Shown one piece after another: positions 1 through 48,541 of a DNA stretch of 48,541 nt (within the stretch, counting starts at the first letter, position 1; each line of letters opens with the position of its first letter). A program made the position numbers and the translations under genes. The notes below the pieces were generated by a model that was not told where the DNA came from, ran no database searches, and saw nothing but the letters and a program-made list of their open reading frames with translations. The DNA is from Zoogloea ramigera (lineage in GTDB: Bacteria > Pseudomonadota > Gammaproteobacteria > Burkholderiales > Rhodocyclaceae). The DNA lies in NCBI RefSeq assembly GCF_006539865.1, contig NZ_BJNV01000036.1, positions 1-48,541 of the forward strand, given 5' to 3'.

Positions 1-962
1 CCCGCGCGCGCCTCACCGCCGCCATCGCCGCCCGCGCCGAGGCCAAGGGCGAGGTCGAGGCCATCGACCAGCGCCTGCGCGGCATCGACATCGAAGTCGA
101 CCGCCGCAAGCGCGACATCGCCGGCGTCGCCCGCCGCATCAACGAGCTGACCCAGGACGCCGCCCCCCGCCGCCGCGAGCAGGCCCGCCGCATCCAGCGC
201 CTGCGCGCGCTGCGCCGCGGCATGCCGGCCGACTGGCGCGACCCGCAGGACAACCAGCGCCTGGCCGACAAATACGGCGACGCCCGCGGCGCCCGCACCG
301 AACTCGAGCGCCTGCGCCAGCGCCTCAGCGGCGGCGAGTGGATCACCGACGACACCGTGCTCACCCTCGCCGCCCGCCTGCGCGCCGATGTGGGCGAGCG
401 CGAAGCCCAGTTCCACGAGCGCGAGCGCCACGCCAGCGCCACCCGCCAGATCACCACCGAGGCCCGCGCCGCCTACATCGCCAAGCTGCGTGCCACCGTG
501 CGCCAGTACGGCAAGAACCTGCGCGCCCTGGGCGATCTCGCCAACGTGGACGTGGACTGCCCGGTGCCCCATCTCGAGAACGACGACACCGGCCTGTCGT
601 CAGCCGGCCTCGAGGTGCGCTTCGACTTCGACCGCAAGGGCGCCGTCGGCCTCAACGACGGCGAAGCCTCGGGCGGCCAGCAGGTGATGAAGTCGCTGAT
701 CCTGCTCATCGCGCTGCTGATGGACGACGCCCGCCCCGGCGGCTTCGTGTTCATCGACGAGCCCTTCGCCCACCTCGACATCGCCAACATCGACCGGGTC
801 GGCAGCTTCCTGCGCGCCACCCGCGCCCAGTACCTGATCACCTCGCCGGTCACCCACAACGCCAACGTCTTCGCCCCGGCCCAGCTCACCCTGGTCACCC
901 GCAAGAAGAAACCCGGCGACGACTGGGCCCCGCCCATCGGGCTGATCCAGCGCCATGTCTGA
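1..962 (+). CDS. SMC/MukB-like ATPase, C-terminal part (JetC-like), 5' truncated by window edge
   Basis: The reading frame is open from the window edge (first full codon at base 3). The first ~150 residues are a charged coiled coil rich in Arg, Glu and Ala. They lead into an ABC-type ATPase C-lobe: an ABC-signature-like ASGGQQ (normally LSGGQ), then a Walker B strand GGFVFIDEP followed by AHLD as the D-loop. This order is the C-terminal head of SMC, MukB and RecN-like proteins. The stop codon overlaps the next start by 8 bp, so the two genes are translated together. The neighbour is a Toprim protein of the DUF3322/DUF2220 or DUF2399 type. That pairing is known from Wadjet systems, where JetC is the SMC motor and JetD the nuclease that cleaves plasmid DNA. 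JetA and JetB would lie to the left, outside the window. The ATPase call is firm; the Wadjet assignment is inference. Confidence 0.8.
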   Translation, partial: RARLTAAIAARAEAKGEVEAIDQRLRGIDIEVDRRKRDIAGVARRINELTQDAAPRRREQARRIQRLRALRRGMPADWRDPQDNQRLADKYGDARGARTELERLRQRLSGGEWITDDTVLTLAARLRADVGEREAQFHERERHASATRQITTEARAAYIAKLRATVRQYGKNLRALGDLANVDVDCPVPHLENDDTGLSSAGLEVRFDFDRKGAVGLNDGEASGGQQVMKSLILLIALLMDDARPGGFVFIDEPFAHLDIANIDRVGSFLRATRAQYLITSPVTHNANVFAPAQLTLVTRKKKPGDDWAPPIGLIQRHV

Positions 963-2193
963 CGAGGGCCGGGCTGACGACGGCTGGAGCCCGCCCGACG
1001 GCGACGGCATCCGCAGCCTGCGCCTGTCCGACCCGAAGCGCTCCAGCCTGAAGGGCAAGCGCCTGCGCCGGGCCGATCCGCCCCCCGCGGGCCTCGGCCT
1101 CGATGCCTGGCCCGCCGACGAACGCCAACTCCTCGCCGAATGGGTGCGCCGCGCCGGCGACAAGTCCACCCGCCACAGCACCCTCCTGGCCAGCGCCGGC
1201 GCCGCCCGCACGATGCTCGCCGACCGGCTGCTCCAGCGCCTGCTGCAGGGCGGCGCGGTGGAGATCGAGGAGAGCCACGAGCGCGGCCACTGGTGGCCCA
1301 GGCTGGTCCGCTTCCTCGCCCCGGCGGCCCTCCGCGCCGCCCTCGGCCTGGCCGAGCCGGATGCGGCAAGGCGGGCCTACCTCGAAGCCCGCAGCCAGCC
1401 GCTCGGCCACCCGGCGCTGGCCCGCGCCGCCGAGGCCCTCGACGCCCTGCCCCCGTCCCGCGGCCTGCCCCGGCTGGAGCTCCTCCTGGCCCTCGACGCC
1501 TGGAGCGCCGAACAACGCAGCGGCACCTGGCGCGACTTCGCACTGTTCGCCCGCGGCCACACCAAGCAGATCACCGAGGCCGAAAAAACCTGGCTCGCCG
1601 ACGAGGTCGGCCTGGCGGATTTCCGCATCAGCACCCACACGCCCCTGCTGCGCCTCAAGGCCCCGTCGGTCCTCAGCCTCCCCGGCGGCGAGATCGCCCT
1701 GGGCGCGATGCCCGACTTCGCGGCCCTCACGCCGGCCAGCGTGGCCGCCATCATCGCCGCCCGCCAGCCGCCGCGGGTGTGGCATGTGGTCGAAAACCTC
1801 AGCAGCTTCGAGCGGGTCGCGCGCAGCTGCGCGGCCGACGAGGGGGCGCTGTGGCTGCCGGGCTACCCGCCGTCCTGGTGGCAGCAGGCGGTGGCCACGC
1901 TACTCCAGCACCTGCCCGCCCCGGCCCGCATCGCCTGCGACCCGGACCCGGACGGCATCGCCATCGCGCTCCAGGCCGGCGGCCTGTGGTCGGCCGCCGG
2001 CCTGCCCTGGCAACCCTGGCGGATGGGGCCGGCCGAGCTCCTCGGGCTGCCCATCCACCGCCCGCTCGACGAGCGCGACCGCCAGCTGCTGGCCAGCCTC
2101 GGCGCCGGCGCGCCGCTGCCGCCCGAGCTGGCGGCGCTGGCCGAAACCCTGCTGCAGCTGTCCGGCAAAGGCGAGCAGGAAGGCTACCTGTAG
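955..2193 (+). CDS. JetD-like Toprim protein (putative Wadjet nuclease subunit)
   Basis: 412 residues starting at an ATG that overlaps the end of the SMC-like gene. The C-terminal third carries the Toprim signature expected of JetD/DUF2399 proteins: a strand with VVENLSSFERV (conserved Glu), then LPGYPPSWW, then the acidic metal-binding DPDPDGIAIA, then PWRM. In the family these acidic residues coordinate Mg2+ for DNA cleavage, as in topoisomerase VI A subunits. The N-terminal two thirds (roughly residues 60-260) would correspond to the arm and winged-helix part, which I cannot assign to motifs by eye. The context, immediately after an SMC-like ATPase with overlapping codons, supports a role as the effector of a Wadjet-type plasmid-restriction complex. 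A different SMC-associated Toprim system of the TIGR02679/TIGR02680 type is the main alternative. Confidence 0.7.
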   Translation: MSDEGRADDGWSPPDGDGIRSLRLSDPKRSSLKGKRLRRADPPPAGLGLDAWPADERQLLAEWVRRAGDKSTRHSTLLASAGAARTMLADRLLQRLLQGGAVEIEESHERGHWWPRLVRFLAPAALRAALGLAEPDAARRAYLEARSQPLGHPALARAAEALDALPPSRGLPRLELLLALDAWSAEQRSGTWRDFALFARGHTKQITEAEKTWLADEVGLADFRISTHTPLLRLKAPSVLSLPGGEIALGAMPDFAALTPASVAAIIAARQPPRVWHVVENLSSFERVARSCAADEGALWLPGYPPSWWQQAVATLLQHLPAPARIACDPDPDGIAIALQAGGLWSAAGLPWQPWRMGPAELLGLPIHRPLDERDRQLLASLGAGAPLPPELAALAETLLQLSGKGEQEGYL

Positions 2194-2276
2194 CCGCGGG
2201 CCGGGCTGCGGGCAGCACTTCAGATTCCCGCTGGCCAGACGTTAAAAGCTCACGACACTTCACACGTCCTTCGCCC

Positions 2277-3377
2277 GTGCGCGCCAGCCAGCCCTCCTCG
2301 CCTCCGCTGCCCAACCTCATCGAGCTTCTCGAGGGGGCCGAGGCGCTGTCGCGCACCAAGGACCTGCGCAGCATCTTCCGCACCGCTGCCGAATATGCAA
2401 TTCGATTCATGGAGGGCAGCTACGGGCTGCTCTTCGCGGTGCGCTTCACGCCCCCCGACCTCACCGTCAGCCTGCTCGGCTGCTGCGTCTCGGATGGCAC
2501 CGACACTTACTGGGACGACGTCTGCGACGGGCAATCGTGGCTGCCCGTCGACCCGCTGCTAGCCAACTGCCTGCACACCGATTTCGGCCACGCCATCGTC
2601 CAGGAGGGCGACATGTGGCGGCTGGCCTTTGCCGTCGGTGCGCTGGGGCAGGCCCGCTGGGTGCTCGAGATCCACAGCCCGACCAAGCCCCGCGACGCCG
2701 CCTGCAACGCCCTCAGCCTCTTCCTGCGCTGCTTCGAGAACCAGCACCAGCAGTGGGATTACGCCAACCTCGACACGCTCACCCGGCTGCTCAACCGCAA
2801 GACCTTCGACGACGACTTCGAGCGCCTGATCGCCGCCGCCGAGCTCGCCGAGCAGGCCCGCAAGATCCCCCTCGAACGCCGCGAGGCCGGCCAGACGGTG
2901 GCCCAGCCGTGCTGGCTCGGGGTGGTGGATATCGACCACTTCAAGAAGATCAACGACAACTTCGGCCACCTCTTCGGCGACGAGGTGCTGCTGCGCATCG
3001 CCGACCTCATGCGCCAGACCTTCCGCAGCAACGACAAGCTGTTCCGCTTCGGCGGCGAGGAGTTCGTGGTGATGCTCCGCAACGTGGCCGAGGACCACGT
3101 GCACAACATCTTCACCCGCTTCCGGCTGGCGGTTGAGCGGCATGATTTTCCGCAGGTCGGCCGGGTGGCCTGCTCGGTGGGCTTTGCCCGCATCGACCCG
3201 CGCCTCTCCCCCGCCGACCTCCTCGGCCGCGCCGACGAGGCGCTGTATTACTCCAAGCGCAACGGGCGCAATCAGGTCAATGGCTTCGACGAGCTCATCA
3301 TGAGCGGCAAGCTGCGCATCACCACGCCGGCCTCCCAGGCGCTGATCCAGTCCGACGTGGACGAGATCTTCCTGTAG
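2277..3377 (+). CDS. Diguanylate cyclase (GGDEF domain) with N-terminal sensory domain
   Basis: About 366 residues. The last 170 form a complete GGDEF domain, including DIDHFKKINDNFGH and the active-site motif GGEEF at residues 259-263. The product makes cyclic di-GMP from two GTP. RSND at residues 250-253 lies five residues upstream of GGEEF, exactly where the RxxD inhibitory I-site sits, so product feedback is expected. Residues ~15-165 resemble a GAF-like cytosolic sensor of unknown ligand; no membrane segment is visible. The frame is open far upstream, but that part overlaps the Toprim gene in another frame. The GTG at 2277 is the most reasonable start, although it has no clear ribosome-binding site; the internal ATG at 2409 would cut the sensor domain. 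It stands alone, 83 bp after the defence pair and 123 bp before lysS. Confidence 0.85.
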   Translation: MRASQPSSPPLPNLIELLEGAEALSRTKDLRSIFRTAAEYAIRFMEGSYGLLFAVRFTPPDLTVSLLGCCVSDGTDTYWDDVCDGQSWLPVDPLLANCLHTDFGHAIVQEGDMWRLAFAVGALGQARWVLEIHSPTKPRDAACNALSLFLRCFENQHQQWDYANLDTLTRLLNRKTFDDDFERLIAAAELAEQARKIPLERREAGQTVAQPCWLGVVDIDHFKKINDNFGHLFGDEVLLRIADLMRQTFRSNDKLFRFGGEEFVVMLRNVAEDHVHNIFTRFRLAVERHDFPQVGRVACSVGFARIDPRLSPADLLGRADEALYYSKRNGRNQVNGFDELIMSGKLRITTPASQALIQSDVDEIFL

Positions 3378-3500
3378 CCCGCCCGCCGCACCGCCCGCGA
3401 CGGGCGCCCCGGTTTGTGTCAAAATTCAGGGCTTTGCAGCGTTTTGTCGATGCTGCCGCGGCCGTGCCGCGCCCCGATTCCGTTGATTGAAGAGCCCAAA

Positions 3501-5006
<1,506 letters not shown>

Positions 5007-5030
5007 GCGCGGCCGCAAAGCCTTCGCAGC

Positions 5031-5065
5031 AGCCCCGCCCGGCAGATGCCTGGCGGGGCTTTTTC
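5031..5065 (+). terminator. Rho-independent terminator of lysS
   Basis: A 9-bp GC-rich stem (AGCCCCGCC / GGCGGGGCT) with a 12-base spacer is followed by a run of T, 25 bases after the lysS stop codon. Confidence 0.85.
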
Positions 5066-5390
5066 ATGGCCGGCCGGGGTGAGGCCGACGAAGACACGCC
5101 TCCCCCTGCGCCGCCCTTGCTACAAGCTGTGACGGCAAGCGCCGGAAGGCCGCTGGCGACGTGACTTTCCTGCTTCTCCATATGGCGCAGGAGAAGCTAT
5201 GGTGCTAACTTCACGACCTCGCGGAAAACCTCTGCCGGCAACGCTCCTGGCGTCCGGGCGCAGGTGCTGCCGCGCCGCCCGGGCAAAGATAGCCAGAAAA
5301 GGGCGGGACATCTGCCGGCGCTGCCCCGGACGCCACTCCGGGCAGGTTCCCGCCAGCCCCTCGCATCGCCGCTGTAACGCCACGCCATCC
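5066..5390. other. Intergenic region with a hairpin over a ribosome-binding-site-like sequence
   Basis: No convincing gene. At 5172-5197 a perfect 8-bp stem (GCTTCTCC / GGAGAAGC) contains an AGGAG in its 3' arm, five bases before an ATG at 5199. That ATG is in frame with the downstream H-NS-like gene and would add 64 residues rich in Arg and Cys. The codon use of this stretch does not look coding (mixed third positions, unlike the neighbours), so I treat it as a leader. It could be a translation-control hairpin or an unusual true start. Confidence 0.4.
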
Positions 5391-5939
5391 ATGACCGAAC
5401 TGAAGTCTTACGACCTCCCCGAACTCGAAGCACTCGCCGAGCAGATCAAGGCCGAGATCGTCAAACGCGAGCAGGAAGAGCAGGAACGGGCCCGCCAGGC
5501 CGCCGAAGCCGAGGCCGAGGCCGAAGCCGCACGTCAGGCCCAGGCCGCCGCCGAGGCTGCAGAACGAGCCGCAGCAGAAAAGGCCGCCGAAGCCTCACGC
5601 GAGATCGCCGAGAAGAAGGAAGCCGCCAAAAAGGAAACGGCAAGGAAAGCTGCCGAGAAGAAGGCCGCGGCAGAAGCCGCCAAGGAAGCCGCCCGGGAAG
5701 CGGCGCAGGCGGCCAAGCCAGACGCCGCCGCGCCGCCGCCAGCACCCGCGGTGCAGCCGGAGGCGCCGCACATTCGCTACATGCACCCCTCCAACCGAGC
5801 GCTGACGTGGTCTGGAGAAGGCACGATGCCCGACTGGATCAACGCCTGGCTGGTGACGGGCGGGACGCTGTATGCCCTCGAGATCGCCGCCGAAAAACTG
5901 GCACCGAAGCCCATCCCCGAGAGCTTCAAGCTGCGCTGA
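5391..5939 (+). CDS. H-NS-like protein with Ala/Lys/Glu-rich linker and degenerate DNA-binding motif
   Basis: 182 residues. Residues 1-30 (YDLPELEALAEQI...) look like an H-NS-family N-terminal dimerisation helix. Residues 30-110 are a long Ala/Glu/Lys coiled-coil-like linker. Residues 128-165 match the H-NS C-terminal domain around TWSGEGTMPDWI. H-NS binds AT-rich minor groove through a conserved Q/R-G-R in TWxGxGRxP. Here the equivalent triplet is E-G-T, so the Arg that enters the groove is missing. It may therefore be a dominant-negative or adaptor-type H-NS relative, or bind DNA differently. The ATG at 5391 gives the family-typical start but has no ribosome-binding site; an ATG at 5199 with a good site is an alternative. 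It converges on the next operon with a 3-bp gap. Confidence 0.7.
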   Translation: MTELKSYDLPELEALAEQIKAEIVKREQEEQERARQAAEAEAEAEAARQAQAAAEAAERAAAEKAAEASREIAEKKEAAKKETARKAAEKKAAAEAAKEAAREAAQAAKPDAAAPPPAPAVQPEAPHIRYMHPSNRALTWSGEGTMPDWINAWLVTGGTLYALEIAAEKLAPKPIPESFKLR

Positions 5940-5942
5940 GCC

Positions 5943-6167
5943 CTAGCGGCGGCCCGACTCGATGAGCGCCATCAGGTCGGCCACCGTCACCGTCGTGTTG
6001 AGCATGCCATAGCCGATCAGCACCCCGAAGCGCTCCTCGATTCCGTAGATCAGCGCCAGCGCCGCGAACGAATCCCAGGTACCCAGCTTGCGGAATTCGG
6101 TCTCCGCCCCGATGAGCTCGGGGGTGACCTCCATGGCCCTGGCCAGCACGGCACACAGCGCCTCCAT
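5943..6167 (-). CDS. Small acyl-carrier-protein-like protein
   Basis: 74 residues, the size of an acyl or peptidyl carrier protein. The segment FRKLGTWDSFAALALI puts Ser33 in a D-S context at the start of helix II, the position that receives 4'-phosphopantetheine in ACPs (usually DSL). The rest (IEERFGVLI, then TVADLMALIE) fits helices II-IV of the fold. Its start codon overlaps the stop of the upstream TPR gene (TGATG), so the two are translationally coupled. No synthetase, ketosynthase or acyltransferase is nearby, so the cargo is unknown. It could be a carrier for a specialised lipid or for protein acylation; that is inference. Confidence 0.7.
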   Translation of the reverse strand: MEALCAVLARAMEVTPELIGAETEFRKLGTWDSFAALALIYGIEERFGVLIGYGMLNTTVTVADLMALIESGRR

Positions 6168-6904
6168 CAGGGCTTGGCCCCAGCACCGCTACGGCCGCCC
6201 GCGATCGCCCGGAGCTTGTCGCGCAAGCCACTCGACGGATAACCCAACTCGGAGGCGCGCTCCGCGTGCGTGAGCGCCTCGGCATAACGCTTGTTCTCGT
6301 AGAGGGCGCGGGCGATGAAATGCTCCGCATCCGGATACTCGCCGTCCTTCATCTCGTCATACTTGAGGAGCAGCTCGAGGGCTTCCTTGAAGCGTTTTTC
6401 GGAAAACAGGGCATCGGCCATCGACAGATAACAGAGGCGGTTCTGCGGCTGCGCCTGGATGCAGCCCTGCCACAGCGAGCTCGCCCTGGCCCGGTCGCCG
6501 GACCGGTAGTACGCGGTCGCCACGTAGCTGGTCGCATAGGGGTAACCGGGTTCGCCCGGCTCCATCTCGCTCTGGCTGTAGGTCAGTTCGCCAATGGCCT
6601 GCTGATAGCGGGCCTTGCCGATCTTCGCCCGCTCCAGGTAAACCAGGCCCATGCAGAAGTGATGCGGACCGGCCAGGCCGTAAATGTTCGGCATCGAATT
6701 CGCCCAGCTCAGGGGCAGCGTGTTGCTGGGCGGAACGATCTGCTTGTAACCGGAGCGCAGGATCCAGGCCTTGCAGTAGTCGGGAAGGGTGCTCCACTCG
6801 ACCGGCGTCAAGGGAGACATCGCCGCCGCCGGGCCGGACATTGCCGCCAAGGCCGCCGCCGTGACGGCAAAACAGGCCGCCCGCATCTTGTTAGCTGAAA
6901 TCAT
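6167..6904 (-). CDS. Secreted TPR-repeat protein
   Basis: 245 residues from the ATG at 6904, which has a GGGA site 6 bases upstream; a start at 6919 or 6916 would only add a few residues. Residues 1-28 are a Sec signal peptide (basic start, Ala-rich core, ending in A-A-A). From about residue 100 there are tandem TPR-like helices (YQQAIGELTY, YVATAYYRSGDRARASSLW, YLSMADALFSEKRFKEALEL, FIARALYENKRYAEALTHA). Two Cys pairs may form disulfides in the periplasm. TPR repeats bind partner proteins. The gene is the first of a two-gene unit with the carrier-like protein, so the pair may act in modifying or exporting an envelope component. I do not recognise a named family. Confidence 0.7.
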   Translation of the reverse strand: MISANKMRAACFAVTAAALAAMSGPAAAMSPLTPVEWSTLPDYCKAWILRSGYKQIVPPSNTLPLSWANSMPNIYGLAGPHHFCMGLVYLERAKIGKARYQQAIGELTYSQSEMEPGEPGYPYATSYVATAYYRSGDRARASSLWQGCIQAQPQNRLCYLSMADALFSEKRFKEALELLLKYDEMKDGEYPDAEHFIARALYENKRYAEALTHAERASELGYPSSGLRDKLRAIAGGRSGAGAKP

Positions 6905-7107
6905 CGAAATTCCCATCAAACCGGGTGAAGCCCCTGGCCCGCCCGGCGGTCGTACGGTTTTTGCGCGGACGCCTTGCCGGCAGCCCCGGATTCTGCGGCG
7001 CCGGCAGGCGCGCGCGCCATTATCCTACGAATCGCCGTCTGATTCCCGAGCCCCTCGTTACGAGGCGGCGCCCCGCCCGCCGCAACCGGGGCTGGCGGGC
7101 CCGGAGT

Positions 7108-7740
7108 TCAGGGTTTGCGGGCCACGAGGCCGATGAGTGCCGAACGGCCCCGGTGGCCGGCCCCCTCGTTCACGTCTTCCTCGTACTCGACCAGCTCTTC
7201 CATCGTCCAGTCGGCGAAGGCTTCGCGCAGGATCTCCGGCGTGTAGAGGTTCTCGACCGCCGAGGGGCCGCCGGTGCGGTATTCAAGCTGCTTCGGCGTG
7301 TAGCCCTGCAGCAGGATGCGCCCGCCCGGACGGGTGAGCTGCTTCATGACCTCGAACTGGCGCTCCCGCCATTCCGGGCCGACGAACTGGATGAAGATCC
7401 CGACCACCCAGTCGAAGGCCCCCTGCAGCGCGGCAGGCGGCCAGCCCGGCGCCAGCATGTCGGCCTGCATGAAATCCACCTGCACCTTGCGCCCGGCGGC
7501 GAGGCGGCGGGCCTTGTGCACCGCCACCGACGAGATCTCGACGGCCGTCACCTCCAGCCCCTGCTCCGCCAGCCACACCGAATTACGGCCTTCGCCGTCG
7601 GCCACCGACAAGGCCGTGCGGCCCTCCTGGAGCAGGTCGGCCCGATGGGCCAGGAAGCGGTTCGGCTCGGTGCCGAAAAGATAATCTTCGCCGGCATCCT
7701 GGTAACGCTTGGTCCACACGCTTTCCTGATTGATGGGCAT
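7108..7740 (-). CDS. Class I SAM-dependent methyltransferase
   Basis: 210 residues. A Rossmann methyltransferase fold is visible: motif I LSVADGEGRNSVWLAEQG binds S-adenosylmethionine, the acidic end of strand 2 is VTAVEISS, and motif IV is near DWVVGIFIQFVG. The N-terminus WTKRYQDAGEDYLFGTEPN is shared with TehB/thiopurine-methyltransferase-like small-molecule enzymes, which suggests a small thiol, oxyanion or metalloid substrate; the actual substrate is unknown. The ATG at 7740 has a strong GGGAGAG site. It is preceded by the hydrolase gene on the same strand, 91 bp away. Confidence 0.8.
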   Translation of the reverse strand: MPINQESVWTKRYQDAGEDYLFGTEPNRFLAHRADLLQEGRTALSVADGEGRNSVWLAEQGLEVTAVEISSVAVHKARRLAAGRKVQVDFMQADMLAPGWPPAALQGAFDWVVGIFIQFVGPEWRERQFEVMKQLTRPGGRILLQGYTPKQLEYRTGGPSAVENLYTPEILREAFADWTMEELVEYEEDVNEGAGHRGRSALIGLVARKP

Positions 7741-7831
7741 GGCAGTCTCTCCCTTTGGATTTGATGTTGTCGCGATTAGACGTCTGCAGCATATCGATGG
7801 ACCGCGGGCGCAGCAGAAAAGTTGCCTGGCC

Positions 7832-8689
7832 TCAGCGCGGCCCCATGGCTCCATCGAGAAAGCCGGTCAGCGTGTCCAGGTGACGCTCCAGATCGGCGTA
7901 CTCGTCGTGGCTGCCGGGCATCAGCAGCAACTGGGCGCGGGCGGCACCACGGCTGGCGTGGATCTGCTCGGCCTCGGCGACCGGCACCACCGCGTCGTCG
8001 CACCCGTGGGCGATGAGCACCGGGCAGCTCACCCGGGCGATCGTGTGGCAGGGCGCGATGTCGTCGAAGCGGTGGCCGATCACCCGCTGGACGTACCACA
8101 GGATATAGGCGCCCACCGGCCAATACGGAACCCCCTTGGCCGCCAGCCAGCGCCGCATCATCGCGGCCGGGTGGGCAAACGCGGCCAGGCTGATCACCGC
8201 GGCCAGGTCGTGGCGTCGCGACGCCAGCAGCAGCGCCGCACCGGCCCCCACCGAGTGGCCGATCACGCCGACCCGCTCCGGCGCCACCTCCGGCCGGCCG
8301 CGCAGCCAGTCGACGGCGGCGCCGAGATCTTCGGCAAAGCGCGGCAGCGACGCGAAGCTGTCGTCGTCGCTGCGGCCATGGCAGCGGGCGTCAAAAAACA
8401 GGAGCGCATAGCCGGCCCGGTGCAGCGGCGCGGCCAGGGGCAACATCAGCTCGGCGTTGCCGCCCCAGCCATGGATGATGGCCAGCGCAGGGGCACCCTC
8501 GCCGGCCGGGATGAACCACCCGAAAAGCCTGCGCCCACGCAGCGTGGCGATGTGCACCGCCTGCCACCGCAGCCCCACGGGCTCGCCCGCCTCAGGCAAC
8601 CGCGGCGCCGCGAGGCTGCGGCGGATCAGCCAGTTCAGGCCAAGCACGGCCAGCGCAAGCAGCGCCCCGGCAAAGGCCAGCCCGCTCAC
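7832..8689 (-). CDS. Alpha/beta hydrolase with N-terminal membrane anchor
   Basis: 285 residues from a GTG at 8689 that has an exact AGGAGG eight bases upstream, which is why this start is preferred over the longer frame opening at 8800. Residues 3-20 form one hydrophobic helix, so the enzyme is probably anchored with its catalytic domain on one face of the inner membrane. The fold is clear: an HGWGG oxyanion loop, nucleophile elbow GHSVG, acid in HGCDDAVVP and a His in MPGSHDEY near the C-terminus, giving a Ser-Asp-His triad. The family (FrsA/YqkD-like esterases and dipeptidyl-peptidase-like hydrolases) does not fix the substrate. Confidence 0.85.
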   Translation of the reverse strand: MSGLAFAGALLALAVLGLNWLIRRSLAAPRLPEAGEPVGLRWQAVHIATLRGRRLFGWFIPAGEGAPALAIIHGWGGNAELMLPLAAPLHRAGYALLFFDARCHGRSDDDSFASLPRFAEDLGAAVDWLRGRPEVAPERVGVIGHSVGAGAALLLASRRHDLAAVISLAAFAHPAAMMRRWLAAKGVPYWPVGAYILWYVQRVIGHRFDDIAPCHTIARVSCPVLIAHGCDDAVVPVAEAEQIHASRGAARAQLLLMPGSHDEYADLERHLDTLTGFLDGAMGPR

Positions 8690-8864
8690 CGGCCTGGCCT
8701 CCTGCGGCAACCCCCGCCGCCGAGGGCAAGGCCAGAGCCCCGCGAACGCCCTCCGGGCCAAGCCGACGAGGCGCCCCGCGCTCGCCCGGGGGCGGGGCAA
8801 ACACAGGCGCGACAGGCCGGGGGCGGCATGGCAGAAGGCGTCATGGGTTTCAGTCTAACCGTAA

Positions 8865-8880
8865 ATTAGATTTTTCTAAT
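8865..8880. repeat. Small AT-rich palindrome (possible operator)
   Basis: ATTAGA-TTTT-TCTAAT, a perfect 6-bp inverted repeat in otherwise GC-rich DNA. It lies between the RES toxin stop and the hydrolase start and could serve as a regulator site or weak terminator. Confidence 0.4.
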
Positions 8881-8900
8881 AAACAGGTGCATCACGAAGC

Positions 8901-9605
8901 TCAAGCCACCAGACGCATCCACACCCGCCCCGGCTCCCGCTCCACCACCACACCGGTGTCGGTGGTGGAGTAAGTGAGAAAGCACACCTGGCGCGGATCG
9001 GACAACACGCAGGGGTTGAGCACCCCGTGGATGTCGCCATCGCAACGGGCCGAGCGCGACACCAGGCCCGGGTGGCCCTCCCGGTTCAGGCGTGCACCGA
9101 TCTGTTGGGTCAGGCTGTAATCGGCCGGGTCGACCAGCGCCGGCGCATGGGCGAGCGCGGGCCGCAGATCGAGCAGCGCCGCATCGCAGCGCACCCGGTA
9201 CAACTTGCGCTCGACCCGGATGCCCGGCCGGGTGAAGCCGGCGTCCTGCAAAAAGCCGCTGCGCCAGTGGTGGACGGTCTCGTGGACGGTGGTCTCGATG
9301 CTGTCGGCGCCGTACCACACGCCGAAACTGCCGTCCGAATAGCGGCTGCGCATCCAGTGCCGGAAGGGGTAATGGATCGCGTCGTTCCAGCGGGCTTCCT
9401 CGAAGGGGCGGTGGAGCACCGGCTGGGCCGAGGTGAACGCGGGCGGCTTGGTGGCCACCTCCAGGGCGATCGCCGCATCCCAGTCGGCGGGGCGGTCGGA
9501 GAGATCGTCGAAGAGGTCCTGGGAGACGCGCAGCGAGACGATGTTGCGCATCAGGTCGGCGTGGGTCTCGGCCAAGCCAGCGTGGGCAAAGACGTCCTCG
9601 CTCAT
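8901..9605 (-). CDS. RES-domain toxin of a RES-Xre toxin-antitoxin pair
   Basis: 234 residues. A RES domain (named for conserved Arg, Glu, Ser) is recognised from [27 protein letters not shown]-type segments in the N-terminal half (residues ~85-115) and further conserved patches ([24 protein letters not shown]). Known RES toxins such as MbcT and ParT consume NAD+ or ADP-ribosylate a host target. The start codon overlaps the stop of the upstream antitoxin (ATGA), the usual toxin-antitoxin arrangement, so the toxin is made only after the antitoxin. Confidence 0.85.
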
Positions 9606-9994
9606 TGGCCGCGGGCCCGGTCGAGGTAGGCCAGCACCATCAGCAGGCCGGCAAAGCCGAACTCGCGGATCACCTCGATGGGGGAGCGATTGTCGAAGGC
9701 CCGGTTGCGGGTCTTGATCCACGCGTAGGCCAGATCGCGGTCGAGGGGAAACAGCAGGCGCAGGTTCTTGTGGATGGCCAGCAGATGGCCGGCCCGCTCG
9801 AGGGTGTCGCGGCTGCCCGAAATCGGCTCGCCGCGGCGGTAGCGGGCCAGCGCAGCCCGGTTGGTGACCGAGAAGCCCAGGGCGTCGAGCTGCTCCTCGG
9901 TGCTGAGCTTCCAGTGGTCGAACAGCTTCATCAACATGCCGGCAATGGCCTTGCGGTCGATGCTGTCGGTGGCACTGGCGGTTACGGCAAGCAT
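9602..9994 (-). CDS. Xre/MbcA/ParS-type antitoxin (DUF2384)
   Basis: 130 residues. The N-terminal half contains an Xre-like helical domain ([23 protein letters not shown]). The C-terminal half is the toxin-binding DUF2384-type domain, with the typical [21 protein letters not shown] followed by [11 protein letters not shown]. Such antitoxins block the RES active site and repress their own promoter. A GGAGAAGG ribosome-binding site precedes the ATG at 9994, and an AT-rich palindromic region lies just upstream at 10023-10049. Confidence 0.85.
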
Positions 9995-10022
9995 GGCCTT
10001 CTCCAGGGACGTCTTGTTTTTA

Positions 10023-10049
10023 TTGTAACTCCTTGAGTTTTACTTACAA
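10023..10049 (-). promoter_or_regulatory. Candidate promoter/operator of the toxin-antitoxin pair
   Basis: TTGTAA and TTACAA form an inverted repeat 15 bases apart, with a smaller ACTC-N3-GAGT repeat inside. It sits 29-55 bp upstream of the antitoxin start in a local AT-rich patch. Autoregulation by the antitoxin is usual for the family; this site is inferred. Confidence 0.45.
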
Positions 10050-10191
10050 CAAAATTTGATTCAACGCCCGGCCAGCGTGGCGACACGCCGGGGCGCCCGT
10101 TGCGAGCGCGGTCACGGGCGGGCGGCCCGCCGCCCGATGCTCGCGGCGCTCCAGCCGGGGGAGTTGCCTTGAGTCGGCCCGGAGCGCACAT

Positions 10192-10225
10192 GGACAAAAG
10201 GCCCCGCAGGGCCTTTTGTCCTTTT
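10192..10225 (-). terminator. Strong terminator downstream of moaD (possibly bidirectional)
   Basis: A perfect 13-bp stem (GGACAAAAGGCCC / GGGCCTTTTGTCC) with a CGCA loop begins 21 bp after the moaD stop. The T-rich arm also works on the + strand, where TTTT follows. Confidence 0.8.
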
Positions 10226-10245
10226 GCCTGGAAGCGGGTCAGCGC

Positions 10246-10494
10246 TCAACCGCCGGTCACCGGCGGAAAGAAAGCCACCTCGTCGCCGCTCTTCACGGCC
10301 ACGCCGAAACCCGCCATCTGCTGATTGACCGCGCAGCGCAGGTTCTTCGCGGTGGCCAGGGCGTCGCGCCCCTGCCCTGCCAGCCAGTCCCGCAGGGCGC
10401 CGACCGTGGCAACGCCGGCTGGCAGCTCGACCTCCTCGCCGCCCATGCCGAGGGCCTCCCGGAGGCCGGCGAAGTACTGGATACGCACACTCAT
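10246..10494 (-). CDS. moaD: Molybdopterin synthase small subunit
   Basis: 82 residues with a ubiquitin-like fold (SVRIQYFAGLREALG at the start) and the C-terminal Gly-Gly that is thiocarboxylated (PPVTGG). MoaD delivers sulfur to precursor Z in molybdopterin synthesis. The ATG at 10494 has GGGAG upstream. It is the last gene of the leftward tor segment, after the small cytochrome and torA, which points to cofactor supply for the TorA enzyme encoded next door. A strong terminator follows. Confidence 0.9.
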   Translation of the reverse strand: MSVRIQYFAGLREALGMGGEEVELPAGVATVGALRDWLAGQGRDALATAKNLRCAVNQQMAGFGVAVKSGDEVAFFPPVTGG

Positions 10495-10584
10495 GGAAAA
10501 ACTCCCTGACAAGTCCGTCTGATCCACCCCGCCGGGCGAGCGGGCCGGGAGATTGTTCTTTACATCACCCAGCCCGCGCATGCC

Positions 10585-10890
10585 TCAGAGGGACAGCACC
10601 CAGCTGGCGAGCTTCTTCGCCTCGTCGTCGGTCACGTTGTTGGGCGGCATCGGCACCGGGCCCCACTTGCCGGAGCCGCCGGCCTTGATCGTCGCGGCGA
10701 GGGCCTCGGCGGCCTTCTTGTCGCCCTTGTACTTCGCGGCGACGTCCTTGTAGGCGGGGCCGACCATCTTGCGCTCGACGGCATGGCAGCCCATGCAGTT
10801 CTTCGATTTGGCGAGCTCCGGGCTGGCAGCAGCCTGGCCGGCGAGGCCCGCGGCGACAAGGACGAAAAGGGCCATGGAGAGGGATTTCAT
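10585..10890 (-). CDS. Small periplasmic class I cytochrome c (c551/c552-like)
   Basis: 101 residues with a Sec signal peptide ending near residue 22. One haem c is bound by CMGCH (Cys32, Cys35, His36), with Met81 in PMPPNN as the likely sixth ligand. The mature size of ~79 residues is typical for soluble c551-type electron carriers. It follows torA on the same strand, separated by a hairpin at 10921-10945, and precedes moaD. With no pentahaem TorC visible, it is a candidate electron donor to the haem domain fused to TorA; that role is inference. Confidence 0.9.
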
Positions 10891-10920
10891 TGTTGCTTTC
10901 CTTCAGATCTTCACATGAAA

Positions 10921-10945
10921 GAAGCAGGCCACCGCGGCCTGCTTC
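10921..10945 (-). terminator. Hairpin between torA and the cytochrome gene (terminator or attenuator)
   Basis: A perfect 10-bp stem (GAAGCAGGCC / GGCCTGCTTC) around ACCGC, 18 bp after the torA stop. On the minus strand it runs into TTTC. It may lower expression of the downstream cytochrome relative to torA. Confidence 0.6.
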
Positions 10946-10963
10946 GACTGGGTAACTACAGGT

Positions 10964-13624
10964 TTACATCGGGCCGGCGTCCTTGGCGTTGGCCTCCAGG
11001 AACTTCAGGACGATGTCTTTCTCCTGGTCGTTCAGGCCGGCCCGCGGGAACATGCTCTGTGTGATGCCGTGCCACTGCTTCTTGGTGTAGTCGCCCGGCT
11101 CGCGGGGCACGTGGCACAGGGTGCAACGCTCGTAGAACAGCTTTTCACCCGGCGTCATGTTGGCCATCGTGACGCCCTTCAGCTTGGCGGCGCGCTCGAC
11201 CAGCTTCATCCCGGCCACGTTGAGGGCCAGCTTGCCGCTGCGCTCGACGGGCGGCGGGTCGTAGGCCTTGTTCTCGCCCTCGGCATCGGTGCACTTCTTG
11301 AGGCTGGCGATGCAGGTGTTGGCGCTGGTAGCCTGGCTGAGGCCGCTGGAGGCGACGCTGGTGGTGATCATGTTGATCGCCCCGCTGTTGCAGCGGCCGC
11401 GGGAGTCGAGCTGGATCCAGTTGCCCTCCTCGAGGCTGACCACGCCCTTCATGATCTGGTCGGTAACCACCGCGCCAGCGATCAGCGCGCCGCGCTCGTT
11501 GTAGAGCTCCACCAAATCGCCGCTCTTGATTCCGTTGGCAGCGGCGTCTTCGACGCTGATGCGCACATGCTGGCGGCCCTTCACGTTCTCGTACTTGCGC
11601 ACGTCGGCCTGGGCCATCTGGCTATGCACCCGGTTGAAGGGGTGCGGGCTGACCACGTGCACCTGGCCCGCCTTGGCGTTGCCGAGGTATTCGGCCGGCT
11701 CGAGGAATTTCGGGATCGGCGGGCAGTCGGGCACCTTGAAGCTGGCAATCTCGTCGCAGTACAGCTCGATCTTGCCCGACTTGGTGTGCAGCGGGCTCTT
11801 GACCGGGTCGGTGTAGAAATCACCGTGGCGCACCCACTGGCGCATCTTCTCGGGCACCTCGAGATGCACGATGCCCTTCTCCCAGAACTCGGCAAACGGC
11901 ACCTTGGTCTCGGCGTTCTTGTAGGCGTTCTCGAGGATCTGCATCACCGTCTGGCCTTCGGTGAACTGGTAGCCGACACCCATCAGCTCGCCGAGGCGGC
12001 TGAAGATCTCGAAGTCGTCGAGGCTCTCGCCGAAGGGCTGGATCACCTGGCGCATCGCGTAGATCTTGTCGTTGCTGTAGGTGCCGCCGCTGCTGATGTC
12101 GGGGCGCTCCAGCGCCGAGGTGGCCGGCAGCACGATGTCGGCAAAGCGCGACGAGGCGCACCACCACGGGTCCTGGTTGATCACCGTGTGCACCTGCTTG
12201 TTCATGGCCCGGATCAGCTCGTTGGTGTTCTGCTGGTGGGACATGAAGTTGTTGCCGGCGTTGTAGATCAGGCGCGCGTCCGGGTAAGTGTGCACCGCGC
12301 CGTCGCGGGTGTATTTCTTGCCGGGGTTCATCAGCATCTCGCTGATCCGCGAGGCCGGGCAGCGCGCCTTCACCGGGTTGCGGCCCTGGGACAGGCCGAC
12401 CGGCATGGCCTTGGTGGACTGGGGCATGCCGCCGCCGCCGTAATGCCAGCTGAAGCCGACGCCTTCGCCCGGCTTGCCGATCTTGCCCAGCATCGCCGCG
12501 AAGTTGATGATCGCCCAGTGGGTCATCTCGCCGTGGTGGGCGCGCTGCAGCGACCAGGCACCGGCAAACTGGGTGCGCTTGCTGGCAAAGAGCTCGGCCA
12601 GCTCGACGATCCTCTGCGCCGGGATGCCGGTGATCTTGGCGGCCCATTCGGGGGTCTTAGGCGGCGTGCCGTCGGCGTCCTTGCCCAGCAGGTAGGGCAG
12701 GAACTTGTCGAAGCCCACGGTGTACTTGCCCAGGTAGGCCTTGTCGTACTTGCCCGTCGTATAGACGTGGTAGGCCATCGCCAGGAACAGCGCGGTGTCG
12801 GTGTTGGGGATGATCTTCACCCATTCCGAGCCCAGCGCGTTGTCGGTGGGCGTGTATTGCGGGTTGATCGAGATGAACTTGACGCCGCGCTCCTTGATCT
12901 GCTTCCAGCGCGGGAACATCTGGTGGTCAGCCACCGTGTATTCGATTCGGTTGTTCTTCCACGGGTCGCAGCCGATCCACACCACCACCTCGGTATGCTC
13001 GGCGATCACCTCCCAGGCGGTCTGGGGCGAATACACCTCCATGTCGCCGATGATGTGGGGCAGGCTGATCTGCGAGGCGCCGCCCGAATAGTCGCCGGTG
13101 GTCACCGAATGGCCGCCGATCAGGCCGAACAGGCGCCCCTGCAGCACCTGCGGGCGCAGCAGGCCGGCGTGGGACCAGCCGCCGTAGCTCGAGCTGAAAA
13201 GGGCCTCGTTGCCGTTCTTCTCGGCGGTGGTGAGGATGGCGTTGGCGGTGAGGGCCAGGATCTCCTCCCAGGTCACCCGCACAAACGGCTCCTTGCCGCG
13301 CAGATGGGGCTTGGTGTCGCCCATCGGGTTGGCCAGGTAGGACTTGCGGACCATCGGGTACTTCACGCGGCTCTTGTGATAGACGCGGCTGATCAGGCCC
13401 TCGGTGAGCATCTTGGTGGGCATCGCATCGATGCCGGGCAGCGGCTGCATGCCCACCAGCACGCCCTTCTTGACCACCGCCTTGAACGGCCCCCAGTGGC
13501 TCGCGCTGGGGATCACCACCGTGTCGGCACCGAACACCTCGCTCGCGCCGAACCAGCTGAGGCTGCCCGCAGCAACGCTGGTGGCAACGGACGCCTTCAG
13601 AAACTCTCTTCTCGAAACAGCCAT
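10964..13624 (-). CDS. torA: TorA-type molybdoenzyme (TMAO/DMSO reductase family) with C-terminal cytochrome c domain
   Basis: 886 residues. It starts with a Tat signal (S-R-R-E-F-L-K at residues 4-10), so it is folded with molybdenum cofactor before export to the periplasm. The enzyme body belongs to the TorA/DorA/BisC family: SYGGW at 146-150, and Ser180 in TTGDYSGG is the expected Mo ligand. The protein reduces trimethylamine N-oxide or a related N-/S-oxide. After the usual end of the family there is an extra ~60-residue module with CTLCH at about 834-838 and a Met in SMFPRAG, a haem c domain that probably receives electrons directly. The start at 13624 has GGGAG upstream; an ATG 33 bp further upstream is an alternative. 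No torD chaperone or torC quinol dehydrogenase is visible in the window. Confidence 0.9.
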   Translation of the reverse strand: MAVSRREFLKASVATSVAAGSLSWFGASEVFGADTVVIPSASHWGPFKAVVKKGVLVGMQPLPGIDAMPTKMLTEGLISRVYHKSRVKYPMVRKSYLANPMGDTKPHLRGKEPFVRVTWEEILALTANAILTTAEKNGNEALFSSSYGGWSHAGLLRPQVLQGRLFGLIGGHSVTTGDYSGGASQISLPHIIGDMEVYSPQTAWEVIAEHTEVVVWIGCDPWKNNRIEYTVADHQMFPRWKQIKERGVKFISINPQYTPTDNALGSEWVKIIPNTDTALFLAMAYHVYTTGKYDKAYLGKYTVGFDKFLPYLLGKDADGTPPKTPEWAAKITGIPAQRIVELAELFASKRTQFAGAWSLQRAHHGEMTHWAIINFAAMLGKIGKPGEGVGFSWHYGGGGMPQSTKAMPVGLSQGRNPVKARCPASRISEMLMNPGKKYTRDGAVHTYPDARLIYNAGNNFMSHQQNTNELIRAMNKQVHTVINQDPWWCASSRFADIVLPATSALERPDISSGGTYSNDKIYAMRQVIQPFGESLDDFEIFSRLGELMGVGYQFTEGQTVMQILENAYKNAETKVPFAEFWEKGIVHLEVPEKMRQWVRHGDFYTDPVKSPLHTKSGKIELYCDEIASFKVPDCPPIPKFLEPAEYLGNAKAGQVHVVSPHPFNRVHSQMAQADVRKYENVKGRQHVRISVEDAAANGIKSGDLVELYNERGALIAGAVVTDQIMKGVVSLEEGNWIQLDSRGRCNSGAINMITTSVASSGLSQATSANTCIASLKKCTDAEGENKAYDPPPVERSGKLALNVAGMKLVERAAKLKGVTMANMTPGEKLFYERCTLCHVPREPGDYTKKQWHGITQSMFPRAGLNDQEKDIVLKFLEANAKDAGPM

Positions 13625-13690
13625 GACCGCATCTCCCGTAAAGATCGGCTTCGCCATGAAGCCTTCCACGGAGACAAGCTTAGCCACCGG

Positions 13691-13700
13691 CGATGAACAG
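13691..13700 (-). promoter_or_regulatory. Candidate TorR box upstream of torA
   Basis: On the minus strand it reads CTGTTCATCG, matching 8 of 10 bases of the E. coli tor box CTGTTCATAT, and lies 67 bp upstream of the torA start. Confidence 0.45.
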
Positions 13701-13735
13701 TTCGGCACGGTTTCGTAAGCCTGGGCCGCCTTTGT

Positions 13736-13751
13736 GTTAACCGACGTTAAC
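13736..13751. repeat. Paired GTTAAC sites one helical turn apart
   Basis: GTTAAC occurs at 13736-13741 and again at 13746-13751, a 10-bp phase. Both are palindromes in the torA-torF intergenic region. They may be the operator of a second regulator. The rest of 13625-13974 is GC-rich and non-coding. Confidence 0.3.
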
Positions 13752-13885
13752 AGGCCCGCCAACAACCACCGCCGCCCACCCCCGCACGGCCCTGAATCCC
13801 GGCGCCGGCGCGGGGTACACCCACCCCTGGCGCGCCCTCGCCCCATTAACACGATGCGCCCTTGCATTCACGTTTCCGGGGACTG

Positions 13886-13895
13886 CCGTTCATAC
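13886..13895 (+). promoter_or_regulatory. Candidate TorR box upstream of torF
   Basis: CCGTTCATAC matches 8 of 10 bases of CTGTTCATAT and lies 80 bp upstream of the torF start, roughly mirroring the site in front of torA. Confidence 0.45.
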
Positions 13896-13974
13896 CGGAT
13901 CGCCATCATCCGCCCTGAAGCGATTTGCACTGACAGTTCGAATCACCGTCCATCTGACGACCAGGGAGCATCAA

Positions 13975-14724
13975 ATGAAACAGCTTTCCAGACTTGCCAT
14001 CGCCGGCATGGCCGTGGCCCTGACCCACTCCGCCATGGCCGCCGACGACGCCGAGACGCTCTTCGGCGGCACCTTCGGCGCCAACATGAAGTTCGCCACC
14101 GACTACGTCTTCCGCGGCGAATCCGAGACCAACGACGGCCAGATCCCCGCCATCCAGGGCTCGATCACCTGGAGCCACCCGAGCGGCTACTATGCCGGCT
14201 TCTTCGGCTCCACCAACAAGTTCGCCAGCGCCCCCGACATCAGCGCCGTGGTCGGCCCCTACATCGGCAAGACCGGCACCATCAGCGCCGCCGACATCGG
14301 CTACAACGTGATGGTCTTCGACTACCAGTATCCGGGCGCCAACAAGTACAACTACACCGAGCTGTACATGTACGCCTGGAAGCAGTTCGGCGACTTCAAC
14401 CTGAAGTTCGAGGTCACCCCCACCCTCAACGACTGGTTCGGCGTGGACGGCTGGAAGGGCATCAACTACGCCGTCCATCCCAAGATGGCCCTGCCCTACG
14501 GCGTCACCCTCGACGGCAGCTACGGCTACCAGCAGCTCGACGGCACCGGCGCCCAGGGCTGGCACCACTGGAACCTCGGCGTGAGCAAGAAGTTCGTCGG
14601 CCTCACCTTCGATCTGCGCTACCACGACACCGACATCACCTCCGGCCACAAGGTGTATGGCTCGCCGGCTGGCCTGAAGATCTTCGACCAACGCGTCGTG
14701 TTCGCGGTCTCGAAGAGCTTCTGA
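13975..14724 (+). CDS. torF: TorF-family putative outer-membrane porin
   Basis: 249 residues with a Sec signal peptide ending at about residue 22 (SAMA). The mature protein has alternating polar/aromatic beta strands typical of small outer-membrane barrels (YYAGFFGSTNKF, LKFEVTPTLNDWF, YHDTDITSG) and ends in Phe, as outer-membrane proteins usually do. It belongs to the TIGR02001/TorF group, often found beside tor genes in betaproteobacteria. A role in substrate entry through the outer membrane is inferred from that context. The ATG at 13975 has AGGGAG upstream. It diverges from torA across a 350-bp region with two candidate TorR boxes, and moaA follows 68 bp later. Confidence 0.85.
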   Translation: MKQLSRLAIAGMAVALTHSAMAADDAETLFGGTFGANMKFATDYVFRGESETNDGQIPAIQGSITWSHPSGYYAGFFGSTNKFASAPDISAVVGPYIGKTGTISAADIGYNVMVFDYQYPGANKYNYTELYMYAWKQFGDFNLKFEVTPTLNDWFGVDGWKGINYAVHPKMALPYGVTLDGSYGYQQLDGTGAQGWHHWNLGVSKKFVGLTFDLRYHDTDITSGHKVYGSPAGLKIFDQRVVFAVSKSF

Positions 14725-14743
14725 GCGCCCGCCGACTTTCCAC

Positions 14744-14776
14744 CCCGGCCCGAGGCGCAGCGCCCCGGGCCCTTTG
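14744..14776 (+). terminator. Imperfect GC hairpin between torF and moaA
   Basis: GGCCCGAGGCGC can pair imperfectly with GCGCCCCGGGCC, followed by CTTT. It is probably a partial terminator that lets some transcription pass into moaA. Confidence 0.4.
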
Positions 14777-14792
14777 ACCAGACGAGGACGCG

Positions 14793-15764
14793 ATGCTCAT
14801 CGACGGTTCAGGCAGACACATCAGCTATCTCCGGCTGTCCGTCACCGACCGCTGCGACCTGCGCTGCACCTACTGCATGCCCGAAGGTTTCCAGAGCGAC
14901 GACGAACCCCGCGAGTGGCTGAGCTTCGACGAGCTCGAGCGGCTCGCCGGCGTCTTTGCCCGCCAGGGCGTCGAGCACATCCGGCTGACCGGCGGCGAGC
15001 CCCTGCTGCGCCGCAACCTGCCCGAGCTCGCCGCGCGCCTGGCCGCGGTGCCGGGCATCCGCGACCTGTCCCTGTCCACCAACGGCACCCGGCTCGCCGA
15101 GTTCGCCGGCGAGCTGCGGCGCGCCGGCGTGGCGCGGCTCAACGTGAGCCTGGATTCCCTAGACCGCAACCGCGTGGCGCAGATCGCCCGACGCGACGTG
15201 CTGCCGCAGATCCTCGACGGGCTGGAAGCAGCCCGCGGGCTGGGCTTCAGGCAGATCAAGATCAACATGGTCGCGCTGCCCGACACCTCCCACGACGAGA
15301 TCGAGGCAATGACCGAATACTGCATCGCGCGGGGCTTCATCCTGCGCCTGATCGAGACCATGCCGGTCGGCCAGTCCGGCCAGAACGCCGGCTTCATCGA
15401 CCTGCGGCCGGTGATGCAGCGCATGCGCGAACAGTTCGGCCTCATCGACGGCGTGGTGCCCGGCGGCGGGCCGGCGCGCTACCTGGTGTCGCCGGACCGC
15501 AAGTTCAAGATCGGCTTCATCACCGCGATCTCGCAGCACTTCTGCGACACCTGCAACCGCATCCGGCTGGCCGCCAACGGCACCCTGCACCTGTGCCTCG
15601 GCCGCGACGAGGCGGTGGATTTCCGCCAGCTGATGCGCAGCGGCCACAGCGACACCGAGATCCTCGCCGCGCTGCAGGCCGGCCTCGCCCACAAGCCCGC
15701 CCGCCACGACTTCGGCAACACGCAGCACCGCCTCATCCGCATGATGTCCGCCACCGGGGGCTGA
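14793..15764 (+). CDS. moaA: GTP 3',8-cyclase (molybdenum cofactor biosynthesis protein A)
   Basis: 323 residues. A radical-SAM enzyme: the N-terminal cluster motif CDLRCTYCMP binds [4Fe-4S] and SAM. A second C-terminal cluster is provided by FCDTCNRIR and the later Cys in LHLCL. The protein ends in Gly-Gly, which is essential in MoaA. With MoaC it turns GTP into cyclic pyranopterin monophosphate, the first step of molybdopterin synthesis. GAGGA precedes the ATG. Its position inside the tor locus, with moaD on the other side, suggests dedicated cofactor supply when TorA is induced. Confidence 0.95.
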   Translation: MLIDGSGRHISYLRLSVTDRCDLRCTYCMPEGFQSDDEPREWLSFDELERLAGVFARQGVEHIRLTGGEPLLRRNLPELAARLAAVPGIRDLSLSTNGTRLAEFAGELRRAGVARLNVSLDSLDRNRVAQIARRDVLPQILDGLEAARGLGFRQIKINMVALPDTSHDEIEAMTEYCIARGFILRLIETMPVGQSGQNAGFIDLRPVMQRMREQFGLIDGVVPGGGPARYLVSPDRKFKIGFITAISQHFCDTCNRIRLAANGTLHLCLGRDEAVDFRQLMRSGHSDTEILAALQAGLAHKPARHDFGNTQHRLIRMMSATGG

Positions 15765-15809
15765 ACGCCCCGCCACCGCAACCAACCCTCTCAGGCAAGG
15801 AATCAAAAA

Positions 15810-15983
15810 ATGGGCAGTTTTTCAGTTTGGCACTGGCTGATCGTGCTGGTGATCGTGATGCTGGTCTTCGGCACCAAGAAGCTGCGCAACATGGGCGAAG
15901 ACCTGGGCGGCGCCGTCAAGGGCTTCCGGGACGGCATGAAGGAGGCCGAGGCCACCGCCCAGCTCGACAAACCGGGCAGCTGA
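15810..15983 (+). CDS. tatA: Twin-arginine translocase TatA/TatE subunit
   Basis: 57 residues. A short periplasmic start is followed by one membrane helix ([15 protein letters not shown]), the [20 protein letters not shown] hinge and amphipathic helix that define TatA, and a short charged tail. It forms the Tat export pore. AAGGA lies upstream of the ATG. It is shorter than most housekeeping TatA proteins, nearer to TatE. Encoded between moaA and torT, it is probably expressed with the Tat-exported TorA. It converges with torT, with only 18 bp between stops. Confidence 0.92.
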
Positions 15984-16001
15984 GCGCCGGCCCCGCGCAG
16001 C

Positions 16002-17048
16002 TCAGCGCGGCGGGTAGCGGAACTGGGGCGTGAAGGTGGGCGGCGGCATCGACTCATCGAGGTCGAGGTGGGGCAGGCTGCGGCGGTCCACCAGCCGGAT
16101 CACCGGCCCCATGTGCCGCGCGTAGCGCCGCCCTTCCAGCAGCTCCACCGCCTGATCCACCGACAGCCGCCCCTGCAGCACCGGCGAATCGGTGGGCGCA
16201 GCCATGATCTTGCCGCGCACGATGCCCCGATAGACACCCGGCGTGAAGTAGGTGGACAGCACCCCGATGTCGCCCGCCCGACCGCCCGGCCCGCCCTCTG
16301 GCTGGCGCCCCCGCAGCACCCCTACCGCCGCCTCGGCCATCATCGCGTTACCCACCAGGTAGCGCACCTCGGGGTGGGCATCGAGGGCCTCCTGGACGAG
16401 GTCGCGCTGCACCGTCTTGTCCGTGTCGCCCCAGCCGGTGCTGACGATGGCGATCGGGCTGTCGCGGATCGCGTCGCGGAAGCCCTTGTCCACAAACGGC
16501 ACCCAGCCGGCGTCCCGCGGCCCGGGGAACCAGGCGATCGGCACCCTGGCCTGGCCCGGGTGGGGCAGCCCGGCCAGATACTCGCCGACCTGCCGCCCCA
16601 TGTCGTACCACGACACTCCCACCTTGGCGGCGAGGCCCGCGTCAGCGATGTCGTTGACGGTGGCCAGCACCGGCTTCTTGCGGCTCACGTCGCGCAGCAG
16701 ATCCGACAGCCCGTCGAAGGACACCGTGCCCAGGATCATCGCATCCATGTCGGCCGCCTCGGCGCAGGCCTGGAGCAGGCTGCGCTGGCGCTCCAGGTTG
16801 GGGTAGCCACCGGCCTCGAGCACCTGCATGTGCACGCCGAGCCGCCGGGCCTCGTCGATCATCCCGTAGTTGACCGCCAGCCAGTAGGCGTCCTTCAGGT
16901 GGGGCACCACCACACACAGCTTCCAGGCCCGGCGGGCCTTGGCCGGCGGAGCGTAGGGCTGCCGCGTGGCGGGGCTGGCATAGGAGAACGGCGGCTCCCA
17001 GCGCAGGACTTCCGCCGCCCGGGCGAGCGGCGCCAGGGTTGAAAGCAT
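16002..17048 (-). CDS. torT: TorT periplasmic TMAO-binding protein, with truncated signal peptide
   Basis: 348 residues. A periplasmic binding protein of the TorT group: RAWKLCVVVPHLKDAYW and VLEAGGYPNLERQ align by eye with E. coli TorT. TorT binds TMAO and presents it to the sensor TorS. The only plausible start, the ATG at 17048, leaves just 11-12 residues (MLSTLAPLARAA) before the mature protein, too short for a signal peptide; E. coli TorT has 18. There is no ribosome-binding site. The bases immediately upstream are coding sequence for torS on the other strand, with 10 bp between the two frames and no room for a promoter. The 5' end is therefore missing through deletion or assembly error, and export and function are doubtful as drawn. 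Confidence 0.85.
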   Translation of the reverse strand: MLSTLAPLARAAEVLRWEPPFSYASPATRQPYAPPAKARRAWKLCVVVPHLKDAYWLAVNYGMIDEARRLGVHMQVLEAGGYPNLERQRSLLQACAEAADMDAMILGTVSFDGLSDLLRDVSRKKPVLATVNDIADAGLAAKVGVSWYDMGRQVGEYLAGLPHPGQARVPIAWFPGPRDAGWVPFVDKGFRDAIRDSPIAIVSTGWGDTDKTVQRDLVQEALDAHPEVRYLVGNAMMAEAAVGVLRGRQPEGGPGGRAGDIGVLSTYFTPGVYRGIVRGKIMAAPTDSPVLQGRLSVDQAVELLEGRRYARHMGPVIRLVDRRSLPHLDLDESMPPPTFTPQFRYPPR

Positions 17049-17058
17049 CAGCGCGCTG

Positions 17059-19779
17059 GTGGACCAGCTGCCGCGGGTCGACAGCCACCAGGAGGCCAGG
17101 CAGATCGGCAGCCTGCTCGAGGAACAGCTCGGCAACATGGCCGAGGCCCTGGCGCAGCTCGACGCCCAGGGCTTCGACCCGCAACTCGGCGCCGCGATGC
17201 GCGCGACCGTGGTGGCGATCACCGGCAACCTCCGCCAGCAGACCGCCCAAACGCTGCACCGCCTCGACACCGAGGAGGCCGAGCGCACCGCGATCATGCG
17301 CCGCCGCGAGAGCCTGATGGCCCTGGTCAGCCTGTCGGAATCCCTGGTGGCGAACGCCTCGACCACCACCACCGCCAACATCGCCAACCTCTACCGGCTG
17401 ATCGACGGCGGCAGCAAGCCACCGCGGCTCTTCGACGCCCTCGACCGCCTGATCGAGGTCGACATCGACGGCATGGAGCGGATGTCCCAGTTCCAGCTCT
17501 TGTGCTTCAAGCTGCAGACCCTGCTGGCGCAGGTCGAAGCCCAGACCAGCCCCGAAGGCGTGGCCCAGCTCAACCAGGCCTTCGCCGCCAGCCTCACGCC
17601 CCTCAAGCGGCGCATCGACGACCTGCGCGACCCCAGCCAGCGCGAGCGCAGCCTCGAACACTACCGCCACCTGGCGGGCGACGACGTCGACAACCCCTTC
17701 CGCATCCACCGCCAGCGCCTGGAGGAACAGCAGGCCCTGGGCCAGCTGCGCGCCCGGGGGCGCCAGCTGGGGGGCGAACTCAACCGGCAGGCCAGCGAGC
17801 TGGTCGGCGTCGGCAGCAAGGCCATGGGCACCGCCGGCGCCCAGGCCCGGCAGGCCGTCGACCGGGGGCTGATCATCTTCGTGGTGGTCGCCGGGCTGAT
17901 GTTCTTCACGCTGATCGTCACCGTCTGGGCGGTCTTCCGCTACCACCTGCTGGGCCGCCTGAACGGCATGGAAACCGCCGTCCGCGCCCTCAGCACCGGC
18001 GACTACGACGTCACCATCGCCACCGGCGACCAGGACCCGCTGGCCCCCCTCGGGCGGGCCCTCGAGCAGTTCCGCGAGAACGCCCGCGAGCGGCTGCGCC
18101 TCGAAGACGAGCTGCGGCGCCACCAGCAGGTGCTCGAGAGCCAGGTCGCCGAGCGCACCGCCGAACTTAAACATAGCAACGCCCTGCTCGCCCGCGAGGT
18201 GGCCGAACACGCCGTGGCCCGCCAGGTCGCCGAAGAAGCCAACAAGGCCAAGGGCGTCTTCCTCGGCACCCTCAGCCACGAGCTGCGCACCCCGCTCAGC
18301 GGCGTGCTCGGCATCGTGCGCCTGCTCCGCGAGAGCCCCCTCGACAGCCGCCAGCGCCAGTATCTCGACACGATCGGCTACGCCAACCTCACGCTGCTCG
18401 AGATCCTCGAGGACATGCTCAGCTTCTCGCGGATCGAGGCCGGCAAGCTCGACCTGCAACGCGAGCCCTTCGACCTGCGCGAAACCATCGACGACATGCT
18501 GTCGCTGCAATCGGTGCAGGCCACCGGCAAGGGCATCGCGCTCATCCGCGACGTGGCGGCCGAGGTGCCGCGGCTGGTGGTTGGCGACCGGCGCAAGCTC
18601 AACCAGCTCCTCCTCAACATCATCGGCAACGCCATCAAGTTCACCGACGAAGGCTCGGTCACCGTAAGCGTGGCGGCAGCGCCCGCCGAGGCCGGGGGCC
18701 CGGCCCGGCTCGCCTTCACGGTCTGCGACACCGGCATCGGCATCCCGGCCGACAAGGCCGCCGAGGTGTTCAAACCGTTCTTTCAGGTCGAGGACACCGC
18801 CCGCCGCCAGCACGGCGGCGCCGGCCTGGGCCTGGCGATCTGCCAGCGCCTGGTGGAGGCGATGGGCGGCGAGATCTCGCTGGAAAGCCAGCTCGGCCAG
18901 GGCACCTGCGTGCGCTTCAGCCTCGACTTCGAGATCGCCGACAGCCTGCCAGCCCCCGCCGACGACGCTGCCGCCCCATGCGCCGCGCTGCGGCCGCTGA
19001 CGGTGCTGGTCGTCGAGGACGACGAGATCAACCGCCTGGTGTGCACCCGCTATCTCGAGCTGCTGGGCCACCAGCCGCTCACCGCCGGCGACGGCACCGC
19101 AGCCCTTGAACTGCTGCAGGCCCCGGGCGCGCAGGTGGACGCGATCCTGATGGACATCAGCCTGCCGGGCCGCTCCGGCCTCGAGGTGGCCGAAGACATC
19201 CGCCAGCTCGACGGTGGCCGCTGGGCCGGCGTGCCGCTCATCGTGATGTCGGCGCATGTTTCGCCCCAGATGGCGGCCGCCGGTGCGGCAGCGGCCTCGT
19301 CGCTCTTCATGGGCAAGCCGTTCTCGCTCGACACCCTCGCCCGCAGCCTCAAGGCTGCCACCAGCCCGCTGGAAGACAGCCCCGCCGGCAACGAGCCCAC
19401 CGCCGACGCCCCCGGCCTGCTCGACCCGGTGTTTCTCGCCGCCGAAATCGACACCCTAGGCGCCGGCACCATGGCCGAGCTGCTCAAGCTGTTCTCCGAC
19501 GATCTCCCTGCGGCCTTCGACGAACTGGAAAGCGCCCGCCGCGCCCACGACTGGGCCGCCCTGGGCAAGCGCGCCCACCGCCTGCGCAGCGCCGCCTCGA
19601 ACCTGGGCATGAGCAAGGTGATGGCCACCAGCCGGGAGATCGAAACCGCCGCCAACGGTGAAACCGTGGCCAGCGAGCCCATGGCTGCCGCCCTGGAGCA
19701 GCTCATGGAGGACTGCCTCGCCAGCTGCGACGCCCTCCAGGCCCAACTCGCCGACGACGACGCTGGCGCGGGCGGCTAG
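17059..19779 (+). CDS. torS: TorS hybrid sensor histidine kinase, N-terminus missing
   Basis: 906 residues from a GTG at 17059; the frame opens after a stop at 16981-16983. Order: helical periplasmic sensor (1-270), membrane helix (271-293), HAMP, HisKA with the phospho-accepting His407 in LSHELRTPL, HATPase_c (DTGIGIP, GGAGLGLAI), receiver with Asp699 in LMDISLPG, and Hpt with His840 in KRAHRLRSAAS. This is the full TorS phosphorelay. E. coli TorS has a first membrane helix and about 65-70 more residues before the region matching LDAQGFDP. Here those are absent and the frame runs directly into the divergent torT. Without the first helix the sensor domain would not reach the periplasm. No ribosome-binding site is visible. 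The stop overlaps that of convergent torR within CTAG. Confidence 0.88.
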   Translation: MDQLPRVDSHQEARQIGSLLEEQLGNMAEALAQLDAQGFDPQLGAAMRATVVAITGNLRQQTAQTLHRLDTEEAERTAIMRRRESLMALVSLSESLVANASTTTTANIANLYRLIDGGSKPPRLFDALDRLIEVDIDGMERMSQFQLLCFKLQTLLAQVEAQTSPEGVAQLNQAFAASLTPLKRRIDDLRDPSQRERSLEHYRHLAGDDVDNPFRIHRQRLEEQQALGQLRARGRQLGGELNRQASELVGVGSKAMGTAGAQARQAVDRGLIIFVVVAGLMFFTLIVTVWAVFRYHLLGRLNGMETAVRALSTGDYDVTIATGDQDPLAPLGRALEQFRENARERLRLEDELRRHQQVLESQVAERTAELKHSNALLAREVAEHAVARQVAEEANKAKGVFLGTLSHELRTPLSGVLGIVRLLRESPLDSRQRQYLDTIGYANLTLLEILEDMLSFSRIEAGKLDLQREPFDLRETIDDMLSLQSVQATGKGIALIRDVAAEVPRLVVGDRRKLNQLLLNIIGNAIKFTDEGSVTVSVAAAPAEAGGPARLAFTVCDTGIGIPADKAAEVFKPFFQVEDTARRQHGGAGLGLAICQRLVEAMGGEISLESQLGQGTCVRFSLDFEIADSLPAPADDAAAPCAALRPLTVLVVEDDEINRLVCTRYLELLGHQPLTAGDGTAALELLQAPGAQVDAILMDISLPGRSGLEVAEDIRQLDGGRWAGVPLIVMSAHVSPQMAAAGAAAASSLFMGKPFSLDTLARSLKAATSPLEDSPAGNEPTADAPGLLDPVFLAAEIDTLGAGTMAELLKLFSDDLPAAFDELESARRAHDWAALGKRAHRLRSAASNLGMSKVMATSREIETAANGETVASEPMAAALEQLMEDCLASCDALQAQLADDDAGAGG

Positions 19780-20495
19780 CGGCCGCCGTCTCCGGCGATC
19801 AGCACGTAGCCTTCGCCGCGCACCGTGGTGATGATCTCGGGGTGCTTGGGGTCGTCCTCGAGCTTGTCGCGCAGGCGCGAGATCAACACGTCTATTGTCC
19901 GGTCGTTGGGGTCCCAGCTGCGGTGGCTCACGGTCTGCATCAGGCGTTCGCGGCTCAGCACGACGCCCGGGTGGCCGGCCAGCGCCGCCAGCAGGTCGAA
20001 CTCACCGCGGGTCAGGATCTCGCGCTTCCCGTCGCTGCCCTGCAGGCGGCGGTGGGCGATGTCGAAGGTCCAACGGCCAAAGCTGATCGTTTCGCCGCCG
20101 CCCCCCTTCGGCCCGCGCCCGCGCAGGCCACGCAGCACGATCTTCACCCGCGCCAGCAGCTCCCGCGAATTGAAGGGCTTGGTCACGTAGTCGTCGGCGC
20201 CCGACTCGAGGCCGACGATCTTGTCCACGTCGTCGCCGCGGCCACTCACCAAAATGATGCCGAGCCCCTCGTCGTGGGCGCGGAGCTCCCGCGCCAGCTC
20301 CAGCCCGTCCTTGCCGGGCAGGCCCACGTCGAGCAGCACCACCGAGATCGCCTCGCTGTCGAGAACCCGCCACATTCCACCGCCGTCATTGGCGACGAAC
20401 ACCGCGTAGCCCTCGGCCGTGAAATAAGCCTTGAGCCGCGCACAGGCCACCGGGTCGTCATCGACGACGAGAATTTCGACGGGTGTATTTTCCAC
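19776..20495 (-). CDS. torR: TorR-type OmpR-family response regulator
   Basis: 239 residues from the GTG at 20495. The receiver domain starts at ILVVDDDPVACARL, with the phospho-acceptor Asp in VLLDVGLPGKDG and the conserved Lys in YVTKPF. A winged-helix DNA-binding domain follows (LTRGEFDLLAAL, DRTIDVLISRLRDKLE, RGEGYVL). It would receive phosphate from TorS and activate torA and torF. The frame is open upstream to 20642, so a longer start cannot be excluded, but residues before the receiver are not family-like. A TATAAT at 20659-20664 on this strand could be its promoter. Confidence 0.88.
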   Translation of the reverse strand: MENTPVEILVVDDDPVACARLKAYFTAEGYAVFVANDGGGMWRVLDSEAISVVLLDVGLPGKDGLELARELRAHDEGLGIILVSGRGDDVDKIVGLESGADDYVTKPFNSRELLARVKIVLRGLRGRGPKGGGGETISFGRWTFDIAHRRLQGSDGKREILTRGEFDLLAALAGHPGVVLSRERLMQTVSHRSWDPNDRTIDVLISRLRDKLEDDPKHPEIITTVRGEGYVLIAGDGGR

Positions 20496-20827
20496 AGGCT
20501 GGATCTCGAACTTCCGGCAAGGGCCGGGATATTTGAACAGGACGATGAAACGAGGCACGGCAGCACCGCCGCCCCATGAGCCTGGAAGCCTTGCCCCACG
20601 GCTCACCCGGCGCATCAACGCACGGCGCATGTGCCGGCGCACAGGTTTCGGGCTCCGGATTATACGTCGCCGGCGCTACCGCGCAGCCGGTGCCCGCAGG
20701 CGTCGCCGCCCGCCGCGGATGTGGCCTTCATCCCGGCCACCGGGGGCCGCAGTCGTGTAGATTGGCGGGTGAATCTCACGTCATGCAGGCCGGCGCCCGG
20801 TGGCGCCCGCCCGAAAGGAAGCCGCCC
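20496..20827. other. Intergenic region between divergent torR and alpha-2-macroglobulin genes
   Basis: No gene supported. On the minus strand TATAAT at 20659-20664 could be a -10 element for torR, giving a leader of ~155 bases if the GTG at 20495 is the start. I see no convincing -35 or TorR box here. On the + strand AAGGA lies before the GTG at 20828. Confidence 0.35.
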
Positions 20828-23800
20828 GTGATCGCCTCCACCCGCCGGGGCTTTGCCCTGATTCCCGTCCTGGTCGCGCTGGCCGTTGCCGTGGCCGCCG
20901 GGTTCTACCTTTTCACGCGCTCCGGCGCCGGCGATGAGGCCGACGGCGGCGGCCCCTTCCGCCTCGTCGAGCTGGCGAGCCGTGATTTCGACGGCTCCCC
21001 GGCCCTCGCCCTCACCTTCAGCCTGCCCCTCGACCCCCGCCACGCCTACGACGGCGAGATCGAAGTCTTCGAGATGCCGCCGCGGGACGGCGAGGTGCTC
21101 GGCAGCGGCACCGATGACGCCGGCGAGGATGGCGACGATCAGGGCGCCGACGCCGCAGCCGCCGCCCCGGCCAGCGCCGACCCCAAGGACGTGGCCACCG
21201 ACGGCGGCAAGCGGGTCAAGGGCGCCTGGACGGTGGGCGACAACCCGCGCCTGCTGTTCTTCCCCCACATCAAGCCCCAGACCCGCTACGTGGTGAAGGT
21301 GGCCGCCGGCCTGCCGGCCCGCAGCGATGCCCGGCTCGACGCCGAAGCGCGCCTGTCGCTGCGCACCGCGGCCGTCTCGCCGGCCTATTACTTCGCCAGC
21401 CGCGGCATGGTGCTGCCAGCCAAACAAAATGGCGGCCTGCCGGTCGTCACCGTCAACGTGCCCGAGGTGGACATCCAGTTCCTGCGGGTGCGGCCCGACC
21501 AGCTGCCGCGCTTCCTCGACCGGGTCATCAGCCAGGCCCGGGCGCCCAAACCCGCGCCGGGCGACGACACCGATGAGGAAGGCGAAGAAGAAGACTACGA
21601 GAACCGCCGCCTCAGCCTGCGCGGCGCCGTCGGCAACTGGGACCTCGACAGCCTCCACGGCCTCACCGACAGCGTGTACGCCGGCCGCTTCGTCACCGAG
21701 CAGCAGCCCAACCGGCGCAGCGTCACCTTCATCCCGGTCGAAGACATCAAGCCGCTCCAGGAGCCCGGCGTTTACATCGCGGTGATGAGCCAGCCCAACC
21801 GCTTCCGCCACGACTACCAGGTGAGCTACTTCTACGTCAGCGACCTGGGCCTGCACCTGCGCCTGTTCGACAAGGGCGCCGACGCGGTGGTCAGCGCCCT
21901 CACCGATGGCAAGGGCCGCCGCAACGTCGAGATCCAGTGGCTCGACGCGGCCGGCAAGGTGCTGGCCCGCGGCGAGACCGACGGCGACGGCCGCGCCAGC
22001 TTCGCCGAGCGCCCAAAAGACGCCCGCGTGATCGTCGCGCGCCACGGCCAGCAGCTGTCGCTGATTGCCACCCGCGAGCCGGCCCTCGACCTCTCCGAAT
22101 TCGACATCGCCGGCCTGCCCGGGCGCCCGGTGCGCCTGTTCCCGTGGTCTGGCCGCAACCTGTATCGGCCTGGCGAGCGCTTCGAGCTGTCGGTGCTCGC
22201 CCGCGACGCCGACGGCCGCCCGGTGCCGCCCCAGCCGGTGCAGGCCATCCTCAAGCGGCCCGACGGCAAGAGCCAGTTCACCGCCAGCTGGCAGCCGGAC
22301 GCCGGCTCAGGTGGTGTCAGCGGCTACTACCGGCGCGCCATCGAACTCCCCACCGACGCCCCCACCGGCGCCTGGGTGCTCGAACTGCGCGCCGACCCGG
22401 CCGACAAGCTGCCCACCAACAGCTACCGCTTCAACGTCGAGGAGTTCCTGCCCGAACGCATGAAGCTCGAGCTCACCCCCAGCCACCCCAACCTCGACGC
22501 GAAGCAACCCTTCGCGCTGGCCGTGCAGGGCAGCTACCTCTACGGCGCCCCCGCCGCCGGCAACCGCCTGCTCGGCGTGGTGCAGTACGAACGGCACAAG
22601 AACCCGCTGGCCCAGCAGCTCCCCGGCTTCGAGTTCGGCGACGCCAACGAAGACAGCGCCAGGAGCCGCGCCGAGCTGGACGAAAGCGCCCTCGACGAAG
22701 CCGGCAAGGGCCACCTCGACATCGACCTCGCCCCGGTGGCCGAGCGCCAGTCGCCCTTCACCGTGCGTGCCACCCTCAGCCTGCTGGAGAGCGGCGGCCG
22801 CCCGGTGATCCGCTCGGTCGAGCGCACCTACTGGCCGGCGCCGGTGCTGGTGGGCGTGCGCCCGCTGTTCCAGGGCGACTACGCCCGCGAGGGCAGCCAG
22901 GCGCCCTTCGAGGTGATCCGCGCCGACCGCAGCGCCAAGCTCCTCGGCGCCAGCCTGCCGGCCCGCCTGTTCCGCGAGAACCGCGACTACTACTGGCGCT
23001 TCGACGACCAGCGCGGCTGGCATTCCGGCTTCACCGAAACCGACGAACTCGTCGCCACCCGCAGCGTCAGCGTGCCCGCCGGCGGCCGCGGCAAGCTGGA
23101 GGTGCCGGTCAAGTACGGCCGCTACCGCCTCGAGATCGCCGACCCCGAAACCGGCAAGACGCTCAAGTACCGCTTCTACGCCGGCTGGAGCGCCCGCAAC
23201 GACGAAGACCAGGGCATCCGCCCCGACCGGGTCGCCCTCAAGCTCGACAAGCCCGCCTACCGGGACGGCGACACCGCCAAACTCACCATCACCCCGCCCC
23301 ACGGTGGCCAGGCCCTGATCAGCGTCGAGGCCGACCAAACCCTGTGGACCCAGCGCATCGCGATGCCCGACGGCGGCAGCACCATCGACATCCCCCTCGA
23401 CAAGGCCTGGCGCCGCCACGACCTCTACGTGTCGGTAATGGTGCTGCGCCCCGGCAGCGCCGGCGAGAAGGTCACCCCGGCGCGCGCCCTCGGCCTCGTC
23501 CACCTGCCCCTCGAGCGGGGCGAGCGCAAGCTGGCGGTGAGCCTCGATGCGCCCAAAAAGATGCTCCCCGAGACGCCCCTCAAGGTGAAGGTCAAGGTGC
23601 CCGCCGCCAAGGGGCAGCAGGCCCTGCTCACCCTGTCGGCGGTGGATGTGGGCATCCTCAACATCACCCGCTTCGCCACGCCCGACCCCCACGGCCACTT
23701 CTTCGGCAAGCAGCGCTACGGCGCCGACCAGTACGACGTGTATGGCCGCCTCATCGAGAAGATGGCCGGCCGCAAGGGCAAGCTCAAGTTCGGCGGCGAC

Positions 23801-25924
23801 GCGGCGCCCAAGCCCACCACCAGCCTGCCTAAAAAGGTGAAGCTGATCGACCTGTTCTCCGGCCCGGTCAGCCTCGACGCCCAGGGCGAGGCCGAGGTCA
23901 CGCTGCCGGTGCCCGACTTCAACGGTAGCCTGCGCCTGATGGCGGTGGTCGCCACGCCGGAGCAGTTCGGCAGCGCCGAGGCCGAGGTGCAGGTGGCTGC
24001 GCCGCTGGTGGCCGAGCTCGCCACGCCGCGCTTCCTCACGGTGGGCGACAGCGCAGTGATCGCCCTGGATCTGCACAATCTCTCGGGTGCTGCGCAGACC
24101 TTCAAAGTTGAGGTCAGCTCCCCCGACGGCCTGCGCATCCAGAACGCCAGCAGCACCGTCACGCTCCCCGACCAGCGCCGGCAGACCCTGCGCTTCCCGG
24201 TCGAGGCCGGCAGCGCCTTCGGCCTGGCGGGTGTGCAGGTGAATGTGAGCGGCGGGCCGATCAAGCTCAGCCGCCAGTTCGCGCTGCAGGTCCAGGCCCC
24301 CACGCCGCGCCAGCAGATCAGCCGCCGCTTCACCGTCGCCCCCGGCGAGACCCTCAACATCAAGGACGCCGACACCGGCGGCTTCCTGCGCGCCTCCGTC
24401 GAGGCCCACCTCACCCTGTCGGACCAGCCGCCCATCGACGTGCGCAGCGCCATCCGCGGCCTGCTGGTGTACCCCTACGGCTGCACCGAGCAGACCACCA
24501 GCACCGCCTACCCCCACGTGTTCGTCGACGAAGACAGCGCCCGCCGCTTCGGCCTCAAGCCCTTCAGCCGCGAGCAGCGCGCCGCCATGCTCGAAAAGGC
24601 CATCGCCCGCCTCGGCGCCATGCAGGCGCCGAGCGGCGGTTTCAGCCTGTGGGGCAATGTCTCCGAGTACGAATACTGGCTGTCGGCCTACGTCACCCAC
24701 TTCCTGCTCGACGCCCGCGAGCAGGGCTTCAACGTGCCGGCGCAGATGCAGCAAAAGGCCACCGACTTCCTGCTGCGCGCGCTGCAGGAGGGCGTCGCCG
24801 GCCTGCCCACCGGCAAGCCCAGCTACAACGCCGACGCCATCTGGCAGGACCGCCGCTACGCCGGCAGCGGCCGCTTCGGCGTGCTCGCCTACGGCGCCTA
24901 CGTGCTGGCGCGGGAATCGAAGGCGCCGCTGGCCACCCTGCGCCAGCTTTATGAGCTGCGCGCCCAGGCCCACTCCGGCCTGGCGCTGGTCCAGCTCGGC
25001 ATCGCCCTCAAGCTGATGGGCGACGACGCCCGCGGCAACACCGCCATCGCCGAAGGCATCGCCAAGCCCCGCGACACCGGCCCCTGGTGGGGCGACTACG
25101 GCAGCCCGCTGCGCGACGCGGCGCTGTCGTACACGCTGCTGCAGCGCCACAAGATCAACGCTGCCGGCAGCGCCAGCCTGGTCGCCCTCACCGCCGCCGA
25201 GCTCGAGAAGAACACCTGGACCAGCACCCAGGAGAAGCTCGCCCTCTTCCTCATCGGTCGCGAGCTCGGCAGCCGTGGCCAGGGCGTCGCCTGGACGGCC
25301 GAAGTCGGCAACGGCAAGCCCGCCAGCGTGAGCGGCCCCGGCAGCCAGATCCGCCCCCTCGATGCCGCCGCCCTCGCCGGCGGGCTGGCGATCCGCAACA
25401 CCCACCGCGACAAGCTCTTCGTCGAGTTGGCGATCGGCGGCCACCCGGCGAAGATGCCCGCTGCCCGCAGCGACGCCATCGCCCTGGTCCGCACGCTCCA
25501 CGCCGGCGACGGCACGCCCATCGGGGCACGGCCGCTGAAGGTGGGCGAGAGCGTGCTGGTGCGCGTTCAGGTCAGGCCGAAGGTGCACATCGGCAACGGC
25601 CTGGTGGTGGACCACATCCCGGCCGGGCTGGAGATCGAGAACCTCAACATCGCGCAGGGCGAGGCGATGGGCGCGGTCAGCATCGCCGGCATCGACCCCG
25701 CCGCCGCGATGGCCGACCGGCGCATCCAGCACGTCGAGTTCCGCGACGACCGCTTCGTGGCCGCCGTGCGCCTGCAGGGCGAGATCAACCTGTTCTACCG
25801 GGCCCGGGTGGTCACCCCCGGCAAGTTCATTGTTCCGCCGGTGTACGCCGAAGACATGTACCGGCCCGACACCTACGGGCTGGCCGAAGGCGACGGCAGC
25901 CTGACGGTGATCGACGGCAAGTAG
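20828..25924 (+). CDS. Bacterial alpha-2-macroglobulin with thioester (YfhM-like)
   Basis: 1698 residues. Residues 10-28 form a single membrane anchor; there is no lipobox Cys, unlike E. coli YfhM. A run of MG (macroglobulin-like) domains follows, e.g. RLFPWSGRNLYRPGERFELSVLA. The thioester motif GCTEQ is at about 1218-1222, within the complement-like helical domain. In this family the thioester covalently traps attacking proteases after bait-region cleavage, protecting the periplasm. An acidic low-complexity insert occurs around residues 95-120. The GTG at 20828 has AAGGA upstream; an ATG at 20783 is possible. It overlaps transcriptionally with pbpC, 4 bp downstream, the standard A2M-PbpC partnership in which PbpC repairs peptidoglycan after envelope breach. 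Confidence 0.93.
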   Translation: MIASTRRGFALIPVLVALAVAVAAGFYLFTRSGAGDEADGGGPFRLVELASRDFDGSPALALTFSLPLDPRHAYDGEIEVFEMPPRDGEVLGSGTDDAGEDGDDQGADAAAAAPASADPKDVATDGGKRVKGAWTVGDNPRLLFFPHIKPQTRYVVKVAAGLPARSDARLDAEARLSLRTAAVSPAYYFASRGMVLPAKQNGGLPVVTVNVPEVDIQFLRVRPDQLPRFLDRVISQARAPKPAPGDDTDEEGEEEDYENRRLSLRGAVGNWDLDSLHGLTDSVYAGRFVTEQQPNRRSVTFIPVEDIKPLQEPGVYIAVMSQPNRFRHDYQVSYFYVSDLGLHLRLFDKGADAVVSALTDGKGRRNVEIQWLDAAGKVLARGETDGDGRASFAERPKDARVIVARHGQQLSLIATREPALDLSEFDIAGLPGRPVRLFPWSGRNLYRPGERFELSVLARDADGRPVPPQPVQAILKRPDGKSQFTASWQPDAGSGGVSGYYRRAIELPTDAPTGAWVLELRADPADKLPTNSYRFNVEEFLPERMKLELTPSHPNLDAKQPFALAVQGSYLYGAPAAGNRLLGVVQYERHKNPLAQQLPGFEFGDANEDSARSRAELDESALDEAGKGHLDIDLAPVAERQSPFTVRATLSLLESGGRPVIRSVERTYWPAPVLVGVRPLFQGDYAREGSQAPFEVIRADRSAKLLGASLPARLFRENRDYYWRFDDQRGWHSGFTETDELVATRSVSVPAGGRGKLEVPVKYGRYRLEIADPETGKTLKYRFYAGWSARNDEDQGIRPDRVALKLDKPAYRDGDTAKLTITPPHGGQALISVEADQTLWTQRIAMPDGGSTIDIPLDKAWRRHDLYVSVMVLRPGSAGEKVTPARALGLVHLPLERGERKLAVSLDAPKKMLPETPLKVKVKVPAAKGQQALLTLSAVDVGILNITRFATPDPHGHFFGKQRYGADQYDVYGRLIEKMAGRKGKLKFGGDAAPKPTTSLPKKVKLIDLFSGPVSLDAQGEAEVTLPVPDFNGSLRLMAVVATPEQFGSAEAEVQVAAPLVAELATPRFLTVGDSAVIALDLHNLSGAAQTFKVEVSSPDGLRIQNASSTVTLPDQRRQTLRFPVEAGSAFGLAGVQVNVSGGPIKLSRQFALQVQAPTPRQQISRRFTVAPGETLNIKDADTGGFLRASVEAHLTLSDQPPIDVRSAIRGLLVYPYGCTEQTTSTAYPHVFVDEDSARRFGLKPFSREQRAAMLEKAIARLGAMQAPSGGFSLWGNVSEYEYWLSAYVTHFLLDAREQGFNVPAQMQQKATDFLLRALQEGVAGLPTGKPSYNADAIWQDRRYAGSGRFGVLAYGAYVLARESKAPLATLRQLYELRAQAHSGLALVQLGIALKLMGDDARGNTAIAEGIAKPRDTGPWWGDYGSPLRDAALSYTLLQRHKINAAGSASLVALTAAELEKNTWTSTQEKLALFLIGRELGSRGQGVAWTAEVGNGKPASVSGPGSQIRPLDAAALAGGLAIRNTHRDKLFVELAIGGHPAKMPAARSDAIALVRTLHAGDGTPIGARPLKVGESVLVRVQVRPKVHIGNGLVVDHIPAGLEIENLNIAQGEAMGAVSIAGIDPAAAMADRRIQHVEFRDDRFVAAVRLQGEINLFYRARVVTPGKFIVPPVYAEDMYRPDTYGLAEGDGSLTVIDGK

Positions 25925-25928
25925 CCCC

Positions 25929-28280
25929 GTGGCCGCGGGCCTCCCACTCCGCTTCCGCCCCCTGCGCCACGGCCTGGCTGTGCTGCTGGGGGCGATGCTG
26001 ATCGCCGACCAGCTCTTGCCGCCACCCCTGCCCGGCCACGACACGGGCCAGGCCCTGCTCATCGTGGCCCGCGACGGCACGCCACTGCGCGCCTTCCCCG
26101 ACCGCAACCACGTGTGGCGCCACCCGGTGGCGCTGGGCGACGTGGCGCCCGCCTACCACGAAGCCCTGCTGCGCTACGAAGACCGCTATTTTCGCTGGCA
26201 CCCGGGGGTCAATCCCTTCGCGCTCGCGCGCGCCGCCGGCCAGTGGGCCATCAACGGTCGCATCGTCTCGGGCGGCTCGACGATCACCATGCAGGTCGCC
26301 CGCATCCTCGAGCCCACACCGCGCAGCCTGACCGGCAAGGGCCGCCAGATCCTGCGCGCGCTGCAGCTCGAAGCCCGGCTGTCGAAGGACGAGATCCTCA
26401 CCCTATACCTCAACCACGCCCCGATGGGCGGCGTGCTCGAAGGCGTCGAGGCCGCCAGCCGCGCCTACCTCGGCAAGCCCGCCCGCCGCCTCACCCACGC
26501 CGAGGCCGCGCTGCTGGTGGTGCTGCCCCAGGCCCCGTCGCTGCTGCGCCCCGACCGCCACCCCGCCGCCGCCCGCGCCGCCCGCGACAAGGTGCTCCAG
26601 CGCATGCGCGGCACGTGGCGCGAGGCCGACATCGCCGACGCCCTGCAGGAGCCCGCCTACGCCCAGGCCCTGCGCGAGCCGCTGCTCGCCCCGCTGCTCG
26701 CCGAACGCCTCAAGAGAACCGCCGCCGGCCGCCCGCGCCTCGACACCACCCTCGACGCCCAGGCCCAGCAGACCGTCGAGCTGCTGCTGGCCGACCGGCT
26801 CGGCGGGCTGCCGGCGCGGGTGTCGATGGCGGCGCTGGTGGTCGACAACGCCAGCCTGGAGGTGCGCGCCTACGCCGGCTCGGCCGACTTCAGCGACGCC
26901 GAGCGCTTCAGCCACGTGGACATGGTGCAGGCCGCCCGCTCGCCCGGCTCGACGCTCAAGCCCTTTCTGTACGGTCTGGCCCTCGACGAGGGCCTGATCC
27001 ACTCCGAATCCCTGCTGGCCGACGTGCCCCAGTCCTTCGGCGGCTACCAGCCGGGCAACTTCCAGCAATCCTTCCACGGCCCGGTGAGCGTCTCCGAGGC
27101 CCTCACCAAATCCCTCAACGTGCCGGCCGTCGAGGTGCTGGAGCGCCTCGACCCGGTGCGCTTCGTGGCGCTCTTGCGGCGGGGCGGGCTGAAGCTGGAA
27201 TTTGCCAAGGGCGGCGAGCCCAACCTGGCGGTGATCCTCGGCGGCGCCAGCACCCGCCTTGAGCAGCTGGTCGGCGCCTACACCGCCTTCGCCCGCCAGG
27301 GCCTCGCCGGCAAGCCGCGCTACACGCCGGACGCCCCCGTCGAAGAGCAGCGCATGCTGTCGGCCGGCGCCGCCTTCATCATCCGCGACCTGCTCGAATC
27401 GGGCGGCCCGCTGGGCCGGGCGGTGGAAAGCGGCGCCGGCATCCGCCGCGGCATCGCCTGGAAGACCGGCACCAGCTTCGGCTTCCGGGACGCGTGGTCG
27501 GTGGGCGTCTCCGACCGCTACACCATCGGCGTGTGGGTCGGCCGGCCCGACGGCACCCCCAACCCGGGCTTCTTCGGCGCCAACATCGCGGCCCCGCTGC
27601 TGGTGGACCTCTTCAACGCCCTCGACGCCGGCCCGCCAGCACCGCGCACACCGCCGCACGGCGTGAAGCAGGAACGCATCTGCTGGCCCCTCGGCACCCG
27701 CGCCGCCGGCGTGGACGACCGCCTGTGCCACCAGAGCCGCCTCGCCTGGACCCTCAACGACGCCGCCCCGCCCACCTTCCCCGACCGCCTGCGCGGCGGC
27801 GAGGCCCGCTACGACATCCAGCTCACCCCCGACGGCCAGCTGCGCGCCCGCCCCGACTGCCACGCCGGCCCGCTCGAAACCCGGCCGATGGCCCGCTGGC
27901 CGGCGGTGCTGGAACCCTGGCTGGACGACAACCTGCGCCGCCGCGCGCTGCCGCCCCAGTGGGCCGCGTCCTGCGCCGGCCAGGCAAGGCCGGAGAGCGG
28001 CCTCAAGATCGTCGGCGCGAGCAACGGCGAGATCCTGCGCCGCTCCGCCGGCGGCGACGCGCCGCTCCTCCACCTCGAAGTGCGCGGCCACGCGGTGCGC
28101 AGCCAGACGGCCGGCACCGGCCCGGGGAGCGAGGTGGTATGGCTGGTCAACGGCCGCCCCAGCGCCCGCCAGCCCGCCGGCAAAGGCTTCGAACAACGCC
28201 TCACCGAACCCGGCCGCTACGACATCACCGTGCTGGACGACAGCGGCGCCTACGACCGCATCAGCCTGAGCGTGCGCTGA
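25929..28280 (+). CDS. pbpC: Penicillin-binding protein 1C (glycosyltransferase/transpeptidase)
   Basis: 783 residues starting with GTG. A membrane helix at ~14-30 precedes a family 51 glycosyltransferase domain (EDRYFRWHPGVNPFALARA, GGSTITMQVAR, NHAPMGG). The transpeptidase domain has Ser341 in STLK, SLN, and KTGTSFGFRDAW. The C-terminal ~100 residues are the PbpC-type BiPBP_C beta domain. It polymerises and may cross-link peptidoglycan in the periplasm. It directly follows the alpha-2-macroglobulin gene, as in many proteobacteria. Confidence 0.95.
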   Translation: MAAGLPLRFRPLRHGLAVLLGAMLIADQLLPPPLPGHDTGQALLIVARDGTPLRAFPDRNHVWRHPVALGDVAPAYHEALLRYEDRYFRWHPGVNPFALARAAGQWAINGRIVSGGSTITMQVARILEPTPRSLTGKGRQILRALQLEARLSKDEILTLYLNHAPMGGVLEGVEAASRAYLGKPARRLTHAEAALLVVLPQAPSLLRPDRHPAAARAARDKVLQRMRGTWREADIADALQEPAYAQALREPLLAPLLAERLKRTAAGRPRLDTTLDAQAQQTVELLLADRLGGLPARVSMAALVVDNASLEVRAYAGSADFSDAERFSHVDMVQAARSPGSTLKPFLYGLALDEGLIHSESLLADVPQSFGGYQPGNFQQSFHGPVSVSEALTKSLNVPAVEVLERLDPVRFVALLRRGGLKLEFAKGGEPNLAVILGGASTRLEQLVGAYTAFARQGLAGKPRYTPDAPVEEQRMLSAGAAFIIRDLLESGGPLGRAVESGAGIRRGIAWKTGTSFGFRDAWSVGVSDRYTIGVWVGRPDGTPNPGFFGANIAAPLLVDLFNALDAGPPAPRTPPHGVKQERICWPLGTRAAGVDDRLCHQSRLAWTLNDAAPPTFPDRLRGGEARYDIQLTPDGQLRARPDCHAGPLETRPMARWPAVLEPWLDDNLRRRALPPQWAASCAGQARPESGLKIVGASNGEILRRSAGGDAPLLHLEVRGHAVRSQTAGTGPGSEVVWLVNGRPSARQPAGKGFEQRLTEPGRYDITVLDDSGAYDRISLSVR

Positions 28281-28303
28281 AGCGGACAAGCGCTGCGGCG
28301 CCA

Positions 28304-28342
28304 TGTAGGGGCGACTTGTAGGGGCGACTTGTAGGGGCGACT
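28304..28342 (+). repeat. Three exact tandem copies of a 13-bp unit
   Basis: TGTAGGGGCGACT is repeated three times without change, the third copy running into a REP-like palindrome. It is probably expansion of the left part of the REP element after pbpC. Confidence 0.85.
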
Positions 28343-28413
28343 TCAGTCGCCCGCAGCTGGTCAAATGACGCCTGATCCTTCATTCAAGCTCCGCGGGCGA
28401 CTGAAGTCGCCCC
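28334..28413. repeat. Pair of inverted REP-like palindromic elements
   Basis: The same 21-bp sequence, beginning GGGGCGACT and ending AGTCGCCCGC, occurs at 28334-28354 (+) and 28393-28413 (-). Each copy is itself a hairpin with an 8-bp stem. The layout resembles a BIME made of two REPs. Similar GTAGGnGCGnCTTCAGnCGC elements are common in beta- and gammaproteobacteria and are mobilised by RAYT transposases; none is present here. Confidence 0.75.
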
Positions 28414-28428
28414 CACAGCACAAAAACA

Positions 28429-28459
28429 AAAAGGCCCGGGCTTTCGCGCGGACCTTTTG
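28429..28459 (-). terminator. Terminator downstream of tRNA-Tyr
   Basis: On the minus strand AAAAGGTCC pairs with GGGCCTTTT (one G-U pair) and is followed by further T residues. Confidence 0.65.
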
Positions 28460-28471
28460 GCTTGTGCTGGA

Positions 28472-28556
28472 TGGTGGAGGGAGAAGGATTCGAACCTTCG
28501 AAGGCAGTGCCGTCAGATTTACAGTCTGATCCCTTTGACCGCTCGGGAATCCCTCC
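28472..28556 (-). tRNA. tRNA-Tyr (anticodon GTA)
   Basis: 85 bases including an encoded CCA. The acceptor stem GGAGGGA/TCCCTCC, anticodon loop CTGTAAA, a long variable arm typical of bacterial tRNA-Tyr, and GGTTCGAATCC in the T arm can be read on the minus strand. Confidence 0.96.
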
Positions 28557-28618
28557 ACGGGACACAGGGCGCGGATTATATACGGGCCGGCGAGTTAGTC
28601 AAGCACCTGCGGCATCCC

Positions 28619-28948
28619 GCACAAACACCCCGACGCGTGGCGCAATCGCCGAGGAAACCCGCGCAAGCGTCGCGACGGGTGGCGCAATCATCGAGGAGTC
28701 CCGCGCAATCGCTGCGGAGACCCGCGCGATTTTCCAGCCAACCCGAGCAATTTTCCAGCCAACCCGCGCAAACGCCGAGGGGCATGGCGCAATCACCGGG
28801 GAGAACGTCGCATGGGTTGGAAGACCTGGCGCAGGGGTCAGGAGAGATCTCCCGAACTTCAAGGCGTGTCGCCGGAAATGTGCGGAGAGTCTCCTATGGC
28901 CTGCGCCAGGTGGATGAAGAATTGCGTGGGTTGACTGGAAAATCGCGC
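28619..28948. repeat. Head-to-head array of degenerate 21-bp repeats
   Basis: From 28619, eleven consecutive units of exactly 21 bp begin with GCGCAA or a close variant (starts at 28619, 28640, 28661 and so on to 28829); the consensus is about GCGCAATCnCCGAGGAnACCC. From 28948 leftward the same unit appears on the minus strand (28928-28948, 28907-28927, 28886-28906 and a weaker one at 28865-28885). The 25 bases 28720-28744 and 28928-28952 are inverted copies with one mismatch. Open frames across it are a by-product of the 3n period and overlap the tRNA, so I do not call a gene. Function unknown; a protein-binding array or a folded single-strand structure are possibilities. Confidence 0.85.
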
Positions 28949-28952
28949 GGGT

Positions 28953-29614
28953 GCACGGAATCGTCGGGGGAGTCGGAGAGAGAAAATAAAATAATACAAA
29001 ACAGCCACTTACAAGAACGAGCAGCCTAACACCCGCCGGCAACCCAGCTTTCAAGCGCGTCACACGCCCGGAGACGCAAAACCATCCACCACGGCGGGGG
29101 GCTGGCGCCAGCGTGCGGCCATCCAGACGACGTCCCACAGCGGGCCGGACTCGTCCCGGTGGGTTTGGCGCTGACAGCCTGACAGGCGGCGGCCCCCCGC
29201 GAAGGGATGTGTCAGTGCTCGATGTGGCGGCTTGTCGGCCTTTGCGGACGCTCATGGTTCGTACTGAATCAGTCAGCAGTGCATCAGTTACCTGACGCTC
29301 AGATGTCCGAATCACCCAGCTCCGACCACCAGTACCCGACCCTTGCTGACTTATAACAAATGGCAGTCTGATCGCGAAACTTCGGTGAAATCAGTCGGCG
29401 CGCCGCCTTGGCGCTACTAGCGCTACCAACCCACCAAGTGCAATGCCGTGACCTTGGCGTTGCCGCATGGCGGCACTCCCTATCTGCGCCAGAGCACACA
29501 AGGCGCAGACACAACCGTCCATCCTGATAGTATGTACACCTATTGGGCCTAATGGCCCCGTCAATGCGTTAAGCATGATCAGCTTGCAGCGTGGTGTTCC
29601 TTCATGAAGGAGAG
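28953..29614. other. Non-coding junction before the low-GC block
   Basis: No credible gene. GC content drops along this stretch towards the accessory genes. It contains a small palindrome GGGCC-TAAT-GGCCC near 29545-29560 and AT-rich patches (around 29340-29350 and 29525-29545) that could hold a promoter for the next gene. No integrase, transposase or clear direct repeat is visible. Confidence 0.4.
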
Positions 29615-30868
29615 ATGGTCTTGGAAATAGTCATTGTTAGCTTGGCGTGCTTAGCGCTCGGGATCGGTCTGACTGTCGTATGGATGAAGATCCGTGCGAG
29701 AAGCGCTGGTACAACGCCCCATGATGAGCATCCGGAAGCTCCCTCGGCCGACGGCGTGGCGCCAGTAAAAGTAGTTGTTGCCAATGGTGATCAGGAAGTG
29801 ATGTCGATGACCAAACTGGACGACTCGGATCCAAACATGGAACTGCTGCGTAATGCGACCAGATTGCCTCAGCATGTAGTATCTGGAGTACTCAAGTCCC
29901 TCGTAGAGCCGCTCATGCAGGTAGCGCCCTCAGTAGTCACTGCTGTAGCGACCCACAGCAAGCAACTGATGGAAGTAGTGATCAACGGCCAGATGCTTGC
30001 AGCAACTGACGGTAACGGCCTTCGCGCAATTGCCAAGGCAGGCAAGGGATTTGAGCACGCGCGCCTTTACGAACCAAGCAACTTACAGAATATTGCCAAT
30101 GCCGCTGCCATCTGGCAACTCGCTTCCGTTGTTGTTGCTCAGAAGCACTTGGCCGACATTAGCGCAACGCTGAAACGCGTTGAATCCAAAGTGGACAGCA
30201 TTCAGAGCTTCCTAGAAGAAGAGCGTCTCGCAGTGATCAAAAGCGCAATCAATTATCTCGAAGTGGCGAGAAAAGCCGTCGAAAATGGCGAGTTTCTTGA
30301 GCGTACAAGGGCTGAATTGGAGCGCTTCGACATCGAGCTTGATCGCGCAAGCATGTCACTCGTCGAACAGGCAAAACGCGAGTCAAGAATTGAACTTGAA
30401 CGTGACTCTGTCGGTTGTGAAGGCGAATACACAAGTGCGCTTGCCAAGCACAAACGCCTTAGCCGTTTAGGCGAGGAGTTGATACTTTGCAATGAGGCAC
30501 GACTGGCAAACTGGTATCTTTGCTCAATTTACCATGATAGCAGCAAGACACTTGAGCCTCGCCTCGAGCAGATCAAGAAGAGCATCAAGGAGATAAGTTC
30601 GTTACAAGATAGATTGTCGAAGTCGGTAAAGGACGATTGCGAGTTGATCAGCGCAACATTCACCCTCGGTAGCACCATCAATGAAAGGCGCTCTGATGTG
30701 AAGTCGGCTGCCAAGGTTGGAAAACATGCGCTCCAAGATGGCCTTCGCCGTAGCGAAGAGATCGTAGTAAAACTTGAGACAGTCAGCGCCGACCGCCAAG
30801 CGATCAACCGTCTCGTTATCGAGACGACGAACGGGGTTCCGTCCGCGGCGTACCTGTGTCAAAAGTAG
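29615..30868 (+). CDS. Unrecognised membrane-anchored coiled-coil protein
   Basis: About 417 residues. A single N-terminal membrane helix (residues ~3-24) is followed by a polar linker. The segment around residues 80-185 (HVVSGVLKSLVEPL, then IWQLASVVVAQKHL) looks folded and helical. From ~180 to 400 there are long charged helices (KRVESKVDSIQSFLEEER, KKSIKEISSLQDRLSKSVK), probably coiled coil facing the cytosol. AAGGAG lies two bases from the ATG at 29615; a TTG at 29621 would have better spacing, and a GTG at 29591 is open too. Codon use is clearly less GC-biased than the surrounding chromosome, suggesting acquisition. I do not recognise the family. It is followed by a TIR gene and may be part of a defence cluster (inference). 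Confidence 0.7.
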   Translation: MVLEIVIVSLACLALGIGLTVVWMKIRARSAGTTPHDEHPEAPSADGVAPVKVVVANGDQEVMSMTKLDDSDPNMELLRNATRLPQHVVSGVLKSLVEPLMQVAPSVVTAVATHSKQLMEVVINGQMLAATDGNGLRAIAKAGKGFEHARLYEPSNLQNIANAAAIWQLASVVVAQKHLADISATLKRVESKVDSIQSFLEEERLAVIKSAINYLEVARKAVENGEFLERTRAELERFDIELDRASMSLVEQAKRESRIELERDSVGCEGEYTSALAKHKRLSRLGEELILCNEARLANWYLCSIYHDSSKTLEPRLEQIKKSIKEISSLQDRLSKSVKDDCELISATFTLGSTINERRSDVKSAAKVGKHALQDGLRRSEEIVVKLETVSADRQAINRLVIETTNGVPSAAYLCQK

Positions 30869-30961
30869 CGTGCCTCGGCATTGATCGCCGAATGTTATTC
30901 GCAGCTTTTCTTTTGATAAAACCTGACAGTCTTACCGATGCTTATGTTGAGAACAATATCT

Positions 30962-31034
30962 AAGATGGCGTTCAACCTCGCTCTCATTGGTCGCTCGATG
31001 CTGAAATATAAAGCCGCGCAACGCCGGCCATCTT
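30962..31034. repeat. Imperfect inverted repeat upstream of the TIR gene
   Basis: AAGATGG-CGTT at 30962-30972 pairs with AACG-CCGG-CCATCTT at 31020-31034, leaving CCGG bulged and a ~47-base loop. It lies 19 bp before the TIR start codon and could be a regulatory hairpin or the scar of an insertion. Confidence 0.5.
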
Positions 31035-31052
31035 GAAATAGGCGAAATTTCT

Positions 31053-32024
31053 ATGACACCCACCGATCGCAAGAAGGTCGCTGTGATTGCCAAGTACGCT
31101 GTAGAGTCATTTTCGGAAAGCGACTGGTATAGCCTGGGACAAATCACAGGTAACTTAAAAGCTGTAACTGATCACCCCCGTCTTCTACGTGCATTGAGTT
31201 TTGGTGACGATGACTACGAGAGTTGCGCAATACAAGTAATTGATGAAGTATTCAATTCGGACAGTTCAAGTATCGCCGAGATAATTGAATACTTTGATAT
31301 AGATCTTTGGTATTCAAATAAGGCTCCAGAAAAGCACAAAAGAATATTTTTGTCACCCCCAACAACAGTCGCAGATTTCTGGGGAGATGGTTTTGTCAAA
31401 GCATTCATAAGCCACCTCTCTTCAAATCGCGCACGCATGTCTGCGTTAAAGTCTAATCTTTCTAACTGGGGGATATCAGCATTTGTTGCCCATGAGGATA
31501 TTGAAGCATCTAGAGAGTGGCGCGAGGAAGTTGAGGCGGGCCTTGAAACAATGGAAGTTCTAATTGCCGTTGTAGAGCCAGGATTCAAAGAGTCTGATTG
31601 GTGCGCCCAAGAAGTTGGCTATGCGTTAGGAAGAAGAGTAGACATTATTCCGTTGCGTGCGGGCATGGATCCCTTTGGATTTTTTGGAAAGTACCAGGGC
31701 CTTCAAATCAAAGGCAAGCAGCCAAAGGCTGTTGCGGATGAAATTGTTCAAACCCTGCTGAAGAAGCCAGCACATAGAGAAAAATTACTACAGAGCATGT
31801 CGAAAGCTCTAGCCGGCCTCTCGTCTGATAAAAAAATTGACCAAATTCGGCTTTTTGAATCGTGGTCAATAGCAACAGACGCGCAAATTAAAGAAATACT
31901 TGAGCGCTCATCTTTGTCTGAGTTCGAGAAGAAAAACCTTAGAAGCACAATCGATAAAGTTGGCGCATTCACGTCATCAAGCCAGCGGGCAATAGCAGAC
32001 GATCTCGACAGCATTCCATTTTGA
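31053..32024 (+). CDS. TIR-domain protein with novel N-terminal domain (putative NAD+-cleaving defence effector)
   Basis: 323 residues. A TIR domain spans about 113-240: KAFISHLSSNR, AFVAHEDI, then SDWCAQEVGYAL with Glu187 in the position of the NADase catalytic Glu of bacterial TIRs. Bacterial TIR enzymes cleave NAD+ or make cyclic ADP-ribose signals during phage infection. The first ~105 residues (SDWYSLGQITG, DDDYESCAIQVIDEVF, EIIEYFDIDLWY) form a helical domain I do not recognise; this may sense or oligomerise. The C-terminal ~80 residues are charged helices. Base composition is markedly AT-rich against the neighbours. No Thoeris ThsA or other standard partner is adjacent. Function in defence is inferred from the family. 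Confidence 0.82.
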   Translation: MTPTDRKKVAVIAKYAVESFSESDWYSLGQITGNLKAVTDHPRLLRALSFGDDDYESCAIQVIDEVFNSDSSSIAEIIEYFDIDLWYSNKAPEKHKRIFLSPPTTVADFWGDGFVKAFISHLSSNRARMSALKSNLSNWGISAFVAHEDIEASREWREEVEAGLETMEVLIAVVEPGFKESDWCAQEVGYALGRRVDIIPLRAGMDPFGFFGKYQGLQIKGKQPKAVADEIVQTLLKKPAHREKLLQSMSKALAGLSSDKKIDQIRLFESWSIATDAQIKEILERSSLSEFEKKNLRSTIDKVGAFTSSSQRAIADDLDSIPF

Positions 32025-32053
32025 GCCACATTCGGCTAACAATTCCATCGAAA

Positions 32054-32074
32054 GGAACCCACAATTTGGGTTCC
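32054..32074. terminator. Hairpin downstream of the TIR gene
   Basis: A perfect 8-bp stem GGAACCCA / TGGGTTCC with loop CAATT, 29 bp after the TIR stop, followed by CTTCTC. It is probably a weak terminator separating the TIR gene from the next gene. Confidence 0.55.
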
Positions 32075-32122
32075 CTTCTCGACTTCACTGCTATGGTGCG
32101 ACCATATTAAATTTTTTACGTC

Positions 32123-32635
32123 ATGACCAAGCTCACTCCGCCCACACCGGACTACGATGATCCAAAGGAGATTTATGCCTTCTTTGGGTTGGCTTTCTAC
32201 AAAGCCAATGTACTTGAGCATGGCGTACTGAATCTTGCAGTTGCCTTGTTGATTCAGGGAAATCTTGGGATTAGCGCTGCCGATGTAATCCAACTATATG
32301 AGTCATTCGACGAGAAGACCTTTGGACAGGTCGTCAAGGTTACTAAGCGGTGGCATTCATTTCCAGACGCTTTTGTTGCAGATCTTAATCTTGCTCTGAA
32401 ATACAGAAATCACCTCGCTCATCACTTCTTCAGGGAGCACGACATCAATCACATGTCTCCCGCGGGCCGAAAGAAAATGATCGACGAGCTGATCGACATA
32501 TGGATCCACCTTGCCAAGGTAGATCAAGTGATGGATGAATACTGGTTGTCCGCTTGGGAGTCTCATGGCGTCACGAAGGAATGGATTGACAAGCAAATTG
32601 AAGCGGATGTCCAAGCGATGCCCCGTAGCGTATAA
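32123..32635 (+). CDS. HEPN-like small protein
   Basis: 170 residues, all-helical by eye. KYRNHLAHHFF contains R95-N96-x3-H100, which fits the RX4-6H motif (with polar second residue) of HEPN ribonucleases. The segment FGLAFYKANVLEHGVLNLAVALL forms a hydrophobic helix as in HEPN bundles. HEPN proteins act as RNA-cleaving toxins or defence effectors, but RN...H motifs also occur in non-enzymatic relatives, so activity is a guess. There is no ribosome-binding site before the ATG and an AT-rich patch sits just upstream, so it may be leaderless. It has its own flanking hairpins and lower-GC codon use, like the TIR gene. Confidence 0.6.
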   Translation: MTKLTPPTPDYDDPKEIYAFFGLAFYKANVLEHGVLNLAVALLIQGNLGISAADVIQLYESFDEKTFGQVVKVTKRWHSFPDAFVADLNLALKYRNHLAHHFFREHDINHMSPAGRKKMIDELIDIWIHLAKVDQVMDEYWLSAWESHGVTKEWIDKQIEADVQAMPRSV

Positions 32636-32660
32636 GACTTCAGTTGGGACGACCTCAACG

Positions 32661-32705
32661 AAAAGTCACGCACAGCGCTCACTTCGACGCTGAGCACTGA
32701 CTTTT
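32661..32705 (+). terminator. Extended inverted repeat after the HEPN-like gene
   Basis: AAAAGTCA (32661-32668) and TGACTTTT (32698-32705) flank an inner CAGCG / CGCTG pair. The T-rich end suits a rho-independent terminator on the + strand, and the symmetry would allow use on both strands. Confidence 0.6.
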
Positions 32706-32943
32706 CTCAGTCGAGGCAGACCGCTATGGATCGGTAGTACGTACTCGCCGGAATGGGACGCTGTCGCTCATGGCAGTTTGCGATTAAGAGGCAGGTAACC
32801 GGCGCATTGCCGACCTACACAGGCTTCCGCTCGAACGACCGCTCCGGCCGAGCTGCCGTCATTGGTTCCACGGGCCGCGAGTCGGCCGCAGCCAATCGCT
32901 TCATCCTGGACAAACCACACCCGCCCAACGGAGCGCACAAAGC
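32706..32943. other. Non-coding right border of the accessory segment
   Basis: GC content returns to the chromosomal level. A 78-codon open frame at 32753-32989 runs into the terminator of tRNA-Ala and has no ribosome-binding site, so I do not call it. No mobile-element signature seen. Confidence 0.4.
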
Positions 32944-32982
32944 AAAACAGCCTGTCACGCTCAAAGCGCAACAGGCTGTTTT
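32944..32982 (-). terminator. Terminator downstream of tRNA-Ala
   Basis: A 12-bp perfect stem AAAACAGCCTGT / ACAGGCTGTTTT with a small inner GCG/CGC stem; the T-rich arm lies 3' on either strand. Confidence 0.75.
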
Positions 32983-32994
32983 GTACTGAATGAG

Positions 32995-33070
<76 letters not shown>

Positions 33071-33133
33071 ACGTAAGCCGCGCATTATAACGATGCTTCC
33101 TGCCGCTGAAAAGCCCCCCTTGCAGCTTGAAGC

Positions 33134-34120
33134 TCAGGTTTCGTCGTCTTCGCCGGAGCCCACGGCGGCGCGGCCGAGGCGGTCGGCGACGGCAGCCCAG
33201 TCGGGGCTGGCGGGTGGGGCTTCGACGAGGATGCGGGCGGCGCCGGATTCGTCGAGGCGGCGCAGCTGGGCATAGAGATCGTGGCCGTAGCCGGCGGGGT
33301 CGGCGGGGGCCTGGGCCCACGCAACACCTTCGGCGAGGCTTGCGGGCGCGGCGCAGCGGGCCAGCACCGCGTCGCCGGGGCGGGCCTGGGCGGCCAGGGC
33401 ATCGGTGGCGACGAGTTCGAGCGGGGTGCGCGGCGCGTAGTGGGCGGCGAGCGCGCCGGACACGCGGGGCGTGGCGCCCTCCTCCGCTGCGTTCCCAGCC
33501 TCGACTTCGCCACGCAGGCGCGGGCGGCGGCCGAGAACGCGGGCGATGTCGTCGGCGCCGATGGCGCCGGGCCGCAGGATGAAGGGCACGCCGCGGGAGA
33601 GGTCGACGATGGTGGATTCGAGCCCCACCGCGCAGGCGCCGCCGTCGAGGATCAGCGCGACCCGCTCGCCGAGCTCCTGGCGCACGTGAGCGGCGGTGGT
33701 CGGGCTGATGCGGCCGAAGCGGTTGGCCGACGGCGCGGCGACACCGGAGCCGAAGGCGCGCAGCAGCTCGAGCGCCACCGGGTGGTTGGGCACCCGCAGG
33801 CCGACGGTGTCCTGCCCGCCGGTGACGAGGTCGGGCACGCTCTCGTCTCTCTTGAGGATCAGGGTGAGCGGGCCGGGCCAGAAGGCCCGCGCGAGGGCGA
33901 TGGCGTCTTTCGGGACTTCCCGCGCCCAGGTCATGATCTGGCTGGCGTCGGCCAGATGAACAATAAGCGGGTGGTCGGACGGGCGGCCCTTGGCGGCGAA
34001 GATCTTGGCAACGGCGTCCGGATTGAGGGCGTCGGCACCAAGGCCATACACCGTTTCGGTGGGCAGCGCGACGAGTTCGCCCTGGCGCAGGAGCTGGACC
34101 GCACGCTGGATGTCGTTCAT
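33134..34120 (-). CDS. L-threonylcarbamoyladenylate synthase (Sua5/YrdC family)
   Basis: 328 residues from the ATG at 34120; a TTG at 34132 overlapping the purK stop is possible. The YrdC domain (residues ~5-200) has ALPTETVYGLGADA and KGRPSDHPLIVHL. The C-terminal Sua5 domain follows (SGALAAHYAPRTPLELV), so it is the long Sua5 form rather than short TsaC. It makes threonylcarbamoyl-AMP from threonine, bicarbonate and ATP for the t6A modification at position 37 of ANN-decoding tRNAs. It is the last gene of a purE-purK-sua5 unit. Confidence 0.93.
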   Translation of the reverse strand: MNDIQRAVQLLRQGELVALPTETVYGLGADALNPDAVAKIFAAKGRPSDHPLIVHLADASQIMTWAREVPKDAIALARAFWPGPLTLILKRDESVPDLVTGGQDTVGLRVPNHPVALELLRAFGSGVAAPSANRFGRISPTTAAHVRQELGERVALILDGGACAVGLESTIVDLSRGVPFILRPGAIGADDIARVLGRRPRLRGEVEAGNAAEEGATPRVSGALAAHYAPRTPLELVATDALAAQARPGDAVLARCAAPASLAEGVAWAQAPADPAGYGHDLYAQLRRLDESGAARILVEAPPASPDWAAVADRLGRAAVGSGEDDET

Positions 34121-34128
34121 GGCCGCGC

Positions 34129-35283
34129 TCAATCGCCCCGGATGCCGATGGCCTGGCGGGCGGCCAGGGCCTTGGCGAGCACGTCGTCGGCGTCGCTGCC
34201 GATCACCGTGAAGTGGCCCATCTTGCGGCCATGGCGGGCGTGGTGCTTGGCGTAGAGATGCAGGCGCAGGCCGGGCACGGCGTGGAGCAGCGACCAGTCG
34301 GGCTCGCGGTAGCGGCCGTGGGGCTCGCCGCCGTCATACCACAGCTCGCCGAGGAGATTGACCATGACCGAGGCGCTGTGCTGGCGCGCTTCGCCCAGCG
34401 GCAGGCCGCACAGGGCGCGCACCTGCTGCTCGTACTGGCTGGTGACGCAGGCGTCGATGGTGTGGTGACCGCTGTTGTGGGGGCGCGGGGCCATCTCGTT
34501 GACCACCAGCTCGCCGCGGCTGACGAAGAATTCAACCGCCAGCGTGCCGATGAAGCCCAGCCGTTCGGCGATGCGCTCGGCGTATTCCTGGGCGGCGTCG
34601 CGCTGGCAGGCGGAGGCCCGCGCCGGCGCGATGGAGACGTCGAGGATGCCGTTGGTGTGGCGGTTCTCGACGGTGGGGAAGCACTTGACGCGGCCATTCT
34701 CGTCGCGGGCCAGCACCACCGACACCTCGTAGTCGAGGCTCAGCATCTGTTCGAGCACGCAGGGCTCGCCCTTGAAGGCGTGGAAGGCGTGCAGCGCCTC
34801 GGCGGCGTTGGCGACGCGGGCCTGGCCCTTGCCGTCGTAGCCGAAGCGGGCCACCTTGAGGATGGCCGGGTAGAGGCTGGCCGGCGCCGCGGCGATGTCG
34901 GCGTCCACGTTAATGACCGCGAAGGGGCCGTGGGGCAGGCCGTTGTCGCGCAGGAAGCTCTTTTCGGCGATGCGGTTCTGGCACACCGCCACCGCCGAGG
35001 CGCCAGGTCGCACCGGCACGAACTTGGCGAGGTAATCCAGGGTGTCCGCCGGGACGTTCTCGAACTCGGTGGTCACCGCGGCGCAGCCTTCGGCCAGCAC
35101 GTCGAGCGCGGCGTAGTCGTCGTAGGCGGCCTGCAGGTGACGGTCGGCGATGAGGCCGGCCGGGCTGTTGGGGTCGGGGTCGAGCACCCAGATCTTGTAG
35201 CCCATCTCGTGGGCGGCGGCGACGAAGAAGCGGCCGAGCTGGCCGCCGCCGAGCATGCCGAGGGTGGCGGGCGGGAGGATCAT
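34129..35283 (-). CDS. purK: N5-carboxyaminoimidazole ribonucleotide synthase
   Basis: 384 residues of the ATP-grasp family: the nucleotide-fold start LGMLGGGQLGRFF, KVARFGYDGKGQ, and the metal/ATP part NEMAPRPHNSGHHT. It carboxylates AIR with ATP and bicarbonate to give N5-CAIR in purine synthesis. purE lies 16 bp upstream on the same strand and supplies the mutase for the next step. Confidence 0.97.
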   Translation of the reverse strand: MILPPATLGMLGGGQLGRFFVAAAHEMGYKIWVLDPDPNSPAGLIADRHLQAAYDDYAALDVLAEGCAAVTTEFENVPADTLDYLAKFVPVRPGASAVAVCQNRIAEKSFLRDNGLPHGPFAVINVDADIAAAPASLYPAILKVARFGYDGKGQARVANAAEALHAFHAFKGEPCVLEQMLSLDYEVSVVLARDENGRVKCFPTVENRHTNGILDVSIAPARASACQRDAAQEYAERIAERLGFIGTLAVEFFVSRGELVVNEMAPRPHNSGHHTIDACVTSQYEQQVRALCGLPLGEARQHSASVMVNLLGELWYDGGEPHGRYREPDWSLLHAVPGLRLHLYAKHHARHGRKMGHFTVIGSDADDVLAKALAARQAIGIRGD

Positions 35284-35299
35284 CGCGTCACGTCCTGCT

Positions 35300-35797
35300 T
35301 CAGATCGGGTCGAGGTTCATGGCCAGCACGCTGGCGGTCTGCTCGGCGCGGAAGGCGTCGAGCTTGTCGGCCAGGGCGGCGTCAGTGGCAGCCAGCAGGG
35401 CCACCGCAAACAGGCCTGCGTTGGCGGCGCCGGCCTCGCCGATGGCGAAGGTGGCCACCGGGATGCCCTTGGGCATCTGCACGATGGAGAGCAGGGAATC
35501 CTTGCCCGACAGGGCCTTGGACTGCACCGGCACGCCGAGCACCGGCAGCGTGGTCTTGGCGGCGATCATGCCCGGCAGGTGGGCGGCGCCGCCGGCCCCG
35601 GCGATGATCGCCTTCAGGCCGCGCGCGCGGGCCTGTTCGGCGTACTCGAACATCAGATCGGGCGTGCGATGAGCCGAGACGACGCGGGCTTCGAAGGGCA
35701 CGCCGAAGTCTTTCAAAACCTTGGCCGCGGCCTGCATCGTCGGCCAGTCGGAGTTGGAGCCCATGACGATGCCGATGACGGGGGAGGAGCTATTCAT
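35300..35797 (-). CDS. purE: N5-carboxyaminoimidazole ribonucleotide mutase
   Basis: 165 residues, usual length. [27 protein letters not shown] and [11 protein letters not shown] are the class I PurE active-site segments. It converts N5-CAIR to CAIR. First gene of the purE-purK-sua5 unit. Confidence 0.97.
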
Positions 35798-35872
35798 TGG
35801 TGTGTTGTGTGTTCGGATGTTGATGAACGCAAGGCGGGGAGCGCCGGGCCGCCAGGCGGCCCTGGGCGGCGC

Positions 35873-36748
35873 TCAGCCCCGGCTCTTGGCCAGCGCCCGC
35901 TCGGCGGAGACCACGGTGTTGACGAGCAGCATGGTGATGGTCATCGGGCCGACACCGCCGGGCACCGGGGTGATGGCGCCGGCGACTTCCTTGGCGGAGT
36001 CGAAATCCACGTCGCCGCACAGCTTGCCGGCATCCGGGCCGTCCTGCAGGCGGTTGATGCCCACGTCGATGACGATGGCGCCGGGCTTGACCATGTCGCC
36101 GGTGACGAACCTGGGCTTGCCGATGGCGGCCACCAGGATGTCGGCGCGGCGGGTGTGGAAGTTGAGGTCGCGGGTGCCCGAGTGGCACACGGTGACGGTG
36201 GCGCCGGCGGCGGTGAGGAGCATCGCCATCGGCTTGCCGACGATGTTGGAGCGGCCGATCACGACGGCTTCGGCGCCGCGCAGGGGCGCTTCGATGCTCT
36301 TCAGCATCTCCATCACGCCGTTGGGCGTGCACGGCACGAAGGCTTCCTGGCCCTGAGAGAGGCGGCCGACGTTCTCGGCGTGGAAGCCGTCCACGTCCTT
36401 TTCAACCTTGATCGCCTCGAGCACGGCTTTTTCGTCGAAGTGCTTGGGCAGCGGCAGCTGCACCAGGATGCCGTGCACCGACGGGTCAGCGTTGAGCTCG
36501 GCGATCTTGCCCAGCACGTCGGCGGGGGCCGCATCCTGGGGGTATTCGAACTTGAGGGACTTGATGCCGGCCTTCTCGCAGCCGGCCACCTTGTTGCGCA
36601 CGTAAACCGCCGAGGCGGGGTCGCCGCCCACCAGGATCACCGCGAGGCAGGGCTGGGTGCCCTGGGCCGTCAGCGCTGCCGCCTTCGCGGCGAGTTCGCC
36701 GCGAAGCTTCGCGGAAAGCGCGTTACCGTCAATAATGCGAGCCGTCAT
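35873..36748 (-). CDS. folD: Bifunctional methylenetetrahydrofolate dehydrogenase/cyclohydrolase
   Basis: 291 residues. [14 protein letters not shown] carries the catalytic Tyr and Lys region. [12 protein letters not shown] and the NADP-binding [14 protein letters not shown] and [11 protein letters not shown] motifs are intact. It interconverts methylene-, methenyl- and formyl-tetrahydrofolate for purine and one-carbon metabolism. GAGGGCGG lies upstream of the ATG at 36748. It stands 75 bp upstream of purE on the same strand, so it may be co-transcribed. Confidence 0.97.
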
Positions 36749-36832
36749 GCCACACCGCCCTCAGAAAAACCCGAGAGTCTACCACGACTTAGCTGCGCCC
36801 ACCGCAGTCGCGCGGCAGGCGCCGGGTGGGGC

Positions 36833-37453
36833 TCAGGCGGCCACGCAGCCCTGGCCGGTGAGCGCCGCGGCCCGCTCGCGGCCTGCGTCGAAAGCCCGCA
36901 TGTTCATGTCGAGCAGGCCCGGCTTCTTGTGGGCGAAGCGCGCCGCCACGGCCTCCCGCAGCACTGCCGCGGGAAACGGCAGGTGGTCGGACATGGCGCC
37001 CAGCATCACGGTGTTGCCGAGCCGGATGTCACCGAACTCCTGGGCGATCTCGGCGGCATCGAAGGCCTGCAGCGGCACGCCGAGGGTACGCAGCTGGCCG
37101 ACCGGGTCGTCCGGATAGTCGAACACGCCACACTCAACCACCGGCGGCGTCAGCCGCGAGGTGTTGGTGAGCACCGGCGCGCCGGGGCGCAGCATGTGCA
37201 CCCAGCGCAAAGTTTCGGCGGCCTCGAAGCCGACCAGCAGGTCGGCCTCGCCCGGGGCGATCTGCGGCGACAGCACCTTGGCGCCAAAGCGCAGGTGGGA
37301 GACGACCACCCCGCCCCGCTGGCTCATGCCCGCCACTTCGGTCTTCTTGGCGTCGAAGCCGAGGGCCAGCGCGGCTTCGGCGAGGATCTCGGTGGCGGTC
37401 ATCACGCCCTGCCCGCCGATCCCGCAGACGAGGATGTTGGTGTTGCGGCTCAT
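36833..37453 (-). CDS. iorB: Indolepyruvate:ferredoxin oxidoreductase, beta subunit
   Basis: 206 residues of the pyruvate:ferredoxin oxidoreductase gamma-domain type: ILVCGIGGQGVMTATEIL and EVAGMSQRGGVVVSHLRFG. With IorA it oxidatively decarboxylates aryl-pyruvates from aromatic amino acids to aryl-acetyl-CoA, reducing ferredoxin. Its ATG overlaps the iorA stop (TGATG), so the subunits are made together. Confidence 0.93.
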   Translation of the reverse strand: MSRNTNILVCGIGGQGVMTATEILAEAALALGFDAKKTEVAGMSQRGGVVVSHLRFGAKVLSPQIAPGEADLLVGFEAAETLRWVHMLRPGAPVLTNTSRLTPPVVECGVFDYPDDPVGQLRTLGVPLQAFDAAEIAQEFGDIRLGNTVMLGAMSDHLPFPAAVLREAVAARFAHKKPGLLDMNMRAFDAGRERAAALTGQGCVAA

Positions 37454-39330
37454 CAGGCGGCTCCTCCGCTGCGTTGCATGAAGCGCACCGGCATCACCGG
37501 CACCGAATGGGCGATGGCCTCGGGCGCGCAGGGCTGCACGCACAGGCCGCAGCCGGTGCAGGCGCTGGTTTCGATGCGCACGAAGGCCAGGTCGACCTCC
37601 TTGCCCGAGGCCTTGACCTCCTTGCCGCGGCGGGTCACGTGGATGGCCGGGCAGCCCACGTCGAGGCAGTTGCCGCAGCCGGTGCATTTGTCTTCGGTCA
37701 CCGCGTAGGGCGGCGTCTTTTTGTAGTCGTCGATCAGCACGCAGGGGCGGTCGGTGATGATGACCGACGGCTCCTCGATCTTGGTCTCCTCGCGCAGGGC
37801 CTTGAAGAGCACCGGCAGCTGATAGGGGTCGACAACGCGGATGCGTTCCTTCTTGACGCCGAGGGCCTCGCAGATGCGGGGGAAGTCGACCCGCGGCGCC
37901 TCGATGCCGTGGATGTCGCGGCCGGTGGCCGGGTTGTCCTGGCCGCCGGTCATGCCCACCGCGCGGTTGTCGAGGAGCAGGATGGTGACGTTGCCCCGGT
38001 TGTAGGTGATGTCGAGCAGGCCCTGCATACCCATGTGCATGAAGGTCGAGTCGCCGATGACGGCGACGATCTTCTTGTTCTGGTCGGCCGCGCCGCGGCC
38101 CTTGTCCATGCCCAGCGCCATGCCCATCGAGGCGCCCATCGAGATGCAGGTGTCGAGGGCGTTCCAGGGGTGGCCGGCGCCCAGGGTGTAGCAGCCGATG
38201 TCGCCCGAGATGATGATGTTGCGCAGCTGCGACAGGGTGTAATAGATGCCCAGATGCGGGCAGGCCACGCACATGGTGGGCGGCCGCGGGAAGACCTGCT
38301 GGGCCGGCAGCGCCGGCGCGTCGGCCACCACGTCGCCGCGTAATGTGGCGATGCCGCGGCGCAGCACCTCGGGGGCGAGCTCGCCCAGGCGCGGCAGCAG
38401 GTTCTTGCCTTCGCAGCGGATGCCGGCGGCGCGGAGTTCGTTCTCGAGCAGCGGCTCGGTCTCTTCGACCACGACCAGGGTTTCGACCAGGGCGGCGAGC
38501 TCGCGCACCTTGGTCAGCGGCGGCGGGTAGCTGAGGCCGAGCTTCAGCACCGGCGCGTCGGGGAAGGCCTCGCGCACGTGCATGTAGGCCGGGCCGGAGG
38601 TGACGAAGCCGATGCGCCGGTCGCTGCCCGCCTCGAGGCGGTTGAGGGGCGAGGCTTCGGCTTCGGCGGCCAGGGCGGCCTCGCGCTCGAACATCAGCGG
38701 CAGGCGCGGCTTGGCGTTGCCGGGCACCATCACCCAGCGCCGCGGGTCCTTGGTGAAGCCGCCGGGCTCATGGGTTTCGGCGGCCGACAGCTCGACCCGC
38801 CCCTTGACGTGGCAGATGCGGGTGGTGAGGCGCAGCAGCACCGGCACCTTGAAGGCTTCCGACAGGCGGTAGGCGGCCCGGGTCATGTCGTAGGCCTCCT
38901 GGGAGTCGGCGGGCTCGAACACCGGGATGTGCGCAAAGCGCCCCCAGAAGCGCGAATCCTGCTCGTTCTGGGACGAGGACATGCCCACGTCGTCGGCCAC
39001 GGCGATCACGAGGCCACCTTCGACGCCGGTGACGGTGAGGGTCATCAGCGCGTCGGAGGCCACGTTGAGGCCCACGTGCTTCATTGCGCTGAAGGCCCGG
39101 GCGCCCATCATCGAGGCACCGAGGGCGACCTCGAGGGCGACCTTCTCGTTGGGCGACCATTCGGCGTAGAGGCCGGGGAAGCGCGCCACGACCTCGAGGA
39201 TCTCGGTGCTGGGCGTGCCCGGGTAGGCGGCGGCGACGCGGACGCCGGCGTCGCGCACGGCGTGGGCGACGGCGTCGTTACCCGACAGGAACAGGCGGCT
39301 CGCCACCTCGGCAGACAGGGCGTTTCCCAT
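37453..39330 (-). CDS. iorA: Indolepyruvate:ferredoxin oxidoreductase, alpha subunit
   Basis: 625 residues, typical size. N-terminal domain with AYPGTPSTEI; thiamine-diphosphate domain with GDIGCYTLGAGHPW and NALDTCISMG; C-terminal ferredoxin module with two [4Fe-4S] motifs, CTGCGNCLDVGCP and CTGCGLCVQPCAP. The oxygen-sensitive enzyme oxidises indole-, phenyl- or hydroxyphenyl-pyruvate with CoA and ferredoxin. A promoter with a centred FNR-type box lies upstream, matching anaerobic use. It feeds aryl-acetyl-CoA into aromatic degradation, which would lie elsewhere. Confidence 0.95.
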   Translation of the reverse strand: MGNALSAEVASRLFLSGNDAVAHAVRDAGVRVAAAYPGTPSTEILEVVARFPGLYAEWSPNEKVALEVALGASMMGARAFSAMKHVGLNVASDALMTLTVTGVEGGLVIAVADDVGMSSSQNEQDSRFWGRFAHIPVFEPADSQEAYDMTRAAYRLSEAFKVPVLLRLTTRICHVKGRVELSAAETHEPGGFTKDPRRWVMVPGNAKPRLPLMFEREAALAAEAEASPLNRLEAGSDRRIGFVTSGPAYMHVREAFPDAPVLKLGLSYPPPLTKVRELAALVETLVVVEETEPLLENELRAAGIRCEGKNLLPRLGELAPEVLRRGIATLRGDVVADAPALPAQQVFPRPPTMCVACPHLGIYYTLSQLRNIIISGDIGCYTLGAGHPWNALDTCISMGASMGMALGMDKGRGAADQNKKIVAVIGDSTFMHMGMQGLLDITYNRGNVTILLLDNRAVGMTGGQDNPATGRDIHGIEAPRVDFPRICEALGVKKERIRVVDPYQLPVLFKALREETKIEEPSVIITDRPCVLIDDYKKTPPYAVTEDKCTGCGNCLDVGCPAIHVTRRGKEVKASGKEVDLAFVRIETSACTGCGLCVQPCAPEAIAHSVPVMPVRFMQRSGGAA

Positions 39331-39360
39331 GAAGCTGGACTCCGGCAGATAAAGCCTGGA

Positions 39361-39402
39361 AGTCTAGGAGCATGGACGCGGGGCCGGCTTGAGGCAGGTC
39401 AA
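39361..39402 (-). promoter_or_regulatory. Candidate FNR/Anr-dependent class II promoter of iorAB
   Basis: On the minus strand TTGACCTGCCTCAA (39389-39402) has the TTGA-N6-TCAA form of FNR/Anr sites. TAGACT at 39361-39366 would be the -10. A start ~7 bases after it (about 39354) puts the box centre at -41.5, the classic activating position. The iorA ATG is ~24 bases further. Confidence 0.6.
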
Positions 39403-39446
39403 CAAGACGATACAGCCAAAACCTTAAAAGCAATATTTTTGTATCA

Positions 39447-40082
39447 CTACGCCTGCCGGCTGCCCTCGATCGCCATCACGTTCTGGACGAGCTCGGCCAG
39501 CGACTGGGCGGCCATCTTCTCCATCACCCGGGCGCGGTGCACCTCGACGGTCTTGATGCTGATGCCCAGCACGTCGGCGATCTGCTTGTTGAGCTTGCCG
39601 ACGATGATCAGGTCGAGCACCTCGCGCTCGCGCTGGGTGAGCTGGTCGAGGCGGCGCGAGACCTCGGCGTCCTGGCGGCGACGGGCGCGGCTCTCCTGTT
39701 CGTTGGCCAGGCACTGGTTGACGATGCGCAGCAGCTCGGCGTCGTTGAAGGGCTTCTCGATGAAATCGACGGCGCCCTTCTTGAGCGCTGCCACCGCCAT
39801 CGGCACGTCGCCGTGGCCGGTGATGAAGATCACCGGCAGCGTGCAATAGTGGGCGCGCAGGCGCTCGTGGAGCTCAAGGCCGCTCATCCCGGGCATCCGC
39901 ACGTCGAGCAGCAGGCAGCCGTTGAACTCGGGCCGCCAGACTCTCAGAAAAGCCTCCGCCGAGGCGAAGGCCTCGACCTTGAAGCCCTGGGATTCGAGCA
40001 GCCAGACGAGGGAGTCGCGCAGGGCTTCGTCGTCATCGACGAGGTAGATGATCTGTTCAGACAACGGGGATTGCGGTTTCAC
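39447..40082 (-). CDS. FixJ/NarL-family response regulator
   Basis: 211 residues from a GTG at 40082 with GGAG seven bases upstream. The receiver domain starts at IIYLVDDDEALRDSL, with phospho-acceptor Asp60 in LLLDVRMPGMSG and Lys in FIEKPF. A LuxR-type helix-turn-helix at ~145-205 (LTQREREVLDLIIVGKLNKQIA, SIKTVEVHRARVMEKM) binds DNA. The start lies inside the 3' end of the sensor kinase gene, so the pair is translated together. iorAB follow after 116 bp, but they have their own promoter. Targets unknown; iorAB or dicarboxylate genes are guesses. Confidence 0.92.
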   Translation of the reverse strand: MKPQSPLSEQIIYLVDDDEALRDSLVWLLESQGFKVEAFASAEAFLRVWRPEFNGCLLLDVRMPGMSGLELHERLRAHYCTLPVIFITGHGDVPMAVAALKKGAVDFIEKPFNDAELLRIVNQCLANEQESRARRRQDAEVSRRLDQLTQREREVLDLIIVGKLNKQIADVLGISIKTVEVHRARVMEKMAAQSLAELVQNVMAIEGSRQA

Positions 40083-42792
40083 GGTGAGTCTCCAGGGGCA
40101 GCGTGAAGCGGAAGATACAGCCTCCGGCGGGGTTCGCGTCCACCCACAGGTGCCCTTCGTGAAACTCGACGATGGAGCGGCAGATGTTGAGCCCCATGCC
40201 CATGCCCTCGGCCTTGGTGGTGTAGAAGGGGGTGAACAGGCGCTCACGCGCCTCGTCCGAGAGGCCCGGGCCGCGGTCAGCCACCTCGACCTCCACCTGA
40301 TTGTCATCCACAGGGCGGGCCGAGACGGTGACGATGCGCTCGTCGGCCGGCATGTCGCGCATGGCCTCGATGCCGTTCTTGACGAGGTTGAGCACCACCT
40401 GCTCGATCATCACCGCGTCGGCAAACACCGGCGGCAGGTCGGCCGGCACCTGGCTGATCACCTGGGCGCCGTGGCGCCGGGCGTCGATCTCGACAAAACC
40501 GATGGCGTCCTCCACCACCCCGCCCAGCGCCACCGGATGGCGGCGAGGCTCGCTCTTTTTGACGAACTCGCGCACCCGCCGGATGATCTTGCCGGCCCGC
40601 TCGGCCTGGGCGCTGGCCTTCTGCATTGCGGTCAGGATGTCCTCGCGGCGGTAGTCGCCCGACTGCAGGCGATTGACGCAGCCGGCCGAATAGTTGGCGA
40701 TGGCGGCTAGCGGCTGGTTGAGCTCGTGGGCCAGCGTGGAGGCCATCTCGCCCATCGTGATGAGGCGCGAGGTGCGCTGCAGGCGCTCCTGCTGGGCGCG
40801 GTTTTCCTCGTCGACGCGCTTGCGGTCGGTGATGTCGGTGGCGATCGCCATGCGCACCACGCGGCCGTCCACCCAGCGGATGGCCCGCTCGCGGATGTGG
40901 TACCAGCGACCCGACAGGGCGTTGCGCAGCTCGCCGTCGTAGAGCTCGCGGGGCACGTGGTCGGGGGTGAGGCGGCGCGGGTCGACGTCGTACCACAGGG
41001 TGTCGGGCGGGCTGGGCAGGCCGAAGGTGGCGACGATGCGCCCCACCGCGTCGAAGCCGTAGATGCTCTTGAAGGCCCGGTTGGCGAACAGGATCTCGTC
41101 GTTGGCCGCGTCGGCCACATAGACGGCAGCATCCAGGCCATCGAGCACCGCCACGAAACGCTCGTGGGACGCCTCGAGCTCGGCGCGCACCCGCTTGGGT
41201 TCGGTGATGTCGGTGATCGAGGCCATCCAGCCCGACTGGTGCCCGTCGCCGTCGATCAGCGGCGAGATATAGAAGCGGGCGTCCATCTCCTCGCCGTTCT
41301 TGCGGCGCATGCGCATCTCGAAACCGGTGGCCGGCGCGTCGCCGCTGAGAGTGAGCGCCAGGTTGTGCTGCAGGGTCTCGATGCTGTCCCGCGGCCAGTA
41401 GGGGAAAGGCGCTACCGCGCCGACGAGTTCCTCCCGCGACCAGCCGGTCATGCGGCAGAAGGCCGGGTTCACATAAATGATCTTGCCGCTCATGTCGATG
41501 GCCCGCAGGCCGGTGACGAGGGATTCCTCCATCGCCTGGCGAAAGGCCGACTGGGCCCGCAGTGCATCCTCGGCCGCCTTGCGCCCGGTGATGTCGTGGG
41601 CCACGGCGTACATCAGCTTCTCCTCGGGCACCGAGTTCACGCTCCAGGCCAGCCACTTGTAACCGCCGTCGGCACAACGGCAGCGGTTCTCGAAGGCACC
41701 GGGAGTGCCCGACGCAAGGCTGCGCAGGTGGGCGACGGTGTCGGCCACATCCTCGGCGTGGATGAAGTCGAGCAGCGAGTGGCCCAGCACCTCGGGCTGC
41801 GCGTAGCCCAGCACCCGCTCGAAGGCCGGGTTGCAGCGCCGGAACACACCGTCGTGGCCGAGCACCGCGAGCATGTCGAGGGACAGGTTGAACAGCCGGT
41901 CGCGCTCCTTCTCGACCCGCACCCGGCTCAGCATGTGCATGCGCAAGAGCCACAGGCTCCACAGCACGAAGAACGACAGCGCGACGATCACCGCAATCGG
42001 GAAGCCCCGCGGCAGCTCGCCCTCGGTGCGGTAGGCGATGGCCTGCAGCGACAGCCCGTTGCCGGGCGGGTCGAGGGACACGCCGAAGGCGAAGCTCTCG
42101 TCGAGGGAGCGCACCGCCGAGTTGGTAGCCAGTGTCTCGCCCTGCGGGCCGCTGAAGGTGAGGCGGTATTTCTCGCCGAACCAGCTCGGCACCAGGTGCG
42201 CCACCATGCGCTCGATGGAATACACCGCGACCACCACCCCGAGGCGCTTGCGGCCATCCTGCACCGGCAGGTACACCTCGAGCACCGCCATGTTGCGGGC
42301 ATTCACGTAGGCCTCGCCATATACCGCCCGGCCGAGCTCCCGGGCCCGCGCCAGCACCACCACCTGCTCCGGCGAGAGGGCATCGCCCACCAGCCAGTCG
42401 GTGGTGTCGAAGGGGGCGGCCCACTTCACCCGCAGGTCGGCGGCCACCCACACCACATTCACCAGCTCGGGGTTGTTGGCGATGTGCTGGTTGGCGCGCA
42501 CCTGGAAACCGTCGGCATCCAGCGTGCCGGCGGCCAGCTCCCGGGCCAGCTGGCCCAGGAAGTCTTCGGTGCCCTGCATGTGGAGGCGCATCGTCTGCTC
42601 GGCCCACTGCACGTCGCGGGCCAGCGCGTTGCGCTGGGTCTCACCCTCCTGGCGCTGCAGCACCCAGACGAGCACCAGCATCGCCAACGCAAAGATCAGC
42701 ACGGCGATATAGGGCGCCGACCAGTACCAGTCGGGGCGGGCGGCGCGGGACGCGGCAGGCGGCGCGGAAGGGGGGAGTTCGTCGTTTGGCAT
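40057..42792 (-). CDS. Membrane sensor histidine kinase with three PAS domains
   Basis: 911 residues. Membrane helix 1 is at ~27-45 (APYIAVLIFALAMLVLVWVL); a ~225-residue periplasmic CACHE-like domain follows; helix 2 is at ~267-285. Three cytoplasmic PAS domains come next (around GVFRRCNPAFERVLGYA, IIYVNPAFCRMTGWS, ILFANRAFKSIYGF). Then a HisKA with the His in STLAHELNQPLAAIANY (about residue 688) and an ATPase domain (DRGPGLSDEAR, GMGMGLNICRSIVE). The layout resembles DctS/FixL-type kinases that pair with FixJ-type regulators, here the overlapping downstream gene. The ligand is unknown. The ATG at 42792 starts the conserved topology; an upstream TTG frame is possible. Confidence 0.9.
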   Translation of the reverse strand: MPNDELPPSAPPAASRAARPDWYWSAPYIAVLIFALAMLVLVWVLQRQEGETQRNALARDVQWAEQTMRLHMQGTEDFLGQLARELAAGTLDADGFQVRANQHIANNPELVNVVWVAADLRVKWAAPFDTTDWLVGDALSPEQVVVLARARELGRAVYGEAYVNARNMAVLEVYLPVQDGRKRLGVVVAVYSIERMVAHLVPSWFGEKYRLTFSGPQGETLATNSAVRSLDESFAFGVSLDPPGNGLSLQAIAYRTEGELPRGFPIAVIVALSFFVLWSLWLLRMHMLSRVRVEKERDRLFNLSLDMLAVLGHDGVFRRCNPAFERVLGYAQPEVLGHSLLDFIHAEDVADTVAHLRSLASGTPGAFENRCRCADGGYKWLAWSVNSVPEEKLMYAVAHDITGRKAAEDALRAQSAFRQAMEESLVTGLRAIDMSGKIIYVNPAFCRMTGWSREELVGAVAPFPYWPRDSIETLQHNLALTLSGDAPATGFEMRMRRKNGEEMDARFYISPLIDGDGHQSGWMASITDITEPKRVRAELEASHERFVAVLDGLDAAVYVADAANDEILFANRAFKSIYGFDAVGRIVATFGLPSPPDTLWYDVDPRRLTPDHVPRELYDGELRNALSGRWYHIRERAIRWVDGRVVRMAIATDITDRKRVDEENRAQQERLQRTSRLITMGEMASTLAHELNQPLAAIANYSAGCVNRLQSGDYRREDILTAMQKASAQAERAGKIIRRVREFVKKSEPRRHPVALGGVVEDAIGFVEIDARRHGAQVISQVPADLPPVFADAVMIEQVVLNLVKNGIEAMRDMPADERIVTVSARPVDDNQVEVEVADRGPGLSDEARERLFTPFYTTKAEGMGMGLNICRSIVEFHEGHLWVDANPAGGCIFRFTLPLETHRETAIPVV

Positions 42793-43020
42793 GTCCCCGC
42801 ATCGTGCTGGCGGAAGCGCCCGCGGGGCATCGGGAGTTTCCCTAACCGGAGCGGGCACCGGCAAGCCCGCCCGGGCCTCGGAGCGGCTTCGGGCCCAGGG
42901 GCCCTCGAACCTGTTTACTTTTACAGCTAAATGCCATTACGATTACTTCAAAGTCATCTCGCGGCACGCCAAGGGCAGGGCCCAGGCACCCACACCCTCA
43001 AACCAGCAAAGGAAGGCCAG
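42793..43020. other. Divergent intergenic region between the sensor kinase and vgrG
   Basis: The right half is AT-rich compared with its surroundings (42910-42955). TTTACT and TACGAT, 18 bases apart, could be a sigma-70 promoter for vgrG, but the match is weak. Confidence 0.3.
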
Positions 43021-45807
43021 ATGTCGTCCTCCTCGACCTCGACCCCGAGCCCTGGCGGGCTGCTTCATGCCTGGCTCCAGAACCTCGGCCTCGCCCAGGC
43101 CAACCGCCCGTTGCGGCTGCGCATCGGCGGCGCCGACGCCCCCCTCGCCCACACGCTGATGGTCCACCGCTTCCACGCCAGCGAGGCCACCTGTGCGGCC
43201 ACCAGCCTCAGCCTGCGCCTCTTGTGCGTCACCACCCGGGCCGACATCCCACCCTGGCAGTTCCTGGGCCAGCCCCTTCAGCTCCAGGTGGTCACCGACA
43301 GCGGCCGCCTGCGTGCCTTCAACGCCCTCATCGTGCGCGCCCAGCCGGGGCAGTTCGACGGCAGCCTGCAAACCTGGCTCATCGAAGCCGTCGATGCCTG
43401 CACCTTCATGGGCGCCGGCCGCAACAGCCGCATCTACCTCCGCAAGAACGTCATCGAGATCACCGAGCAGCTCCTCGGCGAATGGCGCGCGCACAGCCCG
43501 GTGCTGGCCGGCTGCTTCGACTTCGACACCCGCCAGCTCACCCCCGACCGCTACCCCCAGCGGGAGATGAGCATCCAGTGGAACGAATCCGACCCGGCCT
43601 TCCTGATGCGCCTGTGGCGCAAGCACGGCATCGCCTGGGGCGTTCGGGCCGAGGCCGAAACCAGCCCCACCGACCCGCCGCGCCACACCCTGGTGCTGGT
43701 CGACGACAGCGCCCAGCTCCCCGCCAACCCGGCCGGCCGCCTACGCTGCCACACCGGCACCGCGGTTCGCGAGCACGACGACATCACCCTGTGGAGCCCC
43801 GTCGGCCGGGTCGTCCCCAGCCTCGTCGAGCGTGCCGCCTGGAGCTACACGCAGCAGCAGCCACTGCGGGCCGACACCCGCTCGATGGCCCACCTGGATG
43901 AGCAGGGCGACGCCCTCGCCCGCGCCCTCACCGACGTCCGCATCGAGCCGCCCCACTGGGCCGACGGCACCACCCACCACCAGCAGCTCACCTTGCTGCG
44001 CATGCAGCACCACGAAATGAACGCCACCGCCGTGTCGGGCGCCAGCACCGCCCGCGACCTGGCCTGCCTCACCTGGGCCGCCATCGACGAGATCCCGGGC
44101 GAGCTGCCACTCGCCGGCCCGTCCGAGGCCGCCGGCAATGAATTCCTGTTCACCCAGGTTAGCCACTGGGGCAGCAACAACCTTCCCAAAGACATCGCCG
44201 ACGCCCTCGACAGCCTCATCGCCGCCAGCGGCTGGGAGCTGACCCGCCCCAACATCGGCCAGCACGACGAAGCCCGCCGCTACGCCAACACCTTCTGCGC
44301 CATCCCCCGCCACACCCCGCTCAGCCCGGCGTTCGACCCCGCCCTGCATTGGCCCAGCCTGCCCCCCATGAGCGCCGTCGTCGTGTGCCCGGAGGGCGAG
44401 GAGGTGTATTGCGACGAACACGGCCGGGTACACGTGCAGTTTCAGGGCTTGCGGGCCACCGACCACAGCCACGCCGCCGGCGCCGGCACCAGCGGCACGC
44501 CCGGCGATAGCGCCCCCGTGCGGGTGGCCACCCCCGCCGCCAGCGCCCGCCAGGGCTTCATCCAGCTCCCCCGCCGGGGGGACGAGGTGATCGTCTCGTT
44601 CATGGGTGGCGACCCGGACAAGCCCATCATCACCCACGCGGTGCACAGCCCCGCCAACCCGCCGCCCCGCTTTCACGACAGCGGCAACCTGCCCGGCAAC
44701 CGCCACCTCTCCGGCAACCGCAGCATCGAGATCAAGGGCAGCCGCGCCACCCATGTGCTTCACGACAGCACGCCGGGGCAGCCCCGCTTCCAGGCCCACT
44801 GCGACTTCACCCACAGCCAGCTCAACCTCGGCTACATCGTCCACCCCCGCCAGGACGGCAAGGCCGAGCCCCGCGGCGAAGGCCTCGAGCTGCGCACCGA
44901 CGGCGCCGCCGCCACCCGCGCCGCCCGCGGCATCCTGCTCAGCGCCTGGAAGCGCCTTGGCAGCAGCGGCGGGCAGCTCGACTACGCCGAAGCCCTGGCC
45001 CTCATGGAATCCGGCCTCGAGCTCTTCAAGAGCATGGGCGACTACGCCGCGCGGCACCAGGGCCGCCCGCCCGAGGCCGACGGCCAGGCAGCGCTGCACA
45101 CCCTCGCCAAGCAGTGGGAGAACGGCACCAACACCGCCCCCAAGGCCGAGCCCGCCGACACCGCCTTCATCGCCCTCACGGCGCCCCAGGGCATCGTCCA
45201 CACCACGCCCGAAACCATCGCCCAGTACGCCGGGCACAACGCCGACACCGTCGCCCAGCATCATGTGCAGATCGCCGCCGGCCAGCACTACGCCGTCAAT
45301 GCCGGCCAGGGCATCCGCCAGTTCGCCCACGGCGGCGGCATCCACCACATCGCCCACCAGGGCGAGTTCGTCATGCAGAGCCAGCACGACAACACCCGCC
45401 TAGAGTCCGCCCTCAACATCAACCTCAACGCCGGCCAGGAAACCCGCATCACCGCCCGCAGCATCACCCTGGTGGCCGAGGACGGCAGCTTCATCAAGAT
45501 CGGCGACGGCATCACCCTCGGCACCAATGGCGCCATCAAGCAGCACGCTGCCAGTTTTCCCCACGCCGGCCCGCAGACCGTCGCCGCGCAAAAACCCGAG
45601 TTCACCCAGGAGGCCGTCCAGGCCAGCTTCGTCCTGCGCCGCAACGCCAGCAACCCCCACAGCCCACCCCTCGCCGAGCAGCCCTACAAGATAGAGCTGT
45701 CCGACGGCAGCGTCGTCGAAGGCATCACCGACGCCGAAGGCCGCACCAGCCTCGCCGAGCGGGACGCCATGCACATCGCCACCATCAGCGCCGGGAGCAA
45801 GGCATGA
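43021..45807 (+). CDS. vgrG: Type VI secretion spike protein VgrG with DUF2345 extension
   Basis: 928 residues from an ATG preceded by AAGGAAGG. The N-terminal ~380 residues are the gp27-like VgrG core (e.g. YLRKNVIEITEQLLGEW, IQWNESDPAFLMRLWRKHGI). The gp5-like OB part follows (EVYCDEHGRVHVQFQG, RRGDEVIVSFMGGDPDKPIIT). Further on come a DUF2345-type beta segment (VQIAAGQHYAVNAGQGI, ITLVAEDGSFIKIGDGITLG) and a C-terminal transthyretin-like tail (YKIELSDGSVVEGITDAEGRT), usual in VgrGs that carry lipase effectors. It caps the T6SS tube and delivers cargo. The stop overlaps the next start (ATGA). No other T6SS structural gene is in the window, so it is an orphan cargo module. Confidence 0.93.
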   Translation: MSSSSTSTPSPGGLLHAWLQNLGLAQANRPLRLRIGGADAPLAHTLMVHRFHASEATCAATSLSLRLLCVTTRADIPPWQFLGQPLQLQVVTDSGRLRAFNALIVRAQPGQFDGSLQTWLIEAVDACTFMGAGRNSRIYLRKNVIEITEQLLGEWRAHSPVLAGCFDFDTRQLTPDRYPQREMSIQWNESDPAFLMRLWRKHGIAWGVRAEAETSPTDPPRHTLVLVDDSAQLPANPAGRLRCHTGTAVREHDDITLWSPVGRVVPSLVERAAWSYTQQQPLRADTRSMAHLDEQGDALARALTDVRIEPPHWADGTTHHQQLTLLRMQHHEMNATAVSGASTARDLACLTWAAIDEIPGELPLAGPSEAAGNEFLFTQVSHWGSNNLPKDIADALDSLIAASGWELTRPNIGQHDEARRYANTFCAIPRHTPLSPAFDPALHWPSLPPMSAVVVCPEGEEVYCDEHGRVHVQFQGLRATDHSHAAGAGTSGTPGDSAPVRVATPAASARQGFIQLPRRGDEVIVSFMGGDPDKPIITHAVHSPANPPPRFHDSGNLPGNRHLSGNRSIEIKGSRATHVLHDSTPGQPRFQAHCDFTHSQLNLGYIVHPRQDGKAEPRGEGLELRTDGAAATRAARGILLSAWKRLGSSGGQLDYAEALALMESGLELFKSMGDYAARHQGRPPEADGQAALHTLAKQWENGTNTAPKAEPADTAFIALTAPQGIVHTTPETIAQYAGHNADTVAQHHVQIAAGQHYAVNAGQGIRQFAHGGGIHHIAHQGEFVMQSQHDNTRLESALNINLNAGQETRITARSITLVAEDGSFIKIGDGITLGTNGAIKQHAASFPHAGPQTVAAQKPEFTQEAVQASFVLRRNASNPHSPPLAEQPYKIELSDGSVVEGITDAEGRTSLAERDAMHIATISAGSKA

Positions 45808-48203
45808 GCAGGCCCAAGGCACGCTACCCGAAAGCCGATTTCCCGATCTTTCGGCAGACCGCGGTGCTCAGCTCCAGCACTCTCCCCAAGTGCGTCGATG
45901 TTCCCGCCGAGCACGTAGGCGCCTGCATCGTGGTGCACGGCGTCAACGACGTGGGCAACAGCTACCAGGCCGTCGAGGAAGGCCTCCTTGAAGGCCTCGC
46001 CCGGCGCCTGGGCTGGCAACCAGATGCATCCAAGAACTGCCAGCCGCCCTACACCGCCGCCGAATACCGCATGCCTGGCCTTGAGGACAGCAAGAAGCTC
46101 GAAGCCGACCCGGACGCGGTGTTCTTCAAGCGCAGCATCAAGCCCAAGACGTATAGCCCGGTGATTCCGTTTTATTGGGGGTATCGGGACGCAAAATCAG
46201 ACCGGAACAGAACCATCAACGGCCAGTTGGTGGATGACTACGGCAACCGCCTCGACCTCGACCGCAGCAAGGGCGGCGGCCCCTTCGCAAACGCCACAAC
46301 CAACCTCGCCGACATGTGGAACAGGGGTACCCCTGCCAAATTCAACGAATACGCCGAAATGGGATCCCGCGACCCCTATCGCCCGCTGCGCGGTGGCCCA
46401 GGGCGGATGTATCTCGTGCTCGCCGCCCAGCGCCTGGCGGCCCTGGTGGCAATGATCCGCGACTACGGCGACGACGTGCCCGAGACCGTCACCATCATCG
46501 CCCACAGCCAGGGCTGCCTCATCTCGCTGCTGGCCCAGGCCTTCCTGATGGAAGAAGGTGAGCAGCCCGCCGACACCCTCATCCTGACCCATCCGCCCTA
46601 CAGTCTGGAGCCCCATTCCTCTGAAGAGTACAACCGGGAAACCCACACCAAAAAGGCGGGCAAGAAGCCCGCCGAGGACAGCGGCAAGCTGGACAACAAG
46701 GCCCCAAAAGAAGACGCCGAACCCGTCATACCCGGTGGCGAAGACACAGCCATGCAGGGCCTCTACGAAGCCCTCAAAGGACTGCAAAGCGTCCGAGCCC
46801 GGCTCAAAACCCTGGTCAACATCGTCCATGGCGTGGCAGCCGGGCGCAAGGAAACATGGAGCGCCGACGAACTCGAACGCATGGAACGCGGCGGCCTCCA
46901 CACCAAGGCGTGGAAAGTGACCGAGGACCGGGACAACCGGGGCAAGGTTTACCTCTACTTCTGCCCCGAGGACATGACCGTTGCGCTGCCAAACGTACAG
47001 GGCATCGGCTGGCAGGGTGTGCCCCATCAATTACTCGATGAACGCTCGATCGGGGTGGGCAAGACTATCGGACAGCGCCGGCAAGCACTTGAACCCAATG
47101 AGACGCTGCAACCTGGCCCAGGGGCACGTGTCGAGCGATCGCCACTAAAAGAACTGGGCCCAAGCTTCCTGCAGCGTGTCTTCACCCAAAAACTGCGCGA
47201 TATAGGCGGGACGAAGCAAGTCTTCCAGGTGGGCCTGCCACCCCAGGACTTCATCCTTTCGCTGAGAGAAGAAGATGATCACGCCCACGCCGACCGCAGT
47301 GTCACCACACTACGTGCTCGCTTCGACAAAAACCTGGAGAACCGGGAGCGCATCCCTTCCGACGCAATCGCTCCAAATCTTCAGGCCGCCAGACGCCAGC
47401 AACTGGCCTCACGCCGACTGATCAATGGCGAACAATTGAAAGAGCCGCATACCGCCGAACTCCACGGCGGCAGCAACCCTGCCGTCGCCGGGAGTCTTCG
47501 TGAAAACGTCGACCCTATCGACGCAGCCATCGCGGTGACCAGCGACTATGGGATCGAAAGTGCACCACGGCAGCTCATCGACGACCCCCGCCCCCCTAAA
47601 CCCGGCGAAGCCGACAGTAACGGCGCTCCCGGTTTGAAGCTCGGTCCAGACCAATTGGCCGACGTGGAAGCCCGCTGGAACGAGCACAAGGCCCAAGGCG
47701 ACAAGATAAAACTCATCACGGCCGTCGTGACACGGGAGCGGCGCCTGTCCATCACCCGGCTGGAAACCCCCAACGAAGCCCGCCTGCGCCACCAGCAAGC
47801 CACCAGCCCACGCTCCTTCCACGGCGCAATCTGGGGCAGCAAGGCCAACCACGCCAAGGTCACCGCCTACGACATTGCCATCGGCCGAGGCCGTGCTGTC
47901 ACTGACCCAGGGTTTTATCGGTATCTGTGCGCGGTGGCGGACTGGAGGCTGAAGAAGCCCAGAAAAGGAGACCCCATCCGTCCCGGCATTCTCACTTGGA
48001 ACGAATTTAGTCTGACCCACAAGCGTTATCTGGACGTTGAAGACGAGTCGCGCAAAGCGATCATCGAGGGCAGCTCAGACTACTATTCCAAAGGGATTTT
48101 TCCTGACTTTGTCAAATCCATCGCCGAACGCCCCCAGGTCGTCATCGCTGAAACCACCGACGGCCGGAGTCCTCCGTCGAAAAAGATCGAAAAGCCGAAA
48201 TGA
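45804..48203 (+). CDS. Tle3-like type VI lipase effector (DUF3274 type)
   Basis: 799 residues. An alpha/beta hydrolase core with VVHGVNDVGNSYQ near the start and the nucleophile elbow AHSQG (Ser235) fits Tle3-family phospholipase effectors. In recipients these attack membrane phospholipids from the periplasm. A long variable region follows, with a Lys/Glu-rich insert around residues 270-310. The start codon overlaps the vgrG stop, and the stop overlaps the next start; together with the VgrG tail this marks it as VgrG cargo. GC-skewed codons relax towards the 3' end, suggesting a mosaic origin. Assignment to Tle3 rather than another Tle group is by overall look and by the neighbour. Confidence 0.8.
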   Translation: MSRPKARYPKADFPIFRQTAVLSSSTLPKCVDVPAEHVGACIVVHGVNDVGNSYQAVEEGLLEGLARRLGWQPDASKNCQPPYTAAEYRMPGLEDSKKLEADPDAVFFKRSIKPKTYSPVIPFYWGYRDAKSDRNRTINGQLVDDYGNRLDLDRSKGGGPFANATTNLADMWNRGTPAKFNEYAEMGSRDPYRPLRGGPGRMYLVLAAQRLAALVAMIRDYGDDVPETVTIIAHSQGCLISLLAQAFLMEEGEQPADTLILTHPPYSLEPHSSEEYNRETHTKKAGKKPAEDSGKLDNKAPKEDAEPVIPGGEDTAMQGLYEALKGLQSVRARLKTLVNIVHGVAAGRKETWSADELERMERGGLHTKAWKVTEDRDNRGKVYLYFCPEDMTVALPNVQGIGWQGVPHQLLDERSIGVGKTIGQRRQALEPNETLQPGPGARVERSPLKELGPSFLQRVFTQKLRDIGGTKQVFQVGLPPQDFILSLREEDDHAHADRSVTTLRARFDKNLENRERIPSDAIAPNLQAARRQQLASRRLINGEQLKEPHTAELHGGSNPAVAGSLRENVDPIDAAIAVTSDYGIESAPRQLIDDPRPPKPGEADSNGAPGLKLGPDQLADVEARWNEHKAQGDKIKLITAVVTRERRLSITRLETPNEARLRHQQATSPRSFHGAIWGSKANHAKVTAYDIAIGRGRAVTDPGFYRYLCAVADWRLKKPRKGDPIRPGILTWNEFSLTHKRYLDVEDESRKAIIEGSSDYYSKGIFPDFVKSIAERPQVVIAETTDGRSPPSKKIEKPK

Positions 48204-48541
48204 CGACCGCAAACGATAGAATGGATGCCAAATGCAAACGAAGCTGGAAACTTCCGGCGGTGTGGGGCTCACTGATGTTCGTCCTCGCCCTGGCAGCCTG
48301 GACGCTCTACCTGATACAGACCGATCTACCCGTCTTTAGCAATCCGAAGGTGAGTTCGATGGAAAAATGGAAAATCTGGCTCGGCCTGCCCCTGCTGGCT
48401 ACATGCCTGGCCCTCCTCGCCCAGTGGGGCTGGAGCGCCAGCCGCGACGCCCGTGCCGAAGCCCAGGCCCGCCAGCAAGAAGCAACCAGGCAAACCAACG
48501 CCGCCACCCTCGCCAAGGAAGCCCCCCGCGAGTACGTCCTC
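48200..48541 (+). CDS. Tla3/DUF2875-like membrane partner of the lipase, 3' truncated by window edge
   Basis: The first 114 residues only. The ATG overlaps the lipase stop. Two membrane helices are visible (about 18-39 and 58-77), followed by an Ala/Gln/Arg-rich helix, ending REYVL at the window edge. In known Tle3 loci the next gene encodes the adaptor/immunity protein Tla3 (DUF2875), which has this N-terminal topology. It would load the lipase on VgrG or protect the producer. The call relies on gene order and topology, since the diagnostic domain lies outside the window. Confidence 0.65.
   Translation, partial: MTTANDRMDAKCKRSWKLPAVWGSLMFVLALAAWTLYLIQTDLPVFSNPKVSSMEKWKIWLGLPLLATCLALLAQWGWSASRDARAEAQARQQEATRQTNAATLAKEAPREYVL

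Follow-up and report, generated by a model that had tools for sequence, protein, structure and literature searches.

Both 5' ends missing from a divergent torT-torS pair at one junction, probably through a deletion, in a Zoogloea ramigera TMAO respiration cluster

We have found that the divergent torT and torS genes of a Zoogloea ramigera TMAO respiration cluster both lack their 5' ends at one junction. The cluster lies in the window (the whole 48,541-nucleotide stretch of DNA that was analysed) and is recognizable from the gene order in the window and in relatives, with torT and torS divergent and torR and torA near (Table 1). By comparison with relatives, the window lacks the beginning of torT with most of its signal peptide, the control region between the genes and the TorS N-terminus. 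We consider it probable that a recent real deletion occurred in the sequenced strain; the missing stretch is evident against relatives, and its loss within the cell is what we infer from the sequence. A single event of roughly 350-460 bp would have taken the torT start, the shared control region and the torS start together.

Table 1. Features of the TMAO respiration cluster in window coordinates
Feature	Coordinates	Strand	Evidence and remarks
torA-like TMAO/S-oxide reductase	10964..13624	-	frame intact; bisC family 829.7 bits (cut-off 1017.55), TorA NF011682 637.3 bits (cut-off 909)
TorF-family porin	13975-14724		
moaA	14793-15764		
tatA	15810-15983		
torT, TMAO-binding periplasmic protein, 5'-truncated, 348 aa	16002..17048	-	NF008185, TIGR02955, PDB TorT 3o1h_B E 6e-67
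putative deletion joint	17037..17058	.	both genes aligned to relatives (by eye); contains palindrome
torS, hybrid sensor kinase, 5'-truncated, 906 aa	17059..19779	+	TIGR02956, Pfam domains
torR, response regulator, frame intact	19776..20558	-	best NCBIfam match TorR NF008034, 252.3 bits (cut-off 275)

For TorR and TorA the expected families are the best or near-best matches, both falling under those curated cut-offs, and the real start of torR is probably downstream of 20558. The torA-like protein is 89% identical over 879-886 residues to counterparts in three family genomes. At loci L047 and L132-L136 torA adjoins torT directly and convergently, whereas a TorF-family gene, moaA and tatA intervene in the window, indicating that the cluster is rearranged here (10964-17048). 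The torA-like protein also carries a C-terminal extension (10964-11130) with a CxxCH motif, presumably of the haem-c type; no Pfam model matches the extension, and L132-L136 and L047 align through it. Elsewhere, a low G+C stretch at 28281-33133 (0.474 at 30001-32000) stands out within the 67% G+C window. The product of 31053-32024 combines an AbiJ N-terminal domain with a TIR domain, its PADLOC match is weak, and the stretch may be a small defence island.

We compared 87 non-window loci (L036-L124 minus two from the window's own genome), 74 with matches to both torT and torS and 13 with no torS match. The DNA between homologous points in torT and torS is 253-687 bp longer than in the window in every one of the 74 comparable relatives, the six closest having 344, 345, 435, 447, 454 and 463 bp extra. 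The initial annotation had proposed that both genes lost their 5' ends at one junction through a single deletion covering the torT start, the intergenic region and the torS start. The comparison bears out the first part and fits the second, DNA being found there in all 74. Among 22 further genomes of the genus, torT has no relative above 36% identity (six have one that is 32-36% identical), and the TorS sensor domain occurs in 8 of 199 family genomes, the window's included. Given this rarity in genus and family, there is no near relative able to vouch for the joint.

The torT product passes the curated cut-offs of both its families (NF008185, 377.7 bits against 200; TIGR02955, 315.3 against 310), with the NF008185 match starting only at model position 12. 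The final usable start ahead of the mature protein is an ATG at 17048 on the minus strand, which leaves MLSTLAPLARA before the mature part, in agreement with the earlier count of only about 11 signal-peptide residues. The frame is open to 17387, but all earlier starts in it run backwards through torS. Compared with seven relatives, whose starts were picked by eye, the protein is short by about 15-24 residues. The residues that remain do not make up an export signal: the first eight hold no K or R, and the best 10-residue hydrophobicity is 0.94, against 2.2-2.82 in the seven relatives, as judged on a hydrophobicity scale.

The truncation of torS is larger. Its best NCBIfam match is TIGR02956 (TorS), at 626 bits (cut-off 676.5), which covers model positions 65-961 of 967 and leaves positions 1-64 unmatched. 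The Pfam TorS sensor domain (PF21689) is matched from position 24 of 275, at 118.7 bits against a cut-off of 27. The frame opens at 16984 and its first ATG, GTG or TTG is the GTG at 17059. The sensor domain, HAMP, HisKA, HATPase, receiver and Hpt all remain, the last four exceeding their Pfam cut-offs. The N-terminal loss amounts to at least 67 residues, including the first membrane helix, and to 74 by comparison with L037 and L038; the annotation's view that torS starts within its sensor domain, without the first helix and some 65-70 residues, therefore stands. Two helices should bracket the periplasmic sensor domain; the sole helix in the window protein is the second, near residue 271. In the alignment to the Vibrio TorS sensor structure (3o1h), residue 26 of the structure pairs with residue 4 of the window protein, so that the first sensor helix is also incomplete.

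Relatives sharing this start and lacking a first helix would have spoken for an ordinary alternative start. A hydrophobic N-terminal segment, absent in the window, is present in 71 of the 72 relatives whose torS frame can be read (72 of the 85 loci given); in the remaining one, L083, the upstream frame is broken. An ordinary start common to relatives is ruled out by this and by the longer junctions of the relatives. The L083 locus belongs to Roseovarius mucosus DSM 17069; its best match to torS begins only at residue 290, possibly marking another damaged torS or a draft error.

Only 10 bp separate the two frames, as first noted, and this whole spacing between the start codons is a perfect 10-bp palindrome, CAGCGCGCTG (17049-17058). 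Sequence resembling torS extends slightly beyond the GTG on its upstream side, as far as about 17044 (by eye; window SISAL VDQLPR, L045 SRISAW VEQLPR), which places the break at about 17037-17046. The initial annotation reported neither a promoter nor a ribosome-binding site for either gene. We see by eye no Shine-Dalgarno-like sequence at normal spacing before the torT or the torS start, and the second part of the claim holds on both sides. The promoter part is weakly tested, since a sigma-70 scan that found 0 promoters was also expected to find 0.0 in shuffled sequence.

These features bear on the reading that the truncation is real and the short proteins are functional, TorT being made from an upstream start in the torS complement and TorS acting as a one-helix kinase. 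Both frames are intact and conserved, and reading of torT from an ATG at 17138 would add a stretch of weak hydrophobicity, with a Kyte-Doolittle value of 1.76 compared with 2.2-2.82 in the seven relatives. However, neither start is preceded by a Shine-Dalgarno-like sequence, relatives keep the first helix almost without exception, and a Vibrio fluvialis TorS from which the first membrane segment had been removed (residues 35-958) was unable to regulate torA under pressure, according to the available text of PMC10662104, whose authors do not show the data. We regard this reading as very unlikely. Also very unlikely is a selected truncation, in which a one-helix TorS facing the cytosol would sense a signal other than periplasmic TMAO-TorT and drive TorR, the cluster having been rewired by a single deletion.

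What remains of both genes is well preserved. Across columns conserved in at least 95% of the other proteins, TorS keeps 100 of 102 and TorT 80 of 81, which is ordinary for relatives: counted from the lowest, TorS ranks 18 of 73 and TorT 35 of 84. Identity to the outgroup L047 is 46.9% for TorS (44.3-49.6% in five intact relatives) and 60.4% for TorT (56.8-59.7%). The remaining frames contain no stops. With uniform changes, about 87 stops are expected per change per site, and drift beyond roughly 0.035 changes per site should leave one. Old pseudogenes are ruled out by the kept conserved positions and the normal outgroup identity. The lack of decay implies a loss that is either recent or occurred outside the cell.

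The latter would be the case if the piece had been dropped through a single mistake in assembly, gap closing or the library, the cell having a normal torT-torS pair. We hold this to be possible, though we doubt it. The source assembly is a draft of 207 contigs, and perfect preservation of the genes is equally expected from an assembly error; both count against a real deletion. The stated completeness of 100 and contamination of 0.02 speak against an error. The joint itself, being nearly palindromic, could have hampered sequencing together with an adjacent 15-nt inverted repeat (93%; 17024-17038/17147-17161), the first arm of which ends at the estimated break; such a repeat is common, however, an equally good one occurring in 46 of 1069 windows of equal size. 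Palindromes of at least 10 bp occur at 0.0018 per position in a sample of the same genome, from which we estimate that chance alone would put one no more than about 20 positions from the joint in approximately 4% of cases. The DNA at the joint folds no better than shuffled sequence (z 0.92), and a hairpin or the inverted repeat as the cause of the joint is suggestive at most. There is no long direct repeat near the joint, where 14 nt at 86% is the best to be found within 401 bp. This too argues against an error, if weakly, as a repeat lost together with the deleted piece would be invisible.

An assembly error might also have placed the absent part of TorS elsewhere among the contigs. A profile built from eight TorS N-termini (A1) gave a best match of E 0.04 across the genome's own 207 contigs, equal to the background level in other genomes. 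The same profile recovered the true piece in three control genomes of the family outside the profile at 7.1e-29, 2.7e-26 and 1.2e-25 (of these G081, at least, is close to a profile member) and scored 7.0e-34 on G209, which is itself in the profile. Three of four distant genomes gave 1.9e-9 to 5.0e-6 and the fourth, G241, just 0.02; the G241 locus (L066) has no torS match. The absent part was thus not found on any other contig of the assembly.

The annotation had left the choice between real loss and assembly collapse undecided. We surveyed divergent gene pairs in the window and 20 other stretches of its genome (435,439 bases), with a codon-based gene finder of our own making, for which homology-supported window genes, torT and torS included, served as seeds. 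Of the 40 pairs, torT/torS alone is spaced by no more than 40 bp (5% quantile, 77 bp). In G006, from the same genus (20 stretches, 400,000 bases), the smallest gap among 37 divergent pairs is 40 bp. Systematic collapse of divergent promoters during assembly is thus rejected for this sample, and the assembly side of the alternative is weakened by the 39 other pairs that look uncollapsed. Because none of the other divergent pairs sampled appears collapsed and the joint is not surrounded by a long repeat, we lean on balance towards real loss.

The same junction was examined in E. coli, where torT and torS are 82 bp apart in K-12. Of 5426 E. coli genomes, 5365 are matched by a 701-bp junction query, and in 5168 the query is at least 80% covered; the matches occupy 5561 places in 5366 records. 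Most incomplete junctions seem to be divided into two parts, as an insert would cause (among three incomplete rows, two had two places), which agrees with the prophages situated just upstream of torS in roughly 5% of E. coli genomes according to the part of PMC6814406 available. Junction loss by means other than a split seems rare in E. coli, and this counts against a real deletion in the window. In NZ_CM169481.1 (H60) only the torS half of the junction is matched, at one place, and torT may be lost from that genome. In view of PMC6814406, the joint could conceivably also be what an imprecise prophage excision left behind at an HK022-like site. Among the titles listed by our literature search, none describes a torT-torS deletion of this kind, which is no proof of its absence from print.

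If the deletion is real, the likeliest consequence is that torA can no longer be induced by TMAO, although we infer every step beyond the missing DNA. TorT could no longer be exported, and TorS, if produced at all, would be unable to place its sensor domain in the periplasm. By analogy with work in E. coli and Vibrio, TorR would be left unphosphorylated in response to TMAO and torA would stay at its uninduced level. The annotation spoke of torA without its normal control; the loss is better described as one of inducibility by TMAO, since in Vibrio fluvialis deletion of torS or torR abolished TMAO induction of torA, as stated in the accessible part of PMC10662104. Such a locus would be a natural knock-out of TMAO sensing with intact torA and torR frames, useful for probing torA without its sensor. 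If instead the assembly is in error, readers of the TMAO annotation of this genome would wrongly take it for a loss.

The locus represents a damaged version of an established system, TMAO sensing of this type being already well known. TorT-TorS-TorR systems in E. coli, Vibrio, Rhodoferax, Roseovarius and others share with the window the divergent torT and torS, the adjacent torR, the closeness of torA and the order of the remaining TorS domains; all 74 comparable relatives, in contrast to the window, keep both 5' ends and the region between them. Two further cases, taken from the portions of their sources available, come close. An HK022-type prophage inserted between torS and torT in E. coli replaces the torS promoter and leaves both proteins complete (PMC6814406). 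The same intergenic region is altered as in the window, and a change in TMAO control is expected, but the prophage is a gain that keeps the proteins whole, whereas the window has lost sequence and retains 10 bp between the frames. The V. fluvialis TorS 35-958 (PMC10662104) lacks the first membrane helix, as does the window TorS; it was engineered and concerns the pressure response only, whereas the window additionally lacks the torT start and the control region.
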